Positions 1 to 64,000 of a stretch of DNA of 64,000 nucleotides are shown here, in pieces. Below the pieces are notes generated by a model, which had not been told where the DNA came from, ran no database searches, and was given only the letters and a program-made list of their open reading frames with translations. A program made the position numbers and the translations under genes. The stretch is from contig NZ_PIPW01000001.1 of the NCBI RefSeq assembly GCF_003987215.1, positions 434,001 to 498,000 on the forward strand, written 5' to 3'. Within the stretch, counting starts at the first letter, position 1, and each line of letters starts with the position of its first letter. The DNA is from Pseudidiomarina halophila. Its GTDB lineage: Bacteria; Pseudomonadota; Gammaproteobacteria; Enterobacterales; Alteromonadaceae.

Positions 1-1
1 C

Positions 2-292
2 GATCGGCAAAATGACTTTGGCCATATCGGCGTAGCGATGGTCGATCCAACAACGCGTTCGGCGGGGTATGGTCGAGCGATGTTTGCCGCGATACTCAAG
101 AAAGGTTTCGAAGAACTGAACTTTCACCGCATCGACTTAAATGTCTTTGAATCTAATCCGCGCGCGCTGAAGTTCTACCAGGACGCCTTTGGCTTCAGGG
201 TTGAAGGCTTAGCGCGCGACACCATCAAAAAAGACGGCCATTATCAGGGCTGGTATACCCTGAGTCTGTTGCGTCCTGAATGGCAGGCTTAA
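2..292 (+). CDS. GNAT family N-acetyltransferase, 5'-truncated by the window edge
   Basis: The frame is open to the left edge, so only the C-terminal 96 or so residues are visible. They show the acetyl-CoA binding half of a GNAT fold: a degenerate pyrophosphate loop (TRSAGYGRAM), then the strand-helix segment with NPRALKFYQDAFGF, which matches the SxxAxxFYxxxGF signature of GNAT proteins. The family transfers an acetyl group from acetyl-CoA to an amine; the substrate cannot be told. The gene converges on the VOC gene and their stop codons overlap by 4 bp. The family call is firm; the specific function is unknown. Confidence 0.8.
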   Translation, partial: DRQNDFGHIGVAMVDPTTRSAGYGRAMFAAILKKGFEELNFHRIDLNVFESNPRALKFYQDAFGFRVEGLARDTIKKDGHYQGWYTLSLLRPEWQA

Positions 293-639
293 GACTCAGA
301 CCACACGGCGTACTCGTTGCCGCTGGGGCAGGTGAAATGAAAGCGACGGCCACCGGGAAAGTCAAAGATAGGCTTAACGATGGTGCCACCAGCTTTCTCA
401 ACGTCCTGTTGAGCTTGCTCTAAGGCACTGCTGTAAAGCACCACCAAAGCGCTCCCTTGTGCAGTGGTTGCCGTGAGCTCTGAACGATAAAAGCCGCCAT
501 CTAATCCCGCTCCCTGAATGGCGACGTAATCGGGACCGTAGTCCACGAAGCTCCAACCAAAGGCGTCGGTGAAAAACTTTTTCGTCGCTTCTATGTTGGT
601 TGCTGGCAGCTCTACATAATTAATTAATACATTAGCCAT
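289..639 (-). CDS. VOC (glyoxalase/bleomycin-resistance fold) family protein
   Basis: A protein of about 116 residues with one vicinal-oxygen-chelate module: an N-terminal beta strand (VLINYVELPATNIEATKKFF), a second half ending FDFPGGRRFHFTCPSGNEYAVWS. VOC proteins are small metal-dependent lyases, dioxygenases or resistance proteins; nothing here fixes a substrate. I start at the ATG giving MANVLINYVE (639) because the open frame extends upstream only as unconserved sequence reaching into dbpA. It lies about 29 bp downstream of dbpA on the same strand, so it may be co-transcribed. Its stop overlaps the convergent acetyltransferase by 4 bp. Confidence 0.8.
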   Translation of the reverse strand: MANVLINYVELPATNIEATKKFFTDAFGWSFVDYGPDYVAIQGAGLDGGFYRSELTATTAQGSALVVLYSSALEQAQQDVEKAGGTIVKPIFDFPGGRRFHFTCPSGNEYAVWSES

Positions 640-668
640 CGTCTGTAGTCCTTGCGTGAATCGGCGTG

Positions 669-2084
669 TTACAACGCCCATGCCCGAAAGCGTTTCGCTT
701 TGATTTTGTCGTTATTAATTAATGCGAGCGCATGATTTAGCTTCGAGGTTTTTACCGCCACATAAGCCCATTGTGCTTGCACCTTAATCTTACCAATATC
801 CTCGACACTCAGTTTTTTGTCGCGCGTAAGTGCGCCGACAATATCACCTGGACGCAATTTGTGTTTCTTGCCGCCGTTGATTTGCACTGTTGTGTACTCG
901 GCCTGTAAGGGGCGTGCGGCGGAGTTCAGGGCGGGTAACTCGAGCAACTTGATGGGAGCCGAGAGCGTGTCTTCGAGCATGCGCATCTTGTAATCATCTT
1001 TCGCGCCAATGAGCGTGACTGCAAGGCCTTCGGCACCCGCGCGCCCGGTACGGCCGATGCGGTGGGTGTGGGTCGCTAAATCGTGCGCCATGCCGACATT
1101 GATAACCAAATCGAGTTCGGCAATATCCAAACCGCGTGCGGCGAGGTCGGTGGCGACTAAGACGCGTCCGCTGCCATTGGCAAATTGCACCATGGTCTGA
1201 TCGCGATCTTTTTGTTCCAAATCACCGTGTAGCGCAAGGGTGCTGAATCCTTTGCTTTTGAGTGCATCAGCAATGCTTTGGGTTTCAACTTTGGTGGTGC
1301 AGAACACCATGCAATTGCCCGGTTGCAACTCCAGTAGTAACGCTCGTACCGCCTGCGCAGGTGAGGCATCTCCTAACTGATAGAAGCTTTGCTGAATTGA
1401 GGTTTGCGTTTTGCTTGCTGCTACTTTGATGATTTCAGCATCGGTACACACCTGTTTCGTCAGTTGGCGGATACCTTGCGGGTAGGTCGCGCTAAAGAGC
1501 AAGGTCTGGCGCACGCCAGGGGTCTTCGCGATAATACCGGCTAACTCGTCCTGAAAGCCCATTTCCAGCATGCGATCGGCTTCATCGAGAACCAAGGTTT
1601 GTAACTGCGCCAGGTTTAAGCGCTCAGCTTGTAAATGGTCCAATACGCGGCCTGGTGTCCCGACCAGAACATGGGCACCATGTTCAAGGGATGCCGCCTG
1701 TACCCGTGAAGGGGCGCCGCCACAAAGCGTTAATACCTTAACGTTTGCTAGTGACTTGGCTAAGCCACGAATCGCTTCAGCGACCTGCTCAGCGAGCTCA
1801 CGGGTGGGGCATAGTACCAGCGCCTGGGGAGCAAAGGAGTTGGTATCCAGCTTCGACAATAGGCCCAAGGCAAAGGCGACGGTTTTACCAGAGCCGGTTT
1901 CCGCCTGCACCACGACATCTTCACCACGCAGAATTTTCGGCAAACTGAACGCCTGTACGTCGGTCATTTGCTCGAACCCAGCGTCGTTCAGGCTGCTCAA
2001 TAGCGCATCGGACAGCTTAAGTTCGTTAAAGTGACGCACGGTTGGAGTTGTTTCTGGCGTGTTTGCTGGGCTTGATTCTGACAT
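669..2084 (-). CDS. dbpA: ATP-dependent RNA helicase DbpA
   Basis: A protein of 471 residues, close to the 457 of E. coli DbpA. DbpA unwinds RNA during 50S subunit assembly and is targeted to hairpin 92 of 23S rRNA by its C-terminal domain. Visible DEAD-box motifs in order: Walker A AETGSGKT, PTRELA, DEAD, SAT, ARGLD and HRIGRTGR. The last 75 residues (GDIVGALTRDKKLSVEDIGKIK to the C terminus) match the DbpA RNA-binding domain, which separates it from RhlE and SrmB. I prefer ATG at 2084; an in-frame GTG at 2096 would add four residues, and neither has a clear ribosome site. The VOC gene follows on the same strand. Confidence 0.93.
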   Translation of the reverse strand: MSESSPANTPETTPTVRHFNELKLSDALLSSLNDAGFEQMTDVQAFSLPKILRGEDVVVQAETGSGKTVAFALGLLSKLDTNSFAPQALVLCPTRELAEQVAEAIRGLAKSLANVKVLTLCGGAPSRVQAASLEHGAHVLVGTPGRVLDHLQAERLNLAQLQTLVLDEADRMLEMGFQDELAGIIAKTPGVRQTLLFSATYPQGIRQLTKQVCTDAEIIKVAASKTQTSIQQSFYQLGDASPAQAVRALLLELQPGNCMVFCTTKVETQSIADALKSKGFSTLALHGDLEQKDRDQTMVQFANGSGRVLVATDLAARGLDIAELDLVINVGMAHDLATHTHRIGRTGRAGAEGLAVTLIGAKDDYKMRMLEDTLSAPIKLLELPALNSAARPLQAEYTTVQINGGKKHKLRPGDIVGALTRDKKLSVEDIGKIKVQAQWAYVAVKTSKLNHALALINNDKIKAKRFRAWAL

Positions 2085-2236
2085 TGTTTTGTTCACTTAT
2101 TCGGAGATCGCGTGGCGAGGCGCATGGTGCCTAAAGCACTTACGCATAAGGCGCTTAAAATTAGCGCGCTAGTATAACAGACTCTGCACGCCGCGCGATC
2201 TTATCGATGTTTTTTGTCACCTTATTCAGGTGGCGT

Positions 2237-2626
2237 TCAGATCCGCGCCTCGAGCTCAATCTCGAGCATGAATTCGGGCAACGCCAGACCTTTCACTTCC
2301 AGCCAGGAACCAGTAGGAAAGTGCTTGGTATACAGCTCACCGCGATACTCTGACACCGCCAGAAACGCTGCCATATCAGTGGTAAAGACATTCTCAACGA
2401 TGACGTCGTCGAAGGTGCAGCCATAATGCGCGAGAACCTTCTTCAGGTCGGCATAGACGTTCTTCATCTGTTGCTCAATGTCGCCAGCGGCCGTCGGCAC
2501 GCCCTGATCATCCATACTTACCGCGCCTGAAATCTTGATTTCATCACCGATTTTAACGGCATGCGTGTAGCCATAAGCCTTTTCGACTTCCGGCCGTAAC
2601 TGAAAGTAATCCCGTTGAACGCCCAT
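2237..2626 (-). CDS. RidA/YjgF family protein
   Basis: A protein of 129 residues with the compact chorismate-mutase-like fold of the RidA family. Family members hydrolyse reactive enamine/imine intermediates released by PLP enzymes, or act in related small-molecule reactions. Recognisable features are the N-terminal AVKIGDEIKISGAVS strand, the QMKNVYADLKKVLAHYGCTFDDVI helix region and the C-terminal PEFMLEIELEARI, where canonical RidA has the arginine-containing active-site strand (R is present near the end). An AGGAG-like site precedes the start at 2626. It stands alone, so it is a RidA-family member of unknown substrate rather than the housekeeping RidA. Confidence 0.85.
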   Translation of the reverse strand: MGVQRDYFQLRPEVEKAYGYTHAVKIGDEIKISGAVSMDDQGVPTAAGDIEQQMKNVYADLKKVLAHYGCTFDDVIVENVFTTDMAAFLAVSEYRGELYTKHFPTGSWLEVKGLALPEFMLEIELEARI

Positions 2627-2715
2627 CTGCCTTGCTCCTCAGAACTGTTCGCATAAGCGACTTAAGAAGCTTTTAAGTTAGTTGAGGAAAGCGATGCTGG
2701 CAATGTTAGGTGGTG

Positions 2716-2750
2716 TGTGATCTGCTCACAAACGCTTTAAGTACTATACT
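2716..2750 (+). promoter_or_regulatory. Putative promoter with inverted repeat ahead of the MipA/OmpV gene
   Basis: TGTGA (2716-2720) and TCACA (2726-2730) form an inverted repeat with a 5-base centre, followed by a good -10 box TATACT (2745-2750). No -35 hexamer fits at 16-18 bp, so the repeat may be an activator site in its place. The centre is one base shorter than the canonical CRP operator, so CRP binding is doubtful. Confidence 0.35.
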
Positions 2751-2791
2751 CAAAGAAGTCTTTATAGAACGCATGTGGTGGAGGAATCTAA

Positions 2792-3619
2792 ATGAAAAAG
2801 GTTACAGGTTTGGCGTTGGCATTGTTCATACCTGCGCTTTGCTTTCAAACAGCATTAGCACAGGAAGATAAAGCAGCTCTGGTGCCTTTACCGTCGCTCG
2901 ATGATTTCTCGAGGGGAGAGGACGGCTGGAGCTTTGGGCTGGGCCTGGGTGTTGAATATGAATCTGCCTACGAAGGGTCGGATGAATTCGGCTTCGAAGC
3001 TCAGCCTGCCGGGGCGGTGCAATGGCGCAGCGGTGATAATATTTTCTACTTTGCCGGTGAAGCGCTGGGTTGGCGTGGTCTTCGCGATGACAAGTGGCTG
3101 TTAGAAGCGACCCTGGGCTTCGATGAGGGGCGCGAAGAAAGTGATTCCGATGAGGGTCATTTGGACGGACTCGGCACGACAGATGAGGGCGTTGAGCTCG
3201 TGCTTCAGGCGCGTCGTGCGTTCGATGCTGATTGGCGTTATTGGCTGGATGGCCGGGTTGTCGCCGGTGAAAACGGCAGCCTTGGTATTTTTGGCGTGGG
3301 TCGTCGCTTCGGCGAGCGGACCGACGGATCCGGTTCTGAATTTTCTGTCGTTGCAGTGTTCCACGATAGCGATCTTGCCAACGAACAGTTTGGCGTAAAC
3401 TCAATGCAGGCAGCTGCATCGGGGCTGGATGAAACCTATCTGAGCGGAGGCTTTCGCTCGATTGGCGCCCACTACAATTATCGCAATTACATCAACGATA
3501 ATTGGCAGATTTTCGGCGAAGTGCTCTATGAGCGCTACAGTAGCGACATTACGGACAGCCCCGTAGCTCGCAACGACTATGAAGCCGAAGTCGGCATCGG
3601 CTTCATTTACGTGTTCTAG
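2792..3619 (+). CDS. MipA/OmpV family outer-membrane protein
   Basis: A protein of 275 residues with a signal peptide ending near residue 23 (TALA followed by QED), then alternating amphipathic strands and a C-terminal aromatic residue (IGFIYVF), the outer-membrane insertion signature. The segment GLGLGVEYESAYEGSDEF matches the first strands of the MipA/OmpV family, where members are barrels that scaffold MltA/PBP1B (MipA) or respond to salt (OmpV). A strong AGGAG site lies about 8 bases before the ATG. It is a single-gene unit with its own promoter-like region. The family is clear; the physiological role is not. Confidence 0.88.
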   Translation: MKKVTGLALALFIPALCFQTALAQEDKAALVPLPSLDDFSRGEDGWSFGLGLGVEYESAYEGSDEFGFEAQPAGAVQWRSGDNIFYFAGEALGWRGLRDDKWLLEATLGFDEGREESDSDEGHLDGLGTTDEGVELVLQARRAFDADWRYWLDGRVVAGENGSLGIFGVGRRFGERTDGSGSEFSVVAVFHDSDLANEQFGVNSMQAAASGLDETYLSGGFRSIGAHYNYRNYINDNWQIFGEVLYERYSSDITDSPVARNDYEAEVGIGFIYVF

Positions 3620-3807
3620 GATGCCTTAGCCACCTGGCACCGAGACTGGCGAATCTATCATGTAGCCATCCGCGCATGGTCAGGCCCTCGGTGCTGCTTT
3701 AAGGCCTATAAACTCATCGGCATTCAGGACCCATCGAACTCTGCAACCGCGTCAGCAGGTTGCTGTCCGGCCAGGAGCCGGTGGCAAAACGCTGGTTCGC
3801 CGGAACA

Positions 3808-5745
3808 TCAAGATTCGGGCATTTCAAGGGCGCCGAACATCTGGCCGATGATGCTGTACAGGTTTTGCTGGTCGAATTCGTAATCGGTTTCGGTGTGCAC
3901 GCGATGAACGAAAACCAAGTCAGAGCTTGGGTAAACACCGAGCATGTGGATGCCAACACCAGTATGGAAGAACGCGCGGTGGGGGCGCTTATCGTTGGGG
4001 TTGATGACGTTCCAGAGCATGCCATATCCGAAGTCCATGTAGCGATTGGTTAAGGAGTAGGACGTGGTGCTTTGCTCAATCCACTGACGTGACAAAATAC
4101 GCTGGCCATTCCACACACCGAAGTTTTCATAGAGCTGCCCGTAAAGGGCCATATCATAAGCAGACATACGAAAATGGAAAGCTGGGAATTTTGATTTCTC
4201 AGGTTCATATTGATAAAAACCATCCACCTCAAGCTGACTGATATCAGTGTCATCATCAATGGTCGTGTAGCGTCCCTTAAAATCTTGCATACCTAGCGGC
4301 TTAGCAATTTCCCGGTGGAAGGCGGTGTAGATTGATTCGCCCGTCAACTTTTCAAAAATCGCGCCGGCGACGTTGAAGTCCCAGTTGTTGTAAATGTACT
4401 GCTCACCAGGCTTGAATTCACCGCGTGGCGGCATTGCTGCAAGCATACCCTTTGATGTTGCGGCAGAGGGTAAATAGATACCGGAGCGAGATTTCAGCAG
4501 TTGAGCTAACGTAGCTGTTTTCTCGGTCGCGGTAAGCGGTGTCGAATCATCAATGCCCAATTCAGCCAAAGTCGCGTCAAGGTCGATAACACCACGCTCA
4601 ACGTAAATGCCGTAAAGCGAATTCAGCATGGCCTTGCGAATGGAGTGGATGGTGTGCTTGTCATGAATGTCGCCAAACTCAAACACTACTTCTCCGGCGC
4701 GCATGAGTACCATGGACGAGGTGCCCGTGGTTTGCAGAAACTGCTCTAACTCGCCTAGCTTGTCGTTATTAAAGGATGACTTGCTGTCAAAACAGACCGG
4801 GTTTTTAATCGCGGCGACTGCTCGGCGCAGAATGTCCTGCTGCGCCGCAGCATTCGCTTCTGGGCCGCCGCCCAGGACAATCGTCTGCGAGTTGCCAAGT
4901 GTGGCCTCGGTAAGGTTACTCGGCAACCCGGGCGCGATGACATGGCCCGCGGCCGGATAAATGGTTGTTGTCACCCGCGATGCCAGTCCTGCTGTAGCAA
5001 GCTGCGTCTGGATGGCCTGTGCCATTTCGTCGGCAGGCCAGAGCTGGTCATCTGCACCGGCAAACAACAACACTTCTGCCTGAATAGAATCGACAGCAAT
5101 GCGCGCTGCGGCGGCATCTGCATGTTGTAAATCCTGCTGAAAGTAGCCTCGGCCAACAAAACGTTGCGCCGAATAATCAGGTTTTGAGTGACGCGGCACA
5201 AAGGTCAGCGGCTCGCCATTGAGGGTCCAGGCTGACGCCTTAGTATCACCCATCGCACCCCAAACATGGGAACTGGGCGAAATTGCCATCACCGGGCCAT
5301 AGTCGCTGAAGTTAGCACCGAGTACTAAAGCAAGTTCTGCACCTCGTGAGCTGCCTATAACAGGCACTTGCTGGCACTGATTGCGACTCAGTTGTGTTGA
5401 GGTATCAATATAGTTAAGCGCCGCATCAAAATACTCAAGTGGAATACTGTTAAGCGTTTCCGGCAAATTTGGCAGGCCAAAATAGCCGACGGCAAGCGCT
5501 GCAATACCTTCTTCAGCAAGAGCTTGTGCGGTCGCTTTGGCACCACCTAATCCGCCATCTGAGCCGCCTAGCACGATCACTGTTGGGATCGCTTCTTCGC
5601 TCGTTTTTGGCGCAATCAAGAGCGCCTGAAAATCGCTTTGGTCAATACGTTGCACCTGTAAATGCTCTGGATAACCAGCTTCATTACAGCCGCTCAAAAG
5701 GAGTGCAGAGGCCACTAGCCCCATGCGTATGCTATTAATAATCAT
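3808..5745 (-). CDS. Lipoprotein fusing a BAAT-type alpha/beta hydrolase to a serine beta-lactamase-like domain
   Basis: A protein of 645 residues. Residues 1-20 form a lipoprotein signal with lipobox LLSGC (Cys20). Residues 35-315 resemble the C-terminal domain of acyl-CoA thioester hydrolase/bile-acid-CoA:amino acid N-acyltransferases: nucleophile elbow GSSRG (Ser133), an acidic GADD (about 230-233) and GH at His268. Residues 320-645 resemble class C beta-lactamase/esterase family proteins with S-x-x-K (Ser368-Lys371, SIRK), a Tyr-containing YNN (451-453) and HTG (594-596) in place of KTG. All catalytic residues of both halves appear present. Both activities would face the periplasm or outer membrane. 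It likely acts on acyl esters, thioesters or amides; resistance activity should not be assumed. The gene is single and ends close to the MipA-like gene. Confidence 0.8.
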   Translation of the reverse strand: MIINSIRMGLVASALLLSGCNEAGYPEHLQVQRIDQSDFQALLIAPKTSEEAIPTVIVLGGSDGGLGGAKATAQALAEEGIAALAVGYFGLPNLPETLNSIPLEYFDAALNYIDTSTQLSRNQCQQVPVIGSSRGAELALVLGANFSDYGPVMAISPSSHVWGAMGDTKASAWTLNGEPLTFVPRHSKPDYSAQRFVGRGYFQQDLQHADAAAARIAVDSIQAEVLLFAGADDQLWPADEMAQAIQTQLATAGLASRVTTTIYPAAGHVIAPGLPSNLTEATLGNSQTIVLGGGPEANAAAQQDILRRAVAAIKNPVCFDSKSSFNNDKLGELEQFLQTTGTSSMVLMRAGEVVFEFGDIHDKHTIHSIRKAMLNSLYGIYVERGVIDLDATLAELGIDDSTPLTATEKTATLAQLLKSRSGIYLPSAATSKGMLAAMPPRGEFKPGEQYIYNNWDFNVAGAIFEKLTGESIYTAFHREIAKPLGMQDFKGRYTTIDDDTDISQLEVDGFYQYEPEKSKFPAFHFRMSAYDMALYGQLYENFGVWNGQRILSRQWIEQSTTSYSLTNRYMDFGYGMLWNVINPNDKRPHRAFFHTGVGIHMLGVYPSSDLVFVHRVHTETDYEFDQQNLYSIIGQMFGALEMPES

Positions 5746-5802
5746 GATTTTTTCTCTTTTTTTTATTTATTACACCCGCAAGCGGTTGCAGAGGCAAGTT
5801 GA

Positions 5803-5964
5803 ATTTGTAAACAGGTGTTAGAGGATGTCACGGGCGGTATTCGGGTCGGGTATCCCAAAGCTTTAATCGTTCGACCTAACGGTGATACTGCGGCAGCGGG
5901 AGTAGTGCCGGATCAACCTATCGGCAACCTAGACCAGGCGCTTAACTATATTAAATCGCAGTAG
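5803..5964 (+). pseudogene. C-terminal remnant of an S41 family (carboxy-terminal processing type) peptidase gene
   Basis: Between two minus-strand genes, a plus-strand frame with no plausible full-length start encodes about 53 residues. These include DVTGGIRVGYPKALIVRPNG, then AAGVVPDQPIGNLDQALNYIKSQ and a stop. This is the pattern of the S41 peptidase C terminus: the end of the catalytic core, a G-x-V-P-D turn and a final helix with ALxYI. A stop (5800-5802) cuts the frame just upstream and the catalytic Ser/Lys region is absent, so this is a decayed 3' end. The rest was probably lost when the neighbouring genes were inserted or the region rearranged. Confidence 0.6.
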
Positions 5965-5969
5965 TGCTG

Positions 5970-6776
5970 CTACTTATCGAGCTTCAGCATCAATGCTAAA
6001 AGCTCGCTCATGACTAAATCAGGCTCGTCAAATTGTACAAAATGGCCGCTTTTTTCAGTTAAAACAGATTTACCTTGGGGAAACGCATTTGCCCATTTTT
6101 GCCATAGTTCTCCCCACATTTTCCTTCCTCGATCGGTAAAGAATAAGTTAGGTGGGTTTTCCATTTTCTTTACTGAAGTAATGACCGTTACAGGCATATC
6201 TTTAATTTGAGGATAATCCGGTAATGGGCGCTTACTCCAAAAGTCCAAATATTGATTAGACATTCCGTGTTTCATATCTGCGAGTTTGATTTGAGCAATT
6301 TCTTCATTGCCTTTTTCCAGGTCTATGGCGCGTAAAATATCAACATCATGCTCGGACGAAGGATCTAACATCATCAGCGCTTTGATCTGTTCGGGGTAAG
6401 CTGCCGCAAAGTCTCTTGCAATACTTCCCCCATAAGAGTGAGCGACAACTATGACAGGTTGTCGAATACCTAATTCAGTTAGCAAAGCGCTAGCTTGGTC
6501 AGCATAGTCTCGCGAAGTAAAGTGCTGCTTGATTGCAGTAGAGTTACCATTACCGACTCGAGAATAGCGAATAACTTTTGCGTGCTCTGATATTTTTTCA
6601 AAAACGGGTTCCCATTCAGACATGCCTGCGCTGCCGCCGGCCTCCAAGAGAATGACTTCACTGCCATTCCCTGCAATCTCATATTCGAGATCATACCCCT
6701 TAACTTTCACAAAATCGGGATTAGCAAAAGCAACCACAGGAAATACCAAAGCAAGAAACAACCAACCAAACTTCAT
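5970..6776 (-). CDS. Exported alpha/beta hydrolase
   Basis: A protein of 268 residues with an N-terminal signal peptide (MKFGWLFLALVFPVVAFA) and a classic alpha/beta-hydrolase core. The oxyanion strand carries LLEAGGSAGMSEW, the nucleophile elbow is AHSYGGS (Ser114), and the catalytic His lies in KSGHFVQFDEPD (about residue 245). The acid is probably the Asp of LDPSS. Such proteins hydrolyse esters, lactones or peptides; export to the periplasm is suggested by the signal. Base composition is low in G and C compared with the core genes, as for the following cluster. No operon partner. Confidence 0.8.
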   Translation of the reverse strand: MKFGWLFLALVFPVVAFANPDFVKVKGYDLEYEIAGNGSEVILLEAGGSAGMSEWEPVFEKISEHAKVIRYSRVGNGNSTAIKQHFTSRDYADQASALLTELGIRQPVIVVAHSYGGSIARDFAAAYPEQIKALMMLDPSSEHDVDILRAIDLEKGNEEIAQIKLADMKHGMSNQYLDFWSKRPLPDYPQIKDMPVTVITSVKKMENPPNLFFTDRGRKMWGELWQKWANAFPQGKSVLTEKSGHFVQFDEPDLVMSELLALMLKLDK

Positions 6777-6888
6777 TATTTTTCCTTAAAAATCTAACCG
6801 CTCATTAGGGGAGGTTATTGCAGAAGATGCCGGTACAAAATAATATCAGAGCTACTCTGTAATGTCTGTTCGGAGTCAGGAGCAAATG

Positions 6889-7293
6889 ATGACTATGCGA
6901 GTCGCTTTAAAAGTTCTTATGGTTTGGGCGGGGATCCTTGTCCTGGCTATTGCCAACGGATTACTGCGCGAGTCTGTACTTCTACCCACTTTTGGCACTC
7001 CGGCCGCACTCGTACTAAGTGGACTGATACTCTCAGGCTTGATCCTTGTCGTCGCGTATTTGTCGCTTCCCTGGCTGCAGCTTAAAAGCAACGCTCAGCT
7101 GTTTTTGGTTGGGATAAGCTGGCTCGTTCTGACGCTTGTTTTTGAATTTTCATTCGGCCTTTGGCAAGGCAAGTCGTGGCCTGAATTGCTTGAGGCCTAC
7201 TCATTTAAAGACGGCAATATCTGGCTTGTGGTTCTTCTGATAACAACTTTTTCGCCGTATGTGGCGGCTAGGCTTAGAGGTTGGTGGAAGTGA
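6889..7293 (+). CDS. Small integral membrane protein of unknown function
   Basis: About 134 residues with four predicted membrane segments (near 5-24, 38-60, 68-88 and 110-127) and a short basic C terminus (RLRGWWK). I see no family motif. I choose the ATG at 6889 because AGGAG (6878-6882) is six bases upstream; in-frame ATGs at 6862, 6886 and 6895 are alternatives. No operon partner; the next gene starts about 290 bp later. Confidence 0.6.
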   Translation: MTMRVALKVLMVWAGILVLAIANGLLRESVLLPTFGTPAALVLSGLILSGLILVVAYLSLPWLQLKSNAQLFLVGISWLVLTLVFEFSFGLWQGKSWPELLEAYSFKDGNIWLVVLLITTFSPYVAARLRGWWK

Positions 7294-7585
7294 GTCTGGT
7301 AAAGGGTGATTTTACTGAACAGTTTACGTAACTGAGTGTTGTTCCGAATTGTTCGCTTTGGAGGCTGCACCGACTGTCAGCTGATTGGTTTGAGGTTACC
7401 ATGCGCATAGCGGATTAAAAATGATGTCACCACGAGAGTACAACCCTCTCAAACTGGCAAGTTAGCACTGTCCGTTTTAGCGGGGGCAACTACACTATTC
7501 GCCGACTTGCTCGAACAAAAAGACTTTGTTACATTGTTTCAATGAAATAACAAAAATAATAAAATTTCTTTCAAAAGGATGTGTC

Positions 7586-8665
7586 GTGAAAGCAAGGATA
7601 CTTTTCCCGCTGTTATTTATCTTGGTTGTATTAACGTCATTACTCTCTGGCTGCGCTAGCACTCCCAAATCGAGTAAACATCACCAAGGTAAAATTAAAC
7701 ACGACCTTTTCCCACCTTACGCTGATCGGTCGCTTGATATTCACGTGCAAGAAGCGCTTATGCGTCGTGGGTTAATTCAAGATGTTCGCGGTGAGGTTTT
7801 ACCTGCGAGTAAGCACAGCTGCCCTATTTATACATACTGGGAGCCAGAGTCGTTTACCTCGGATTATATGAAAGAGAATTTTATCCCGCTATACGATGGT
7901 ATCCATCTCACTATTGTCGAACGCCGGGATGAATTGTTTATTGAGTCGCGTGACGGTTCTAGCCTTCCGCTTACGACGGTAACTATCGAAAAAATTAAAT
8001 CAGCACTGCCAAAACGAGCGTTCCTCCGATTCGACTTGCAGCAGGTTAGGAACACTAAACGTTTGGCGTCGGTAGGTGCGAGTTTAAGAGCTCAGTTTGT
8101 AACGGACGTGGTAACTTTGGTCACGGCGATCGAAGTTTTGCCGCGTGCTCGCAATGTTTATGTGGATATAAACAATGTAAAAGCCATCTGGGATGACGGG
8201 CGCGTTTTCGCAAGAAACGAGGAAAGTATTAGCGATGTGCTCTACCAAACCTTTACTACTATGGTTGAGCGGAATGATTACAATTTATCTGCCGACAGTA
8301 TAAGTGTAACGGGTAATTTACTTGGTGTGTGCCAGCAGTTAACTAATTTTGTTTATGCACCGGAACAGCCACTGACACAAGCCGTTGAAGGTAATGTTCC
8401 CCTGACTTCAGTGATATTAGGTTTGCCGAAAAATGCGAACTTCAATCGATTAAATGATCAACGGAACTTAATCGCTTCTGGAAAATATCTTCGTTTCGAT
8501 GGACAGGTGGTGCAATTAGCAGATCAGCTTGCAGTCGGAAAAGTTAAAACAAATTGCGAAACGTTAAGCCCTACCGACCCAGACTATCGTTATTGCCAAG
8601 TGCGACATAACGATGAAGTGGAAACAAATGATGAAACTGTCATCATTCGCACAGGGAATAACTAG
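7586..8665 (+). CDS. Unknown lipoprotein, first gene of an unrecognised five-gene membrane cluster
   Basis: About 359 residues. A GTG start at 7586 is preferred: AAAGGA lies 6-10 bases upstream and the protein then begins with a textbook lipoprotein signal (basic VKAR, hydrophobic stretch, lipobox LLSGC, Cys23). An upstream in-frame ATG (7526) would bury this signal. After Cys23 comes a hydrophilic, mixed alpha/beta protein of about 335 residues, with three to four further cysteines (HSCPIY, GVCQQ, NCETL, RYCQ), which fits an oxidised periplasmic protein. I recognise no domain. It ends two bases before the next gene, so translation is probably coupled. G+C is visibly lower than in the flanking helicase genes. 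Confidence 0.75.
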   Translation: MKARILFPLLFILVVLTSLLSGCASTPKSSKHHQGKIKHDLFPPYADRSLDIHVQEALMRRGLIQDVRGEVLPASKHSCPIYTYWEPESFTSDYMKENFIPLYDGIHLTIVERRDELFIESRDGSSLPLTTVTIEKIKSALPKRAFLRFDLQQVRNTKRLASVGASLRAQFVTDVVTLVTAIEVLPRARNVYVDINNVKAIWDDGRVFARNEESISDVLYQTFTTMVERNDYNLSADSISVTGNLLGVCQQLTNFVYAPEQPLTQAVEGNVPLTSVILGLPKNANFNRLNDQRNLIASGKYLRFDGQVVQLADQLAVGKVKTNCETLSPTDPDYRYCQVRHNDEVETNDETVIIRTGNN

Positions 8666-8667
8666 CT

Positions 8668-11157
8668 ATGAGGTTCAACTACCGAATTCCACTCATCTTT
8701 TTGTTTTTCGCTGTTTATATACTGCTAGAAATCAACTTGAATCTTAAGCTGATTGATCTCTACTCAAACCCAGTTACATCGGTGCTTGGAGCAAAGGCTG
8801 AAGAGGCTCACTTTGTCGAGTTCCTTGGGCGGATGATTACTGGGTTTGGTTTAGCTTTGGCGCTGGTTACATTAATTCCGGAGCTGTCATTTGAGCGTAA
8901 ATACCGAAGTGCGTTTGTGCGCAGAAGTATTCGATTGCTCATGTTTCTTGCGTTGTGGGCAGTGCTAATTCCCTCGATTCGAGTGGTGGTGGATTCTGTT
9001 GTTGAGAATTCATCACCAGAACAAAAGATGAATGCGGTTCGTGCGGTTATTTTCAAAGAGGCTTATTTGGCCGATATGGTCGCGATTGACGATCTCGAGC
9101 GATTATCCGTATCTAACGAAACGCAAAGCGAAAAGAAGTTGGTTGTATCACTAATTCCATCGTTGGCGTATTTTTCAGAAAGATTTAATGGTTACATTGG
9201 TCGCCAGTTAGATGAGCTAACCAATGTTTATATTAGAAACTATCAAAATGCTGCTTTTACTCGTGATGCAGTGCCAAAGTTAAATAGCTTGAGTTCGTTG
9301 TATGAGCAAGAAATGGAATTGTATAGCTCGGCGCAACGTGATGCGCGCGAGGTTATGGGAACGGTTCAAAATTACGATAATTTAGAGGCTAAGACGCGAG
9401 AATGGCACGACCAAGCAGTGCAATTATTGAATACGAGTTGGGATTCGTATGTTAGTGAATACGAAAAGGCTTCAGATCTTGCTGATACGATAACTGAACA
9501 AATTTACGATGATTATCGTGATCAAGCAAAAGACTATGAACGGGTGAGCTGTAATGCGGATTGTAAGGAGCGAATTCGTGTCAACTGGTCTAACTTTATC
9601 ACGAGCCTCACGTGGGAAGATGGTTCCAAGATTCAACTCTATTTTGAGCCCGATGAACCTCATTTTTATTTGCTGTATTTGTTCGGCCGAGAGAACCATT
9701 TTAAGGCCTATATTCAAAACGCTCGCCGAGCATTTTTGAACAAATTGTGGGGTGTAGAGGAAGACGTAACTTATGAGAGCTTCATTAATAATGACAAGGT
9801 GATTAGCTTTGTTATAACCCAAGTACGAAAGTTAGAGATGCCGCTCTCGGTTAATTGGAAGCCCACCCGTATGGATATCACGCGGAGTGATGTCGAGAAA
9901 TATTATGCGGGCAAGGGAGAGTCGGTTTGGAAACGCTACTATGAGCGTTCGGAATTTGATGTTAGTAACCGCTCACTGAACCGAGTTGAGTTTTTTAAGC
10001 TGCCGCAAATTAAGGCTTATGCACGCGACGAACTGGACTCGTTTTATATTGATGCCTACGAGCCCTATTTGTCTAACAGTGAGTATTATGAGCTCTGGAA
10101 TAATCGGCAAAAAGAAAAAAACCTCTCGTTTGTGCAGCTGATTAGCTCAACGGTTGCCGATGCAGCTTTTTCACCTGGCGGTTCATTCCACCAAATAGGT
10201 ATTGAAGCCGTTAAGTTTGCTGTGATCCCACCTATTTCGATCATGCTTAGTTTTTTAGCCATCTTTCTTCTTGTCCTGAAGGCGAGTCGTTATTTGCGTG
10301 ACGAGTGGGCGTATGCAGCGAATAAGATCCTATGGGCCTTTGTTGCACTTGGTTTGATTATTCCGGTCGCAATTTCGGTGCTGTCTTCAAATTCCTATAC
10401 GCGAATGATGGCTGACTTTGTAGGTAAAAAGCAAAGTCCAAGCGTATATGAGTCGTTTGTGAGTTATGGCTTTGGGGTTTTCTTAGATTTAGAGAGCACA
10501 ATTTATCATCAGCGGGACGTTTTAAAGATTCCAGGGTTCGGTGACTATGAAGAGAAGGACCCAGTTAAAGCGATCTATGAGCGTGTAAGAGATTACGATG
10601 ATGCGATGTATGAAAGCCTTCGTTTTGCGCCTGAGCTGATTAACCTTTCAGAAGTTCCAGAGCCCTACGATATTAACTTATCGATACTCAAGCGTGACTT
10701 AAATGTCGGGATGTTCATGGGCGTTAAGATGGACGGCATGGCTGTTGATTCAGTGAGTATTCCTAATGTCTTTGGCAATGACAAGCTCGGTTATATTTTT
10801 GAATCACGTTTTATTTTGGACCCGAATTATGACGATCTGTTCGTGAGCCATATGTTGAATGCGCGTGATCCGGACTATTGGTTGAAGCTTGCATCGAACG
10901 ACGTGGGCCGCATCTCACTGTTAAATAAGTTAGAGCAAAAGACTGCTGATTTCTTGCGGTCGCGATCTGACTTAACGGCGAACATTAATAGCAGTATTGC
11001 TCAGGGGTATCGAAACATTATCTTCATTCAATTGAATCGTGAAGATCAGTATGAATGTCTTCGTTTGCCGGAGTTTACTATTTCAACATTTGTAGAGATG
11101 TTCTCCGGGGCCGACATTTCGACCACTGAGAAATATCGTTGTGGGGGAGTCTTTTAA
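8668..11157 (+). CDS. Large polytopic membrane protein of unknown function
   Basis: A protein of 829 residues. Membrane segments are predicted near residues 7-24, 52-71, 88-108, 516-538 and 554-574. They bracket a soluble domain of about 400 residues (110-510) that is rich in charged and aromatic residues with helical or coiled-coil character (for example 180-290), and leave a C-terminal domain of about 250 residues. Cysteine pairs (VSCNADC near 295, YECLRL and YRCGG at the end) suggest disulfides in extracytoplasmic parts. There is no Walker, kinase, nuclease or transporter motif. It sits between the lipoprotein and three small membrane proteins, and its TAA overlaps the next ATG. I infer a scaffold or channel-like core of an envelope complex. 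Confidence 0.75.
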   Translation: MRFNYRIPLIFLFFAVYILLEINLNLKLIDLYSNPVTSVLGAKAEEAHFVEFLGRMITGFGLALALVTLIPELSFERKYRSAFVRRSIRLLMFLALWAVLIPSIRVVVDSVVENSSPEQKMNAVRAVIFKEAYLADMVAIDDLERLSVSNETQSEKKLVVSLIPSLAYFSERFNGYIGRQLDELTNVYIRNYQNAAFTRDAVPKLNSLSSLYEQEMELYSSAQRDAREVMGTVQNYDNLEAKTREWHDQAVQLLNTSWDSYVSEYEKASDLADTITEQIYDDYRDQAKDYERVSCNADCKERIRVNWSNFITSLTWEDGSKIQLYFEPDEPHFYLLYLFGRENHFKAYIQNARRAFLNKLWGVEEDVTYESFINNDKVISFVITQVRKLEMPLSVNWKPTRMDITRSDVEKYYAGKGESVWKRYYERSEFDVSNRSLNRVEFFKLPQIKAYARDELDSFYIDAYEPYLSNSEYYELWNNRQKEKNLSFVQLISSTVADAAFSPGGSFHQIGIEAVKFAVIPPISIMLSFLAIFLLVLKASRYLRDEWAYAANKILWAFVALGLIIPVAISVLSSNSYTRMMADFVGKKQSPSVYESFVSYGFGVFLDLESTIYHQRDVLKIPGFGDYEEKDPVKAIYERVRDYDDAMYESLRFAPELINLSEVPEPYDINLSILKRDLNVGMFMGVKMDGMAVDSVSIPNVFGNDKLGYIFESRFILDPNYDDLFVSHMLNARDPDYWLKLASNDVGRISLLNKLEQKTADFLRSRSDLTANINSSIAQGYRNIIFIQLNREDQYECLRLPEFTISTFVEMFSGADISTTEKYRCGGVF

Positions 11158-11345
11158 TGAAGAAGTTCACGCAAAAAATAGCTCAGCTAATGATCAATAA
11201 TTTTCTTTTGGTGGCTGTCCTTTTTGGTGGTTTGTTGTTCGTGTCATATCACCAGCAAGCGGCTTTTAATAAAGAATACTCAAAGGCTCTCGAGTCAGTT
11301 CAACGCATCAAAACCAAAATCGCACTAACCCTAAATCACTCATAA
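11157..11345 (+). CDS. Small single-span membrane protein (unknown cluster, gene 3)
   Basis: 62 residues from the ATG overlapping the previous stop by one base (TAATG). It has a basic N terminus (MKKFTQK), one membrane segment (about 14-32), then a short charged helix (NKEYSKALESVQRIKTK). An upstream in-frame ATG at 11139 would overlap the large gene further and is less likely. No family recognised. Confidence 0.65.
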   Translation: MKKFTQKIAQLMINNFLLVAVLFGGLLFVSYHQQAAFNKEYSKALESVQRIKTKIALTLNHS

Positions 11346-11363
11346 AGTTAAAGGAAGCATGTC

Positions 11364-11639
11364 ATGGAGAATCGGTTTTTTAATATCAAGATTGAGCTGT
11401 CAATGCTTTTCTCTTTCGGTATTGCTGTCTACTTAATGGTGACCGCACACAATGCCAATCTAGAAAATGCCCAAAAGCTAAATGAAATGCTGGTTAAGTA
11501 TGAGCACCAGCTCGATAGCATGATTTCCTCTGATCAGGAAACCTTAAAAATTTATAAGGAGAACCTTGATAAGGCGGCAAGTTCACTTTCAGATGAAGAA
11601 AAAGAGTTTCTTCTGCGTGTACTAGAACTGGAAGGTTGA
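11364..11639 (+). CDS. Small membrane-anchored coiled-coil protein (unknown cluster, gene 4)
   Basis: 91 residues: one membrane segment near 10-28, then a strongly charged helical region (about 30-91) with heptad-like leucines (LENAQKLNEMLVKYEHQL). AAGGAAG lies just upstream of the ATG. The layout resembles small subunits that dimerise through a coiled coil. No family recognised; same strand and tight spacing put it in the operon. Confidence 0.65.
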   Translation: MENRFFNIKIELSMLFSFGIAVYLMVTAHNANLENAQKLNEMLVKYEHQLDSMISSDQETLKIYKENLDKAASSLSDEEKEFLLRVLELEG

Positions 11640-11677
11640 TCATTCCCTAGGGTTGGAGTTTCAAGAAGGAATAAAAA

Positions 11678-11932
11678 ATGTTCGACATGCTAAACCATAA
11701 TTTGGAGGTCGTTGCCAACAAGTTTTTTTATGACTGGTTCATGCAGATTGTTTACATTCTTTGCGTTTTATATATACCTATCTTTCTTGCCCGAAGAAAA
11801 GAAGATGGATTCTTCGGCATAACGGTTATTTACTTTGTAGCGACTATTGTGCCCTTCGCTCAGCTATTGCTTTTGCTCATAGCACTACCAATTTCCTTGG
11901 GTAGTATTCTTAGCTTGATCAAAGACTCTTAG
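11678..11932 (+). CDS. Small two-span membrane protein (unknown cluster, gene 5)
   Basis: 84 residues with two hydrophobic segments (about 22-38 and 48-75) separated by a basic loop (ARRKEDG). AGAAGGA sits 6-8 bases before the ATG. The third consecutive short membrane protein downstream of the 829-residue protein, and the last gene of the cluster; over 300 bp of non-coding DNA follow. Confidence 0.65.
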   Translation: MFDMLNHNLEVVANKFFYDWFMQIVYILCVLYIPIFLARRKEDGFFGITVIYFVATIVPFAQLLLLLIALPISLGSILSLIKDS

Positions 11933-12271
11933 TAACCTTCCTTGGGCTCGGTTTTTGGTTAACCAGTAACCACTGACAAACGAACCATGTTAATTTGAGA
12001 CCTCTGGCCTAATACATGGCAGAAATCCCGCCTTTCCAAACTTGCATGAGGGAGGGCAGCCCTCTCTCATGAACAGCTGATTTATTCTGCGAGTGGTTCT
12101 AAAAATGGGGGCCTGTCGCAAAACTGAAATCTGATTGAAAATATGGTGTTATTTCAGGGAAAATGTCAACTTTCTCCCGCCCAAGCACCCCAAAAACGGA
12201 AATAAACTGCGGCGCACGCGGATCTGCGTTAGAATGGGCGCTCTTATCACAATTGAGTAGCATATTTATAC
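11933..12271. other. Non-coding stretch between the membrane cluster and rhlE
   Basis: I find no convincing gene. It contains the long imperfect palindrome at 12045-12071, which may end the upstream operon. The rhlE promoter must lie in the right part, but no consensus -35/-10 pair stands out. Confidence 0.5.
12045..12071. repeat. Near-perfect 13-bp inverted repeat
   Basis: CATGAGGGAGGGC and GCCCTCTCTCATG are separated by one base; the single difference is a G-T pair. As RNA it folds into a strong hairpin. It is not followed by a T-run, so it is either a terminator lacking the classical tail, a processing site or a protein-binding palindrome. Confidence 0.6.
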
Positions 12272-13558
12272 ATGACTTTTTCTGAACTCGGACTTTGCCC
12301 TGAAATTCTTACCGCCCTTACACGCCAAGGTTATACCGAACCCACCCCCATTCAAGCACAGGCGATTCCAGCTGTACTTGCGGGCAATGACGTGATGGCG
12401 GCAGCACAAACAGGCACGGGCAAAACCGCGGGATTTACCTTACCGATTTTAGAACGGCTCAAAGATGGCGAGCGCGCAAAACCCAACACGGCGCGGGTAT
12501 TGATCCTTACGCCGACGCGCGAACTCGCGGCGCAGGTGGGTGAGAGTGTTGCAACCTACGGTGCTGGCCTCTCGTTAAACTACGCGGTCGTCTTCGGCGG
12601 TGTGAAAATCAATCCGCAGATGATGAAGCTGCGCAAAGGCGTGGACATCCTCGTCGCCACACCAGGTCGTTTGATGGACCTGTACCAGCAGAATGCCGTG
12701 CGTTTCCCGAAATTAGACGTGTTAGTGCTTGATGAAGCCGATCGCATGCTCGACATGGGCTTCATCCACGACATTAAGAAAATTATTAAATTGTTGCCAG
12801 CCAAGCGCCAGACGTTGATGTTCTCAGCGACCTTCTCCAGCGAAATTCGCACCCTCGCTAAAACGCTGGTCAACAATCCGGTTGAGATCTCAGTAGCACC
12901 GCCGAACTCGACCGCAGAGCGCATCGATCAGATCATGTACGCGGCTGCGAAGAGCGAAAAACCGCGCATGCTCATGCAATTGTTGCGTAACCTTAACTTA
13001 CCGCAGGTACTGGTGTTTTCACGCACCAAACACGGCGCCAATCGCTTGGTTAAACAGCTCGAAGCAGATGGATTTCTCGCCGCCGCGATTCACGGCAACA
13101 AGAGCCAGGGCGCGCGAACCAAAGCTTTGTCTGAGTTTAAATCCGGCAAGGTGAATGTGTTGGTCGCGACCGACATTGCCGCGCGTGGACTCGACATCGA
13201 GAAACTGCCGTACGTGATCAATTACGATCTGCCGCAGGTTCCTGAAGACTATGTGCACCGCATTGGCCGTACCGGCCGCGCAGGGCAGGTCGGTCACGCG
13301 ATTTCATTGGTGATGGACGAAGAATTCAGAACTCTGAAAGCCATTGAAAAGCTGATCGGTCAGCCGATTGAACGCCATACACTGGAAGGCTTTGCCGACG
13401 TTGCCCTGACGGGCAAAACGCCACCGCCAAAGCAAGGTCAACGTGCACCGCGCGCGCCGCGTAAACCGCAAGGTAGTGGTGGCAACAAGCGTCCAGGCGG
13501 CAGTGGCAATAAAGGCCGTGATGCCAGCCGCAGAAGTAATCATCGTAAGGGTGATTAA
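12272..13558 (+). CDS. rhlE: DEAD-box ATP-dependent RNA helicase RhlE
   Basis: A protein of 428 residues. The N terminus ([13 protein letters not shown], then [14 protein letters not shown] as Q-motif) and [15 protein letters not shown] Walker A are characteristic of RhlE. Further motifs: [26 protein letters not shown]. The C-terminal tail of about 55 residues is Arg/Lys/Gly/Pro rich and low in complexity, as in RhlE proteins, where it binds RNA non-specifically. The role is RNA duplex unwinding in ribosome maturation and mRNA decay. It is monocistronic. Base composition is much richer in G and C than the cluster just upstream. Confidence 0.92.
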
Positions 13559-13567
13559 CTCGTTGTA

Positions 13568-13607
13568 CTGCCGCCGACGAGCTCTGAGTTAGCTACGTCG
13601 GCGGTAG
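13568..13607. terminator. Hairpin downstream of rhlE
   Basis: A 12-bp stem (CTGCCGCCGACG with CGTCGGCGGTAG, one G-T pair), extended by inner AGCT/AGCT pairing. It starts 10 bases after the rhlE stop. No T-run follows, so termination efficiency is uncertain. Confidence 0.5.
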
Positions 13608-13708
13608 ATCTCACCTATGACCCCGTAACCTTACTATTTGTTACATTGCAGTGTTGTGACTCGCAAACTATAACTAGTGCAAGCCTTTCGTTATAAGAGC
13701 GCGTCACT

Positions 13709-15016
13709 ATGAACTCAACGAACACTGCCATCTCTCAGCAGCAAATCTCAGGCATGCGCTTTGCGCTTATCGGCGCTATCTTAATTGCCATAAGCTTTGG
13801 TTTAGCACGCTTTGCGTTTGGTTTGTTCATACCGCAAATACGCGATGAACTTGGCATGAGCGCTAGTACCATCGGTGTTATCGCCGCTCTTCCCTTGATC
13901 AGTTTCGTGATTGTCAGTTTAGTTGCCCCCTTAGTCACCAAATATTTTGGCGCGCGAAACACCACCGTTTTATCGGCTTCGTTTAGTGTTCTCGGTCTGG
14001 CTCTCATTAGTCTGGCAACTGGCCCTATCAGTCTCGGCATAGGAGTTTTCGCTTGTGGTATATCTGCCGGATTAATGATGCCAGCGTTAACCTCGGCTAT
14101 GCAGGCGTTGGTAGATCGTTCTATCCATGGGCGCGTCAGCTCAGTTATGAATGCGGGTACTAGCATTGGTGTCGCGCTCTCTGTGCCGGCTGTACTATTT
14201 TTAGTCGGTGCATGGCGCTACGCGTATTTATCATTCACGCTAATAGCCATTATTGGTGTTCTTCTTGCTTGGTATTTAATTCCCTCGGTTTCCAGGGTCA
14301 CTCCCGCAAATGCAGCGCCGCCACCCAAAATTACCGTTAGACAGTGGTGGAATCTGTTAAAGCTAGCCTTGTTTGCCTTCGCCATGGGCTTTATTGCTTC
14401 AGCTTACTGGACCTTTGCGCCGGATTTAGCCACCAATTTAGGCTCATTATCATCCAGGCAGACGGGTTGGTTATGGTTGGCATTAGGTATTGCAGGCTTA
14501 GGAGGAGCTATTGTCAGTGACTTGGCAGACAGGAATAACCCTGCCATCACCCACGCACTCATGCTGATGATGTTGACAACCAGTTTAACTTTGTTGGCCG
14601 CTAGTCCAGGTCAAATCTATCTTGCGGTTTTTTCAGCTGTTATCTTTGGTCTGGCTTATATGAGTTTAACCGGACTTTACTTAATGACAGGTATCCGCTT
14701 ATTGCCGGGACGTTTGTCGATAGGACCTGTGTTGCCCTTTTTGGCGGTTGCCTTAGGCCAGGCAGCAGGGACGCCGCTTGTCGGCGTGCTCGTCGGTGAG
14801 CTGGGTTATGCAGAAAGCTTCTCCATCTTTGCAGCGGTGGGAATTCTTATCGCACTGATATCGCCATTTTATCCGGGCCATAGTGAAGAGGACGCTGGTA
14901 TACCTGAAGATGAGACCGGCCTTCAGGCTGCCTTTGATTATCAGCTTCAGGATGAAGAAGGCGAGCCTCTGGAGATTACCAATACTCAACAAACGGATAA
15001 GGGCGATGAGACCTAG
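13709..15016 (+). CDS. MFS transporter
   Basis: A protein of 435 residues with 12 predicted membrane helices. The first helix contains GLARFAFGLFIPQIRDELGMS, as in the YbfB/CynX-like MFS families, and the loop between helices 2 and 3 carries the shortened A-motif-like VTKYFGARN. The C-terminal 40 residues are acidic and cytoplasmic (EEDAGIPEDETG and onward). The family exports or imports small solutes by proton coupling; substrate unknown. It converges with the APC-like permease gene. Confidence 0.85.
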   Translation: MNSTNTAISQQQISGMRFALIGAILIAISFGLARFAFGLFIPQIRDELGMSASTIGVIAALPLISFVIVSLVAPLVTKYFGARNTTVLSASFSVLGLALISLATGPISLGIGVFACGISAGLMMPALTSAMQALVDRSIHGRVSSVMNAGTSIGVALSVPAVLFLVGAWRYAYLSFTLIAIIGVLLAWYLIPSVSRVTPANAAPPPKITVRQWWNLLKLALFAFAMGFIASAYWTFAPDLATNLGSLSSRQTGWLWLALGIAGLGGAIVSDLADRNNPAITHALMLMMLTTSLTLLAASPGQIYLAVFSAVIFGLAYMSLTGLYLMTGIRLLPGRLSIGPVLPFLAVALGQAAGTPLVGVLVGELGYAESFSIFAAVGILIALISPFYPGHSEEDAGIPEDETGLQAAFDYQLQDEEGEPLEITNTQQTDKGDET

Positions 15017-15028
15017 ATTATCCGAGGG

Positions 15029-15055
15029 CAAAAAAACGGCTGAAATTATAGCCGT
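15029..15055 (-). terminator. Intrinsic terminator of the APC-like permease gene
   Basis: Read on the minus strand: ACGGCT, an 8-base loop, AGCCGT, then a run of seven T. It lies about 60 bp past the stop of the minus-strand permease gene, in the correct orientation. Confidence 0.75.
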
Positions 15056-15114
15056 GCGGGGATAACTATCATCTCAAATGAGAGTGAATTGGATGGCGAT
15101 CGGAGAATTAAGCT

Positions 15115-16398
15115 CTAATGTCCTATTGAATGTCCGGCACTCGTCACAGGTATAGCAAAAAACGCAATGGCCAACATCGCAACGACAAGTAGACCAAAAC
15201 CTATCCCGCGGGCGATATGGCGCTCATTTCCGATAGAACTGATCGCATGAACTGCGGCGATCAAGCATTGCAGCGCATAGTAAAGGGCAAAAGCGCGGGA
15301 CGCGTAGGCGATAATGGAGAATATATCGGTGGACCACAGCAGACCAATGGCTAAGATCGCCACTGTGAGGTATGCGGTATGCTTTGAGATACTCTTGTCG
15401 GATGCCTCTTCGACCAGGCCTCCGGAGCCAATCATGTCGGCAACTGCTGCCGAGAACTGGCTCATGACTGCGGCGATAATCAAAAGCCACGGAAGAACAA
15501 AGGCGATTTCTGCAGATAAGTCGATGACCCCGGTTTCACTGATGGTTTCAAATTCATCGAACAGCGTAGTCGCTAACGCAATAAAACAGACATAGATCGC
15601 TGCCGCAATCAGCTGTCCATATCGCATGGTCTTAATGCGAAGATGGGCCGGGTAGTCGCCTCGTAAATAACGCGATGTTTCAAACCCCTGAACAATCAGA
15701 AATGAGCCAAGCAGGATGCGCACCGTCTCGAGGTTAAAGTCAGGATCAAGTTGTGGCACTTGCCAGTCGCCACTAAGCGCCTGTTCCGCGTTGAAAAAGG
15801 CGAGCCCAAGGATGAAAGCGCTAATAATTGCCAATTTAACGTTAACTGAGGATTCCTCAAGGGCTTCAAGGAGTCTCAGGCCGCGTAACCAACCGAAAAG
15901 TCCGATAAATATAAGCAGTAGGGTAGCGATAGTTTTCTGAGCCACTGGGTTTTCATAGCCCACTAACCGCAAGGAAAAAGCGCCAAGCAGCTCAAGGTAA
16001 AAAGTAATGGCGATAATATAGGCGAAAGCCAGAACGAGTTTGGCCAGCTCACCTGCCCACGTCAGGGCTTTGTAGGTTGTTTGCTGATCTGTTTCTGTCA
16101 GAGGTTCCGAGAATTTAATATTGTAACGCACCGCTTTGCCCACCAGAAAAGCCAGTGCGAGTATCGCGATAACCGCTACTATGGCCCAGGCCCCCACGGT
16201 AAAAGCCAGTAATGGAGCGACAATGAGAAAGCCACTGCCGATAATTGAAGCAAGCGGGATAGCTGTGGCACGCCAAAGTTCAGAGTCACGAATCTTGGGC
16301 AGGAAAAGAATAATTACAACAGCAACGGCTAACAACGTCACAATGACGTTGAGAGACCAATCGGCTGCACTTAATGAATGAAAGTTGGTTTCAGGCAT
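15115..16398 (-). CDS. APC superfamily-like integral membrane transporter
   Basis: A protein of 427 residues with 11-12 membrane helices. The segment IPLASIIGSGFLIVAPLLAF resembles the unwound first helix of amino acid/polyamine/organocation transporters, whose signature is a G-x-G-x-x-x-A/P pattern (here GSGFLIVAP). The rest follows the hydrophobicity of that superfamily, but no subfamily motif fixes a substrate. It ends at its own terminator and has no operon partner. An amino acid or related cation would be the default substrate guess; this is inference. Confidence 0.65.
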   Translation of the reverse strand: MPETNFHSLSAADWSLNVIVTLLAVAVVIILFLPKIRDSELWRATAIPLASIIGSGFLIVAPLLAFTVGAWAIVAVIAILALAFLVGKAVRYNIKFSEPLTETDQQTTYKALTWAGELAKLVLAFAYIIAITFYLELLGAFSLRLVGYENPVAQKTIATLLLIFIGLFGWLRGLRLLEALEESSVNVKLAIISAFILGLAFFNAEQALSGDWQVPQLDPDFNLETVRILLGSFLIVQGFETSRYLRGDYPAHLRIKTMRYGQLIAAAIYVCFIALATTLFDEFETISETGVIDLSAEIAFVLPWLLIIAAVMSQFSAAVADMIGSGGLVEEASDKSISKHTAYLTVAILAIGLLWSTDIFSIIAYASRAFALYYALQCLIAAVHAISSIGNERHIARGIGFGLLVVAMLAIAFFAIPVTSAGHSIGH

Positions 16399-16456
16399 TC
16401 ATCTGACTCTAAGTTAATCTTCCGGTAAGTGAACGGGCGCGTTAAATTTCCCTGTC

Positions 16457-16789
16457 TTATCTGAGCTGATTCTCTTTTAATATCGGCCGCAAGTCATCCA
16501 GCTTATCAAACAGGTGCCAGATGTAGTTCTTGGTGCCATTCTCGCGGTGCGGATGCAGATCGGCCAGTGCCGGATCGTCGCAGTAACTTTCGAACGCTTC
16601 TTTTGATTCCCATTCGACCAGGATAAGCACGGTGCGTGGGGTGATGTCGCCTTGCGCAGCTTCTTTGAACTTGCCGAGCGAGATAACTTTGCCGCCGTGG
16701 GCTTCAACTTCTTTTGCAGACCGGCGTGCGTAGGCGAGGTATTCGTCTTTGTTGGCAATATCAAAAAGATTGAGCGCGTAAACAGGCAT
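16457..16789 (-). CDS. DUF1330 family protein
   Basis: 110 residues, starting MPVYALNLFDIANKDEYLAY with an AGGAG about 9 bases upstream; the longer open frame beginning at 16852 is rejected on that ground. The pattern (PVYALNLFDI, AYARRSAKEVEAHGGKVIS, VLILVEWESKEAFESYCDDP) is the ferredoxin-like dimeric alpha/beta-barrel fold of DUF1330/Dabb-type proteins. Biochemical role unknown. Confidence 0.8.
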   Translation of the reverse strand: MPVYALNLFDIANKDEYLAYARRSAKEVEAHGGKVISLGKFKEAAQGDITPRTVLILVEWESKEAFESYCDDPALADLHPHRENGTKNYIWHLFDKLDDLRPILKENQLR

Positions 16790-16995
16790 GGGCAGAGCTC
16801 CTTGTTCGTTTTGTTCGATGATAACCAATTTATGCGTTAACCGCATTAACACAAATAAGTCGTGGCACGGAGCGGATACTGCTCGATCTATCCGAAGTGT
16901 CGCGGTATGTTGAGCTATGTCTTGAACTGATGGATACCTTGATTGCCGCGCATCCAGCGCTTTGCTTAGAATGAGGATAGTGAGGAGTAAATAGC

Positions 16996-17334
16996 ATGGA
17001 AACTAATGATAGTCGCTCTAACTCTGATTACGCGGAAGAAACGCTTACGTTTGACCAGGTTGGCGAGTTGTCCGGCGACGTCTTACTTGAGTTTGGTGCG
17101 CCCTGGTGTGGACACTGTCAGGCCGCAAACTCTGCAATAACAGAAGTAGTAGCTGAACATCCGAGACTGCGTCATATTAAAATATATGACGGAAAGGGCA
17201 AACGACTTGGCCGTGGCTTCAGGGTAAAGCTCTGGCCGACACTGATACTGCTGCGCGACGGCAAGGAAGTGGACCGTCTGGTGCGGCCACTGCGCGCTGC
17301 CGAGGTTCGTGAGTTAATGTCGAAAAGCAGTTAA
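16996..17334 (+). CDS. Thioredoxin family protein
   Basis: 112 residues with the redox motif WCGHC preceded by LLEFGAPWC and the cis-proline strand LWPTLILLRDG, the hallmark pair of the thioredoxin fold. The CGHC sequence is typical of protein disulfide isomerase and some bacterial thioredoxin-like proteins, whereas cytosolic thioredoxin has CGPC. No signal peptide is seen, so it is probably a cytoplasmic disulfide reductase or isomerase-like protein. GAGGAG lies about 9 bases upstream of the ATG. It is a single gene. Confidence 0.88.
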   Translation: METNDSRSNSDYAEETLTFDQVGELSGDVLLEFGAPWCGHCQAANSAITEVVAEHPRLRHIKIYDGKGKRLGRGFRVKLWPTLILLRDGKEVDRLVRPLRAAEVRELMSKSS

Positions 17335-17445
17335 AAGCTGCCCACGGGAGACTTCAATATGCCGTCTTGGCGTTGGAGTTGGTGGTGAGAACCAAATCTT
17401 CATGGTTGCTGAAGAATATTACGTTTGAAGGCTAAACCTAGGCAT

Positions 17446-17483
17446 AAAAAATGACGGGCGCAGAGTCCTGGTGCCCGCCATTT
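17446..17483 (-). terminator. Intrinsic terminator of the subtilisin-like protease gene
   Basis: On the minus strand a GC-rich stem (AATGGCGGGCA pairing with the complementary arm near CGCCCGTCATT, one mismatch) is followed by six T. It begins 11 bases after the protease stop codon. Confidence 0.75.
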
Positions 17484-17493
17484 CATTTGGATT

Positions 17494-19596
17494 CTAAATG
17501 CATATTCCCGGAGTAAATGAATCATCTATCTCAACGTCACGGATATCACTGCAAACGCCTTCTGCTGTATTACAGCCTCTTAATCGATAGTATGCATAAG
17601 TATTGTCGAACAAGAATGAACCTTTGTTGTAGCTATTAATAAGCTCGTATTTTTCGCCGTCATTACTGCCGTAAAAACGATATCGAATGTCTGCGAATCG
17701 ATCATTTAACAAATAGCCATCCATACGATAAGTGGTGCACATATTCTTATTAAACTCTTGCGCTTTAGACAAAAATGAGGAGTCTTCGCGACTTAAGTTG
17801 TTGGCCAGGTAATGTGACGCTTTCGGTTGAGTTAAAATTTCGCCTCCAAGCAAAATACGCATAGTGTTTTCAAAGTTAACCGCACCTGCGCCACAACCAA
17901 TAACCGCGCAAGATGTATCACCACCATTTGCACCTACTGTCAGATCCCTTGCACCTGATTTCATTATATTACGCACTTCTTCACCCGTTAGGGTTTTGTC
18001 GTAAAGTTTAATAAGACCCGCAAGACCCGCTACGATAGGACCTGAAAATGATGTACCACTTACTCCTGAATAATCAGTTTCAAGCGCTTCAAGTGTTTTA
18101 GTAGCAGTTGCAGCACGGACAGAAGAACCAAGCGCCATTAAATCAATACCAGTACCGTAGTTTGTAAAGTTTGTAGGATTACCCCATTCGGTTACTGCAC
18201 CCACACTTACAAAATAAGGACAACCAGCGACTGAACCATCTGACATATGATAACGACTGTTACCAGCAGAGACAATCAATACAACGCCACGATCAGAAGC
18301 CATTTTCGCAAATTCAGCCAATGCACCAGTAGAACCCGACTGATCAACAGAACAGTACCAACCTTCACTACCAAAAGACATATTAATAACATCGGCTGGA
18401 TATTGGGTTTTCGGTGTCAGTGTTTCATTAAAACCTGCACTATAAAATGCTGGCAACTCTAACTCACCAATAGACCAGTACATCGCCATAAGGTTAAAGC
18501 TTGAATAACCACCACAATCATCAACAGCAAGAGCAGAAACAAGGTTTACATTATCTTGTGGGATAATACCTGCGATACCAATGTTGTTATTTGAAGTCGC
18601 ACCGATAATTGATGCAGCATTCAAACCGTGTGATGATTTAATCGCTGTACCATCTGTTTCGTAACGAATCCAATCGTATTCAGCAGCCTGTTCAGCAGTT
18701 GGTTCATTTTGTAAGTAACCATAACCATTATTAGAACGGTTGCTGCATGATTCATAAATCGCATAATCTGGACGACTTGGATCTTGTGAACCATTTAACC
18801 AAATAACACCGTCATCACCTTCATCATAATCATAAGTGTACTTAATATCCATATACTCAGCGTATTGCACATCTTCATGCTCAATAAAACCTGAATCAAT
18901 TACATGAACATTTACTTTATCATTTGTGTTAAATACACCGTGGCGTGACATTAAATCAATTGCCGCTTCAATTGAAGCGGCACCATAATAACCTGATGAT
19001 TGCTTAGCAAAGTGGATTTGCTCTGGATAAACAGGATCGTTAAAGCTGCTTGGGTTTAATACAGACATACCACCCACATCACCTTCATCACCCTTTGATT
19101 GCAAAGTAATATACTGATCTTCTTCAACATAGTTAAAATAACCCGTGCTAAATAAATTGTCAGCGACTTTATTTAATGGAGCTCTATCTGTTGTAGCTAC
19201 CGTAATAATATGGATATCATTAAAAAAACTATGAAATTGTACTTCGTATCCGAATAGTCGTTTAATTTCACTTTTGAAAGACTGATCGGTTTTGAAGTCA
19301 TTGATATCGCGAGTATGAACTTGTCCTTTATATGAGAAACTAACTCCAGAACCGCTGTTTTTTCGTCGAAGCTCTTCATTATTAACAAGCGACATGGATA
19401 AATTTTCATCTTTAAAGGACACCATAAAACGATACAAAGTTTTGTTGCTATTTTCCGCGTAAAACTGGTTGTTGGTCGTTTCTTGTGCAAAGGATTCAAT
19501 ATACGATTGTGAGTTAGATTCTATCGCTAAAGCTGACGAAGACATAAGAAGTAACACAGCAGAATGAGTTAATAGCTTTGAAATAAGTGATTTCAT
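17494..19596 (-). CDS. Secreted subtilisin-like (S8) serine protease
   Basis: A protein of 700 residues. Signal peptide 1-24 (ends SSSALA), an inhibitor-like propeptide (about 50-165, with a FSxxY.. V.EDQ ending typical of I9 prodomains), then the S8 catalytic domain. Catalytic residues are in standard context: Asp234 (HVIDSGF), His323 (SHGLNAASIIGA), oxyanion Asn446 (SAGNS) and Ser516 (GVSGTSFSGP). The C-terminal 130 residues carry several cysteines and are not obviously a known domain. It would act outside the cell or in the periplasm. It lies 37 bp downstream of the modular lipoprotein gene, so the two are probably co-expressed. G+C is low compared with neighbouring core genes. Confidence 0.9.
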   Translation of the reverse strand: MKSLISKLLTHSAVLLLMSSSALAIESNSQSYIESFAQETTNNQFYAENSNKTLYRFMVSFKDENLSMSLVNNEELRRKNSGSGVSFSYKGQVHTRDINDFKTDQSFKSEIKRLFGYEVQFHSFFNDIHIITVATTDRAPLNKVADNLFSTGYFNYVEEDQYITLQSKGDEGDVGGMSVLNPSSFNDPVYPEQIHFAKQSSGYYGAASIEAAIDLMSRHGVFNTNDKVNVHVIDSGFIEHEDVQYAEYMDIKYTYDYDEGDDGVIWLNGSQDPSRPDYAIYESCSNRSNNGYGYLQNEPTAEQAAEYDWIRYETDGTAIKSSHGLNAASIIGATSNNNIGIAGIIPQDNVNLVSALAVDDCGGYSSFNLMAMYWSIGELELPAFYSAGFNETLTPKTQYPADVINMSFGSEGWYCSVDQSGSTGALAEFAKMASDRGVVLIVSAGNSRYHMSDGSVAGCPYFVSVGAVTEWGNPTNFTNYGTGIDLMALGSSVRAATATKTLEALETDYSGVSGTSFSGPIVAGLAGLIKLYDKTLTGEEVRNIMKSGARDLTVGANGGDTSCAVIGCGAGAVNFENTMRILLGGEILTQPKASHYLANNLSREDSSFLSKAQEFNKNMCTTYRMDGYLLNDRFADIRYRFYGSNDGEKYELINSYNKGSFLFDNTYAYYRLRGCNTAEGVCSDIRDVEIDDSFTPGICI

Positions 19597-19633
19597 GATT
19601 AATTCCCTAATCGGTATCTAAAAGTCTTCGTGA

Positions 19634-21706
19634 CTATCGAATAAGCTCAAAGAACAAGTCCTGGCTACTTGCATGAACACCAACAAGATAAGAATATGCG
19701 CCGTCAAACAGCCAGATGTCATTGGCGTAGCTGCCGTAATTGCTATTACCCACAAGCAAACTGTATGTTTCAGCCGAGGATACAGTATTAGGGTATATAC
19801 CACTGTATAGGTCAGCATTTAGCAAACCATAGTTTGTACCGTTTATACGGTTGTACTCTGTAACATAATCATTAATCATACGAACTTTATATTCAGCCGC
19901 ATTATTAACCGATTCTTTACGAGATTTACTATCAACATCAAACAATTTTACTGACATTTCGCCCTTATATTGAAGAATCATATCATTCCAAAAATCAATA
20001 TTTACAACAGAGGCAAAATTAAGACCGACACTGTAATCCACTGTATTTTCAGCATAAACCATGCGGTATAAACGACCCACCAGAGTAACCATAGTTTTAT
20101 TATACTGTTCAAGATTACGGGTGATCAGGTATGGTTCATTCATCTGCGCATAACCATTTGCTTCAAAGGTTTCCATCCAAAAGTTTAAAACCATATCAAG
20201 CTCTAATTCAGAAGCAGCCAATTTAATATACTCAACTAATAGATCTTCTGCCTCTTTACGGTTTTGAACAAAAGTTGAATATTCATTAACGCTTAGCAAA
20301 AATGGTGCATAAGAAACAGTAACACTATCATTTAAACGATTACCGCTTTCATCCAACAAGTAATACACAATACCCAGATAGAATGGAGAAATCCAATCCT
20401 GATTCGTGTCAATCAAACCTTCTGGATCACTTAATTTAAAAGTCAGTTCATTAGCATCATATGACCAAGTGAAGTCAATATCATTCGCTGAATCCCCAAA
20501 AGTCGGGCGGTATAACACATCAACAACCTCAATTTCACGATAATCTTGTGTAAACGCATAATCATCCAATGGTCGCAAATCAGCATAAGTGTATTCTTTA
20601 TCCAATTCTGCAATGTTAACTGTCGTAAATGGTTCAAGAACAGAACCCGACATTAGGTTTGAATAAGCAAAATAGACATCATAATATTTTGATTGCGAAT
20701 CACCATCTGCGTTGGTTACAGTAAATTCAAGCACAACATCACGATCATGAGTTAAATGATCGGTTAACACTGTTATTTCCTGCGCATAAGAATCATGCTT
20801 AACAACAGCTTCACCAACAAGCGTCTTGGGATCTTCATCAGTATTCTTATTAGTATCCAAATTGAATACTGTTACCACTACTGATTCAACATCACCAAAA
20901 TCTTGATTAATTTCATAAGAGAAATTAGCGGTAGCACCTATACTTGCCTGATAATGAGCTGTTACTTCTAATGATTCATTGCCACGAGGATTAAACGTTG
21001 CTGGTTGCTCGCCGTTGCAGTAACCGACCAAACAAAATGCCGTCACATAGGCACTGGTGTCGGAGGTAACATCAACGTTAACAGTAAAAGTCGTAGACAA
21101 ATCGACAGCATTGGTGACGGTTAGCGTCATGGTTTCAAACTGGCCGAGCACGGCGTTATCATTGACATCAAGTGTTATTCCGCTGGTCCCATCTAAGGTG
21201 TAGTCGAGACCTTCGGTTGTGGACGCTGTTACCTTAACCGTTTCGTCAGAGTTATTGGCGGCAATACTCCAGGCTAGCGAGGTTGAACCCTGCAGAGGGA
21301 GGCTGATGTTAATTTCACCACCACTGACGTCTTGTTCGTTATAAGTTATTGAGGGTGTCCGCGGGATTTCGTCGAAGCTTGCAGTGATGGTGCAGTTAGC
21401 AGTCACTGCATTAGTGGTAAAAACGTTAGCATCCAGAGCGCCGCCACAAGAACTGGTTACTTCGCCTATTTCGAAATGCTCTTCCTGAGTAAGGGTGACC
21501 GAGGCTTTTTCGTTTTCCTTAACTTTCTGGCTGGTTGGGCTGACGCTGCCGCCTGAACCATCAACGCTCGCTGATACCTCGTAAAAAGTCGTAGTGGCAC
21601 CACCACCACCACCACCACCGCCGCTTGGAGACGAATCACCGCCACCGCCACAAGCTGATAATAGGAAAAGCGTCGAAAAAACAATGAGGGGACGTAGTGC
21701 TGTCAT
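19634..21706 (-). CDS. Modular surface lipoprotein with an InlB-like repeat
   Basis: A protein of 690 residues. Lipoprotein signal with lipobox LLSAC (Cys19), then a Gly/Ser linker with eight consecutive Gly. Residues of about 40-115 form an InlB B-repeat-like module (SASVDGSGGSVSP, a Cys pair, TANCTITASF), found in bacterial adhesins. Next is an immunoglobulin-like stretch to about residue 215. From about residue 235 to the end the sequence is Asp/Asn/Tyr rich, with no domain I recognise. A surface-exposed adhesin, protease substrate or inhibitor would fit its place immediately upstream of the subtilase gene; this is inference. Base composition changes sharply inside the gene near 21,000 (see findings). 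Confidence 0.75.
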   Translation of the reverse strand: MTALRPLIVFSTLFLLSACGGGGDSSPSGGGGGGGGATTTFYEVSASVDGSGGSVSPTSQKVKENEKASVTLTQEEHFEIGEVTSSCGGALDANVFTTNAVTANCTITASFDEIPRTPSITYNEQDVSGGEINISLPLQGSTSLAWSIAANNSDETVKVTASTTEGLDYTLDGTSGITLDVNDNAVLGQFETMTLTVTNAVDLSTTFTVNVDVTSDTSAYVTAFCLVGYCNGEQPATFNPRGNESLEVTAHYQASIGATANFSYEINQDFGDVESVVVTVFNLDTNKNTDEDPKTLVGEAVVKHDSYAQEITVLTDHLTHDRDVVLEFTVTNADGDSQSKYYDVYFAYSNLMSGSVLEPFTTVNIAELDKEYTYADLRPLDDYAFTQDYREIEVVDVLYRPTFGDSANDIDFTWSYDANELTFKLSDPEGLIDTNQDWISPFYLGIVYYLLDESGNRLNDSVTVSYAPFLLSVNEYSTFVQNRKEAEDLLVEYIKLAASELELDMVLNFWMETFEANGYAQMNEPYLITRNLEQYNKTMVTLVGRLYRMVYAENTVDYSVGLNFASVVNIDFWNDMILQYKGEMSVKLFDVDSKSRKESVNNAAEYKVRMINDYVTEYNRINGTNYGLLNADLYSGIYPNTVSSAETYSLLVGNSNYGSYANDIWLFDGAYSYLVGVHASSQDLFFELIR
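21598..21618 (-). repeat. Trinucleotide microsatellite in the lipoprotein gene
   Basis: Seven tandem CAC units on the plus strand (GTG/GGT on the coding strand) encode most of the polyglycine linker after the lipobox. Changes in copy number would stay in frame and alter linker length. Confidence 0.85.
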
Positions 21707-21918
21707 ATGTAGGTAAACTCCATTTATAAGTAATCCCTAACTATTTGTTACATAGCAATACAGTAATGTCAAAAAATAATCAACATGAATTCATCAAGTC
21801 AGTGTGCTTAGCGTTCAGGAGGATTCCGATTTCGTGTTGTTGCTTGCAGCAAGATACCCTAAGCTTTCTAAGTAATACTCAGAGCTAGATTTGATTGAGC
21901 ACTAGGCAAGGAACAATT

Positions 21919-22356
21919 ATGGACAACTTCATGCAAGCCGCCATTGAAGAGGCGAAAAAAGGACTGGAAGAGGGCGGTGTACCCATCGGCTCCGTCATTG
22001 TGTATCACGGTAAGATTATTGGTCGTGGGCACAATCGTCGTGTGCAAAGCGGCAGTCCTATTTTGCATGGCGAAATGGACGCTTTTGCTGACGCCGGTCG
22101 GCAGCCAGCATCGGTCTACAAAGAGTGCGTCATTTACACGACGTTATCACCCTGCTGTATGTGCTCAGGGGCAATCGAGCTGTACGGCATTCCTCATGTT
22201 GTTGTCGGAGAGAACCAGACCTTCATGGGCGCCGAGGACCGCCTGCGTAAAGCTGGCGTGAAAGTCGAGGTGTTGCAGGATCCGACCTGTATTGAGCTGA
22301 TGACAACGTTCATCGCCGACAAGCCCGAGCTCTGGTTTGAAGATATTGGTGAATAG
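21919..22356 (+). CDS. Nucleoside/cytosine deaminase, yeast FCY1-like
   Basis: 145 residues. Zinc-site signatures of the cytidine deaminase superfamily are intact: HGEMDA (His ligand and catalytic Glu) and SPCCMCSG (two Cys ligands). The rest matches the fungal-type cytosine deaminase more than tRNA adenosine deaminase TadA: EGGVPIGSVIV, RGHNRR, GSPILHGE, YGIPHVVVGEN and a C-terminal ELWFEDIGE, whose Asp and Trp/Phe close over cytosine in the yeast enzyme. The likely reaction is cytosine to uracil plus ammonia (pyrimidine salvage), cytoplasmic. ATG at 21919 is chosen because AAGGA lies 8 bases upstream; an earlier in-frame ATG is at 21895. Confidence 0.85.
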   Translation: MDNFMQAAIEEAKKGLEEGGVPIGSVIVYHGKIIGRGHNRRVQSGSPILHGEMDAFADAGRQPASVYKECVIYTTLSPCCMCSGAIELYGIPHVVVGENQTFMGAEDRLRKAGVKVEVLQDPTCIELMTTFIADKPELWFEDIGE

Positions 22357-22424
22357 TGTTGAATCCAGCAAACTATTCTCAGTGATCGAACGTATTAAAT
22401 CCAAACTCTAAAGGGGACACCATA

Positions 22425-22601
22425 ATGTTTGGATTATTTAAGTCGAACCCGACTAAAAAGATGCGTAAACAGCTGGAGCAGCTCCAGCTAAAAGCTGTGG
22501 AAATGCAGCGCAATGGCGATATCCGCGGCAGTTTAGGGATCAGCCAGGAAGCCGACGAGCTTTGGAAGAAGATCCAGGCGATGGAAGTAGAACAAAAGTA
22601 A
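22425..22601 (+). CDS. DUF6435 family small protein
   Basis: 58 residues: MFGLFKSNPTKKMRKQLEQL, then a helical, highly charged region containing AVEMQRNGDIRGSLGISQEA and LWKKIQAM. The N-terminal FxxFKSxPxKK and the central QRNGDIR pattern recall the DUF6435 family of short gammaproteobacterial proteins. AGGGGA lies 7-12 bases before the ATG. Too short for most ORF cut-offs. Function unknown; probably two helices forming a hairpin or dimer. Confidence 0.75.
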   Translation: MFGLFKSNPTKKMRKQLEQLQLKAVEMQRNGDIRGSLGISQEADELWKKIQAMEVEQK

Positions 22602-22616
22602 ACGCAAGGCGCGGGT

Positions 22617-23231
22617 TTACCGCGCCGGTTTAACCCAGCGCGAAAACACGAACAGTAGCAAGGCAAAAATTGCGCCTAAGGTGTCGGCGAGCATGTCTTT
22701 CTGGGCATCCCAGACGTCGCCTTGTGAACCGAGGAACTCGATGCCGGCGTCGCCGCCTTCGATGACGGCGAACTGCCATTCAATGATTTCGTATGCAGCA
22801 GCCACGGACATAATGAAAAACAAGCCGAAGAACATCGCGGTAACGGGACGGGCCCATTGCTTGCGAAGCAATAACTCGGCGGCAGGGTAGGCGTAAAAGC
22901 CGACACTGAAGTGTGACATGCGATCGTAGTGATTGCGTTCGAAACCGAAGAAGTCGCTGAACCAGTCAAAGGGCACGTTGGCAAAGGTGTAGTGTGCGCC
23001 TATGGTATGCAGGATCAGGAGCACGCTCATTAAAACGTAGCTGGTGTTGCTGAAGCGAAACTTTGGATAGGTCACCACCAAACCAAGGAAAATGGCGATG
23101 ATAGGCACCATCTCCGCCCACCACACGGTCATGTCGGCAGGATTTATGTAAGACCACACCATGGTGGCAATAATAACAACAGCAAGAAAATGTGGAATTC
23201 GATACTGCCAACCATTGCCTGAAGTGGTCAT
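22617..23231 (-). CDS. yjdF: DUF2238 (YjdF-like) membrane protein
   Basis: 204 residues with about six membrane helices. The central motif FGFERNHYDRMSHFSVGFYAYP and the later AAAYEIIEWQFAV and SQGDVWDAQKDMLADTLGA are the conserved polar clusters of the DUF2238 family (E. coli YjdF). The charged residues within membrane helices suggest a metal- or ligand-binding site. Function unknown. It starts 4 bp after the stop of rnt on the same strand, so the two are likely in one transcript. Confidence 0.88.
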   Translation of the reverse strand: MTTSGNGWQYRIPHFLAVVIIATMVWSYINPADMTVWWAEMVPIIAIFLGLVVTYPKFRFSNTSYVLMSVLLILHTIGAHYTFANVPFDWFSDFFGFERNHYDRMSHFSVGFYAYPAAELLLRKQWARPVTAMFFGLFFIMSVAAAYEIIEWQFAVIEGGDAGIEFLGSQGDVWDAQKDMLADTLGAIFALLLFVFSRWVKPAR

Positions 23232-23235
23232 GAGA

Positions 23236-23883
23236 TTAATCCTTCTCGGTGTGTCCCGCTAAGGGCCAGCCGCCAAGGTTTTTGTAGCGGTTGACCATCC
23301 AACAAAAGAGTTCTGCGGTGCGTTCGGTGTCGTACAAGGCCGAGTGCGCCTGTTTACTGTCAAAAGCGATACCGGCGGCCTGACAGGCTTTAATCAATAC
23401 CGTCTGACCTAAGGTAAGCGCTGCCAGTGCAGCGGTATCGAAGGTGACAAACGGGTGGAACGGATTACGTTTCAGGTTGCTACGCTCGGCGGCAGCCATC
23501 ATGAAACCCAGATCAAAGGTCGCGTTATGTCCGACCAGCACTGAGCGCTGACAACCTGCGTCTTTCTGCGCTTTGCGGATCGGCTTGAACATTTCTTTGA
23601 GCGCTTCATCTTCAGGTACCGCGCCACGCAATGGCGAATGCGGATCAATGCCATTAAAATCTATTGCTGCCTGCTCAATGTTGGCGCCCTCGAAAGGACT
23701 CACGTGGTAATGAATGCGCTCAGCGGGATGCAGCCAGCCTTGCTCATCAAATTCGAGGGTAACCGCAGCGATTTCCAGCAGCGCATCGGTCGTGGCGTTA
23801 AAACCTGCGGTTTCAACGTCGATGACCACCGGCAGATAGCCGCGGAAGCGTTGTTTCATTAAGCTCGGCTCGGCGTCGCTCAT
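23236..23883 (-). CDS. rnt: Ribonuclease T
   Basis: 215 residues, the usual length. DEDD-family 3'-5' exonuclease that trims tRNA CCA ends and other stable RNA 3' ends as a homodimer. Motifs: Exo [11 protein letters not shown] (Asp and Glu), Exo [13 protein letters not shown] (Asp), Exo III with [14 protein letters not shown] (His and Asp, the DEDDh type). N-terminal RFRGYLPVV is typical of RNase T. Its ATG overlaps the gloA stop by 4 bp, so translation is coupled; gloA-rnt adjacency is common in gammaproteobacteria. Confidence 0.96.
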
Positions 23884-24278
23884 AAGTCGTCGCTTTCTTT
23901 ACGTTCAATCAGTTCAATAGCATAACCATCAGGATCACGAACAAAGGCAATCACGGTTTTACCGCCTTTAACGGGACCAGGTTTACGGTAAACATCAGCA
24001 CCTTTGGCTTCTAAATCTTCACATAAACCATAGATATCTTCGACGCCAATGGCGATATGGCCATAACCGTCACCCAGGTCGTATTCGCTCTTGTCCCAAT
24101 TGTACGTCAGCTCAAGCACTGTATGGTCTTTTTCATCGCCGTAACCAACGAAGGCGAGGGTGTAGGTGTACTCTTCATTATCCGTCTGGCGTAGTAGTTT
24201 CATGCCCATCAGTTCAGTGTAGAACTTGATAGAGCGGTCCAGATCGCCGACACGCAACATGGTGTGTAGCATTCGCAT
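23880..24278 (-). CDS. gloA: Lactoylglutathione lyase (glyoxalase I)
   Basis: 132 residues. Converts the hemithioacetal of methylglyoxal and glutathione to S-lactoylglutathione. Metal ligands of the Ni-type enzyme are in place: His5 (RMLHTMLRV), a Glu in TVLELTYNW, His in YGHIAIGV and Glu in [14 protein letters not shown] lies about 8 bases upstream. It precedes rnt (4-bp overlap) and follows nth. Confidence 0.96.
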
Positions 24279-24315
24279 AGCGTACTCCTTACTTGTCTGA
24301 ATTCAGCGGTCGAAA

Positions 24316-24954
24316 TCAATCGTCCGAGGTTTTGTCTTTATACTCGCATAAATCTTCGATAATGCAGCTGCCGCAACGGGGTTTACGTGCGATGCAGGTG
24401 TAGCGACCGTGCAGGATAAACCAATGGTGCGCATCCACTTTAAACTCGCTCGGTATCACTTTCTCTAGTTTGTCTTCAACGGCACGAACCGTTTTACCAG
24501 GCGCAAACTTCGTGCGGTTCGAAACCCGAAAAATGTGGGTATCCACGGCAATGGTTGGCCAGCCGAAGGCAGTATTGAGAACCACGTTGGCGGTCTTGCG
24601 GCCCACTCCCGGAAGCGCTTCTAATGCGGCACGGTCTTCGGGTACTTCGCCGTCGTGTTTGTCGACCAGAATTTTTGCGGTTTTAATTACGTTTTCAGCT
24701 TTGGCGTTAAATAAACCGATGGTTTTAATGTAATCCTTGACGCCATCGACGCCAAGTTCGAGCATTTGCTCTGGTGTGTTGGCGACCGGGAAGAGTTTGC
24801 GGGTAGCTTTGTTCACGCCGACATCGGTGGCCTGCGCCGAAAGCATCACCGCAATCAGCAACTCGAAACTTGAGTCAAACTCAAGTTCCGTGGTGGGGTT
24901 GGGATTATTCTCCCGCAGGCGCGTTAATATCTCGATACGTTTTTGTTTGTTCAT
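24316..24954 (-). CDS. nth: Endonuclease III
   Basis: 212 residues, same as E. coli Nth. DNA glycosylase/AP lyase that removes oxidised pyrimidines. Helix-hairpin-helix LPGVGRKTANVVL with the catalytic Lys, catalytic Asp in VDTHIFRVSNR, and the C-terminal 4Fe-4S loop with Cys spacing C-x6-C-x2-C-x5-C (CIARKPRCGSCIIEDLC). It is the last gene of the classic rsx-nth operon, 15 bp after rsxE. Confidence 0.97.
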   Translation of the reverse strand: MNKQKRIEILTRLRENNPNPTTELEFDSSFELLIAVMLSAQATDVGVNKATRKLFPVANTPEQMLELGVDGVKDYIKTIGLFNAKAENVIKTAKILVDKHDGEVPEDRAALEALPGVGRKTANVVLNTAFGWPTIAVDTHIFRVSNRTKFAPGKTVRAVEDKLEKVIPSEFKVDAHHWFILHGRYTCIARKPRCGSCIIEDLCEYKDKTSDD

Positions 24955-24969
24955 GATTCCGGTAAATTG

Positions 24970-25656
24970 TTATTGCGCTGTGACGCGAACACGGGTGACT
25001 TCTTTCGCCGGCTTGGTGGCACGCTGCTCACGGTAATGATCAATCAGATTCTTAATCGCAATGATAAAGCCCATGGCAATAAATGCACCAGGCGGTAATA
25101 TCGCCAGTAACAGTGGGTAATCCACTGCAAACAGCTCAATTCTTAATGCTGCGGCCCAGTCGCCGAGCAGCAGTTCAGCACCATCGAACAGGGTGCCGTT
25201 GCCGATGACTTCACGAATGCCGCCTAACACGATAAGCACTAAGGTAAAGCCAAGCCCCATCATTAAACCGTCAAACGCCGAGCGCCGCCACGGATTCTTT
25301 GAGGCGAAAGCTTCGGCCCGACCTATGATGGCACAGTTGGTGACAATCAGTGGAATAAAAATCCCCAACGACTGATATAAGCCATACACGTAGGCATTCA
25401 TCAGTAACTGAATCATAGTCACAAAGGTGGCAATGACCATCACAAACACCGGAATTCGAATTTCTTTCGGAACCCAGTTGCGGACCAGCGAAACGGTAAT
25501 ATTCGAACCTACCAGCACCAGCAAGGTGGCCAGCCCCAGCCCCAGAGCATTGGTGACCGTGGCGGTCACTGCTAATAATGGGCACAGGCCAAGCAGTTGT
25601 ACTAAGGCCGGATTGTTTTCCCAGAGTCCTTGCCAGGTAATACTCTTGTAGCTCAT
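24970..25656 (-). CDS. rsxE: Rsx/Rnf electron transport complex subunit E
   Basis: 228 residues with six membrane helices. RsxE pairs with RsxA in the membrane core of the Rnf-type complex, which moves electrons between NADH and ferredoxin or, in enterobacteria, keeps SoxR reduced. The conserved [18 protein letters not shown] and [20 protein letters not shown] motifs, each with the Cys that holds the intramembrane 2Fe-2S cluster shared with RsxA, are present. Start at the ATG overlapping the rsxG stop by 4 bp. Confidence 0.96.
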
Positions 25657-26288
25657 GACGATTGACCTCCGCAGGCGGTGGTTTGTTGCAGCCACTGGTC
25701 TTTATTGCGTTTAAATTTGGAGACGGTGCGCGCGACCGCTTGCACGACTGCGCGTGGGGTAATAGTAGCACCGGTAAATTGATCGAAGACGCCACCGTCG
25801 CGTTGCACGGCCCAGCGCTGATCATCAGGTCCGGTCACGGTCATGCCGTTGAAGCTGGTGATCCAGTCGCTTTTGCGGCGCTCGATTTTATCGCCCAGTC
25901 CCGGCGTTTCCTGATGCTTGAGGGTACGCACCCCGGCAACGGTATTGTCCCAGTTAATGGCGACCAGCAAGCGAATACCACCGGAATAGCCATTGGGCGC
26001 GACCACTTCGAAAGCGGCGGCGGTGGGTTCGCCGTTTTGGGTTGCCAGATACATAGGCGTCGGCGATGCAGCCAGGGCGGGATCGTCAATTAACCGGCAA
26101 CTCGCATAAAGGTCGTTGTCGTGCGCTTGCGGTGGGATCAATTGATTCAGCACCTGCAGCAGTTCACGCTGTTGTTCACGGGCGATGGGCTCGGCGGTCA
26201 GCCGCGCAGTCAGCATCACCAACAGGGTAGCGACCACGGCAAAAGCCGCGAGGATGAGTCCGTTACGTTGCATACTGCGGGCGATCAT
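25653..26288 (-). CDS. rsxG: Rsx/Rnf electron transport complex subunit G
   Basis: 211 residues with one N-terminal membrane anchor (about 9-30) and a periplasmic FMN-binding domain. The covalent FMN site is the (S/T)GAT motif; here [11 protein letters not shown], with Thr175 as the attachment residue. The [11 protein letters not shown] motif is also typical. Overlaps rsxD and rsxE by 4 bp each. Confidence 0.96.
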
Positions 26289-27343
26289 GATTTCTCTCCA
26301 TGGCCGTAGGCGACGGGCTGGGTGTACTTATCAATCACGGGAACCGTCATGTTGGCCAGCAACACGGCAAAAGCTACGGCGTCAGGGTAACCACCCCAGG
26401 TACGGATTGCGAATACCAGGAAGCCGATGAGTAAGCCGAAATACAGGCGGCCGCGGTTTGAGGTCGCAGCAGTGACCGGATCCGTGGCAATAAAGAAGGC
26501 GCCGAGCATGGTGGCACCGCTGAACAGGTGCATGACCGGCGACACGCTCTGGTCAGGGCTGAACATCCAGGCCAGGGCAGCTGGAACGGCTAAACCGAGC
26601 AACATACCTACCGGAATGTGCCAGTTGATCACCCGCACTTTAAGTAGGACTAGACCACCTAACAGGAACGCGGCGTTGACCCATTGCCAGCCCAAACCGG
26701 CAATACTGCCGAAAATCGGTTGTTGCAGTGCTTCGTCGATGGTCATTTCGTGATTCAGGGCAGTGCGCAGGCTGTCCAGTGGCGTTGCCATGGTCATGCC
26801 ATCGGCGCCCATGCGCAATTGTTCTAAATCGTAACCACTGGGGGTGTAGCCGGTGAAAATAAGTACCGCGCTGTCAAAGAAACTAAGGTCGATCTGGCTC
26901 AGTTGCACCGGCAGCGGCCAGCTGGTCATTTGTACCGGAAAACTAATCAGCAGTACCACGTAACCGGCCATGGCGGGATTAAAGATGTTCATTCCGACGC
27001 CACCGTAAACATGTTTAACGATGATGATGGAGAACGCCGTACCTATGACAATAATCCACCAGGGGGCGAAACCAGGAATGCTGATGCCCAGTAAAATTGC
27101 GGTAACCAGGGCGGTATGATCGTGCCAGGCGGATTCTATTGGCCGGCCGCGGAGTTTCATGCACAGTGCTTCGGCGACCCAGGCGGTGATAACGGCCAGC
27201 ATAAGCTGCCAAATCACACCCCAACCGAAGAAATAAATAATCGTCAGTAAACCCGGTACCAGAGCCAGATAAACCCAGCGCATGACCTGTTTTGTGGTGC
27301 GACGTTGATGACTGTGCGGCGACGCAGCGAGTTTAAAGGTCAT
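26285..27343 (-). CDS. rsxD: Rsx/Rnf electron transport complex subunit D
   Basis: 352 residues with about nine to ten membrane helices. Related to NqrB. RnfD carries covalent FMN on a Thr near residue 187; here Thr187 sits in DGMTMATPLD. Other family landmarks: GGVGMNIFNPAM and FSGATMLGAFFIATDPVTA. Overlaps rsxC and rsxG by 4 bp each. Confidence 0.96.
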   Translation of the reverse strand: MTFKLAASPHSHQRRTTKQVMRWVYLALVPGLLTIIYFFGWGVIWQLMLAVITAWVAEALCMKLRGRPIESAWHDHTALVTAILLGISIPGFAPWWIIVIGTAFSIIIVKHVYGGVGMNIFNPAMAGYVVLLISFPVQMTSWPLPVQLSQIDLSFFDSAVLIFTGYTPSGYDLEQLRMGADGMTMATPLDSLRTALNHEMTIDEALQQPIFGSIAGLGWQWVNAAFLLGGLVLLKVRVINWHIPVGMLLGLAVPAALAWMFSPDQSVSPVMHLFSGATMLGAFFIATDPVTAATSNRGRLYFGLLIGFLVFAIRTWGGYPDAVAFAVLLANMTVPVIDKYTQPVAYGHGEKS

Positions 27344-28950
27344 GCGTTATCCTCGTCGTTTGATGACGCTTGTTCATCGGCAGCTTTTTGTTGTGCGGCT
27401 TTGCGCGCTTTGGCGCGGGCAATGGCGGCCTGAACCGCGTCCTGCGGATTATCACCGCCAGATTTTACTTGTTCCTGCTGCGCTTTCTTACGCGCTTCCG
27501 CAGCTTTGCGATGGCGCTCCAGCCGTTGTTCTTTTTCGCGTTCTAAGCGTTCGTTGCGCGCTTCAAAGCGCTCGCGGGCAATTTCCGCTTTGGCTTTCTC
27601 GCGCGCGATATTACGGATCTCGGCTTTTGCCTTACGGTAATAATGTACCAGCGGAATTTCACTCGGGCAGACGTAAGCGCATGCGCCGCATTCGATACAA
27701 TCAAACAGATTCTGCTTTTCCAGACCTTCGTGATCTTTGGCTTTCGCCAACCACTGCAGCTGTTGCGGTAACAGCTCGGCCGGGCAGACATCGGAACAGG
27801 CGCCGCAACGGATGCAGGGCATTTCCTGTTGTGCAGGAGCCAGCTCAGTGGTGCTGGGAACCAGCAGGCAGTTACTGATTTTCACAATGGGTACATCGAC
27901 GTCGGGCAGGGTAAAGCCCATCATGGGTCCGCCCATGATAATGCGTTGTTCGTTATCCTGCGCCTGAAAGCCGGTTTGCTGCAGCACATGGGCCACCGGT
28001 GTGCCAATCCGCACCCAATAGTTGCCCGGTTTGGCGACGGCTTCACCGGTCACCGTAACCACCCGTTCGGTCAGCGCTTCACCGTGACGAATGGCGCGGC
28101 TCACGGCGTAAGCGGTACCGACGTTCTGCATGATCAGGCCGATATCAATGGGTAAACCACGGCTTGGCACCTGGCGTCCGGTTAATAACTGGATCAGTTG
28201 TTTTTCACCGCCCGACGGATATTTGGTGGGCACCACCCGTAAACTGAAATGCGGGTGCTGTTGCAGCACGTCCTGCATTGCTGCGATAGCTTCAGGCTTA
28301 TTGTCTTCAATGGCGACCAGACCTTTGTTGCAACCGGCAAGGTGCAACAAAATTTCCGCGCCGTCGATAATACTCTCGGCATGCTCGCGCATCAGCCGAT
28401 CGTCGGCACTGATGTAGGGTTCACACTCGACACCGTTAATAATCAGGTAATCAATCGGGCGTTGCAGAGCTAGTTTCTGTGCTGTCGGGAAGCCGGCGCC
28501 ACCTAAGCCGGCAATACCGGCGAGGCGAATGCTGTCCAGCAGCTCGGCGCGGGAAACCTGAGTGTAATCGGTTAGCCCTTGTTGCGGTACGCTCTCATCT
28601 TCACCGTCAGCACGGATGCGGATGACGATATCCGCCATACCGGACGGATGCGCGATGCGGCCGGGACCAATCGCTGTCACCGTGCCCGAAGTTGGTGCAT
28701 GCACAGGCAAACCCTGGCCCGTGGTCGATTGGGTTAACGGTTGACCGCGCAAAACGCGCTCGTCGACCGCAACACAGATCTCGCCAGGTGCGCCGGTATG
28801 TTGTTTGATCGGCACCACGTAGGTGGCAGCCAATGCCAATTGGCCGATGGGCGAGTGATTGGACAGTTCTTTTCGCTCTGGTGGATGAATGCCACCCGGG
28901 AATGTCCAGATTTTACCAGTTTCGATAGCCTTCTTGGCTGCTGCGGACAT
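27340..28950 (-). CDS. rsxC: Rsx/Rnf electron transport complex subunit C
   Basis: 536 residues. Peripheral NADH-dehydrogenase-like subunit. N-terminal PGGIHPPERK; Rossmann-like NADH/FMN region with GLGGAGFPTAQK and NGVECEPYI; then two 4Fe-4S motifs, CIRCGACSDVCP and CIECGACAYVCP. The C-terminal tail (about 450-536) is Lys/Arg/Glu/Ala rich and low in complexity, as in many gammaproteobacterial RsxC; it is shorter than in E. coli (740 aa), so this is a compact form. The ATG at 28950 shares one base with the rsxB stop; the frame is open further upstream but that part is not conserved. Confidence 0.96.
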   Translation of the reverse strand: MSAAAKKAIETGKIWTFPGGIHPPERKELSNHSPIGQLALAATYVVPIKQHTGAPGEICVAVDERVLRGQPLTQSTTGQGLPVHAPTSGTVTAIGPGRIAHPSGMADIVIRIRADGEDESVPQQGLTDYTQVSRAELLDSIRLAGIAGLGGAGFPTAQKLALQRPIDYLIINGVECEPYISADDRLMREHAESIIDGAEILLHLAGCNKGLVAIEDNKPEAIAAMQDVLQQHPHFSLRVVPTKYPSGGEKQLIQLLTGRQVPSRGLPIDIGLIMQNVGTAYAVSRAIRHGEALTERVVTVTGEAVAKPGNYWVRIGTPVAHVLQQTGFQAQDNEQRIIMGGPMMGFTLPDVDVPIVKISNCLLVPSTTELAPAQQEMPCIRCGACSDVCPAELLPQQLQWLAKAKDHEGLEKQNLFDCIECGACAYVCPSEIPLVHYYRKAKAEIRNIAREKAKAEIARERFEARNERLEREKEQRLERHRKAAEARKKAQQEQVKSGGDNPQDAVQAAIARAKARKAAQQKAADEQASSNDEDNA

Positions 28951-29513
28951 CAGGACTTTGCCTCCACAATCTGTACTGGAATTTTTTCCAGATCCCACTG
29001 CCAGTTATCTGGTCGCGTTGGCACCGGTACCATATCGATACAATCGACGGGGCAGGGCTCGACACAAAGATCACAACCGGTGCACTCATGGGCAATCACT
29101 GTATGCATATGTTTGGCAGCGCCCAAAATCGCATCGACCGGACACGCCTGGATACACTTAGTACAACCGATACATTCATCTTCGCGAATCACCGCGACCT
29201 TCTTCACGTCTTCGGTGCCATGGGCCGAGTCGAGCGGTTTTGGCTCGACGCCCAGCAAGTCCGCTAAAGCTTTGATGGTCGCTTCGCCACCCGGCGGGCA
29301 TTTATTGATGTCTTCGCCGTTGGCGATAGCCTGGGCGTATGGCCGACAGCCGGGATAACCGCACTGGCCGCACTGGGTTTGTGGTAACAGGGCGTCGATT
29401 TGTTCAACGATAGGATCGCTTTCCACCCGGAAGCGCACCGCGGCAAAACCGAGCACCAGACCGAAGATAAGCGCTAATACGCCAATGGCAATCAGAGCGG
29501 TAACAATACTCAT
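28950..29513 (-). CDS. rsxB: Rsx/Rnf electron transport complex subunit B
   Basis: 187 residues. N-terminal membrane helix (about 5-28), then a 4Fe-4S site of the CGQCGYPGC type, and a C-terminal two-cluster ferredoxin domain ([17 protein letters not shown] and [16 protein letters not shown]). It relays electrons between RsxC and the membrane core. Overlaps rsxA by 4 bp. Confidence 0.97.
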
Positions 29514-30094
29514 GAAAGGGTCACCAGGCCGCTAAAGCCCATAAAGGCAAGTGACATTAAGCCCGCCGTGATCATGCCAACCGCCGCACCTTTGAAGGGT
29601 AAAGGTACGTCTGCTGCAGCGAGGCGTTCACGCAGGGCAGAGAATAAAATTAACACCAGTGAGAAGCCGATAGCGGCACCGAAGCCGTACACGATAGACT
29701 CAATGAAATTGTGTTGTTCGTTGATGTTCAGCAGCGCCACACCCAGCACCGCACAGTTCGTGGTGATCAAGGGTAAGAAGATGCCCAGCAAGCGATACAA
29801 GGTCGGGCTGGTTTTATGCACCACCATTTCGGTGAACTGCACCACCACGGCGATAACCAAGATAAAGCTAAGGGTCTGCAGGGCGAGCAGATCAAAAGGT
29901 GCCAGTAAATAATGATTTACCAGGTAGCTGCACACCGATGCGAGCGTCAGCACGAAGGTCGTGGCCGCAGACATACCGATGGCGGTCTCAAGCTTGTTGG
30001 AAACCCCCATAAAGGGGCACAAACCGAGAAACTTCACCAATACGAAGTTGTTGACTAGTACTGTCGCTACCAGCAGTAGCAAATACTCACCCAT
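29510..30094 (-). CDS. rsxA: Rsx/Rnf electron transport complex subunit A
   Basis: 194 residues with six membrane helices, the partner of RsxE. Conserved [12 protein letters not shown] and [17 protein letters not shown] motifs contain the intramembrane cluster Cys. First gene of the rsxABCDGE-nth operon; the promoter must lie in 30095-30270, shared with the divergent PAP2 gene. Confidence 0.97.
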
Positions 30095-30270
30095 TTGAAT
30101 CGCCCGAATCAGCTATTAAATCTTGCGTATTATCGAATGTTTAGCGCTATGAAACAACCGACAGACTGTAGTGTTATTGAACTTTGTCACGGAATCTTCA
30201 CGGTGCTGTAGCAAAACCGCCATTTTTACCGGGTAAATTGACCGCAACAACAGGAACGAAGGAGCCTGTT

Positions 30271-30795
30271 ATGGTTCGCTGGTTAGCTACTTTGAGTCGC
30301 TATGACCAACAATGGTTTTGTTGGTGTTCGCAACGGTCGCAAAGCTTTCAGCAACAACGCTGGATACGCGTGTTGTCACGCACAGGTGACGGTCACTGTT
30401 ACGCACTCATTGCACTGCTTTTAGGCTCCACCAGCGCGGCTCCCGGCAACGCATTCGTACTGACCTTAGCTGCCGGCTTTAGCATCGAAATTCCATTGTT
30501 CATCTTAATCAAGCGCTGGCTCAAACGCCCCCGTCCTTATCAAACCTTATCAATCACTGCGGTGATACGCGCGCACGACCAGTTTAGTTTTCCGTCGGGC
30601 CACACCACCGCGGCATTCTTATTCGCCGGTATCGCCAGTAGCTTTTATCCGGCGTGGACCCCGCTGTGGATGAGCTGGGCTACCGGCGTCGGACTTTCCC
30701 GTATCTTGCTTGGTGTGCATTACCCCGGCGATATTCTCGCCGGAGCAGTACTTGGCAGCGGTTTAGCATTCATAGCGTTGCAACTGATAAGTTAA
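30271..30795 (+). CDS. PAP2 family phosphatase
   Basis: 174 residues, starting at the ATG with AAGGAG eight bases upstream; the open frame extends further but without a ribosome site. The three PAP2 signatures are present: KRWLKRPRP, PSGHTTAAFLF and SRILLGVHYPGD, with five to six membrane helices. The family removes phosphate from lipid phosphates such as undecaprenyl diphosphate, phosphatidate or phosphatidylglycerophosphate. It is 13 bp upstream of a glycosyltransferase gene, so a role in envelope glycolipid synthesis is likely. Confidence 0.9.
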   Translation: MVRWLATLSRYDQQWFCWCSQRSQSFQQQRWIRVLSRTGDGHCYALIALLLGSTSAAPGNAFVLTLAAGFSIEIPLFILIKRWLKRPRPYQTLSITAVIRAHDQFSFPSGHTTAAFLFAGIASSFYPAWTPLWMSWATGVGLSRILLGVHYPGDILAGAVLGSGLAFIALQLIS

Positions 30796-30808
30796 CAGGA
30801 GTTTATCT

Positions 30809-31897
30809 ATGCGCATATTAGTCGGAGTTCAAGGCACTGGGAACGGTCATCTAAGTCGTTGTACGGCTTTAGCTGAAGCGTTGCAACAGCATCCCTCGGT
30901 GCAGGTTGATTATTTAATATCCGGCCGCGCCCGTGAACACTTTTTTGATATGGAGGCATTCCCTGGCTGGCAATGGCGCAAAGGCCTATCCTTTGCAGTC
31001 GAGCACGGTCAGATCAATGTGCGTAAAACCCTGGCCCAGAACGACTGGAAACAGTTCTGGGACGATGTTAAAGCACTGGATTTAACTGCCTATGATTTAG
31101 TGGTAACGGATTATGAACCGGTGGTTGCCTGGGCGGCGCGGCGTCAGGGTAAACGTTGTATCGGTATCGGCCGGCAATATGCCTTTTATAAACCGACGCA
31201 GACCCTGAAATTGCCCTGGTTCTATCAACAGCTGATCCGCTGGTTCGCGCCAGTACAGGATGTCGTCGGCATGCATTGGGTGGCTGACGGCAATCATATT
31301 TTGCCGCCTATCGTGCATCATCGCGCGGTTGCCGAGCAAATTGAAACGGATCGTTACCTGGTTTATCTGCCCTTTGAGTCGCTGCTTAATGTCCATCGTT
31401 TGCTGGTGCAGTTTCCCCAGTACAAATTCAGTGTCTTCCATCCTGATGCCAAGCGTCAGCGCATCGCCGGTATCGATTATTACCCACCGTCCAGACAGCG
31501 CTTTGCTGAGCATTTTGTTAAGGCGGAAGGGGTCATTAGCAATGCCGGCTTTGAAACCAGCTGTGAGGCTCTGGCGTACGGTAAAAAGCTATTAGTACGA
31601 CCACTGGCAGGGCAATTTGAACAACTGGCAAATGCCCGCTGTCTGGCCGAGCTGGGATTGGCGTCGCAACTGAGTGAGATTACCCCTTCGAGTCTTGCCG
31701 ATTGGTTTGCGACCGCTCAGCGGAATCAATGCTTCTGGCCTGATGTCGGCGCGGAAATTGCGGCCTGGTTGGCGGCTGGGGCGGAGACGCCGGTGGCAGA
31801 ACTAAGTCGTCGCTTATGGCGACAGGCGGATCAAAGTGATTATCGGGATTTATTACGGAGTGATTTACGAAGTGATTTGCGTTTGCAACGAAGCTAG
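30809..31897 (+). CDS. MJ1255/VC2487 family glycosyltransferase
   Basis: 362 residues of GT-B fold. N-terminal GVQGTGNGHLSRC is the G-rich loop of the MJ1255/VC2487 family; the C-terminal sugar-nucleotide site carries SNAGFETSCEALAYGKKLLVRP. The family is predicted to add sugars to lipids or envelope polymers; exact substrates are unknown. Co-oriented with PAP2 (13-bp gap). The last residues include a duplicated RSDL(R/RL) from a 12-bp tandem repeat. It ends two bases before the CCA end of a minus-strand tRNA-Asn. Confidence 0.88.
   Translation: MRILVGVQGTGNGHLSRCTALAEALQQHPSVQVDYLISGRAREHFFDMEAFPGWQWRKGLSFAVEHGQINVRKTLAQNDWKQFWDDVKALDLTAYDLVVTDYEPVVAWAARRQGKRCIGIGRQYAFYKPTQTLKLPWFYQQLIRWFAPVQDVVGMHWVADGNHILPPIVHHRAVAEQIETDRYLVYLPFESLLNVHRLLVQFPQYKFSVFHPDAKRQRIAGIDYYPPSRQRFAEHFVKAEGVISNAGFETSCEALAYGKKLLVRPLAGQFEQLANARCLAELGLASQLSEITPSSLADWFATAQRNQCFWPDVGAEIAAWLAAGAETPVAELSRRLWRQADQSDYRDLLRSDLRSDLRLQRS
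31855..31878 (+). repeat. Tandem 12-bp repeat at the 3' end of the glycosyltransferase gene
   Basis: ACGGAGTGATTT is followed directly by ACGAAGTGATTT (one difference). It encodes the duplicated RSDL at the C terminus, an in-frame expansion that seems recent. Confidence 0.7.
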
Positions 31898-31898
31898 C

Positions 31899-31975
31899 TG
31901 GCTCCCCAGGTTGGATTCGAACCAACGACACATGGATTAACAGTCCACCGCTCTAACCAACTGAGCTACTGGGGA
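31899..31975 (-). tRNA. tRNA-Asn (GTT)
   Basis: 77 bases including an encoded CCA. Acceptor TCCCCAG pairs with CTGGGGA, the D and T arms are regular, T loop TTCGAAT, and the anticodon loop CTGTTAA gives anticodon GTT. First tandem copy of two identical genes, downstream of the other on the same strand. Confidence 0.97.
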
Positions 31976-32013
31976 ATTGCAAGGGTATGGGTCGTGTTAG
32001 AGATGATGAGAGT

Positions 32014-32090
32014 TGGCTCCCCAGGTTGGATTCGAACCAACGACACATGGATTAACAGTCCACCGCTCTAACCAACTGAGCTACTGGGGA
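32014..32090 (-). tRNA. tRNA-Asn (GTT)
   Basis: Same sequence as the copy at 31899-31975; 77 bases with encoded CCA and anticodon GTT. It is promoter-proximal, 38 bp upstream of the second copy, so both are probably cut from one precursor. Confidence 0.97.
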
Positions 32091-32121
32091 ACTCATCGAA
32101 CTCACCTAACAACGGGAGCGA

Positions 32122-32150
32122 ATGTTAAAGGTGCCTGCGCGGCCTGTCAA
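32122..32150 (-). promoter_or_regulatory. Sigma70 promoter of the tRNA-Asn genes
   Basis: On the minus strand: -35 TTGACA (32145-32150), 17-bp spacer, -10 TAACAT (32122-32127). The inferred start is about 25 bases before the tRNA 5' end. Confidence 0.75.
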
Positions 32151-32264
32151 TAGTAAAAATGCGCGTTTGCGCGTTTTCTGTTCAGGGCTGCAAAAAATAG
32201 TTTTTGTCAAGTCACGGAAACTTGCGCGACTATAACATAAAGCATAATGCGCAATCGTTGTCGG

Positions 32265-32334
32265 TTATCCACAGCGAGGGCAAAGGCACGTCACTCATGG
32301 GCTTGCAGATCTTATCCACTAAATCTGTGGATAA
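32265..32334. promoter_or_regulatory. Cluster of three DnaA-box-like sites
   Basis: TTATCCACA at 32265-32273 and its reverse complement TGTGGATAA at 32326-32334 match the DnaA-box consensus exactly; TTATCCACT at 32312-32320 matches eight of nine. The second and third sites form an 8-bp inverted repeat with a 7-base loop. See findings. Confidence 0.55.
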
Positions 32335-32552
32335 CCTTGTGAACAGATATGTGAGAAGCCTTAAATTACGCTGGTTTGCGGGCGATTAAGAGATTGATTA
32401 AAAAGTGAGTTTAAAAATATAAACAACGATGAATCAATAGCTTACACTAAACCATTGATATCGTCTCAATTTCTTTTTTTAATTATTTTTGCTTGTACAG
32501 CGATTCACCAGTAGTTGTGTATTTCTTCATTCATTTGATGAATTTTTGGCAC

Positions 32553-32587
32553 AAAAAATGCCCCGAAACCGTGAAGATCGGGGCATT
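32553..32587 (-). terminator. Intrinsic terminator of the aminotransferase gene
   Basis: Minus strand: AATGCCCCGA, 11-base loop, TCGGGGCATT, then T-run. A perfect 10-bp stem about 32 bp after the stop codon. Confidence 0.9.
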
Positions 32588-32619
32588 TTATAAATTATGT
32601 TGTGGCGAGAATAACTTAC

Positions 32620-33804
32620 TTAATTGTTAGCAAAAGCTGTAATGCGTGCTACGGCTTCTTTGAGCGTGTCCAGATCCGTCGCGAAGGACAGGCGACAATG
32701 TCCGGGCGCACCAAATGCTGAACCTGGTACCAGTGCCACTTTGTTTTCTTTCAGAAGTGCTTCACACCACTCGATATCAGAGATTAAACCTTTCTCTGCC
32801 ATCATTGCTTCGATATTAGCGAAAACATAGAAGGTGCCATCGCCCTCAATGCAGCGCATGCCCGGAATAGCGTTCAGTGCTGCAACTAAATAGTCGTGGC
32901 GTTTTTTGAACTCGCTGACCATATTGGTGATGCAGCTCTGGTCGCCGTTGAGTGCTGCGAGCGCTGCGTACTGGCTGATACTGGCCGGGTTTGACGTGCT
33001 TTGTGACTGCATCTTCTTCATCGCAGCGATGAGAGGTTTAGGTCCCGCAGCATAGCCAATGCGCCAACCGGTCATCGCATAAGCTTTGGAAACTCCCGAC
33101 AGCAGGACAATGCGGTGACGTAAATCAGGCGCGGCCATGGCGATGTTGGCGAACGGGAAGTCTGCCCACAGAATATGTTCATACATATCGTCGCTGGCAA
33201 TCAGTACCTGAGGGTGACTGCGCAATACATCAGCCAGCGCCGCCAGTTCTTCTTTCGTATAGGCCGTGCCCGTAGGGTTCGACGGACTATTAAGGAACAA
33301 CAAGCGGGTTTTCGGGGTAATGGCTGCGGCCAGTTGTTCAGGGGTAATTTTATAGCGCTGCTCGATGCCTGCATTGATGAACTTAGGTTCAGCACCGACA
33401 AGTTTGGCCATATCCGGGTAGGAAACCCAATAAGGTGCCGGAATCAAAACTTCGTCGCCCGGATTCAGCCACACGCTCAGTAAGTTAAAAATGCTGTGCT
33501 TACCACCGGCTGAAATTAAGATCTCAGGCAGCTCGTAGGTCAGTTCATTGTCGCGTTTAAACTTGTTGATAACGGCTTGTTTGAGTTCGACGATACCGTC
33601 AACTGCCGTGTATTTTGTATGACCTGCATCAATCGCAGCCTTGGCTGCTGTTTTTATAAACTCAGGGGTATCAAAGTCCGGCTCACCAACGCCCAGACCA
33701 ATGACATCATGGCCTGCTGATTTTAACTCGGCGGCTTTTTGCGACACGGCCAGCGTTGGAGAAGGTTGTATTGCATTGATGCGATCGGATAATGGGTAGT
33801 TCAC
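32620..33804 (-). CDS. Class I aminotransferase (aspartate aminotransferase type, Iγ/Ib-like)
   Basis: 394 residues. PLP enzyme of fold type I: substrate and cofactor motifs include LGVGEPDFDTP, SAGGKHSIFN, NSPSNPTGTAY and the PLP-lysine region SGVSKAYAMTGWRIGYA (Lys of SK-A). This matches bacterial aspartate aminotransferases of the Thermus/Bacillus/rhizobial subgroup (often named aspC), which transfer an amino group between aspartate and 2-oxoglutarate. A GTG start at 33804 is preferred: AGGAAA lies 8 bases upstream and it gives the usual length; an in-frame ATG at 33867 would add 21 unconserved residues. It ends at its own terminator. Confidence 0.88.
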   Translation of the reverse strand: MNYPLSDRINAIQPSPTLAVSQKAAELKSAGHDVIGLGVGEPDFDTPEFIKTAAKAAIDAGHTKYTAVDGIVELKQAVINKFKRDNELTYELPEILISAGGKHSIFNLLSVWLNPGDEVLIPAPYWVSYPDMAKLVGAEPKFINAGIEQRYKITPEQLAAAITPKTRLLFLNSPSNPTGTAYTKEELAALADVLRSHPQVLIASDDMYEHILWADFPFANIAMAAPDLRHRIVLLSGVSKAYAMTGWRIGYAAGPKPLIAAMKKMQSQSTSNPASISQYAALAALNGDQSCITNMVSEFKKRHDYLVAALNAIPGMRCIEGDGTFYVFANIEAMMAEKGLISDIEWCEALLKENKVALVPGSAFGAPGHCRLSFATDLDTLKEAVARITAFANN

Positions 33805-34007
33805 GGCACTTTCCTGTGGGTCTAAATGAAGGTGTTTACTATATGATCCCAAGCTGTTTTTGTCCATGATCGCAACTCGTATCAGGGCATTCTTTTGTGC
33901 GCTACATGGCGTCAATGGGGTAAATCCGTTACACTAGCTGACTTCGCATACGTCTGACAATAATCGTGAAATCTAACTTACAATCACTGGTGTAAATGGA
34001 ACTCTGA

Positions 34008-35366
34008 ATGGCCTCAGCAGTATCGGCAAAATCACTAACCAATGACCCAATTCCAGCTACGCTCTGGCAAATGACCTGGCCAGTGATCATTGGTGTCCTG
34101 ACTCTGATCAGCTTTAATGTTGTTGATACCTTCTTTGTCGGGATGTTGGGTACGGATCCGCTTGCTGCTGTGAGCTTTACCTTCCCGGTAACTTTTAGTG
34201 TGGTAAGTCTGGCCATAGGTCTGGGGATTGGTACCTCCGCCGTGCTGGCGCGTAAGCGTGGAGCGGGCAATGTTGATCATGCGCGCTTTGATGGGGTTAT
34301 TGCCTTAACGGTTTCGGCATTACTGGTTGCGGCATTGTCACTGCTCGGCTTCTTATTCATGGATCCGATTTTTGCCGCGTTGCAGGCGCAGGAACGACTG
34401 TTACCACTGATCCACGACTACATGATCTTATGGTTCGCCGGCGCGACCTTTTTAGTGATTCCTATGGTCGGTAACGCGGTGCTGCGCTCGTCCGGCGATA
34501 CCCGCACACCCTCTATCATCATGGCTTCCGGCGGTCTGTTAAACGCCATTTTCGATCCCATTCTGATTTTTGGCCTGGGTCCTATTCCGGCAATGGGTGT
34601 GCAGGGTGCAGCACTTGCCAGTGTGCTGAGCTGGTCCATTGGTACGATACTGGTGCTGTGGTACCTGTACTACAAAGGGTTAATTAGCTTTAAAGTGCCT
34701 GAGCATGCGCACCCGGTGAAGTCAGCCCGGCAAATTCTTAATATTGGTTTACCTGCAGCTGGTGCCAATATGCTTACGCCCTTAGCCATGGCGGTAATGA
34801 CCGCGATTATTGCATCTTACGGCGCCCCTGCAGTGGCAGCTTTTGGCGTTGGCACGCGGCTGGAATCTTTAGCGAGTGTCATCATTCTGGCACTGTCGAT
34901 GAGTCTGCCGCCACTTATCAGTCAAAACCTTGGTGCAATGCAACATGACCGGGTGCGCGAGGCCTATCTGACAGCGATCCGCAGTGTGGTAGTGGTGCAG
35001 TTGGTGATTTATCTTATTTTAGTGATTGGCGCCCCTTATATTGCTCAGGTCTTTACCGACGATGCTGAAGTGGCGCGTATTATCCGCTTATTTATTTATA
35101 TTATGCCGCTGGGTTATGGCATGCAGGGCATTATCATTTTGACCAACTCGAGCTTTAATGCGATGCACGAGCCGATGTCGGCGTTAGCACTAAGTATTGT
35201 GCGGCTATTTGTGATGTTTGTGCCCCTTAGCTATCTCGGCTCATTAATTGCTGATATTCCGGGCTTATTTGTCGGGGGCGTGGTTGCGAATGTACTCACC
35301 GCTGGCATTGCCTGGCAATGGTTTCAGCGCGGTCTGCGAAAACAACGAAACGAGGAGGTTGCTTAA
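34008..35366 (+). CDS. MATE family efflux transporter
   Basis: 452 residues with 12 membrane helices in two homologous halves. First-half signature [22 protein letters not shown], second-half [15 protein letters not shown]-like (here [13 protein letters not shown]). MATE proteins export drugs and metabolites using Na+ or H+ gradients. Its TAA overlaps the ATG of uvrB by one base, so it is transcribed with uvrB; that linkage to DNA repair is unusual but may only reflect packing. Confidence 0.9.
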
Positions 35367-37390
35367 TGGCACGTTCGTTCGAATTAGTCTCTGAGTATAA
35401 ACCGGCCGGGGACCAACCCCAGGCCATCGAAAGCTTAGTGGACAATCTTGAAGCAGGCCTGGCGCATCAAACCTTGCTGGGGGTCACCGGCTCGGGTAAG
35501 ACCTTTACTATGGCCAATGTGATTCAAAACGTGCAACGGCCAACTTTGATTCTGGCACACAATAAGACGCTGGCGGCACAGCTGTATGGCGAGATGAAAG
35601 AATTCTTCCCCAATAATGCGGTGGAGTACTTCGTTTCCTATTACGACTATTATCAGCCAGAAGCTTATGTGCCAACCACCGATACCTTTATTGAAAAAGA
35701 CGCATCGATAAACGATCACATCGAGCAAATGCGACTGTCAGCGACCAAAGCGCTGATGGAGCGTCGCGACGTTATTCTGGTCGCCTCAGTGTCCTGTATT
35801 TACGGTTTGGGTGATCCTGAATCCTATATGAAAATGATGCTTCACCTGCGCCGCGGTGACATCATTGATCAGCGCGATGTACTGCGCCGTCTGGCGCAGT
35901 TGCAATACAAACGCAACGACGCAGCATTTGAGCGTGGTACCTACCGGGTACGCGGTGAAGTTATCGATATTTTTCCTGCTGAATCTGAAGAAATGGCGGT
36001 ACGGCTTGAGTTATTTGACGATGAAATTGATCGCATCAGCTTTTTCGAGCCGCTGACCGGGCAGGTGACGCAGGCCGATGTCGCGCGCGCAACGATTTAT
36101 CCGAAAACGCACTATGTGACACCACGCGAAACCATTTTAAAAGCTATTGAGCAGATCAAAGAAGAGCTGAAAGATCGCAAGCAGGAGCTGCTTGCGGCAA
36201 ACAAGCTGGTAGAAGAGCAGCGGGTTTCTCAGCGCACCCAGTACGATATTGAAATGATGCTGGAGCTCGGCTATTGCTCGGGCATTGAAAACTATTCCCG
36301 TTACCTGTCTGGCCGTGCGCCGGGCGAGCCACCACCGACCTTGCTGGATTATCTGCCGGACGATGCCTTGTTGATTATCGACGAATCGCACGTGACGGTG
36401 TCGCAAGTGGGCGCCATGTACAAAGGGGATCGCTCGCGCAAAGAGAATCTGGTTAATTATGGCTTCCGTCTGCCTTCAGCACTGGATAACCGGCCACTGA
36501 AGTTTGCTGAATTTGAGTCCATTGCGCCGCAAACGATTTATGTCTCGGCGACACCGGGTAAGTATGAAATCGAAAAATCCGCGGGCGAAGTGATTGAGCA
36601 GGTGGTGCGACCCACGGGGCTGATTGACCCGATAATTGAAGTGCGTCCGGTGGCGACTCAGGTGGATGATCTGATGTCTGAAGTGCGGCTCCGGGTTGAA
36701 CGGAAAGAACGCGTGCTGGCGACCACTCTGACCAAGAAAATGGCAGAGGATCTCAGCGACTACCTTGATGAACACGGTATTAAAGTACGTTACCTCCACT
36801 CAGATATCGACACGGTGGAGCGGATGGAAATTATTCGCGACTTGCGACTGGGTGAATTTGACGTACTGGTTGGTATCAACCTGCTGCGTGAGGGTCTGGA
36901 TATGCCGGAAGTCAGCCTGGTTGCAATTCTGGATGCCGATAAAGAGGGCTTTTTACGCTCTGACCGCGCTTTGATTCAGACCATTGGTCGCGCGGCGCGT
37001 AATGTTAACGGTAAAGCGATTTTATACGGTGATAAAATTACCGGCTCGATGCAGCGTGCCATTGACGAAACCGATCGCCGCCGTGAGAAGCAGGTGGCGT
37101 ACAACGTAGAACATGGTATTACGCCGAAAGGGCTGACCAAAGGTGTGACCGATGTCATGGATTTAGGCGGCGCGAGAAAACGTCGTAAGAGCCATGACGA
37201 GCGTCGTGCGGTAGCCGAAGCGGAAGCCAAATACGACGTGAACTTGAATGATCCGGTGGCGTTGATGAAGGTGTTAGAGCGCACCGAAAAAGAAATGTAC
37301 CAGGCGGCGAAAGACCTCGAGTTTGAAAAAGCAGCACAACTGCGTGATGACGTCGGTAGCTTACGCGAACGACTGAAACTTCTGGGGTAG
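35366..37390 (+). CDS. uvrB: UvrABC excision nuclease subunit B
   Basis: 674 residues (E. coli 673). Helicase-like damage-verification subunit of nucleotide excision repair. Walker [14 protein letters not shown]; beta-hairpin region [16 protein letters not shown] Walker B variant; QTIGRAARN motif VI; C-terminal UVR domain ([20 protein letters not shown]) that binds UvrC. ATG shares a base with the MATE stop (TAATG), with GAGGAGG upstream. Expected to be under LexA control in many species, but I see no LexA site because the promoter lies before the MATE gene or inside it. Confidence 0.98.
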
Positions 37391-37394
37391 GTGT

Positions 37395-37883
37395 ATGCAA
37401 CTGCAACTGGGTGATGAACGTTATATTACGGCCGATGGTCAGCTGCGCACACCATTGGCGCTGATGTTTGTCCTGGCGCTATTTTTGCGCGGCTATCTGG
37501 CCTGGATCATCTCGCTCACCTTTAGTGAAGATCGCTCGCGTTTGTTGCAGTTCTTCTACTCCAACACGGAACAGTTTGTGCTGACCTTGAGTGTCGGTTT
37601 GCCGGCGCTTGCCGTAGTGGTGATGCTGACGCAGATAAAAGCGGATATGCCAGCCTGGGTGCCAAGGTTTGCACGTATCGCGCCAGTATTACTATGGCTC
37701 AGCTGGCTTGCTGATGGGGTTTTATTATTTAGCTTAGTGGCGGCAAATTGGCCGCATTTCGCATTTGTTAAAGCGCTGATTATTTTTGCCTGGCTGATTG
37801 CGTTCTGGTTACTGCTGTATTCGCGCCATCTGAAACGCTTTTTCGAGTTATTAGCAAGTGAAAAAGCAAGCGACGAGGGGTAG
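37395..37883 (+). CDS. DUF2919 (YfeZ-like) membrane protein
   Basis: 162 residues with four membrane helices (about 22-40, 58-80, 92-115, 122-143). The start LRTPLALMFVLALFLRGYLAWI and the middle PALAVVVMLTQ are consistent with the DUF2919 family. Function unknown. It starts 4 bp after uvrB and is likely co-transcribed. Confidence 0.75.
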   Translation: MQLQLGDERYITADGQLRTPLALMFVLALFLRGYLAWIISLTFSEDRSRLLQFFYSNTEQFVLTLSVGLPALAVVVMLTQIKADMPAWVPRFARIAPVLLWLSWLADGVLLFSLVAANWPHFAFVKALIIFAWLIAFWLLLYSRHLKRFFELLASEKASDEG

Positions 37884-37957
37884 TTTAGCGAAGTGAATTA
37901 CATTGCGGAGATGGCAGGTTTTGCCCAGTGAGGTACATTGCGGAACCGGCTAGCTTC

Positions 37958-37976
37958 CCCGTAGTAGAACTACGGG
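37958..37976. repeat. Palindromic hairpin downstream of the tRNA-Val genes
   Basis: CCCGTAGT, 3-base loop, ACTACGGG: a perfect 8-bp stem 20 bp beyond the CCA of the distal tRNA-Val on the minus strand. It could be the tRNA terminator or processing hairpin, or a REP-like element. Just left are two imperfect direct repeats sharing TACATTGCGGA (37900-37912 and 37934-37944). Confidence 0.5.
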
Positions 37977-37995
37977 CTACTAAACGCTTGGGAAG

Positions 37996-38071
37996 TGGTG
38001 GATGGTACTGGGCTCGAACCAGTGACCCCCGCCTTGTAAGGGCGGTGCTCTCCCAGCTGAGCTAACCATCC
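37996..38071 (-). tRNA. tRNA-Val (TAC)
   Basis: 76 bases with encoded CCA. Acceptor GGATGGT/ACCATCC, anticodon loop CTTACAA (anticodon TAC), T loop TTCGAGC. Distal of two tandem copies. Confidence 0.97.
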
Positions 38072-38110
38072 ATCTGGGTAGTGCTTGCAACGTTTTGCAG
38101 AGGAGTAGAG

Positions 38111-38186
38111 TGGTGGATGGTACTGGGCTCGAACCAGTGACCCTCGCCTTGTAAGGGCGATGCTCTCCCAACTGAGCTAACCATCC
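38111..38186 (-). tRNA. tRNA-Val (TAC)
   Basis: 76 bases with encoded CCA and anticodon TAC; differs from the distal copy at paired positions in the D and anticodon stems, with pairing kept. Promoter-proximal copy. Confidence 0.97.
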
Positions 38187-38210
38187 GTTTTCTCTGCGTT
38201 GCGGGGCGGT

Positions 38211-38238
38211 ATTATAGGGAGCTACGCTGCCCTGTCAA
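38211..38238 (-). promoter_or_regulatory. Consensus sigma70 promoter of the tRNA-Val genes
   Basis: Minus strand: -35 TTGACA (38233-38238), 16-bp spacer, -10 TATAAT (38211-38216); both hexamers are perfect. The bases just after the -10 (ACCGCCCCGC) are GC-rich, a stringent-control discriminator typical of stable RNA promoters. Confidence 0.9.
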
Positions 38239-38403
38239 TAAAAAATATCACCCTTATGTACTGACTGCTGCCTTTTTATTCAATTCGCCGACGATTCATT
38301 GACGAATAACACAGGATTCACCAAAACCAGTGATGCGAGTCCGCGCGGTTGTTGGTAAACTACGCTGCAAAATAACCCGAATGATGCGGAGAATGCAACT
38401 ATT

Positions 38404-39816
38404 ATGACGGTAGTCACTCGATTTGCCCCCAGTCCAACTGGATACCTACATGTCGGCGGCGCGCGCACGGCACTTTATTCCTGGCTGGTTGCCAAAGCAG
38501 CCGGTGGGAAGTTCGTATTACGTATTGAAGATACTGACCGCGAACGTTCTACTCAGCCCGCAATCGATGCCATTCTGGAAGGTATGGAATGGTTAGGATT
38601 AACCTGGGACGACGGTCCGTACTACCAAACCAAACGTTTCGATCGTTACACCCACTTTATCGACAAGCTGCTGGCGGAAGATAAAGCTTACAAATGCTAT
38701 TGCTCGACTGAACGCCTGGAAAAAATGCGGGAAGAACAAATGGAGCGGGGCGAAAAGCCGCGTTACGACGGTCATTGCCGCGACAACCCAAATGTCAGTG
38801 GCGATCGCTTTGTAGTGCGTTTTCGCAATCCGCAAACGGGTTCGGTTAAGTTTAACGACCATATTCGTGGACCAATCGAATTCGCCAACACCGAACTTGA
38901 TGATTTGATCATCTCACGTAGCGACGGCACACCGACCTATAACTTCTGCGTGGTCATCGACGACTGGGAAATGGACATCACCCACGTGGTGCGTGGCGAA
39001 GACCATATTAATAATACGCCGCGGCAGATCAATATTCTGCAAGCCCTTGGTGCGCCAGTGCCTGAGTACGCGCATGTTTCGATGATTCTTGGCGATGATG
39101 GCAAGAAGCTGTCAAAACGTCACGGTGCGGTTAGCGTGATGCAATACCGCGATGATGGCTACCTGCCCGAAGCAGTACTGAACTATCTGGTGCGTTTGGG
39201 CTGGTCACATGGCGATCAGGAAATCTTCAGCCTGGACGAGATGATTAAGTACTTCCGCTTAGATGACGTCAATAAAGCTGCGTCAGCCTTTAACACGGAA
39301 AAATTAAACTGGCTTAACCAACACTATATGAAAGCCTTGCCGGTTGGCGAAGTGGCCGAGCATTTGCAGTGGCACTTCAGTGACCAGGCCATTGACGTCA
39401 GCAAAGGTCCAGCGTTGGAAAAAATCATCCCGTTATTGGCTGATCGGGTGAAAACCTTAAAAGAAATGGCAACCTCAGCGCGCTATTTCTACGAAGAATT
39501 TGAAGCCTTTGATGAAGCTGCAGCGAAAAAGCACTTACGTCCTGTGGCGCGCGAAGCTCTTGAGGCAGTCAAAGATCGTCTGGCCAGTTTGGATGACTGG
39601 AATGCTGCAACCATTCAAGCGGCGATCCAGACCACGGCTGATGATCTCGGGGTCGGTATGGGTAAAGTAGGGATGCCATTACGCGTTGCTGCGACCGGTT
39701 CTGGTAATTCACCGTCGCTGGATGTCACGCTTGAGCTCCTGGATCAGAAGCAGGTGATTGGACGCATCGCGCGAGCGATTTCGTTCATTAATGAGCGTGA
39801 ACAAGCACAACAATAG
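38404..39816 (+). CDS. gltX: Glutamyl-tRNA synthetase
   Basis: 470 residues. Charges tRNA-Glu; class I fold with [13 protein letters not shown] (HIGH box) and KLSKRHG (KMSKS box). Zn-binding region residues Cys98, Cys100 and Cys125 are present but the position of the fourth E. coli ligand (His127) is Asp; His124 next to Cys125 may replace it. The gene lies between tRNA-Val and three tRNA-Glu genes, the substrate tRNA. The can gene follows after 12 bp. Confidence 0.97.
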
Positions 39817-39828
39817 GACGCCCGAGCG

Positions 39829-40458
39829 ATGCCAAAAATTCGACAGTTACTCGCCAAGAACAGAGAGTGGGCGCAGCGTCAGCTCGAGCTTGATCCTGAG
39901 TTTTTTGCCAATTTGGTAAACCAGCAGACGCCGGAATTTCTCTGGATTGGCTGTTCCGACAGCCGTGTTCCTGCCAATCAGGTGGTGGACATGGCACCGG
40001 GAGAATTGTTTGTTCATCGCAATGTGGCGAACCAGGTGATTCAGACGGATTTCAACTGTTTGTCAGTGGTGCAGTACGCGGTAGATGCATTAAAGGTAAA
40101 GCACATACTGGTGGTTGGTCATTACGGCTGTGGTGGCGTTCGTGCTGCTACAGAGAGCTGCTCGCATGGTTTAGTCGATCACTGGTTGTATCCCATTAAA
40201 GATATTTACCGTGAGCATCATGATGAACTTGAAGGGCTTGATGATGACGCCCGGGTCGACCGTTTATGCGAATTAAACGTTATCGAGCAAGTCCGCAACC
40301 TGGCAAAAACAACTATTGTGCAAAGTGCCTGGGATCGCGGCCAGGAGCTGGCGATTCACGGTTGGGTTTACAGCCTGAAAGATGGCTTAGTTCGTAATAT
40401 GGATGTCACCGTGCGGGATCGCGAATCGCTGGACCGGATTTATCATTTCGACGCTTAA
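39829..40458 (+). CDS. can: Beta-class carbonic anhydrase
   Basis: 209 residues. Interconverts CO2 and bicarbonate to supply carboxylases. Zn ligands Cys42, His98 and Cys101 with Asp44-Arg46 (CSDSR and GHYGCGG) occupy the same numbers as in E. coli Can. It begins 12 bp after gltX and is followed by a hairpin terminator. Confidence 0.96.
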   Translation: MPKIRQLLAKNREWAQRQLELDPEFFANLVNQQTPEFLWIGCSDSRVPANQVVDMAPGELFVHRNVANQVIQTDFNCLSVVQYAVDALKVKHILVVGHYGCGGVRAATESCSHGLVDHWLYPIKDIYREHHDELEGLDDDARVDRLCELNVIEQVRNLAKTTIVQSAWDRGQELAIHGWVYSLKDGLVRNMDVTVRDRESLDRIYHFDA

Positions 40459-40467
40459 CCACAGTGC

Positions 40468-40495
40468 TGTGCGATAAATTTTATCGCACAATTTT
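40468..40495 (+). terminator. Hairpin terminator downstream of can
   Basis: TGTGCGAT and ATCGCACA, with AAA/TTT extending the stem, followed by ATTTT. The stem starts 9 bp after the stop codon. A second 9-bp hairpin (GGCGGTTCG with CGAACTGCC, 40498-40528) follows. Confidence 0.65.
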
Positions 40496-40567
40496 AAGGC
40501 GGTTCGGCGAGGTTTTGCGCGAACTGCCTAAAAATGGAGCAAACGCTTCATTTTGCCAAAAAAAAGG

Positions 40568-40597
40568 TTGACGGTGAGGCCGCAATTACCATAGAAT
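40568..40597 (+). promoter_or_regulatory. Promoter of the tRNA-Ala/tRNA-Glu cluster
   Basis: -35 TTGACG (40568-40573), 18-bp spacer, -10 TAGAAT (40592-40597), then a GC-rich discriminator (TCGCCCCGC) as in stable RNA promoters; 29 bp before the tRNA-Ala 5' end. Confidence 0.7.
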
Positions 40598-40626
40598 TCG
40601 CCCCGCTGTCAGGGTACTGAAGTACT

Positions 40627-40702
<76 letters not shown>

Positions 40703-40739
40703 ATTCACTTCAGCACTCGTGTTGCAAAGTAAGATATGC

Positions 40740-40815
40740 GTCCCCTTCGTCTAGAGGCCTAGGACACCGCCCTTTCACGGCGGTAACAGGGGTTCGAATC
40801 CCCTAGGGGACGCCA
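40740..40815 (+). tRNA. tRNA-Glu (TTC), copy 1
   Basis: 76 bases with encoded CCA. Acceptor GTCCCCT/AGGGGAC, anticodon loop CTTTCAC gives TTC. Three identical copies follow tRNA-Ala. Confidence 0.97.
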
Positions 40816-40851
40816 ACTTACTCAACGCAACCAGCCGATTGCAAGTCCGGG

Positions 40852-40927
40852 GTCCCCTTCGTCTAGAGGCCTAGGACACCGCCCTTTCACGGCGGTAACA
40901 GGGGTTCGAATCCCCTAGGGGACGCCA
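40852..40927 (+). tRNA. tRNA-Glu (TTC), copy 2
   Basis: Identical to copy 1, 36 bp after it. The spacer ends GCAAGTCCGGG, nearly the same as the end of the next spacer, so the duplicated unit includes some upstream DNA. Confidence 0.97.
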
Positions 40928-40986
40928 CATATTCAAAACGTTACGCACCATGGCTTGTGCACTACGCAAAAGCCAGCAAGTCCAGG

Positions 40987-41062
40987 GTCCCCTTCGTCTA
41001 GAGGCCTAGGACACCGCCCTTTCACGGCGGTAACAGGGGTTCGAATCCCCTAGGGGACGCCA
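40987..41062 (+). tRNA. tRNA-Glu (TTC), copy 3
   Basis: Identical to copies 1 and 2; the spacer before it ends GCAAGTCCAGG. Confidence 0.97.
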
Positions 41063-41084
41063 CTTCTTCAAGATAAAAATCCAA

Positions 41085-41186
41085 CCGTTACTCGTTACTC
41101 GTACATTCGCTACGCTCACTATTCGTTGTTCGTAATTTCACTTCCGAACAGCAAAGCGTACGAATAACGAACAACGGAGCGTACGA
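41085..41186. repeat. Repeat-rich intergenic element with long imperfect inverted repeat
   Basis: Contains a CGTTACT tandem doublet (near 41087-41100), and paired arms TACGCTC...CGTTGTTCG on the left (41111-41132) with CGAACAACG-GAGCGTA on the right (41168-41183). The only interruption in pairing is a 6-base bulge on the left. The motif CGAA(T/C)AACGAA recurs. It may terminate tesA and the tRNA cluster from both sides, or be a genome-wide intergenic repeat. Confidence 0.55.
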
Positions 41187-41807
41187 TTAACGCTCTAGCA
41201 AGTTCAAAAGATGCGGCTCCATAATGTCAGCGATATCATCTTGCGCGTCTTCATTGGGGTGTATGCCATCGTTCTGCATCAATTCCGGGTTTAATGCAAT
41301 CTGCTCCATAAAGAAGGGTACCAGCAGGGTATCGGTCGATGTCGTCAGGTCTGGGAAAATATCCGCAAACATGTCGCTGTAGCGCCGGCCGTAGTTCGGC
41401 GGAATTCTTATCTGACTCACCGCAACTTTAATATTCTCCGCTTGTAACCGGTTTATGATTTGTAACAAATTAGCTTTGATCGTAGTTGGCGTGAAGCCAC
41501 GTAAACCATCATTACCACCGAGCTCAACGAATACCGCATCGGGTTGATGGGTTTTGATAATACCTTCGAGACGGTTTAAGGCGCCCTGAGTGGTGTCACC
41601 GCTGATACTGGCGTTAATGAGTTCGATCGAGGGATGCGTTTGTTGCCAGCGTTGCTGCAACACGCCAACCCATGACTGTTGTTGTGACATGCCGTAACCG
41701 GCACTTAAGCTATCGCCTAAAACGACCAGTGAGACATTTCCGTAAACTGGACGTACAAGTACTAATAATGCGACGATAAATCCAAATTTTATTAGGAAAT
41801 TTTTCAT
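41187..41807 (-). CDS. tesA: Arylesterase/acyl-CoA thioesterase I (TesA)
   Basis: 206 residues with a signal peptide ending near residue 23 (PVYG). SGNH-hydrolase blocks in order: GDSLSAGYG (catalytic Ser), the Gly block, GGNDGLRG (Asn), and DGIHPN (Asp and His). Periplasmic multifunctional thioesterase, arylesterase and lysophospholipase L1. Divergent from ybbA, with only two bases between the start codons; the tesA-ybbA-ybbP arrangement is well known. Confidence 0.95.
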   Translation of the reverse strand: MKNFLIKFGFIVALLVLVRPVYGNVSLVVLGDSLSAGYGMSQQQSWVGVLQQRWQQTHPSIELINASISGDTTQGALNRLEGIIKTHQPDAVFVELGGNDGLRGFTPTTIKANLLQIINRLQAENIKVAVSQIRIPPNYGRRYSDMFADIFPDLTTSTDTLLVPFFMEQIALNPELMQNDGIHPNEDAQDDIADIMEPHLLNLLER

Positions 41808-41809
41808 AA

Positions 41810-42490
41810 ATGCTTATTCAAACCACTCAATTAAGAAAAGATGTCGAGACTAGTGAAGGTATTCTACACATTTTACAACCTACGAGCTTACAAATTGAAG
41901 CCGGCGAAACCGTCGCTATTGTAGGCGCATCGGGTTCCGGTAAGTCGACTCTGTTAAGTCTGCTTGCCGGTTTAGACCTCGCTAGTGCCGGAGATGTTTC
42001 AATAGATAACGTAAATTTGGGCGATTTGGATGAGGAGCAGCGGGCAAAAGTTCGCGCCGACAAGGTTGGCTTCATTTTTCAATCGTTTTTACTTATTCCA
42101 AGTTTGACGGCTTTGGAGAACGTTATGTTGCCGGCTGAACTGGCGGGTAATAAAAATGCAGAAAAGCAAGCACGCGAGCTGCTTGGCAAGGTGGGGCTGG
42201 GTGATCGTCTGACCCATTATCCGAATCAGCTCTCAGGGGGCGAACAACAGCGGGTAGCGATTGCGCGCGCGTTTGTCGGCACTCCGAAGATTTTGTTTGC
42301 TGATGAGCCAACCGGGAATCTGGATGCGGCAACGGGCCACAAAGTCGAAGATCTGTTGTTTGAAATGAATCAGGAGTCGGGAACCACTTTAATCATGGTG
42401 ACGCACGACAGCGAACTGGCAGAGCGCTGTCAACGGGTGTTGCGGATGGAGGCCGGTAAACTGGCCGAGGTGGAACGCGATGTGGCATAA
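41810..42490 (+). CDS. ybbA: ABC transporter ATP-binding protein YbbA
   Basis: 226 residues. Walker [11 protein letters not shown]-loop FIFQSF, signature [14 protein letters not shown], Walker B with DEPTGNLD, H-switch VTHD. Belongs to the LolD/MacB-like subgroup (MDLDE... GNLD form) that pairs with FtsX-type permeases, here YbbP. Its 3' end overlaps ybbP by 11 bp. Confidence 0.95.
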
Positions 42491-44993
42491 AATTTCCTGG
42501 CGACTATTAAAGCACGAGTTGCGCCGGGGTGAACTGACGATTATGGCTGCAGCCATAGTGTTGTCGGTGACTGCGGTGCTTTCTCTTGCGTTATTTACCG
42601 AACGCTTACAGGCCGGTTTAACCGAGCGCAGCGCCGAATTCCTGGCAGCGGATCGGGTGCTGAGCTCACGGCGGGATATTCCCCAGGACTGGCTCGATCG
42701 CGCCAAGGAGGAAGGGCTTCGGACCGCCGATCGGGTGGTGTTTAACTCGATGGCGTTTGCCAATGAAGAACTGGCTTTGGTTGATGTGAAAGCCGTCAGC
42801 GAGGGTTATCCGTTGCGCGGCGAGCTGCGCACTGCCCAGCAACCCTATGCCGCTGATGAACTGGCGCAAGGCTTGCCGGATGCAGGTGAAGCCTGGGTTG
42901 CCGCGGCACTGTTTCAGGAACTGAACTTAAGCGTCGGCGATAATCTTGAGATAGGTGACAGTACCTTTGCGGTGACCCGGGTTTTAACCTATGAACCTGA
43001 CGTTGGTTTTTCGGTATTTACCGACAGCCCCAACGTGTTAATTAATTACAGCGAACTGGAAGGTACCGGGCTTATCCAACCCGGCAGTCGAGTGCGGTTT
43101 AATCTGCTCTTTGCCGGTGAAAATGACGCCCTGAATCGCTACGAAGAGTGGTTGAAGCCACAGCTCAATGACGACACCCACAATTGGCGCAGCATTGAAG
43201 ATGGTGATTCGCCACTGGCACGCAGTTTACGCCGGGCCGAGCGCTTTATGTTGCTGGCCAGCTTGTTAGGCGTGGTGCTGGCCGCAACTGCGGTGGCAGT
43301 CGCTGCGCAACGTTATTGTCAGCGTAATTACGATGTGGTGGCCATCTTTAAAACCCTCGGGGCACAACGGGCGCAAATCCAAAAGGTGTTTATCCTGCAT
43401 CTGCTGTTGTTGACGGGGTTCAGTATTGTCACTGGTTTGGTGCTGGGGTGGCTGATCCAGGGGCAGGTGGTCGATCTGGTGGCACGCTACTTTGACGTCA
43501 ATCTGCCAGCCGGAAGTGGCCGCGGTTATTTACTTGCGGCGGGCACAGGTTTGGTCAGTGCAGTGATGTTTACCTTGTACCCGTTGTTGCGGTTGATCGA
43601 AATTCCGCCATTACGGGTGTTAAACCGCGAACTCACCGGTACCGATCGCTGGCGCTGGCTACACTGGGTCGCCTCGGGTGGTACCATTTATTTATTGTTA
43701 TGGCTGTACAGTCAGCAGTGGCTGTTATCGACAGCACTCTTCGCAGGTGGTGCTTTGGCGGCGGTAGTGTTGCTGCTGGTGAGCCGCTTCTTTATTCGCG
43801 CCAGTCGTCAGGCGGGCATGCAAGCTGGCAGCGCCTGGCGCCTGGCAATGGCAGGGCTGCAACGGCGGGCGCAGGCGAACAGTGTGCAAATGCTAAGCTT
43901 CTCGACCGCAATCATGTTGTTACTGATGGTGCTGGCATTACGCCACGAATTGCTGGCGGATTGGCAAAAGCAACTGCCGGATGATGCGCCGAACTATTTC
44001 TTAGTGAATGTCGCTGAAGATAGTGTTGAGCAGTTAAAACAGCGTTTTGATGAGCGCGATGTCCAGGTCAACGACATGTACCCTATTGTGCCGGGTCGCA
44101 TGACCGCCGTAAATGATGTGGCCGTGGTCGACGAGGTGAGTAAGGAGGAACGCGAGAGTGAAGAAGCGCCATCCTCGGAGCAGCGCGAGGGGTTTGGGCG
44201 TGAATTATCCTTAACCTGGCGCGACACCTTACCACCGAATAATACTGTCGTAGCAGGCCAATGGTGGGGTGATGATCCAAAGCCACAAGTGTCAATTGAA
44301 AGTGAAGTTGCTGAACGCATGCGTCTTGGTATTGGCGATGAGTTGACCTTTAATATTGGTGGCGAGGTCTTTAGTGTCCCGGTTACCAGTATTCGTGAAG
44401 TGAACTGGGGCTCGTTGCAACCGAATTTCTATATGATATTCAACACAGCAACACTGTCCGATTTCCCGGCCAGCTACATTTCCAGCTTCAATCTGCCGGA
44501 AGAACGGAAAAGCGAACTCTATGAACTGTTCAAGCCGTTTCCGCAGGTTTCCCTGATCGATCTTGATGCCATTATGGATCAGCTGCGCGAGGTGATTGAC
44601 CAGGTCAGTATTGCCATTCTGTTTGTCCTGATCTTAGTTATTGTAGCCGGCATTCTGGTGTTATTGGCCCAGGTACAGGCGTCAATGGAGGAGCGGCAAA
44701 AGGAACTGGTGATCCTAAGAACCTTAGGTGCTCCGGCAAAATTATTAAGTCGTAGTGTGACCTATGAGTTTATCGTGCTGGGAGCCATCAGTGGTTTTAT
44801 TGCCACAATTGCGATGGAACTGTCCTTGTATATATTGCAGACGCAGGTGTTTGAACTGGCCGCGACATTCCATTGGCGCTTCTGGCTCATTGGTCCGCTG
44901 GCAGGTGCTGTAATTGTCGGTACTATGGGACGTTTAGCCTGTAATCGGCTGGTCCGCCGTAACACTGCTCAGCTTATTCGACGCTTGGCATAG
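42480..44993 (+). CDS. ybbP: FtsX-family ABC permease YbbP
   Basis: 837 residues. About ten membrane helices in two FtsX blocks separated by large periplasmic domains; the first helix begins HELRRGELTIMAAAIVLSVTAV. Block landmarks: VFKTLGAQRAQIQKVF-like (IFKTLGAQRAQIQKVF) and LVILRTLGAPAKLLSRSV. Its partner ATPase is YbbA. The system is thought to act on envelope lipids or lipoproteins; the exact function is unproven. Its 3' end overlaps the convergent hydrolase gene by 20 bp. Confidence 0.93.
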   Translation: MWHKISWRLLKHELRRGELTIMAAAIVLSVTAVLSLALFTERLQAGLTERSAEFLAADRVLSSRRDIPQDWLDRAKEEGLRTADRVVFNSMAFANEELALVDVKAVSEGYPLRGELRTAQQPYAADELAQGLPDAGEAWVAAALFQELNLSVGDNLEIGDSTFAVTRVLTYEPDVGFSVFTDSPNVLINYSELEGTGLIQPGSRVRFNLLFAGENDALNRYEEWLKPQLNDDTHNWRSIEDGDSPLARSLRRAERFMLLASLLGVVLAATAVAVAAQRYCQRNYDVVAIFKTLGAQRAQIQKVFILHLLLLTGFSIVTGLVLGWLIQGQVVDLVARYFDVNLPAGSGRGYLLAAGTGLVSAVMFTLYPLLRLIEIPPLRVLNRELTGTDRWRWLHWVASGGTIYLLLWLYSQQWLLSTALFAGGALAAVVLLLVSRFFIRASRQAGMQAGSAWRLAMAGLQRRAQANSVQMLSFSTAIMLLLMVLALRHELLADWQKQLPDDAPNYFLVNVAEDSVEQLKQRFDERDVQVNDMYPIVPGRMTAVNDVAVVDEVSKEERESEEAPSSEQREGFGRELSLTWRDTLPPNNTVVAGQWWGDDPKPQVSIESEVAERMRLGIGDELTFNIGGEVFSVPVTSIREVNWGSLQPNFYMIFNTATLSDFPASYISSFNLPEERKSELYELFKPFPQVSLIDLDAIMDQLREVIDQVSIAILFVLILVIVAGILVLLAQVQASMEERQKELVILRTLGAPAKLLSRSVTYEFIVLGAISGFIATIAMELSLYILQTQVFELAATFHWRFWLIGPLAGAVIVGTMGRLACNRLVRRNTAQLIRRLA

Positions 44994-45861
44994 CCCGGTC
45001 GGTCGGCAATTCGGCAGTAAATTGCGGTAACAGGAGTTCCGCCCACAGTTTCTCAAAACGTGGGCGGAATAACGCAAAATGGCCAATGCTGGTTAAATCA
45101 AAGTCGGCGGGTTCAATGCGTAGCCGGCGTTGCGGCGCACTGCGATAGAAGTCATGCATGGCATCGATGTTGCGATAGGTCAGTAGCTCGTCATCACTGA
45201 AGCCTATGCTGATGATGGGTGTTTTGACTGCGGCATAGGTCTGGTACAGATGTTCTGCGCCGACCAGGTAATCCGGATGTAAACACCAGCGGCGCCATTG
45301 TGCCATGGCTGATTTCGGAACATTACCAACAATCCCCAGACGGGCGCCCGGGAAATAGCCAACTAAAGGAAGTAACCAGGGCACGATGGCCCACCACAGC
45401 AGCAAGGACTTGTATTTGAGGCTGGGCTTAGTATCGCGCCAGTACCCGGTCCCGGTGGCGACGGTGATCATGCGCTCGACCTGATCGGTGTGCTTGAGCA
45501 TGCCAAACAGCTGGCCGCCGATACTGTGCGCGAACCAAACTACTGGTAATTCAGGAAAGTCAGTCAGACATTTATCTAATACTGCTTGGGCATCAAGGGT
45601 TGCCCAGTCGGTTATCGAACTATCAAAATGGCGTAAGGAGTCTTCCTGAGCCAGACCAATGCCGTAATAGTCAAAACCGATGACGTGATAGCCTTGCTGT
45701 GACAGCCAACTGCAAAAATCAGCATAATAGCTGTGCGGTACCGCCATCGCTGGTGCCATAATGACGACTTTGCTGGCGTTGTCAGCGGGATAATGATGTA
45801 AATAAATGGTCCGCCCCGGAGCACTGTCCAGGGGGATCCGCTTATTCAATTTCTTCGGCAT
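44974..45861 (-). CDS. Alpha/beta hydrolase
   Basis: 295 residues from the ATG at 45861 (GGGAAAA-like site upstream). Nucleophile elbow FAHSIGGQ, oxyanion and lid of the alpha/beta-hydrolase fold, and late His in TSIGHFALFRP. Similar in layout to the YheT-like/serine aminopeptidase S33 hydrolases. Substrate unknown. The ATG overlaps the yciB end by 20 bp, so translation is coupled; the 3' end overlaps ybbP on the opposite strand. Confidence 0.8.
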   Translation of the reverse strand: MPKKLNKRIPLDSAPGRTIYLHHYPADNASKVVIMAPAMAVPHSYYADFCSWLSQQGYHVIGFDYYGIGLAQEDSLRHFDSSITDWATLDAQAVLDKCLTDFPELPVVWFAHSIGGQLFGMLKHTDQVERMITVATGTGYWRDTKPSLKYKSLLLWWAIVPWLLPLVGYFPGARLGIVGNVPKSAMAQWRRWCLHPDYLVGAEHLYQTYAAVKTPIISIGFSDDELLTYRNIDAMHDFYRSAPQRRLRIEPADFDLTSIGHFALFRPRFEKLWAELLLPQFTAELPTDRAMPSVE

Positions 45862-46396
45862 CTTTTTCCCGATCGGTGTGGTGCTTAAACATGTAGGCAC
45901 CGGTGAATATGGTGAACACTAATGTCGCTCCCAGAGTACCGAACACTTTAAAGTTGACCCAGGCATCAAGGGTCCAGTATTCGGCGATATAAAGGTTTAC
46001 CGCCGCCAGTGCCAGCGTGAAGATGACCCAGGCATAGGTCAGCCGGCGCCAGGCAAAATCGGGTAGGTTGATTTCTTCACCGAGAAATTGCTGCAGCGGG
46101 CTGCGTTTTTTCCACCACAGACCGATAAGTAGCAACAATGCAATGGCGACATAAATGACCGTGACTTTGAGTTTGATGAACCACTCGTCATGCAGTAACA
46201 GAGTTACGGCGCCGAAAATCAAAACGACACACAAGATAATCCAGTGGCGTGGAGTGATGACCTCACGCATAAATTTGAGTGAGATGATTTGTAAAACCGT
46301 ACCGAGCATCAGTACGCCGGTCGCCAAAAAGATATCGCCTATTAGGTAAAAGACGAAAAACAGTGCGATAGGTAAATATTCGAGCACAAACAGCAT
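45842..46396 (-). CDS. yciB: Inner membrane-spanning protein YciB (septation protein A family)
   Basis: 184 residues (E. coli 179) with five to six membrane helices. Conserved EYLPIALFFVFYLIGDIFLATGVLM, LHDEWFIKLKVTVIYV and NLYIAEYWTLDAWVNFKVFGTL motifs of the YciB/IspZ family. It is linked to envelope and septum integrity. Start at 46396 because GGA is seven bases upstream; 46402 also possible. Divergent from the TIGR01777 gene. Confidence 0.93.
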   Translation of the reverse strand: MLFVLEYLPIALFFVFYLIGDIFLATGVLMLGTVLQIISLKFMREVITPRHWIILCVVLIFGAVTLLLHDEWFIKLKVTVIYVAIALLLLIGLWWKKRSPLQQFLGEEINLPDFAWRRLTYAWVIFTLALAAVNLYIAEYWTLDAWVNFKVFGTLGATLVFTIFTGAYMFKHHTDREKDAEEIE

Positions 46397-46505
46397 GGTC
46401 ATTTCCAAAAATACACAATAATACGAGTTTGCCAGAAAAGTTTGTTGCCGACTACCAACAATGACTAAACTTAAAGGTAGTCTAGCTACCACAAGGAGTC
46501 GAATG

Positions 46506-47429
46506 ATGAAATTACTGATCACCGGAGGAACCGGACTGATTGGCACCGAGCTTATAGGTCGGTTACGCGACAGGTACGAGATCACGGTGCTAAGTCGCGA
46601 GCCGGAGGAAGCTTCGAAGCGTTTTGGCAAGGGCGTACAGGCGCTGAGGAGCCTCGACGATGTGAGCGATTTAAGCGATTTCTATGGTGTTATTAACCTG
46701 CAAGGCGAGGGCATTGCTGATAAACGCTGGACCGCGCGCCAGAAAACCCGGTTACAGGAAAGCCGTTGGGAAATCACCCGCAAGCTGAGCGAGCGGATGC
46801 GAGCCTGTGAGCAGCCGCCGAAGGTATTTATTAGTGGCTCGGCGATTGGCTACTATGGTGCACAGGGCGACGAAGTGATGACCGAAGATAAGACGGTCGA
46901 CTTGCCCGATGATTTCGCCCACAAGTTATGTGCTGAATGGGAGCGCCTGGCGCTTGAAGCACAGTCGGTAACCCGCGTATGCGTGGTGCGCACCGGTGTG
47001 GTTTTAGCCAGCGATGACAGCGCCCTGCAAAAAATGTTACCGCCTTACCTGCTGGGCCTTGGTGGGCCATTAGGTAACGGTAAGCAATACTTCTCGTGGA
47101 TTCATCTGCAGGACATCGCGAGGGTATTTGAATTTTTACTCGAGCACGATGACTGTCAGGGCGTTTATAACGGCACTGCGCCAGATCCGCTGCCGCAGGA
47201 GCTGTTTAGTGCCAAAATTGCCAAAGTGTTACGGAAGTCGCATTTCATGCGCGTGCCAGCATGGGTTTTGAAGCTGCTGCTAGGTGAAATGTCGCAAATG
47301 CTGCTAACCGGCCAGCGGGTCGAACCGGCACGGTTGCAGCAAGCGGGATTTGAGTTTGAGTTTAGCTCTGCTGAAGCAGCGCTGCGCGATTGTTTGTTGC
47401 CTTCTTCATCTTCCGAACAAAACTCGTAA
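46506..47429 (+). CDS. yfcH: TIGR01777 family NAD-dependent epimerase-like protein (YfcH type)
   Basis: 307 residues. Rossmann N terminus [16 protein letters not shown], then [10 protein letters not shown] with the conserved DKRWTARQK and SGSAIGYYG motifs of the family. AAGGAG lies seven bases upstream of ATG 46506 (another ATG at 46503). Family members are short-chain-dehydrogenase-like proteins tied to cell division in E. coli; substrate unknown. Its last 68 bp overlap trpA on the other strand. Confidence 0.9.
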
Positions 47430-48192
47430 GCTCTTCTTTCAGACGCGTTGGGTCCTGGTGGTGGTTAGCGATAAAGTTAACCACTGCCGAGCCACTGATA
47501 GCACCCGCAGCACCAGCTGCCAGCGCTGCTTCTACGTGTTCCGGCTGAGCGATACCAAAACCCAACAGTGGCGGCGCACTGTCGGCGTCTTTTAAGGCTT
47601 GAATAACCGCGGTCGCAGGCTTTTGCATACTACTTTCCGTGCCTGTAACACCGGCGCGACTCAGCAGGTAGACGTAACCCTCGCTGCGCGCGGCGATGCT
47701 TTTTAACCGTTCATTGCTGGCGTCCGGCGGCGCAATAAATATAGGTGCCACGCCGTGAGCGTGTGCAGCTTCAATGAAAGGCGCACTTTCCCGCTCGGGC
47801 ACATCGGCGATCAGTACTGAATCGACACCCGCGGCCGCGCAGCGTTGATAGAAATTATCCAGACCTGCGCTGGCAACCAGATTCGCGTACACCAGCAAGC
47901 CGATAGGGATATCAGCGTGACGGGCGCGAATTTCGGTGAGCATGGCAAAGCAATCGGAAATCTTCGTGCCAGCTGCTAAGGCGCGAATCGCTGCTTTTTG
48001 GATGGTCGGGCCGTCGGCAACGGGATCGGAAAACGGGAAACCGAGCTCCAGTGCGTCCGCACCGCCAGCGACCAGCGCCTCGATCACCTCAAGGCTCTGG
48101 CTGGGGTTGGGGTCGCCCAGGGTAACAAAAGGGACAAAAGCGCCTTGATCGGCAGCGTCAAGTCGTTCAAACATGGCTTGATAGCGATTCAT
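47362..48192 (-). CDS. trpA: Tryptophan synthase alpha subunit
   Basis: 276 residues. Cleaves indole-3-glycerol phosphate to indole and glyceraldehyde 3-phosphate. Catalytic Glu in [18 protein letters not shown] (Glu49-like), Asp in the same block, and phosphate loop [10 protein letters not shown] with GAISGSAVV. The C-terminal tail after KKATNN is several residues longer than in E. coli and lies in the overlap with the convergent gene. Shares one base with the trpB stop. Confidence 0.97.
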
Positions 48193-49385
48193 TAGGCCTG
48201 CTCCTGCTGTTGAAAGATGCGACGGACGTGGTCAATGTCTTTATCGCCACGGCCCGATAAATTAATCAGTAGAATTTCCGGTGCATCAGGCTCGGCTGCA
48301 CGCTTAAGTGCATAGGCCAGCGCATGAGCGGACTCCAGTGCCGGAATGATACCTTCTTTTTCTGCTAACAGTTTAAAAGCGTCCAGCGCCTCGTCGTCAG
48401 TGACCGACTCATAGCGCGCCCGGCCAATGCTTTGCAGATAAGCATGCTGCGGCCCTACGCCGGGGTAATCGAGCCCGGCAGAGACCGAATAGCTTTCTTC
48501 GATTTGTCCTTCGTCGGTTTGCATCAGGAACGATTTGCAGCCATGTAAAATGCCCGGATGACCGGCGGTCAGGGTGGCACCGTGGTGCGCGGTCTTCAGG
48601 CCTTTGCCAGCAGGCTCCACGCCAACCAGCTCGACGCCTTCTTCATCAATGAACTCTGCGAACATACCGATGGCATTTGAACCGCCGCCGACACAGGCGA
48701 TAACTTCATCAGGCAAACGTCCGGCGCGCTCTATAACTTGCGCTTTAGCTTCGGCACCGATCATGCGATGGAACTCCCGCACAATTGTTGGGAAGGGGTG
48801 CGGGCCTGCGGCTGTACCGAGCAGATAGTGGGTGTCGTGGTAGCTTGCCGTCCAGTCGCGTAAAGCTTCGTTTACCGCGTCTTTCAGGGTGCCGCTGCCG
48901 GTGTCTACCGGTACAACTTTAGCGCCCATCAACTCCATGCGAAACACATTCGGCTGTTGCCGTTCGACATCTTTCTTGCCCATGTAAATAATGCACTCAA
49001 GATCAAGCAAGGCGCAGGCAAGGGCGGTGGCGGTACCGTGTTGACCGGCGCCGGTTTCAGCGATGATGCGCTTTTTACCCATACGCTTGGCCAGTAGGGC
49101 CTGACCGAGCACCTGGTTGGTTTTGTGCGCGCCGCCGTGCAATAAATCTTCCCGTTTAAGGTAGATTTTTGTGCCGTTAGGGCTATCAACAGGCAGGTTA
49201 CGGCACAGTGACAGCGGGGTCGGCCGACCCAGATAGTTTTTCAGTAAATCTTTAAATTCTTTTTGGAATTCGGGATCTTGCTGAGCATCGGCAAAAGCCT
49301 GCTCAAGCTGGTCCAGAGCCGGGAGTAGGATCTCCGGGACAAACTGTCCGCCAAACTCTCCGAAATAAGCTGGATAGTTACTCAT
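48192..49385 (-). CDS. trpB: Tryptophan synthase beta subunit
   Basis: 397 residues. PLP enzyme condensing indole with serine. PLP-Lys in HGGAHKTNQ, phosphate loop [10 protein letters not shown], catalytic Glu region [14 protein letters not shown]-terminal [11 protein letters not shown] at 49385 overlaps trpCF by 8 bp; the open frame upstream belongs to trpCF in another frame. Confidence 0.98.
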
Positions 49386-50766
49386 GATTTTGTTTCCCAT
49401 ACTGACGAATCTGTTGAAACAACTGCGCGATTTTACCGGCGTCTTTGACGCCTTTGTCACGCTCTAAACTTGAATTGAAATCGAAACGGGCGAGCCCGGT
49501 TTGCCGCGCTGCGTCGAGGTTATGAAGCCCCAGACCGCCGGCCAGAATACAGCGCTGGCGTTCGCTCTGGCTAAGATCGGCTAACAGCTCCCAGGCAAAG
49601 GTTTCACCGCTGCCGCCCTGCAGGTTATCCAGCAGAATGTGATCTGCGGCACTTTGCGGTAACAATAACGGAGCTTCCGCGCGGTGAACCTGCCAGATCT
49701 GGGTGTTCGCGGGCAGCGCCTGTTTTAGCTGAGCAATGTAATCGCTATCTTCATGGCCATGCAGCTGTACCGCATGCAATCCTAAACGTGTCGCGGTGCT
49801 GGCAACTTCCTTCAGGGGCCGGTCCGCAAAGACGCCCACCCAACCCAGATCCGGTTCAGCAGCGATGAGCTGTTGTGCTTGCTCCGGAGTCACCGACCGC
49901 GGCGAGGCTGGTACAAAGATCAACCCGCCGTAAGCGGCACCGGCAGCACGGACGACGTGTGCATCGCTCACCTGACTGAGACCGCAAACTTTGTGCTTAC
50001 CGTAAATCAGCTCGCGGCAGGCTTGATCAATATTGGCTTGTGACGTGAGGGCGCTGCCGATGAGAAAACCATCAACGTAAGGCGCGGTCTCCCGCACATC
50101 CTCGTGGCTGCTGTAACCTGACTCCGCCACCAGCAGCACGCCTTCAGGCGCCAAGTTGCTGAGTTCACGACTGCGCTGCGGATCAATACTTAAATCGTGT
50201 AGGTTACGGTTGTTGATGCCAATAATAGTGGCACCAAGGTCTCCGGCGCGCTGCATTTCCGCCTCGGTGCTGACCTCGGTCAGTACATCCATATTGTAGT
50301 CGGCAGCCAGCTGGGCTAACGTCCGATACTGCTCATCATTAAGAATCGACAGCATCAGCAAAATTGCGTCGGCCCCAAAGTGGCGTGCCAGCAGCACCTG
50401 CAACGGCTCGACAATGAAATCCTTGCACAATACCGGCACATCGACCGCGCAACTTACGGCAGTGAGATAGTTAAAGTCACCTTGGAAATAATCCGGTTCA
50501 GTCAGCACTGAAATGGCGTCGGCGTAACGGCTATAGGTCTGAGCAATGTGCACCGGATGAAAGTTGTCGCGGATCAAGCCTTTCGACGGTGACGCCTTCT
50601 TGCACTCAAGGATAAAACTGCTGCGAGGTTTGCTAAGGGCACGTGCCAGACTACGCTGGCTGAGCTGTAGCTCGCGCTTTAGCTCGTCAACCGGGTAGGC
50701 GGCTGCCATTTCTGCCAGGCGTTCGCGGCGTTTGGCAACAATGGTTTGTAAGATAGTATCAGCCAC
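49378..50766 (-). CDS. trpCF: Bifunctional indole-3-glycerol phosphate synthase / phosphoribosylanthranilate isomerase
   Basis: 462 residues, a gammaproteobacterial TrpC-TrpF fusion. Residues 1-255 are IGPS ([19 protein letters not shown] with catalytic Lys and Glu, [27 protein letters not shown]). Residues of about 258-462 are PRAI (KVCGLSQ with catalytic Cys, [23 protein letters not shown] with catalytic Asp). Overlaps trpD and trpB by 8 bp each. Confidence 0.97.
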
Positions 50767-51763
50767 GGTTGAACTCCTGTAACTGCTGCAAGTGAATCAT
50801 GGCCTGGCCGCTGGCCAAATGTTCAAGTACGGCGTCGGTTGCCAGATGCAGGGTATCGTACTGGCCAGCAAGATAAAGTAATCCGGCTGTACTGATAGCC
50901 ACCGCGTGGGCGTGGGCATCCGGTGCTGTGCCTGCAAGAATACGTTTTAAGGCAATGGCGTTGAAGTCAGCGTCGCCGCCCTGCAATGCACTGACCGGTG
51001 ATGACTGAAGACCGAAGTCACTTGGTTGCAGTTGATATTCATGCAACTCGCCGTCCCGCAATTCGACCACCTGGGTGGCACCGTGTAAAGCAATTTCATC
51101 CAGCCCTGAACCGTGTACGACCATGGCGCGCTGGCAGCCTAATAGTCTGAGGGTTTCAGCCAGCGGCCGGCACCAGGCCGGGTCGTACACGCCAAGCTGT
51201 TGCACGTCGGGTCGCGCCGGATTGACCAATGGCCCAAGCAGATTAAACAGAGTACGGGTTTTCAGGGTTTGCCTTACCGGCATCGCATAGCGAACCCCGG
51301 GGTGATAATGGGGCGCGAATAAAAAGCAAAAATTAAAGGCATCAAGCTGTTGCGCCGCAACGGCTGGATCCTGCGTGACCGAAAGGCCGAGACTTTCCAG
51401 TACATCGGCAGAACCTGAACGGGATGACACGCTACGGTTACCGTGTTTGGCAACTGTGAGTCCCATACTTGCCGCAAGCAAGGCCGCCGTGGTGGAAATA
51501 TTAATGGTATTGCTGCCATCGCCACCGGTACCGCAGCTGTCGACTACCAGGCGGTCAGGGCGGTTAAAGGTTTTGGCTGCACGACGCAGGGCAAGTGCCG
51601 CTCCAGCCATCTCTTCCGGTTTCTCACCACGCATTTTCATGCTGATCAACAACGCAGTGATCTGGATTTCGTTGAGCTCACCTTTTACCAGATGGTCAAA
51701 TAACCGCTCACTTGCGGTCATGGATAAGCTGGATCCGGCTAGAAGTTGTTTAATTGCTTCCAT
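50759..51763 (-). CDS. trpD: Anthranilate phosphoribosyltransferase
   Basis: 334 residues. Joins anthranilate with PRPP. Glycine-rich PRPP loop DSCGTGGDGSNTINIST, then KHGNRSVSSRSGSADVLE and the metal site VHGSGLDEIALHG. Free-standing TrpD (not fused to the TrpG domain as in E. coli). Overlaps trpG by 1 bp. Confidence 0.97.
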   Translation of the reverse strand: MEAIKQLLAGSSLSMTASERLFDHLVKGELNEIQITALLISMKMRGEKPEEMAGAALALRRAAKTFNRPDRLVVDSCGTGGDGSNTINISTTAALLAASMGLTVAKHGNRSVSSRSGSADVLESLGLSVTQDPAVAAQQLDAFNFCFLFAPHYHPGVRYAMPVRQTLKTRTLFNLLGPLVNPARPDVQQLGVYDPAWCRPLAETLRLLGCQRAMVVHGSGLDEIALHGATQVVELRDGELHEYQLQPSDFGLQSSPVSALQGGDADFNAIALKRILAGTAPDAHAHAVAISTAGLLYLAGQYDTLHLATDAVLEHLASGQAMIHLQQLQEFNRG

Positions 51764-52386
51764 TACTGCTGCTCCGTACGGAAAAGAAATTCAATGGTTT
51801 GCGCCAGCAGCTGACTGCCGCGCCCAGTAAGTATAGATTCAGGATGAAATTGAAAACCCACAGCGCGGTGTGCGGCAAAATAAGCGGCCATCGGGATACT
51901 TTCTGTTCCACTGCTACCAGTACTCTGAAAGTCCGCCAATAGTTCAATACTTTCAGGTAATTCATAGCCCGCAAGGCTATGGTAACGTGCGACCGGCAAC
52001 TGCTGTGGTAAATCAGCAAAAATAGGATGCTTACGGCAGCTGACGGTACTGCTTTTACCGTGCACGGTTTCACCGCAACGACGAACCTGCGCGCCGTAAG
52101 CTTCCAGCAGTGCCTGAAACCCTAAGCAGATCCCCAGCAAAGGATAACGTCCTTTAGCATAGTCGATCACCTGCATCAGGTTGCCAGCTTGCTGCGGATG
52201 GCCCGGTCCCGGCGACAGGCAAATCAGCTGTGGCCCCTGGTATGCGTCAAGACTGCGCTGCAGGGTGCTCATTGCCACGGTATTACGGTAAACCACCAAT
52301 GGGTAGCCGAGTTGCCGTAACTCATCTACCAGGTTGTAACTAAAGGAGTCGATGTTGTCGATCATTACGATACGTGCCGGCTTCAT
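51763..52386 (-). CDS. trpG: Anthranilate synthase component II (glutamine amidotransferase)
   Basis: 207 residues. Class I amidotransferase that feeds ammonia to TrpE. N-terminal IDNIDSFSYNLV, oxyanion LSPGPGHP, nucleophile GICLGFQAL (Cys) and catalytic His-x-Glu in FQFHPESIL. A separate protein, so TrpGD is not fused here. ATG overlaps the trpE stop by 4 bp. Confidence 0.97.
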   Translation of the reverse strand: MKPARIVMIDNIDSFSYNLVDELRQLGYPLVVYRNTVAMSTLQRSLDAYQGPQLICLSPGPGHPQQAGNLMQVIDYAKGRYPLLGICLGFQALLEAYGAQVRRCGETVHGKSSTVSCRKHPIFADLPQQLPVARYHSLAGYELPESIELLADFQSTGSSGTESIPMAAYFAAHRAVGFQFHPESILTGRGSQLLAQTIEFLFRTEQQ

Positions 52387-54011
52387 GGCTGTGACTCCTG
52401 TGTTGACTCAGTGTCTTCGCTGGCATACGTGGCGCGAATGGCAGCAATCACTGCCTGAGCTTTACCTTCGGTTTCGGCGACTTCCGCCGCTGCCACTGAG
52501 TCGGCAACTACGCCAGCGCCCGCTTGCACATAGGCCTTGCCATCGCGCACCAGAGCAGAGCGAATGACGATACAGGTATCCATGTCGCCGCGTCCTGACA
52601 AATAACCTACGGCGCCACCGTAGCTGCCGCGGCGCTGTTGCTCGTACTGGCGGATCAAGCGGGCGGCACTGACTTTCGGCGCGCCGACCAGGGTGCCCAT
52701 GTTCATGCAGGCGCGGTAAGCATTAAGCGCATCCAGATCATCGGCCAGCTGGGCCACCACTCGTGAAACAAGATGCATGACGTGGGAATAGCGGTCGACT
52801 TGCAACAGGTCCGCGACATAACGGCTGCCCGGATTGGCAATACGTGCCAGATCGTTGCGGGCGAGGTCTACCAGCATGAGATGCTCCGCCAGTTCTTTCT
52901 GATCGCAGCGTAACTCCAGCTCAAGTCGGCTATCCAAATCATAGTTAATACTACCGTCGGAGTTCTTACCGCGCGGTCGGGTGCCGGCAATAGGGTAGAG
53001 CTCAACTTGATTGGTGGCTGCGGTGTACTTCAGGGCCGACTCGGGCGACGCGCCGAACAGGACAAAGTCTTCGGTCTGCAGGTAAAACATGTAAGGCGAA
53101 GGATTTGCAGCTTTAAGTTGGGCATAGGCCGCGAGACTGTCGGGACAGGCCAGGGCAAACTGACGCGATGGCACCACCTGAAAAATATCGCCGTCGGCAA
53201 TGTGTTCCTGCAGCTCCGTTACCCAGGTCGCATAAACGTCGCGGCTCGGCGTTGCTGCAACATTCTGATCGACCACCTGCTGTGAATGACGAACCACGTC
53301 GGCAGCTGCCATGGGCAGTTGGCAGTGGGCAACGATCTCGCCGAGCTGTTGGGTCAATGTCGCATAATAATTTGCTGAGTCAGGGCCGCTGAGCAGGGTG
53401 GCAAGTAACTCAGTCGTTCGCTCCTGATGATCGACTACCAGCAGGCTTTCGGCCAGATAAAACTGATAATCCGGGCAATTATTGTCGGCCTCGGGAACCT
53501 CAGGTAACTGCTCCATACTGGCAATGTAGTCGTAGCCGAACACGCCAGCTACGAAAAGTGAGAAATCATGGTCGCTGCTGCCTGTCAGTGCGGTTAACTG
53601 GTGTTGCACAATACGCAATGGCTGCTCGGTACTCTGATGGCGTAACCGTTGCTCTTCATCGAGCTCGTTCAGGGCGGTGCTGGCGGTGTAAAAGTTGCAC
53701 TCAAGCTGGCTGTCGCTTGCCGTGATTTCGGCAAGATCCTGCAAACGTTGCTGCAGGTAGGGCAATAACTGCGCGCCGTTCGCGGTTAAAGCGCGAATAA
53801 CCACGCTGCTGCCGTTGCAGGTAAATTGCAGCGCAGCCTGCACCATGATCAGACTTTTCAGATGCTTGCGTGACTGTATTTCTGCTGAATCAAGCAGCAA
53901 TGTATTGGGTTTGTCAGCGCACAGCCGTTGGTACAACTGCTGGGTATCGGCGGTATACGGCAAGCGCAGATGTAGCGAATGATAGTAGCCGGATTGTTGT
54001 TCAAATTGCAC
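52383..54011 (-). CDS. trpE: Anthranilate synthase component I
   Basis: 542 residues. Converts chorismate to anthranilate. The feedback-binding region LLDSAEIQSRKHLKSL resembles the LLES Trp-binding motif; catalytic domain has PSPYMFYL, GASPESALK, PIAGTRPRG, DLARNDLARI and the VGAPKVSAARLI-GGAVGY block. GTG start at 54011 with AAGG upstream. It follows the trp leader and attenuator. Confidence 0.97.
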   Translation of the reverse strand: MQFEQQSGYYHSLHLRLPYTADTQQLYQRLCADKPNTLLLDSAEIQSRKHLKSLIMVQAALQFTCNGSSVVIRALTANGAQLLPYLQQRLQDLAEITASDSQLECNFYTASTALNELDEEQRLRHQSTEQPLRIVQHQLTALTGSSDHDFSLFVAGVFGYDYIASMEQLPEVPEADNNCPDYQFYLAESLLVVDHQERTTELLATLLSGPDSANYYATLTQQLGEIVAHCQLPMAAADVVRHSQQVVDQNVAATPSRDVYATWVTELQEHIADGDIFQVVPSRQFALACPDSLAAYAQLKAANPSPYMFYLQTEDFVLFGASPESALKYTAATNQVELYPIAGTRPRGKNSDGSINYDLDSRLELELRCDQKELAEHLMLVDLARNDLARIANPGSRYVADLLQVDRYSHVMHLVSRVVAQLADDLDALNAYRACMNMGTLVGAPKVSAARLIRQYEQQRRGSYGGAVGYLSGRGDMDTCIVIRSALVRDGKAYVQAGAGVVADSVAAAEVAETEGKAQAVIAAIRATYASEDTESTQESQP

Positions 54012-54070
54012 GTGATTGCCCTTACTTAAGTTATCAAAACTGTTGGTATTTTTTTCATGACAACGGGCAT

Positions 54071-54100
54071 AAAAAAAAACCCGCTGACTTAGCGGGTTTT
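54071..54100 (-). terminator. trp attenuator terminator
   Basis: Minus strand: AAAACCCGCT, 5-base loop, AGCGGGTTTT, then a long T-run (nine T). It lies 41 bp after the leader peptide stop and 59 bp before trpE. Its 5' arm (CCCGCT) can instead pair with AGCGGG overlapping the leader stop, the antiterminator. Confidence 0.93.
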
Positions 54101-54140
54101 CATCAAATTACGTGTTAAATACGCACAGATGCATCGCCCG

Positions 54141-54197
54141 CTAGTTCGGGAAATGCCACCACCACTGTACTGATTTCTGCACGTAATTTTTTGTCAT
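54141..54197 (-). CDS. trpL: trp operon leader peptide
   Basis: 18 codons: MTKNYVQKSVQWWWHFPN then TAG. Three consecutive TGG codons sit at positions 12-14, five codons before the stop. In trp attenuation, ribosome stalling at Trp codons when charged tRNA-Trp is scarce exposes the antiterminator and allows transcription of trpE. A GAGAG-like site lies upstream of the ATG. Confidence 0.95.
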   Translation of the reverse strand: MTKNYVQKSVQWWWHFPN

Positions 54198-54285
54198 CAC
54201 TAGCTCTCAAGTGTTCTTTCAGTTCTTTCTGTTCTTTCAAAACAAAAATCTCAAAAAGAGAAGTTGTATAAGTTGCAAGTGGCTA

Positions 54286-54314
54286 AATTAACCGATGCCA
54301 AAGGTGACTGTCAA
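54286..54314 (-). promoter_or_regulatory. trp operon promoter
   Basis: Minus strand: -35 TTGACA (54309-54314), 17-bp spacer, -10 TTAATT (54286-54291), very similar in layout to the E. coli trp promoter (TTGACA, 17, TTAACT). I do not see a convincing CTAGTTAACTAG-type TrpR operator at the -10. The start lies about 80 bases before trpL. Confidence 0.7.
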
Positions 54315-54333
54315 CCGCTTTTTTAAGCGCTGC

Positions 54334-54813
54334 TTACCGCGCGTTGTGTTTTAAGATCCGTGATTTCTGGCGTTGCCAATCGCGTTCTTTGACCGTGTCA
54401 CGTTTGTCGTGCGATTTTTTACCTTTAGCTAAGTAGATTTCCAGCTTAACCAGATGCTGTTTCCAGTACATCGCGGTGGCAACAATCGAGTAGCCTTCGC
54501 GTTCACTGGCACCGATCAACTTGTCTAACTCGCGCTTCTTTAATAGCAGCTTGCGCGAACGCTCCGGGTCACAGACCACATGGGAGGACGCGGCCAGCAA
54601 GGGTTGAATTTGCGCACCCAGCAGGTAGGCCTCACCATCGCGGATAATGACGTAGGTATCGGAGATATTCGCCTTACCGGCGCGAATACTCTTAACTTCC
54701 CAGCCTTGCAACGCAATGCCAGCTTCGAATTTGTCTTCCAGGAAATACTCATGGCGCGCTTTCTTGTTTAGCGCGATGGTTCCGGAATTATTTGGGGATT
54801 TAGATTTGCTCAT
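54334..54813 (-). CDS. smpB: SsrA-binding protein SmpB
   Basis: 159 residues. Binds tmRNA and brings it to stalled ribosomes (trans-translation). [49 protein letters not shown] and the basic C-terminal tail [18 protein letters not shown] are family hallmarks. ATG at 54813. Divergent from ratA-rnfH as in most gammaproteobacteria. No ssrA gene is adjacent in this window. Confidence 0.97.
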
Positions 54814-54937
54814 GCCGGCTATTATACGCATACGATTTAAAAAGAAAATTTGTTTATCGGGCAAACTTTAGAATGGGTGATTCAACCGGCAAAGTACGCT
54901 ATCATGCGGACATTTTTAACAGGCCAAGGAACCCATT

Positions 54938-55375
54938 ATGCCAAGCATTGAGCGAAGCGCGTTAGTGCCTTACAGCGACGCGCAAATGTTTGCATTAGTG
55001 AACGACATTGAAAGTTATCCAGAATTTGTTCCGGGCTGTCGCTCGGCGCGGGTCGTAGAACAGGACGCCACCACTAAAGTTGCGCGGCTGGATATAAGTA
55101 AAGCGGGAATTGGCAAGTCGTTTACCACGCGCAATCAGCTTGAGCCACCAGGACGCATCGGTATGGAACTGGTTGACGGCCCGTTTAAATACCTGCGTGG
55201 CGGTTGGCACTTCGAGCCGTTAAGTGATAATGCCTGTAAAATTGTGCTGAAATTAGAGTTTGAATTTGCCAATCGTTTCCTGGGATTAGCTTTTGGCAAT
55301 ATTTTTAATGAAATACAAAGCCGAATGGTAGATGCTTTTGTGAAGCGTGCCGAACAGGTTTATGGAACTGCGTAA
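54938..55375 (+). CDS. ratA: RatA / coenzyme Q-binding START-domain protein
   Basis: 145 residues of the START/COQ10 fold: VPYSDAQMFALVNDIESYPEFVPGCRSARV and FEFANRFLGLAFGNIFNEIQSRMVDAF. Reported in E. coli to inhibit 70S association (RatA) and in other work as a ubiquinone-binding protein; the role is debated. Its stop is directly followed by the rnfH ATG. Confidence 0.92.
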   Translation: MPSIERSALVPYSDAQMFALVNDIESYPEFVPGCRSARVVEQDATTKVARLDISKAGIGKSFTTRNQLEPPGRIGMELVDGPFKYLRGGWHFEPLSDNACKIVLKLEFEFANRFLGLAFGNIFNEIQSRMVDAFVKRAEQVYGTA

Positions 55376-55717
55376 ATGAGCTTAAAGCACATTCAAATTG
55401 AAGTGGCTTATGCGACCCCTGAACGCCAGCAGATCATTCCGGTCCGCGTGGTGGAAGGTGCGACTGTTGCTGAATGTATCGCGCAGTCGAATATTACGCG
55501 CTACTTCCCTGAAATTGATCTCGAACAGCAGAAAGTCGGTATCTGGAGTAAAGCAGTTAAACTTGACCATCAACCGCGAGAGGGTGATCGTATCGAGATC
55601 TACCGGCCGCTCATAGCTGATCCCAAAGCCATTCGACGTCAACGCGCCGAACGGGCAAAAGATGACGGTCGTGCAGATCCTGTCACTGGAGGCCGTCGGC
55701 GTGAGCAAACCAGTTAA
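55376..55717 (+). CDS. rnfH: RnfH family ubiquitin-fold protein
   Basis: 113 residues. Beta-grasp fold: IQIEVAYATPERQQIIPVRV, VGIWSKAVKLDHQPREGDRIEIYRPL (conserved RPL.DPK). Often found beside ratA; role unknown, named from co-occurrence with the rnf genes, which are here about 25 kb away. Its end overlaps sixA by 17 bp. Confidence 0.92.
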   Translation: MSLKHIQIEVAYATPERQQIIPVRVVEGATVAECIAQSNITRYFPEIDLEQQKVGIWSKAVKLDHQPREGDRIEIYRPLIADPKAIRRQRAERAKDDGRADPVTGGRRREQTS

Positions 55718-56210
55718 GTTATATATTATCCGCCATGGTGAGGCGCAGCCGCCACAAGGGTTGCGGGGCGATGCCATTCGTCCGCTAAGTACCTACGGTG
55801 AACAGGAAGTCATGGCCAGCGGCCACTGGTTAGCCAATTATCTGGCTGAGCAAAATGCTGACGCCCTCGACTGGCTGATCGTCAGTCCTTATATTCGCGC
55901 CCGGCAAACCGCTTCGTTGTTACGCCGCCAGGTCAAGGTGCAGAACGAACAAGTTAACGATGCGATTACCCCGGATGGCCAGGCGGAACAAGTCAGCGAC
56001 TGGCTGTTCGCCGAGCTGCAGCATCGTGGTTCTAAAGTCAAACACGTTGCTATCGTGTCGCACATGCCTTTTGTCAGTTATCTTGTGGCGGCACTCGATA
56101 AAACCATCGAACCTATGCTGTTTCCGACTGCGGGCATTGCTGAACTGGTGCTTGACGCCGAACAATGGCGGGGCAAGTTTATCCGTATGGCCGTTGCCGA
56201 GCCTGATTAA
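55701..56210 (+). CDS. sixA: Phosphohistidine phosphatase SixA
   Basis: 169 residues from a GTG start (GGAGG eight bases upstream) inside the rnfH end. Histidine phosphatase fold with N-terminal YIIRHGEA and later VSHMPFV. In E. coli SixA dephosphorylates PtsO (NPr) of the nitrogen PTS, and phospho-His in ArcB. It precedes prmB-aroC-epmC. Confidence 0.93.
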
Positions 56211-56226
56211 CTTTTTGGAGTGTTTT

Positions 56227-57129
56227 GTGGAATCACCTATTCACGAACTCGTTAGTGTTGAAGATTATTGGCGCTGGGGCATCAGCTCGTTACAGCGTGC
56301 TGATGTATTCTTTGGTCATGGTACGGACAATGCGGCAAGTGAAACCTTAGTGTTGCTGGCACATGTGGTGCACCTGGATATCGCGCAACTGGATGAATTT
56401 CGTGGGGCGCGGCTGACACTGAGCGAGCGCGAAGCCTTCGTTAAACTGGTACAACGCCGGATCGAGGAACGTAAGCCCGCCGCCTATTTAACCGGTGAAG
56501 CCTGGTTTGCGGGATTACCCTTTAAAGTTGACGAGCGGGTGCTGGTACCGCGCTCACCCATCGCTGAGCTCATTGAACAAGAATTTCAGCCCTGGTTGGC
56601 CGAAGCCCCGCAGCATATTCTCGATTTATGTACCGGTAGTGCCTGTATCGCCATTGCCTGTGCTTATGCATTTCCGGAAGCTGAAGTGGATGCGCTGGAT
56701 ATCTCAACGGATGCGTTGGCCGTGGCCGAAGAGAATATCGCCTTTCACCAGCTTGAACACCGGGTATTTCCGATGCAGTCTGATCTGTACAGCGCAGTTG
56801 CCGGTCAGCGGTACGATTTAATCGTGACGAATCCGCCTTATGTTGATGCCGAAGACATGGCTGACCTGCCGGCTGAGTTCCACCACGAACCCGAATTGGG
56901 TCTGGCCGCAGGCGACGATGGTCTTGATTTGGTGCGCACCATACTGCGCGAAGCGCCGGACCATTTAACCGAGCAGGGCATTCTTATCTGTGAAGTGGGC
57001 AATTCCATGGTGCATCTGGCCGAGCTGTACCCTGATGTGCCATTTACCTGGCTCTCTTTCGAACGCGGCGGTGATGGCGTATTCTTACTGACACGACATG
57101 AACTGCTTGAACACCAGAGCAAATTTTAG
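56227..57129 (+). CDS. prmB: Ribosomal protein uL3 N5-glutamine methyltransferase
   Basis: 300 residues. SAM-dependent glutamine methyltransferase: SAM loop [15 protein letters not shown], catalytic NPPY motif TNPPYVD. The N-terminal helical domain ([34 protein letters not shown]) matches PrmB. A GTG start at 56227 has GGAG eight bases upstream; the open frame extends into sixA. Methylates uL3 (L3) Gln150. Confidence 0.95.
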
Positions 57130-57137
57130 GAACCACT

Positions 57138-58223
57138 ATGCCGGGCAATAGTTTTGGAGAGTTATTTCGGGTGACCACCTTTGGCGAAAGCCATGGTCCT
57201 GCGATTGGTGCTATTGTCGATGGCTGTCCGGCGGGCCTAAAGCTAAGTGAAGCAGATTTACAACACGAACTCGATCGCCGTAAGCCGGGCCAGAATCGTT
57301 ATACCACAGCGCGGCGCGAAGCCGACGAGGTGAAAATCCTGTCGGGCGTATTTGAAGGTGTCACCACCGGCACGCCGATAGGTTTACTGATCGAAAACAC
57401 CGATCAGCGCAGCAAAGACTATTCAGACATTAAAGACCTGTTTCGCCCGGGGCATGCGGATTACACTTACCATCATAAGTACGGTGTGCGTGATTACCGC
57501 GGCGGTGGTCGCTCCTCAGCACGGGAAACCGCAATGCGGGTTGCCGCTGGTGCCATTGCTAAGAAACTGCTGGCCGAGCAGTTTGGCGTCGCCTTTAACG
57601 CTGGGGTGGTGCAAATTGGTCCGCATCAGACGGCACCGGATAAAGCTTCCTTTGACTGGCAACAGGTGCGGGAAAATCCGTTATTCTGCCCCGATGCCGT
57701 GCTTGCGGAAAAAGCTGGCGAGTACCTGCGGGAGTTATTAAAGCAGGGCGACTCAGTAGGTGCACGGGTGCGCCTGGAAGTGACAGGTGTGCCGGTAGGC
57801 CTTGGCGAGCCGGTTTTTGATCGTTTTGATGCTGATTTAGCTAAAGCGCTGATGAGCATCAACGCAGTGAAAGCCGTCAGCATTGGTGATGGCTTTGCCG
57901 TCGCCGCACAATTAGGTAGCGAGCATCGCGATGAAATCAGTGCCACTGAGGGCTTCCTTAGTAATCATGCCGGTGGCGTGCTGGGTGGCATCACGAGTGG
58001 GCAGACGGTAATTGCTGAAGTCGCTTTCAAGCCGACCTCGAGTATCACCAAGCCTGGCCAGACCATTGATCGGTTCGGCCAACAACAGACCGTGGTCACC
58101 CGCGGCCGGCACGATCCCTGTGTGGGTATTCGTGGTGTGCCTATTGTTGAAGCAATGGCAGCTTTGGTGATCGTTGATCATTGGTTAAGACAGCGCGCAC
58201 AAAACCCAAATCCACAGCTATAA
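57138..58223 (+). CDS. aroC: Chorismate synthase
   Basis: 361 residues. Last step of the shikimate pathway, converts EPSP to chorismate with reduced FMN. Signatures [46 protein letters not shown] and the terminal [17 protein letters not shown]. It supplies chorismate for TrpE encoded about 3 kb away. Confidence 0.98.
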
Positions 58224-58226
58224 GCC

Positions 58227-58769
58227 ATGTCGCACGCAGATTATCAGACGCTCATAAAACTATTTGACGACTGTTTTTACGCAGATTATCGCACGCGCCT
58301 GGTCGCCGGTGATGATGAACCTTTGTATCGCGCCGCAAGCACGCCCGCTGCTGACCACGAGATTGTTTTCGCGCACGGCTTCTTCGCCTCGGCGCTGCAT
58401 GAGATTGCCCACTGGTGTATTGCCGGTCCGGCGCGCCGGCAGCTTGAAGATTATGGCTACTGGTACGAACCTGATGGCCGTGACGCCGCTCAACAAGCTC
58501 AATTTGAGCAGGTTGAGCGCAAGCCTCAGGCACTGGAATGGCTGTTCTCGTTGTGCGCGGGCGTTCCTTTTCAGGTGAGTGTCGATAACTTAAATGGTGC
58601 GTCAGTGGATCGCCAGGCTTTCACCGCTGCCGTGCAGCAGCAGCTGGTAACCTATCTGACCGAAGGGCTTCCGCCGCGGGCGGAGCGTTTCGCCCGGGCG
58701 TTGGCCCAAACCTATCAACAACCCTGGCCAAGCGCCCGGCAGTTGCTCAACTATCAAGGTGTTGCATGA
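58227..58769 (+). CDS. epmC: Elongation factor P hydroxylase EpmC (YfcM)
   Basis: 180 residues. Hydroxylates beta-lysyl-Lys34 of EF-P. Metal site: HEIAHW (HExxH). The pattern FAHGFFASALHEIAHWCIAG and YGYWYEPDGR are family landmarks. It overlaps the NAD-kinase-like gene by 4 bp. Confidence 0.93.
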   Translation: MSHADYQTLIKLFDDCFYADYRTRLVAGDDEPLYRAASTPAADHEIVFAHGFFASALHEIAHWCIAGPARRQLEDYGYWYEPDGRDAAQQAQFEQVERKPQALEWLFSLCAGVPFQVSVDNLNGASVDRQAFTAAVQQQLVTYLTEGLPPRAERFARALAQTYQQPWPSARQLLNYQGVA

Positions 58770-59896
58770 ACAGGTTTCATATTGGCTTAGTCGTTAATCC
58801 ATTGGCGGGTCTGGGTGGCAGTGTGGCCTTAAAGGGCAGTGACGGTGCTGATACCGCTGCATTAGCCCAGCAACTCGGGGCTGAAGCGAAAGCACCGCAA
58901 CGGGCGGCTCAGGCGCTTGAGCAACTCCTGAATGATGCAGCACAGATTAAGATTTCAACAGGGGCGGGCCTGTTAGGGGAGCAAAGTTGCCAGCTTGCCG
59001 GACTGCAGTGCGAGGTTGTTTATCAGGGCGCCGACCCCTCTACCGCAACGGATAGCAAGGAGCTGGCGCGCCGGCTGATTGAGGACGCCAAGGTTGACCT
59101 GCTGGTGTTTGCCGGCGGTGACGGTACAGCCCGTGATATCCATGGGATATGCCCGGCAGAGCAGCCGGTGTTAGGCATTCCTGCCGGGGTTAAGATTCAC
59201 TCGGGCGTTTATGCGGTCAGCCCACGCGCAGCTGGCAAAGTTATGGCGCAAATGGTGCGTGGTGAGTTAACCACAGTGACTCACGCCGATGTCATGGATA
59301 TTGATGAAACCGCATTTCGCCAGGGCACAGTGCGGGCGAAACGCTTCGGTGAATTACTGGTGCCGGCCGAGCTGCGTTATGTGCAGGCGGTAAAAATGGG
59401 CGGCAGGGAAAGTGATGAACTGGTGCTTGCTGATATTGCCGCTGATTTCATTGAAAGTATGGAAGACGATGTGCTGTACATTATGGGCTCAGGCTCGACT
59501 GTGGCCGCCATCATGGAAGACTTACAGCTGCCGAATACGTTGTTAGGCGTGGATGTTGTCAAAAATGGCAAGTTATTCGCGCAGGATGTCACGGCAAAGC
59601 AGCTTGAACAATGGATCATCAAGGAACAACAAGCGGCGGTGATCGTCGTCACCGTCATTGGCGGGCAAGGGCACTTATTTGGTCGCGGTAACCAACAACT
59701 CAGTTCTAAACTGCTGGCGCATTTAGGTAAAGATGCTATTCGGGTCGTTGCCAGCAAGCGTAAACTGCAACACCTGGACGGCAGACCCTTATTGGTCGAT
59801 ACCGGTGATCATCAGGTTGATGACGCGTTAAGTGGCGTGATCCGTGTGACCACCGGTTATCATGATGAAGTCTTTATGCAGATTGCCGCGCCCTAA
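58766..59896 (+). CDS. ATP-NAD kinase family protein
   Basis: 376 residues. NAD/diacylglycerol kinase fold: VFAGGDGTARDI (GGDGT catalytic loop), N-terminal GLVVNPLAG and GIPAGVKIHSG. This is the large 'ATP-NAD kinase family' subgroup found beside epmC/aroC, distinct from canonical NadK (about 290 aa). Substrate not proven; probably a nucleotide or lipid kinase. 3' end overlaps the convergent ferredoxin gene by 4 bp. Confidence 0.85.
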   Translation: MNRFHIGLVVNPLAGLGGSVALKGSDGADTAALAQQLGAEAKAPQRAAQALEQLLNDAAQIKISTGAGLLGEQSCQLAGLQCEVVYQGADPSTATDSKELARRLIEDAKVDLLVFAGGDGTARDIHGICPAEQPVLGIPAGVKIHSGVYAVSPRAAGKVMAQMVRGELTTVTHADVMDIDETAFRQGTVRAKRFGELLVPAELRYVQAVKMGGRESDELVLADIAADFIESMEDDVLYIMGSGSTVAAIMEDLQLPNTLLGVDVVKNGKLFAQDVTAKQLEQWIIKEQQAAVIVVTVIGGQGHLFGRGNQQLSSKLLAHLGKDAIRVVASKRKLQHLDGRPLLVDTGDHQVDDALSGVIRVTTGYHDEVFMQIAAP

Positions 59897-60213
59897 AATT
59901 GCGAGCGCGGTAAATAAACGGTAATTCCATCAAGCTCGTCGGTCATTTCGATCTGACAACTTAAGCGACTATTTTCTTTCGGATCGATGGCCATATCCAG
60001 CATATCTTCTTCGCGTTCGGAAGCCGGTGGTAGTTTATCTTCCCACTCTTTTGCGACATAACAGTGGCAGGTTGCACAGGACATCACGCCGCCGCATTCG
60101 CCAATAATACCGTCAATCATGTTATCCACGGCACCTTCCATCAGGCTCTGTCCAACTGGGATCTCAGCTTCAAACTGGCCACCGTCATGATCGATAAAAA
60201 TAGCTTTTGGCAT
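59893..60213 (-). CDS. 2Fe-2S ferredoxin (adrenodoxin/putidaredoxin type)
   Basis: 106 residues. Cluster ligands CGGVMSCATC and a distal Cys in LSCQIE (C-x5-C-x2-C...C), typical of vertebrate-type ferredoxins. It resembles the free ferredoxins found outside isc clusters. AAGGAG lies seven bases before the ATG. Electron carrier for a redox partner not in this window. Confidence 0.92.
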   Translation of the reverse strand: MPKAIFIDHDGGQFEAEIPVGQSLMEGAVDNMIDGIIGECGGVMSCATCHCYVAKEWEDKLPPASEREEDMLDMAIDPKENSRLSCQIEMTDELDGITVYLPRSQF

Positions 60214-60374
60214 CTATAACTCCTTACTTACAGCTCATGCTGAGCGGTCTCTGTGAATCTATTTTAGTCGGACATTCTACCATAGGTAAGTTAGGCAATT
60301 GGACTCAGATTCAGGTAAAATGGCGCGATTTTTTTAACTGCAACTTAGCTACGGGCCAAGAGTGGGGAACACGA

Positions 60375-61676
60375 ATGCAGGCGGTGTTAGAAAAACTTTT
60401 TCAAATAAAAGCACAGGGAAGTTCGGTAAAAGCTGAGATGATAGGTGGTGTCACGACCTTCCTGACGATGGCCTACATTATTTTCGTCAATCCATCTATT
60501 CTCAGTCAGGCGGGCATGGATTATGGTGCGGTCTTTGTCGCTACCTGCCTGGCCGCCGCTATTGGCTGTTTGATCATGGGCTTATGGGCGAACTACCCGG
60601 TTGCCCTCGCTCCTGGAATGGGGCTAAACGCGTTTTTCACCTACAGCGTTGTGCTCGGCATGGGATATGAATGGCAGGCCGCATTGGGGGCCGTGTTCTT
60701 CTCAGGTATTCTGTTTTTTGTTTTATCGGCACTAAAGATCCGCGCCTGGATCATTAATTCGATTCCGGTGACGCTGCGGCTTGCGATAGCTGCGGGTATT
60801 GGCGCGTTTCTCGCGCTCATCGGTCTGCAAAACGCCAATATCATTGTCGGACATGATGCGACTCTGGTGACTTTAGGTGATCTGTCTCAAATCTCGGTGC
60901 TTCTGGCTGGGTTAGGATTCTTCTTGATCATCGGGTTAGTTGCCCGCAAGGTTCAGGGTGCAGCACTTATCAGCATTTTGTTTATCACCCTGCTCGGTTG
61001 GTTGTTGGGCGATGTCAGCTATCAGGGGATAGTCGCTATGCCCCCGAGTCTGGCACCCACCTTTATGCAACTCGATATTGCCGGCGCTTTTGATGTAGCG
61101 ATGCTAAGCGTTATTTTCGCGTTTTTATTCGTTGACTTGTTCGATACCTCGGGCACCTTAATGGCCGTGGCGCAACGGGCGGGCATGACTGATGCGAAGG
61201 GAAATCTACCCCGACTAGAGAAAGCGTTGATGGCGGATAGCACTGCCTCTGTTGCAGGTTCTATGCTGGGTACCTCAACGACAACGAGTTATATTGAGTC
61301 AGCATCGGGTGTCGCTTCTGGTGGTAAAACAGGACTGACCGCCGTTATCGTCGGCCTGTTGTTTATATTAGCTATATTTTTTGCCCCGCTTGCGGGCATG
61401 GTGCCAGCCTATGCTACGGCTGGCGCAATTATTTATGTATCGGTGTTAATGTTATTTACGTTACGTTCGGTAGACTGGGACGATGTCACCGAGGCCGCAC
61501 CTGTTGCGGTGGTATTGTTAATGACACCTTTAACGTATTCAATTGCTGACGGTATCGCGTTAGGCTTTATTAGTTATGTGGTGGTGAAAGCCCTGGGAGG
61601 GCGTTACCACGATCTTAACTGGAGTGTCGCTATACTGGCTGCTTTATTCATCGCAAAATTTATCTGGTTGGGGTAA
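60375..61676 (+). CDS. NCS2 family purine permease (AzgA/GhxP-like)
   Basis: 433 residues from ATG 60375. 14-TM UraA/AzgA fold. GGVTTFLTMAYIIFVNPSILSQAGMD is the AzgA-type N-terminal signature; LAPGMGLNAFFTYSVV and FAFLFVDLFDTSGTLM also match. Probably imports adenine, guanine or hypoxanthine with protons. It is 6 bp upstream of gpt: a purine salvage unit. I see no PurR box or purine riboswitch in the 160-base leader. Confidence 0.93.
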   Translation: MQAVLEKLFQIKAQGSSVKAEMIGGVTTFLTMAYIIFVNPSILSQAGMDYGAVFVATCLAAAIGCLIMGLWANYPVALAPGMGLNAFFTYSVVLGMGYEWQAALGAVFFSGILFFVLSALKIRAWIINSIPVTLRLAIAAGIGAFLALIGLQNANIIVGHDATLVTLGDLSQISVLLAGLGFFLIIGLVARKVQGAALISILFITLLGWLLGDVSYQGIVAMPPSLAPTFMQLDIAGAFDVAMLSVIFAFLFVDLFDTSGTLMAVAQRAGMTDAKGNLPRLEKALMADSTASVAGSMLGTSTTTSYIESASGVASGGKTGLTAVIVGLLFILAIFFAPLAGMVPAYATAGAIIYVSVLMLFTLRSVDWDDVTEAAPVAVVLLMTPLTYSIADGIALGFISYVVVKALGGRYHDLNWSVAILAALFIAKFIWLG

Positions 61677-61682
61677 TTCATC

Positions 61683-62168
61683 ATGGGATGGCATGAAAAT
61701 CGCGAATTTTTCGTATCTTGGGAAGAACTGCACCGCGCTACGAAAGAGTTGGCGCGCCGGCAACTACCTGCTGAGCAATGGCAGGGCATAATCGCGGTGA
61801 GCCGCGGCGGTCTGGTTCCAGCTGCCATTGTGGCACGTGAGCTGAATGTGCGCTTAGTTGAAAGCGTTTGCGTGAGCTCGTACGACCATGACAGCCAGCG
61901 TGACAGCGTCACTCTGGTTAAAGATGTGAGCTGCACCGACGACGGCGCTGGCTTCCTGGTCATTGATGACTTGGTCGATACCGGTAACACTATGAAGTTC
62001 TTACGTCAGCGCTTGCCCAAAGCAAAATTTATTACGGTGTATGCAAAACCGGCAGGCATGAAGTTGGTCGATGATTACGTCGCCGATCTCGAGCAGGAAA
62101 CCTGGATCCACTTCCCATGGGACATGCACCTGCACTACGTCGAGCCGCTGGCTGGGCAGGAAAGCTAA
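61683..62168 (+). CDS. gpt: Xanthine-guanine phosphoribosyltransferase
   Basis: 161 residues (E. coli 152). Converts guanine, xanthine and hypoxanthine with PRPP to nucleotides. PRPP motif FLVIDDLVDTGNTMK, and SRGGLVPAAIVARELNVR; the SSYDHD segment is typical of Gpt rather than Hpt. Linked to the permease upstream. Confidence 0.95.
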   Translation: MGWHENREFFVSWEELHRATKELARRQLPAEQWQGIIAVSRGGLVPAAIVARELNVRLVESVCVSSYDHDSQRDSVTLVKDVSCTDDGAGFLVIDDLVDTGNTMKFLRQRLPKAKFITVYAKPAGMKLVDDYVADLEQETWIHFPWDMHLHYVEPLAGQES

Positions 62169-62172
62169 AGAT

Positions 62173-62199
62173 AAAAAAGCCGGGCATTTTGCCCGGCTT
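62173..62199 (-). terminator. Terminator between gpt and the EAL gene
   Basis: AAGCCGGGCA and TGCCCGGCTT with a short loop; on the minus strand the stem is followed by six T, so it ends the EAL gene transcript. It may also slow the plus-strand gpt transcript. Confidence 0.85.
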
Positions 62200-62242
62200 C
62201 GCATGATCTTTATAAAGTCATGGAATAAGTGGAAAAGACCCC

Positions 62243-64000
62243 TTAGCGTATAGCGCCAAAAGCGTCGATCCGGTTATGAATCTCACTAACTTCAATTGGC
62301 TCTGAAAAGTAATAGCCTTGGATCTGCTCACAGTGAAAGGCTCTGACGAGTTGAAACTGCTCGACCGATTCTACGCCTTCGGCCAGGCAGGTCATGCCCA
62401 TATCCCTCGCAGTTCTTATAATATTCAAACACATTGATGCTGCTTTCTGTTCCTCAACGATCTCATTAATAAATGACTTGTCGATCTTAAGCGTCGAGAT
62501 CGGAAGCTGCTTCAAATAGGCCAGACTTGAATAACCTGTGCCAAAATCATCCAACGAGAAGCTGAACCCCATGTCGATAATCTTATGCATGGCTTCAACA
62601 ACCGAATCGAAGTCTTCAATGATAGAACTTTCGACTATCTCAATGTCGATACAAGAAGGCTTGATAATGCCGCCATCGATATGCAGTCTTAACCAGCTAT
62701 GAAATTCTTTAGACTGAATAGTATCGGCAGAGATATTTACAGAAATTTTGGCTGTAAATAAGCCTTGGCGTTCCCATCGGGAAAATTCCCTGGCCGCGCT
62801 ATCGATGACCCATTGATCCAGACGTAACATTTTCCCGCTCTCTTTCGCGGATTCGACGATTTCTAATGGCGAAACAACCCCAAGTGTAGGATGGTTCCAG
62901 CGCAACAGAGCTTCAAACCCAACGACATTTTGATCAACAGAACGAACCTTTGGTTGATACACCAACCTCAATTTATCGTTAAAAATAGCGTCATCAAGAC
63001 CACGAGTGACTTCAAAGAAACGCTCTGACTGTGCTCTTCGCCAAGGGGATACTATTTCATATTGAATACCTTTATTTTTCTGGAGGTAGTCGAGGGAAAT
63101 ATCAAGACTCTTTAAGACTTCTTGATAAGGATGAGAGGCTTCCTCGGAGATGAAGACTACATTGATATTGGGAGTAAAATCCTCAACCGACGTTCTAAAT
63201 GGGTCAAGCAGCGCTTCTTTTAGCTTGCGAAGTAACTCATGTTGGGCTTTTTCACTCGTAAACTCTTCTTTTGAATCCGAGAAATAGGTGATGAGTCGAT
63301 CAGATTTCGTTATTGCAAAAACAACCTTTTCAAAGTCAGCAAAAAAGCGCTGAACCCGGTTCGACAACTCATACAAGATCTCATCGCCCACAGCACGGCC
63401 GTACGCTCTTGATATTACGGGGAAGTTGGCTCCTTCGAGAGCTGCTATGCAATAGGGAGATGAAGCGCTCTCCGGGGTCGAGATGCGACTTATCTCATCG
63501 GCAAAGGCATGCTCCCAATACGCATTCGTTACTGGATCCTTTGACAACTTCAGTTGCATTGACGCGCGCTCAATAGTGTCCTCTGTGGTCTGGAAAATCT
63601 CGTGTTGTGCGACGTCGAGGAGTGCGATGAGGGTACGTTCTTCCCGTTCAGACATTTTCCGCGGGCGCGGGTCAAAGATGCAGAGGGTACCGAGTGGTAG
63701 ACCCTCAGGATCTCGAAGTACTGCGCCAGCGTAGAAGCGGATATAGGGGGATCCCGTAACCAGAGGATTATCCTTGAACCTCTCATCAGCGCGTGCATCT
63801 TCGATCACCAAAATTTCATCTTCATGGATAGCATGAGCACAAAAAGCGACTTCTCTCGACGTCTCTTTTGCGTCTAATCCACACTTGGACAAAAACCACT
63901 GCCTGTTTACATCAATAAGGGAAATTGTTGCGACCTCAACATCAAAGATGGTCTGTGCTAACCGGGTAATACGGTCAAACTGTGCTCCGGGTTGCGAGTC
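62243..64000 (-). CDS. GAF-degenerate GGDEF-EAL cyclic-di-GMP signalling protein, N-terminus cut by the window edge
   Basis: The frame is open to the right edge, so 585 residues are visible and more lies outside. From the edge: a GAF domain (VATISLIDVNRQWFLSKCG ... VAFCAHAI ... RFYAGAVLRDPEGLPLGTLC), a GGDEF-like domain whose motif is RAVGDEI rather than GGDEF (probably no cyclase activity), then an EAL domain with EALLRWNHP, NISADTIQ, DDFGTGYSSL, KIDKSFI and EGVES all intact. It likely degrades c-di-GMP, gated by a GAF ligand. Expected to alter motility or biofilm; genes for partners are not seen. Confidence 0.9.
   Translation of the reverse strand, partial: DSQPGAQFDRITRLAQTIFDVEVATISLIDVNRQWFLSKCGLDAKETSREVAFCAHAIHEDEILVIEDARADERFKDNPLVTGSPYIRFYAGAVLRDPEGLPLGTLCIFDPRPRKMSEREERTLIALLDVAQHEIFQTTEDTIERASMQLKLSKDPVTNAYWEHAFADEISRISTPESASSPYCIAALEGANFPVISRAYGRAVGDEILYELSNRVQRFFADFEKVVFAITKSDRLITYFSDSKEEFTSEKAQHELLRKLKEALLDPFRTSVEDFTPNINVVFISEEASHPYQEVLKSLDISLDYLQKNKGIQYEIVSPWRRAQSERFFEVTRGLDDAIFNDKLRLVYQPKVRSVDQNVVGFEALLRWNHPTLGVVSPLEIVESAKESGKMLRLDQWVIDSAAREFSRWERQGLFTAKISVNISADTIQSKEFHSWLRLHIDGGIIKPSCIDIEIVESSIIEDFDSVVEAMHKIIDMGFSFSLDDFGTGYSSLAYLKQLPISTLKIDKSFINEIVEEQKAASMCLNIIRTARDMGMTCLAEGVESVEQFQLVRAFHCEQIQGYYFSEPIEVSEIHNRIDAFGAIR

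Follow-up and report, generated by a model that had tools for sequence, protein, structure and literature searches.

Positions 7586 to 11932 of the window (the whole stretch of Pseudidiomarina halophila DNA that was analysed, 64,000 nucleotides long) hold five open reading frames (ORFs), all on the plus strand, to which every coordinate below refers. Gene 1 (7586 to 8665, GTG start) encodes a lipoprotein of 359 aa, and gene 2 (8668 to 11157) encodes a membrane protein of 829 aa; three small genes follow, gene 3 (11157 to 11345; 62 aa, one transmembrane [TM] segment), gene 4 (11364 to 11639; 91 aa, one TM segment and a helical tail), and gene 5 (11678 to 11932; 84 aa, two TM segments). The gaps within genes 1 to 4 are, in order, 2, −1, and 18 bp, and, calculated from the coordinates, 38 bp separate genes 4 and 5, which confirms the tight, same-strand spacing described in the initial annotation. 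Good ribosome sites had also been claimed; by eye, Shine-Dalgarno-like purine runs lie 5' of genes 1, 3, 4, and 5, but the one at gene 2 is weaker. The GC content of the five genes (0.38 to 0.44) is indeed below that of the flanking helicase gene (0.547), and that of the whole window is 0.503. Promoter and terminator scans did no better than chance level.

None of the five proteins matched a family above the cut-off in Pfam, NCBIfam, PHROGs, or PADLOC (2023 library, 0 matches among the five), and searches of solved structures with genes 1 and 2, both as single sequences and as profiles, returned nothing significant; the structure and fold search negatives apply to the families in the lists searched. 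No description of the cassette was found in the part of the open-licence PMC literature that was covered. The earlier impression that no family is recognizable therefore stands for curated libraries but not beyond them, as relatives exist in a wider family of membrane proteins and among lipoproteins with a glycerophosphodiester phosphodiesterase (GDPD) domain.

The initial annotation had proposed a five-gene unit, to be judged by synteny across genomes and by whether orthologues of the 829-aa protein mostly lack the other genes. Genes 1 to 4 occurred in the same order at 13/13 other distinct loci (in Shewanella, Paraglaciecola, Alteromonas, and relatives), so that cassette-type orthologues of gene 2 do keep their neighbors; the window and three of these loci supplied the sequences behind the synteny profiles, which leaves 10/13 loci independent of the profiles. 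A homologue of gene 3 lies directly 3' of gene 2, and one of gene 4 (34 to 42% identity) lies 3' of gene 3, at 13/13 other loci each. A locus found later (L155) likewise has genes 1 to 4 in this order, and at one additional locus the cassette is broken. A single-protein scan of genome contigs gave nothing; a later alignment scan of contigs gave 11 loci. At none of the 13 other loci does a homologue of gene 5 occupy the corresponding place, and among 59 genomes the gene was found in its own only. The conserved unit is therefore four genes, encoding the lipoprotein, the 829-aa protein, and the 62-aa and 91-aa single-span proteins, with gene 5 an orphan outside it. Phmmer matches to gene 5 (E value = 0.06 at L040 and L061 and 0.4 at L068) were rejected as short ORFs overlapping cassette genes. 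That the genes are chance neighbors forming no functional unit is very improbable: this explanation fits the fifth gene only and is contradicted by the four-gene order, which persists amid mostly unrelated flanks. The dN/dS ratio was 0.03 to 0.25 in 19/20 gene-by-pair comparisons (several dS values were >1) and 0.52 in the remaining comparison, which is 61 aa long. Divergence was correlated among the four proteins (Spearman coefficients of 0.69 to 0.86), as is expected for any co-inherited genes.

A cassette-type gene 2 was present in 7/196 genomes of the family, and the flanks of the cassette differ at most loci; given this patchy distribution, with occurrences scattered over marine bacteria, and these mostly differing flanks, the four-gene cassette looks mobile. 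The foreign composition and the patchy distribution also support the horizontal acquisition suggested initially. Because of the patchiness, we think an envelope-linked accessory or conflict role more likely than a housekeeping one. We consider it rather unlikely that the cassette is an anti-phage or interbacterial conflict (immunity) device in a variable locus, although its patchy presence and low GC content would fit and congeners carry other cargo before the helicase gene, including a DUF4062 protein matching PADLOC PDC-S60 (L096) and, by eye, type I restriction genes (L099 and L102). PADLOC matches none of the cassette proteins, however, and no toxin or nuclease domain was detected. Relatives of gene 2 were found neither in phage records (E value ≤ 0.1) nor in viral contigs (pattern scan). 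Defence islands were also considered as a general context and dropped, since the neighbors at other loci, inspected by eye, did not support them.

In gene 2, hydrophobic segments begin near residues 7, 52, 90, 519, and 554, five in all, and a soluble stretch of ~400 residues separates the third from the fourth; this domain had been recognized in the initial annotation, but a second large soluble region, at about residues 574 to 829, had been overlooked. The short loops at residues 70 to 87 and 538 to 553 are rich in K and R, and the protein is predicted to have its N terminus in and its C terminus out, with both large regions in the periplasm. The first region (residues 109 to 512; 8992 to 10203) is predicted to be helical, the gene 2 model (md4d43d4e4268, mean pLDDT of 68) has long helices at residues 171 to 234 and 236 to 290, and C295 and C299 are invariant; fold searches with the model gave unspecific helical matches only, none of them convincing. 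The second (residues 574 to 829; 10387 to 11154) is a predicted alpha/beta region with invariant C797 and C825. Gene 3 carries an RIK.K motif conserved near its C terminus, and a match of this gene to PHROG 2429 (E value = 0.0036) was discarded as below the cut-off and unsupported elsewhere.

Gene 1 is, as had been noted, a lipoprotein with several cysteines: its lipobox, LSGC, is followed by A, and it has 5 Cys in total. Applying the +2 residue rule for lipoprotein sorting, we predict that it is anchored in the outer membrane because there is no Asp at +2. Invariant Cys pairs are present in both gene 1 and gene 2, in keeping with an oxidising periplasm. In profile comparisons, gene 1 matched GDPD lipoproteins at full length (97.5%, E value = 5e-12), without the signal peptide (96.0%), and with its C-terminal flank (96.4%, E value = 1.1e-9), and the N-terminal flank reached 72.6%; the highest values among shuffled controls were 6.0% (30 shuffles, full length) and 1.07% (20 shuffles, without the signal peptide), and the reversed-sequence control gave 0.07%. 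The core alone was not significant (1.45%, E value = 0.035; best shuffle, 1.18%). The HRG, ExD, and HHD motifs are the catalytic and metal motifs of GDPD enzymes. We found HRG, ExDV, and HHD in 0/13 cassette lipoproteins, that of the window included, versus 12/12 GDPD lipoproteins, a set restricted to full-length ORFs by leaving out L056 (two ORFs) and the truncated L052. The PF03009 profile gave no GDPD match (E value ≤ 1) in 11/11 cassette lipoproteins, and BLASTP of gene 1 (P0001) against the congener lipoprotein P0011 gave nothing significant. Independently of the profiles, the poor model of the gene 1 core (pLDDT of 61) had the GDPD structure 3no3 as its top Foldseek match (E value = 2.9e-3, probability = 0.98), with no match at an E value of ≤0.001; with VIA, every Z was <8 and unrelated TIM barrels were equal or ahead. 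The putative remnant of the GDPD barrel lies at residues 79 to 249 (7820 to 8332), between two invariant Cys. It is followed, from residue 280, by a motif common to the GDPD lipoproteins, LP.(D/N)A(D/N)F..L (8423 to 8491), and by a C-terminal tail (8555 to 8614) in which C324, C337, R340, and D343 are invariant across an alignment of 11 rows. In the lipoproteins of L069 and L155, the whole barrel is missing and the anchor and the Cys tail are retained. Judged by these comparisons, the cassette lipoprotein seems to descend from a GDPD lipoprotein and to have lost catalytic activity.

Over its N-terminal two-thirds, gene 2 is homologous to a PEGA-type family (tblastn, E values = 3e-12, 3e-9, and 4e-8); a relative in a congener matched at an E value of 8e-18, and matches in Vibrio were weak (E values = 0.04 to 0.07). 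Through these relatives, gene 2 belongs to a wider, apparently undescribed family of membrane proteins. The PEGA-domain members, which carry PF08308 at the C terminus (e.g., P0007, with a match above the cut-off), share with gene 2 a PPIS motif before TM4, but gene 2 (P0002) has no PEGA match and has another C-terminal region in its place. Directly upstream of the relatives there is often a lipoprotein whose GDPD domain is intact, other lipoproteins being found at L043 to L046 and none at L007 and L042. The GDPD (PF03009) lipoproteins beside PEGA-type relatives, such as that on a Pseudoalteromonas donghaensis plasmid (L005), resemble gene 1 in their N- and C-flanking segments, their flanking Cys, and their place upstream of a gene 2 relative; they differ in retaining the catalytic motifs that gene 1 lacks and in having about 300 residues between the Cys, versus about 170 in gene 1. 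These GDPD/PEGA pairs are without small genes 3 and 4, as are more distant homologues of gene 2.

The explanation that we prefer, with middling confidence, is that genes 1 to 4 are a horizontally spread operon for a bridge between the inner and outer membranes, with gene 1 as a nonenzymatic docking subunit; the anatomy of the predicted proteins fits the trans-envelope assembly suggested initially. Gene 2 would cross the inner membrane five times and hold two large domains in the periplasm, one of them with a long helical hairpin. Gene 1 would be an outer membrane lipoprotein derived from a GDPD lipoprotein that was once the partner of gene 2's ancestors and, its active site lost, would serve to dock gene 2 at the outer membrane, chiefly via its lipid anchor and a C-terminal tail that bears disulfides. 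As accessory subunits, genes 3 and 4 would each span the membrane once and have their tails in the periplasm. If this is right, the cassette offers a concrete four-protein target for the study of a trans-envelope assembly, and stages from enzyme to scaffold are visible in an intact GDPD, a barrel without catalytic motifs, and an absent barrel. The GDPD descent of the lipoprotein and its membrane partner would also suit a sensor of envelope lipids or stress, in which the dead barrel binds glycerophosphodiester head groups and signals via gene 2. We think this unlikely, as the barrel is missing at two loci where the operon is otherwise complete and no signalling domain was detected in the five proteins.

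A further, unexpected lead came from the relatives of genes 1 and 2 as a pair. Mobile WXG100/FtsK (EssC-like) type-VII-like modules occur in Gram-negative bacteria (PMC11090510 and PMC3482391), and the EssC-like ATPases of such mobile systems have been described as being without transmembrane domains. Modules of this kind share an operon with some relatives of the pair (L056 to L058 and L161), but their ATPase is missing from the cassette genomes: an EccC/EssC-type ATPase was found in 0/9 cassette-type genomes, which gave only short FtsK-like matches (E values = 1e-6 to 1e-7), and a WXG100 profile matched none of genes 3 to 5 (E value ≤ 1). The clustering of the relatives with an EccC-like ATPase would suit subunits of a secretion or transport machine whose ATPase is encoded elsewhere, and the absence of this EccC-like ATPase from the nine cassette-type genomes examined makes this quite improbable. 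We tentatively put forward, as a possibility that we do not think probable, that mobile Gram-negative type-VII-like systems have their missing envelope component in the lipoprotein-gene 2 pair and that the cassette in the window is an ATPase-free offshoot that acquired two small subunits and whose GDPD lipoprotein decayed to a docking subunit. The wider pair would then offer a testable explanation of the way in which mobile type-VII-like modules, believed to have no membrane parts, might cross a double membrane. An EccC-like ATPase beside WXG100-like proteins was found in 8 genomes, 7/8 of which also carry a gene 2 family protein, and in 6 genomes the ATPase/WXG100-like modules and the gene 2 family protein lie within one cluster.

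The initial annotation had placed an unrecognised five-gene cluster at window 7586-11932. All five ORFs were present there on one strand (genes 1 to 5, encoding a lipoprotein, an 829-aa membrane protein and proteins of 62, 91 and 84 aa); none of the five proteins scored above the cut-off in Pfam, NCBIfam, PHROGs or PADLOC, and their low G+C was borne out (0.38-0.44 vs 0.503 for the window). Genes 1 to 4 recurred in the same order (lipoprotein, large protein, ~61-aa protein, ~100-aa protein) at 13 of 13 distinct loci outside the window, whereas gene 5, claimed as the fifth member, lacked a positional homologue at every one of these loci and had none among 58 other relatives. The conserved unit is four genes, here termed the cassette. 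Because the family profiles were built from the window and loci L039, L040 and L041, the remaining 10 of 13 loci were profile-independent; L040 and L061 are one contig, which collapses 14 loci to 13. Genes at these loci mostly overlapped or lay ≤5 bp apart, with gaps of 115-117 bp ahead of the 61-aa gene at L041 and L065 and of 38 bp ahead of the large gene at L066 and L068. L155 was an additional complete locus; L157 (genome G888) was broken, retaining genes 3 and 4 but, of gene 2, no more than the C-terminal part. Values of dN/dS were 0.03-0.25 in 19 of 20 comparisons across five species pairs, the outlier being the 61-aa gene in the L060/L061 pair (0.52).

The cassette was sparsely distributed and appears to be mobile. 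Among 59 near relatives, gene 2 was found only in its own genome, plus a distant match in one congener (G004). When 394 genomes of the order were searched with a family profile, 30 gave some match, seven of which we judged to be PEGA-region-only or fragmentary (six PEGA-only, plus G259). Window-type loci numbered 3 in this search (L039, L040, L041), and scanning named genomes added 11 (L059-L069, in Shewanella, Paraglaciecola, Marisediminitalea, Alteromonas, Aestuariibacter and Bowmanella). In the family, 7 of 196 genomes had cassette-type gene 2 (matches at E < 1e-200), including the broken G888; in a class sample of 369 genomes it was confined to its own. Neighbouring genes were shared between cassette loci within a genus and hardly so across genera; neighbour clusters c15 and c30 each joined two loci from different genera. 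No cassette genes lay 5' of the flanking DEAD-box helicase gene in 17 congener stretches, one ending at a contig edge. That region (L096-L112) varied among congeners and held different cargo, including a DUF4062 protein and, by eye, type I restriction genes. On the minus strand of the window, a low-GC gene pair at 17494-21706 had no PADLOC match; one product is a subtilase of 700 aa (Peptidase_S8), the other a protein of 690 aa that no Pfam family matched.

Hydropathy and a structural model gave gene 2 five TM segments; the model also gave a helical N-terminal region, predicted periplasmic and with two helices of 64 and 55 residues, and an alpha/beta C-terminal region. No convincing resemblance to solved structures was found. 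The topology of gene 2 is inferred from charge and invariant Cys pairs. The cassette proteins may form an inner-to-outer membrane bridge.

Family alignment matched the cassette lipoproteins to glycerophosphodiester phosphodiesterase (GDPD) lipoproteins at 97.5% (E = 5e-12; column-shuffle maximum 6.0%, n = 30), and still at 96.0% with signal peptides removed (maximum 1.07%, n = 20). The C-flank matched at 96.4% and the N-flank, without signal peptide, at 72.6%; the core alone was at noise level (1.45%, best shuffle 1.18%). The signal stems from the flanks. The structure predicted from cassette sequences only was a poor model (pLDDT 61), with GDPD 3no3 as top Foldseek match (E = 2.9e-3) and VIA Z < 8, other TIM barrels being tied. 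The catalytic motifs HRG, ExDV and HHD were present in 12/12 GDPD lipoproteins (L056, a split ORF, and the truncated L052 excluded) vs 0/13 cassette lipoproteins (window counted). Two short lipoproteins (L069, 127 aa; L155, 92 aa) consisted of the anchor and a two-Cys tail, the barrel being absent. Because the L161 lipoprotein, next to an ATPase operon, also lacked the motifs, their loss reaches beyond the cassette.

Relatives of gene 2 were also encoded in plasmid records of Pseudoalteromonas and Neptuniibacter (E = 3e-12 to 4e-8), with weaker matches in Vibrio (E = 0.04-0.07). Those of Pseudoalteromonas had a C-terminal PEGA domain and a GDPD lipoprotein gene directly 5'. In the regions read, a GDPD lipoprotein lay upstream at many loci, and an unrelated lipoprotein or none at some; no description of the cassette or of the GDPD/lipoprotein pair was found among the open-licence papers listed. 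Some PEGA-type relatives were followed by a gene for a membrane protein of 557-635 aa, which has Cys pairs resembling those of Zn fingers and matched no family above cut-off (L005:10202-11968, L053:5414-7306).

At four loci (L161:20-9157, L056, L057, L058), relatives of genes 1 and 2 were co-stranded and clustered with an FtsK-type ATPase of 960-972 aa; in NCBIfam this ATPase best matched EccC/EssC domains (whole protein below cut-off). Small helical proteins that matched WXG100 below threshold (E = 0.0013, 0.01, 0.038) were also part of these same-strand clusters. Mobile WXG100/FtsK-like modules, proteobacteria included, are described in parts of PMC11090510 and PMC3482391; a passage of the former has EssC transmembrane domains missing from the ATPases it treats. 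A long, strong ATPase match occurred in eight genomes (G931, G004, G131, G207, G173, G210, G957, G982), seven with the large protein: adjacent in six (in G957 and G982 by coordinates, about 3.5 kb apart) and at a separate locus in G004; it was absent from G210. This counterexample belongs to the genus of G131 but lay outside a 59-genome sample of it, in which ATPase and large protein shared the same 3 genomes, the previously known G131 among them. In the order sample, the pair occurred in 3 of 5 ATPase genomes (Fisher P = 0.0016, kinship uncorrected), and 20 of 23 large-protein genomes were without the ATPase, as were all nine cassette-type genomes tested. Relatives of genes 1 and 2 are candidates for the envelope part of mobile type-VII-like modules. 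G004 carries an ATPase/WXG100-like operon (L180:6338-12271), with the pair on another contig (L008:6913-9802). L181 (G338) encodes a more distant EccC-like ATPase in a setting that recalls TerY-P modules, its neighbours being, by eye, genes for vWA proteins, phosphatases and kinases.
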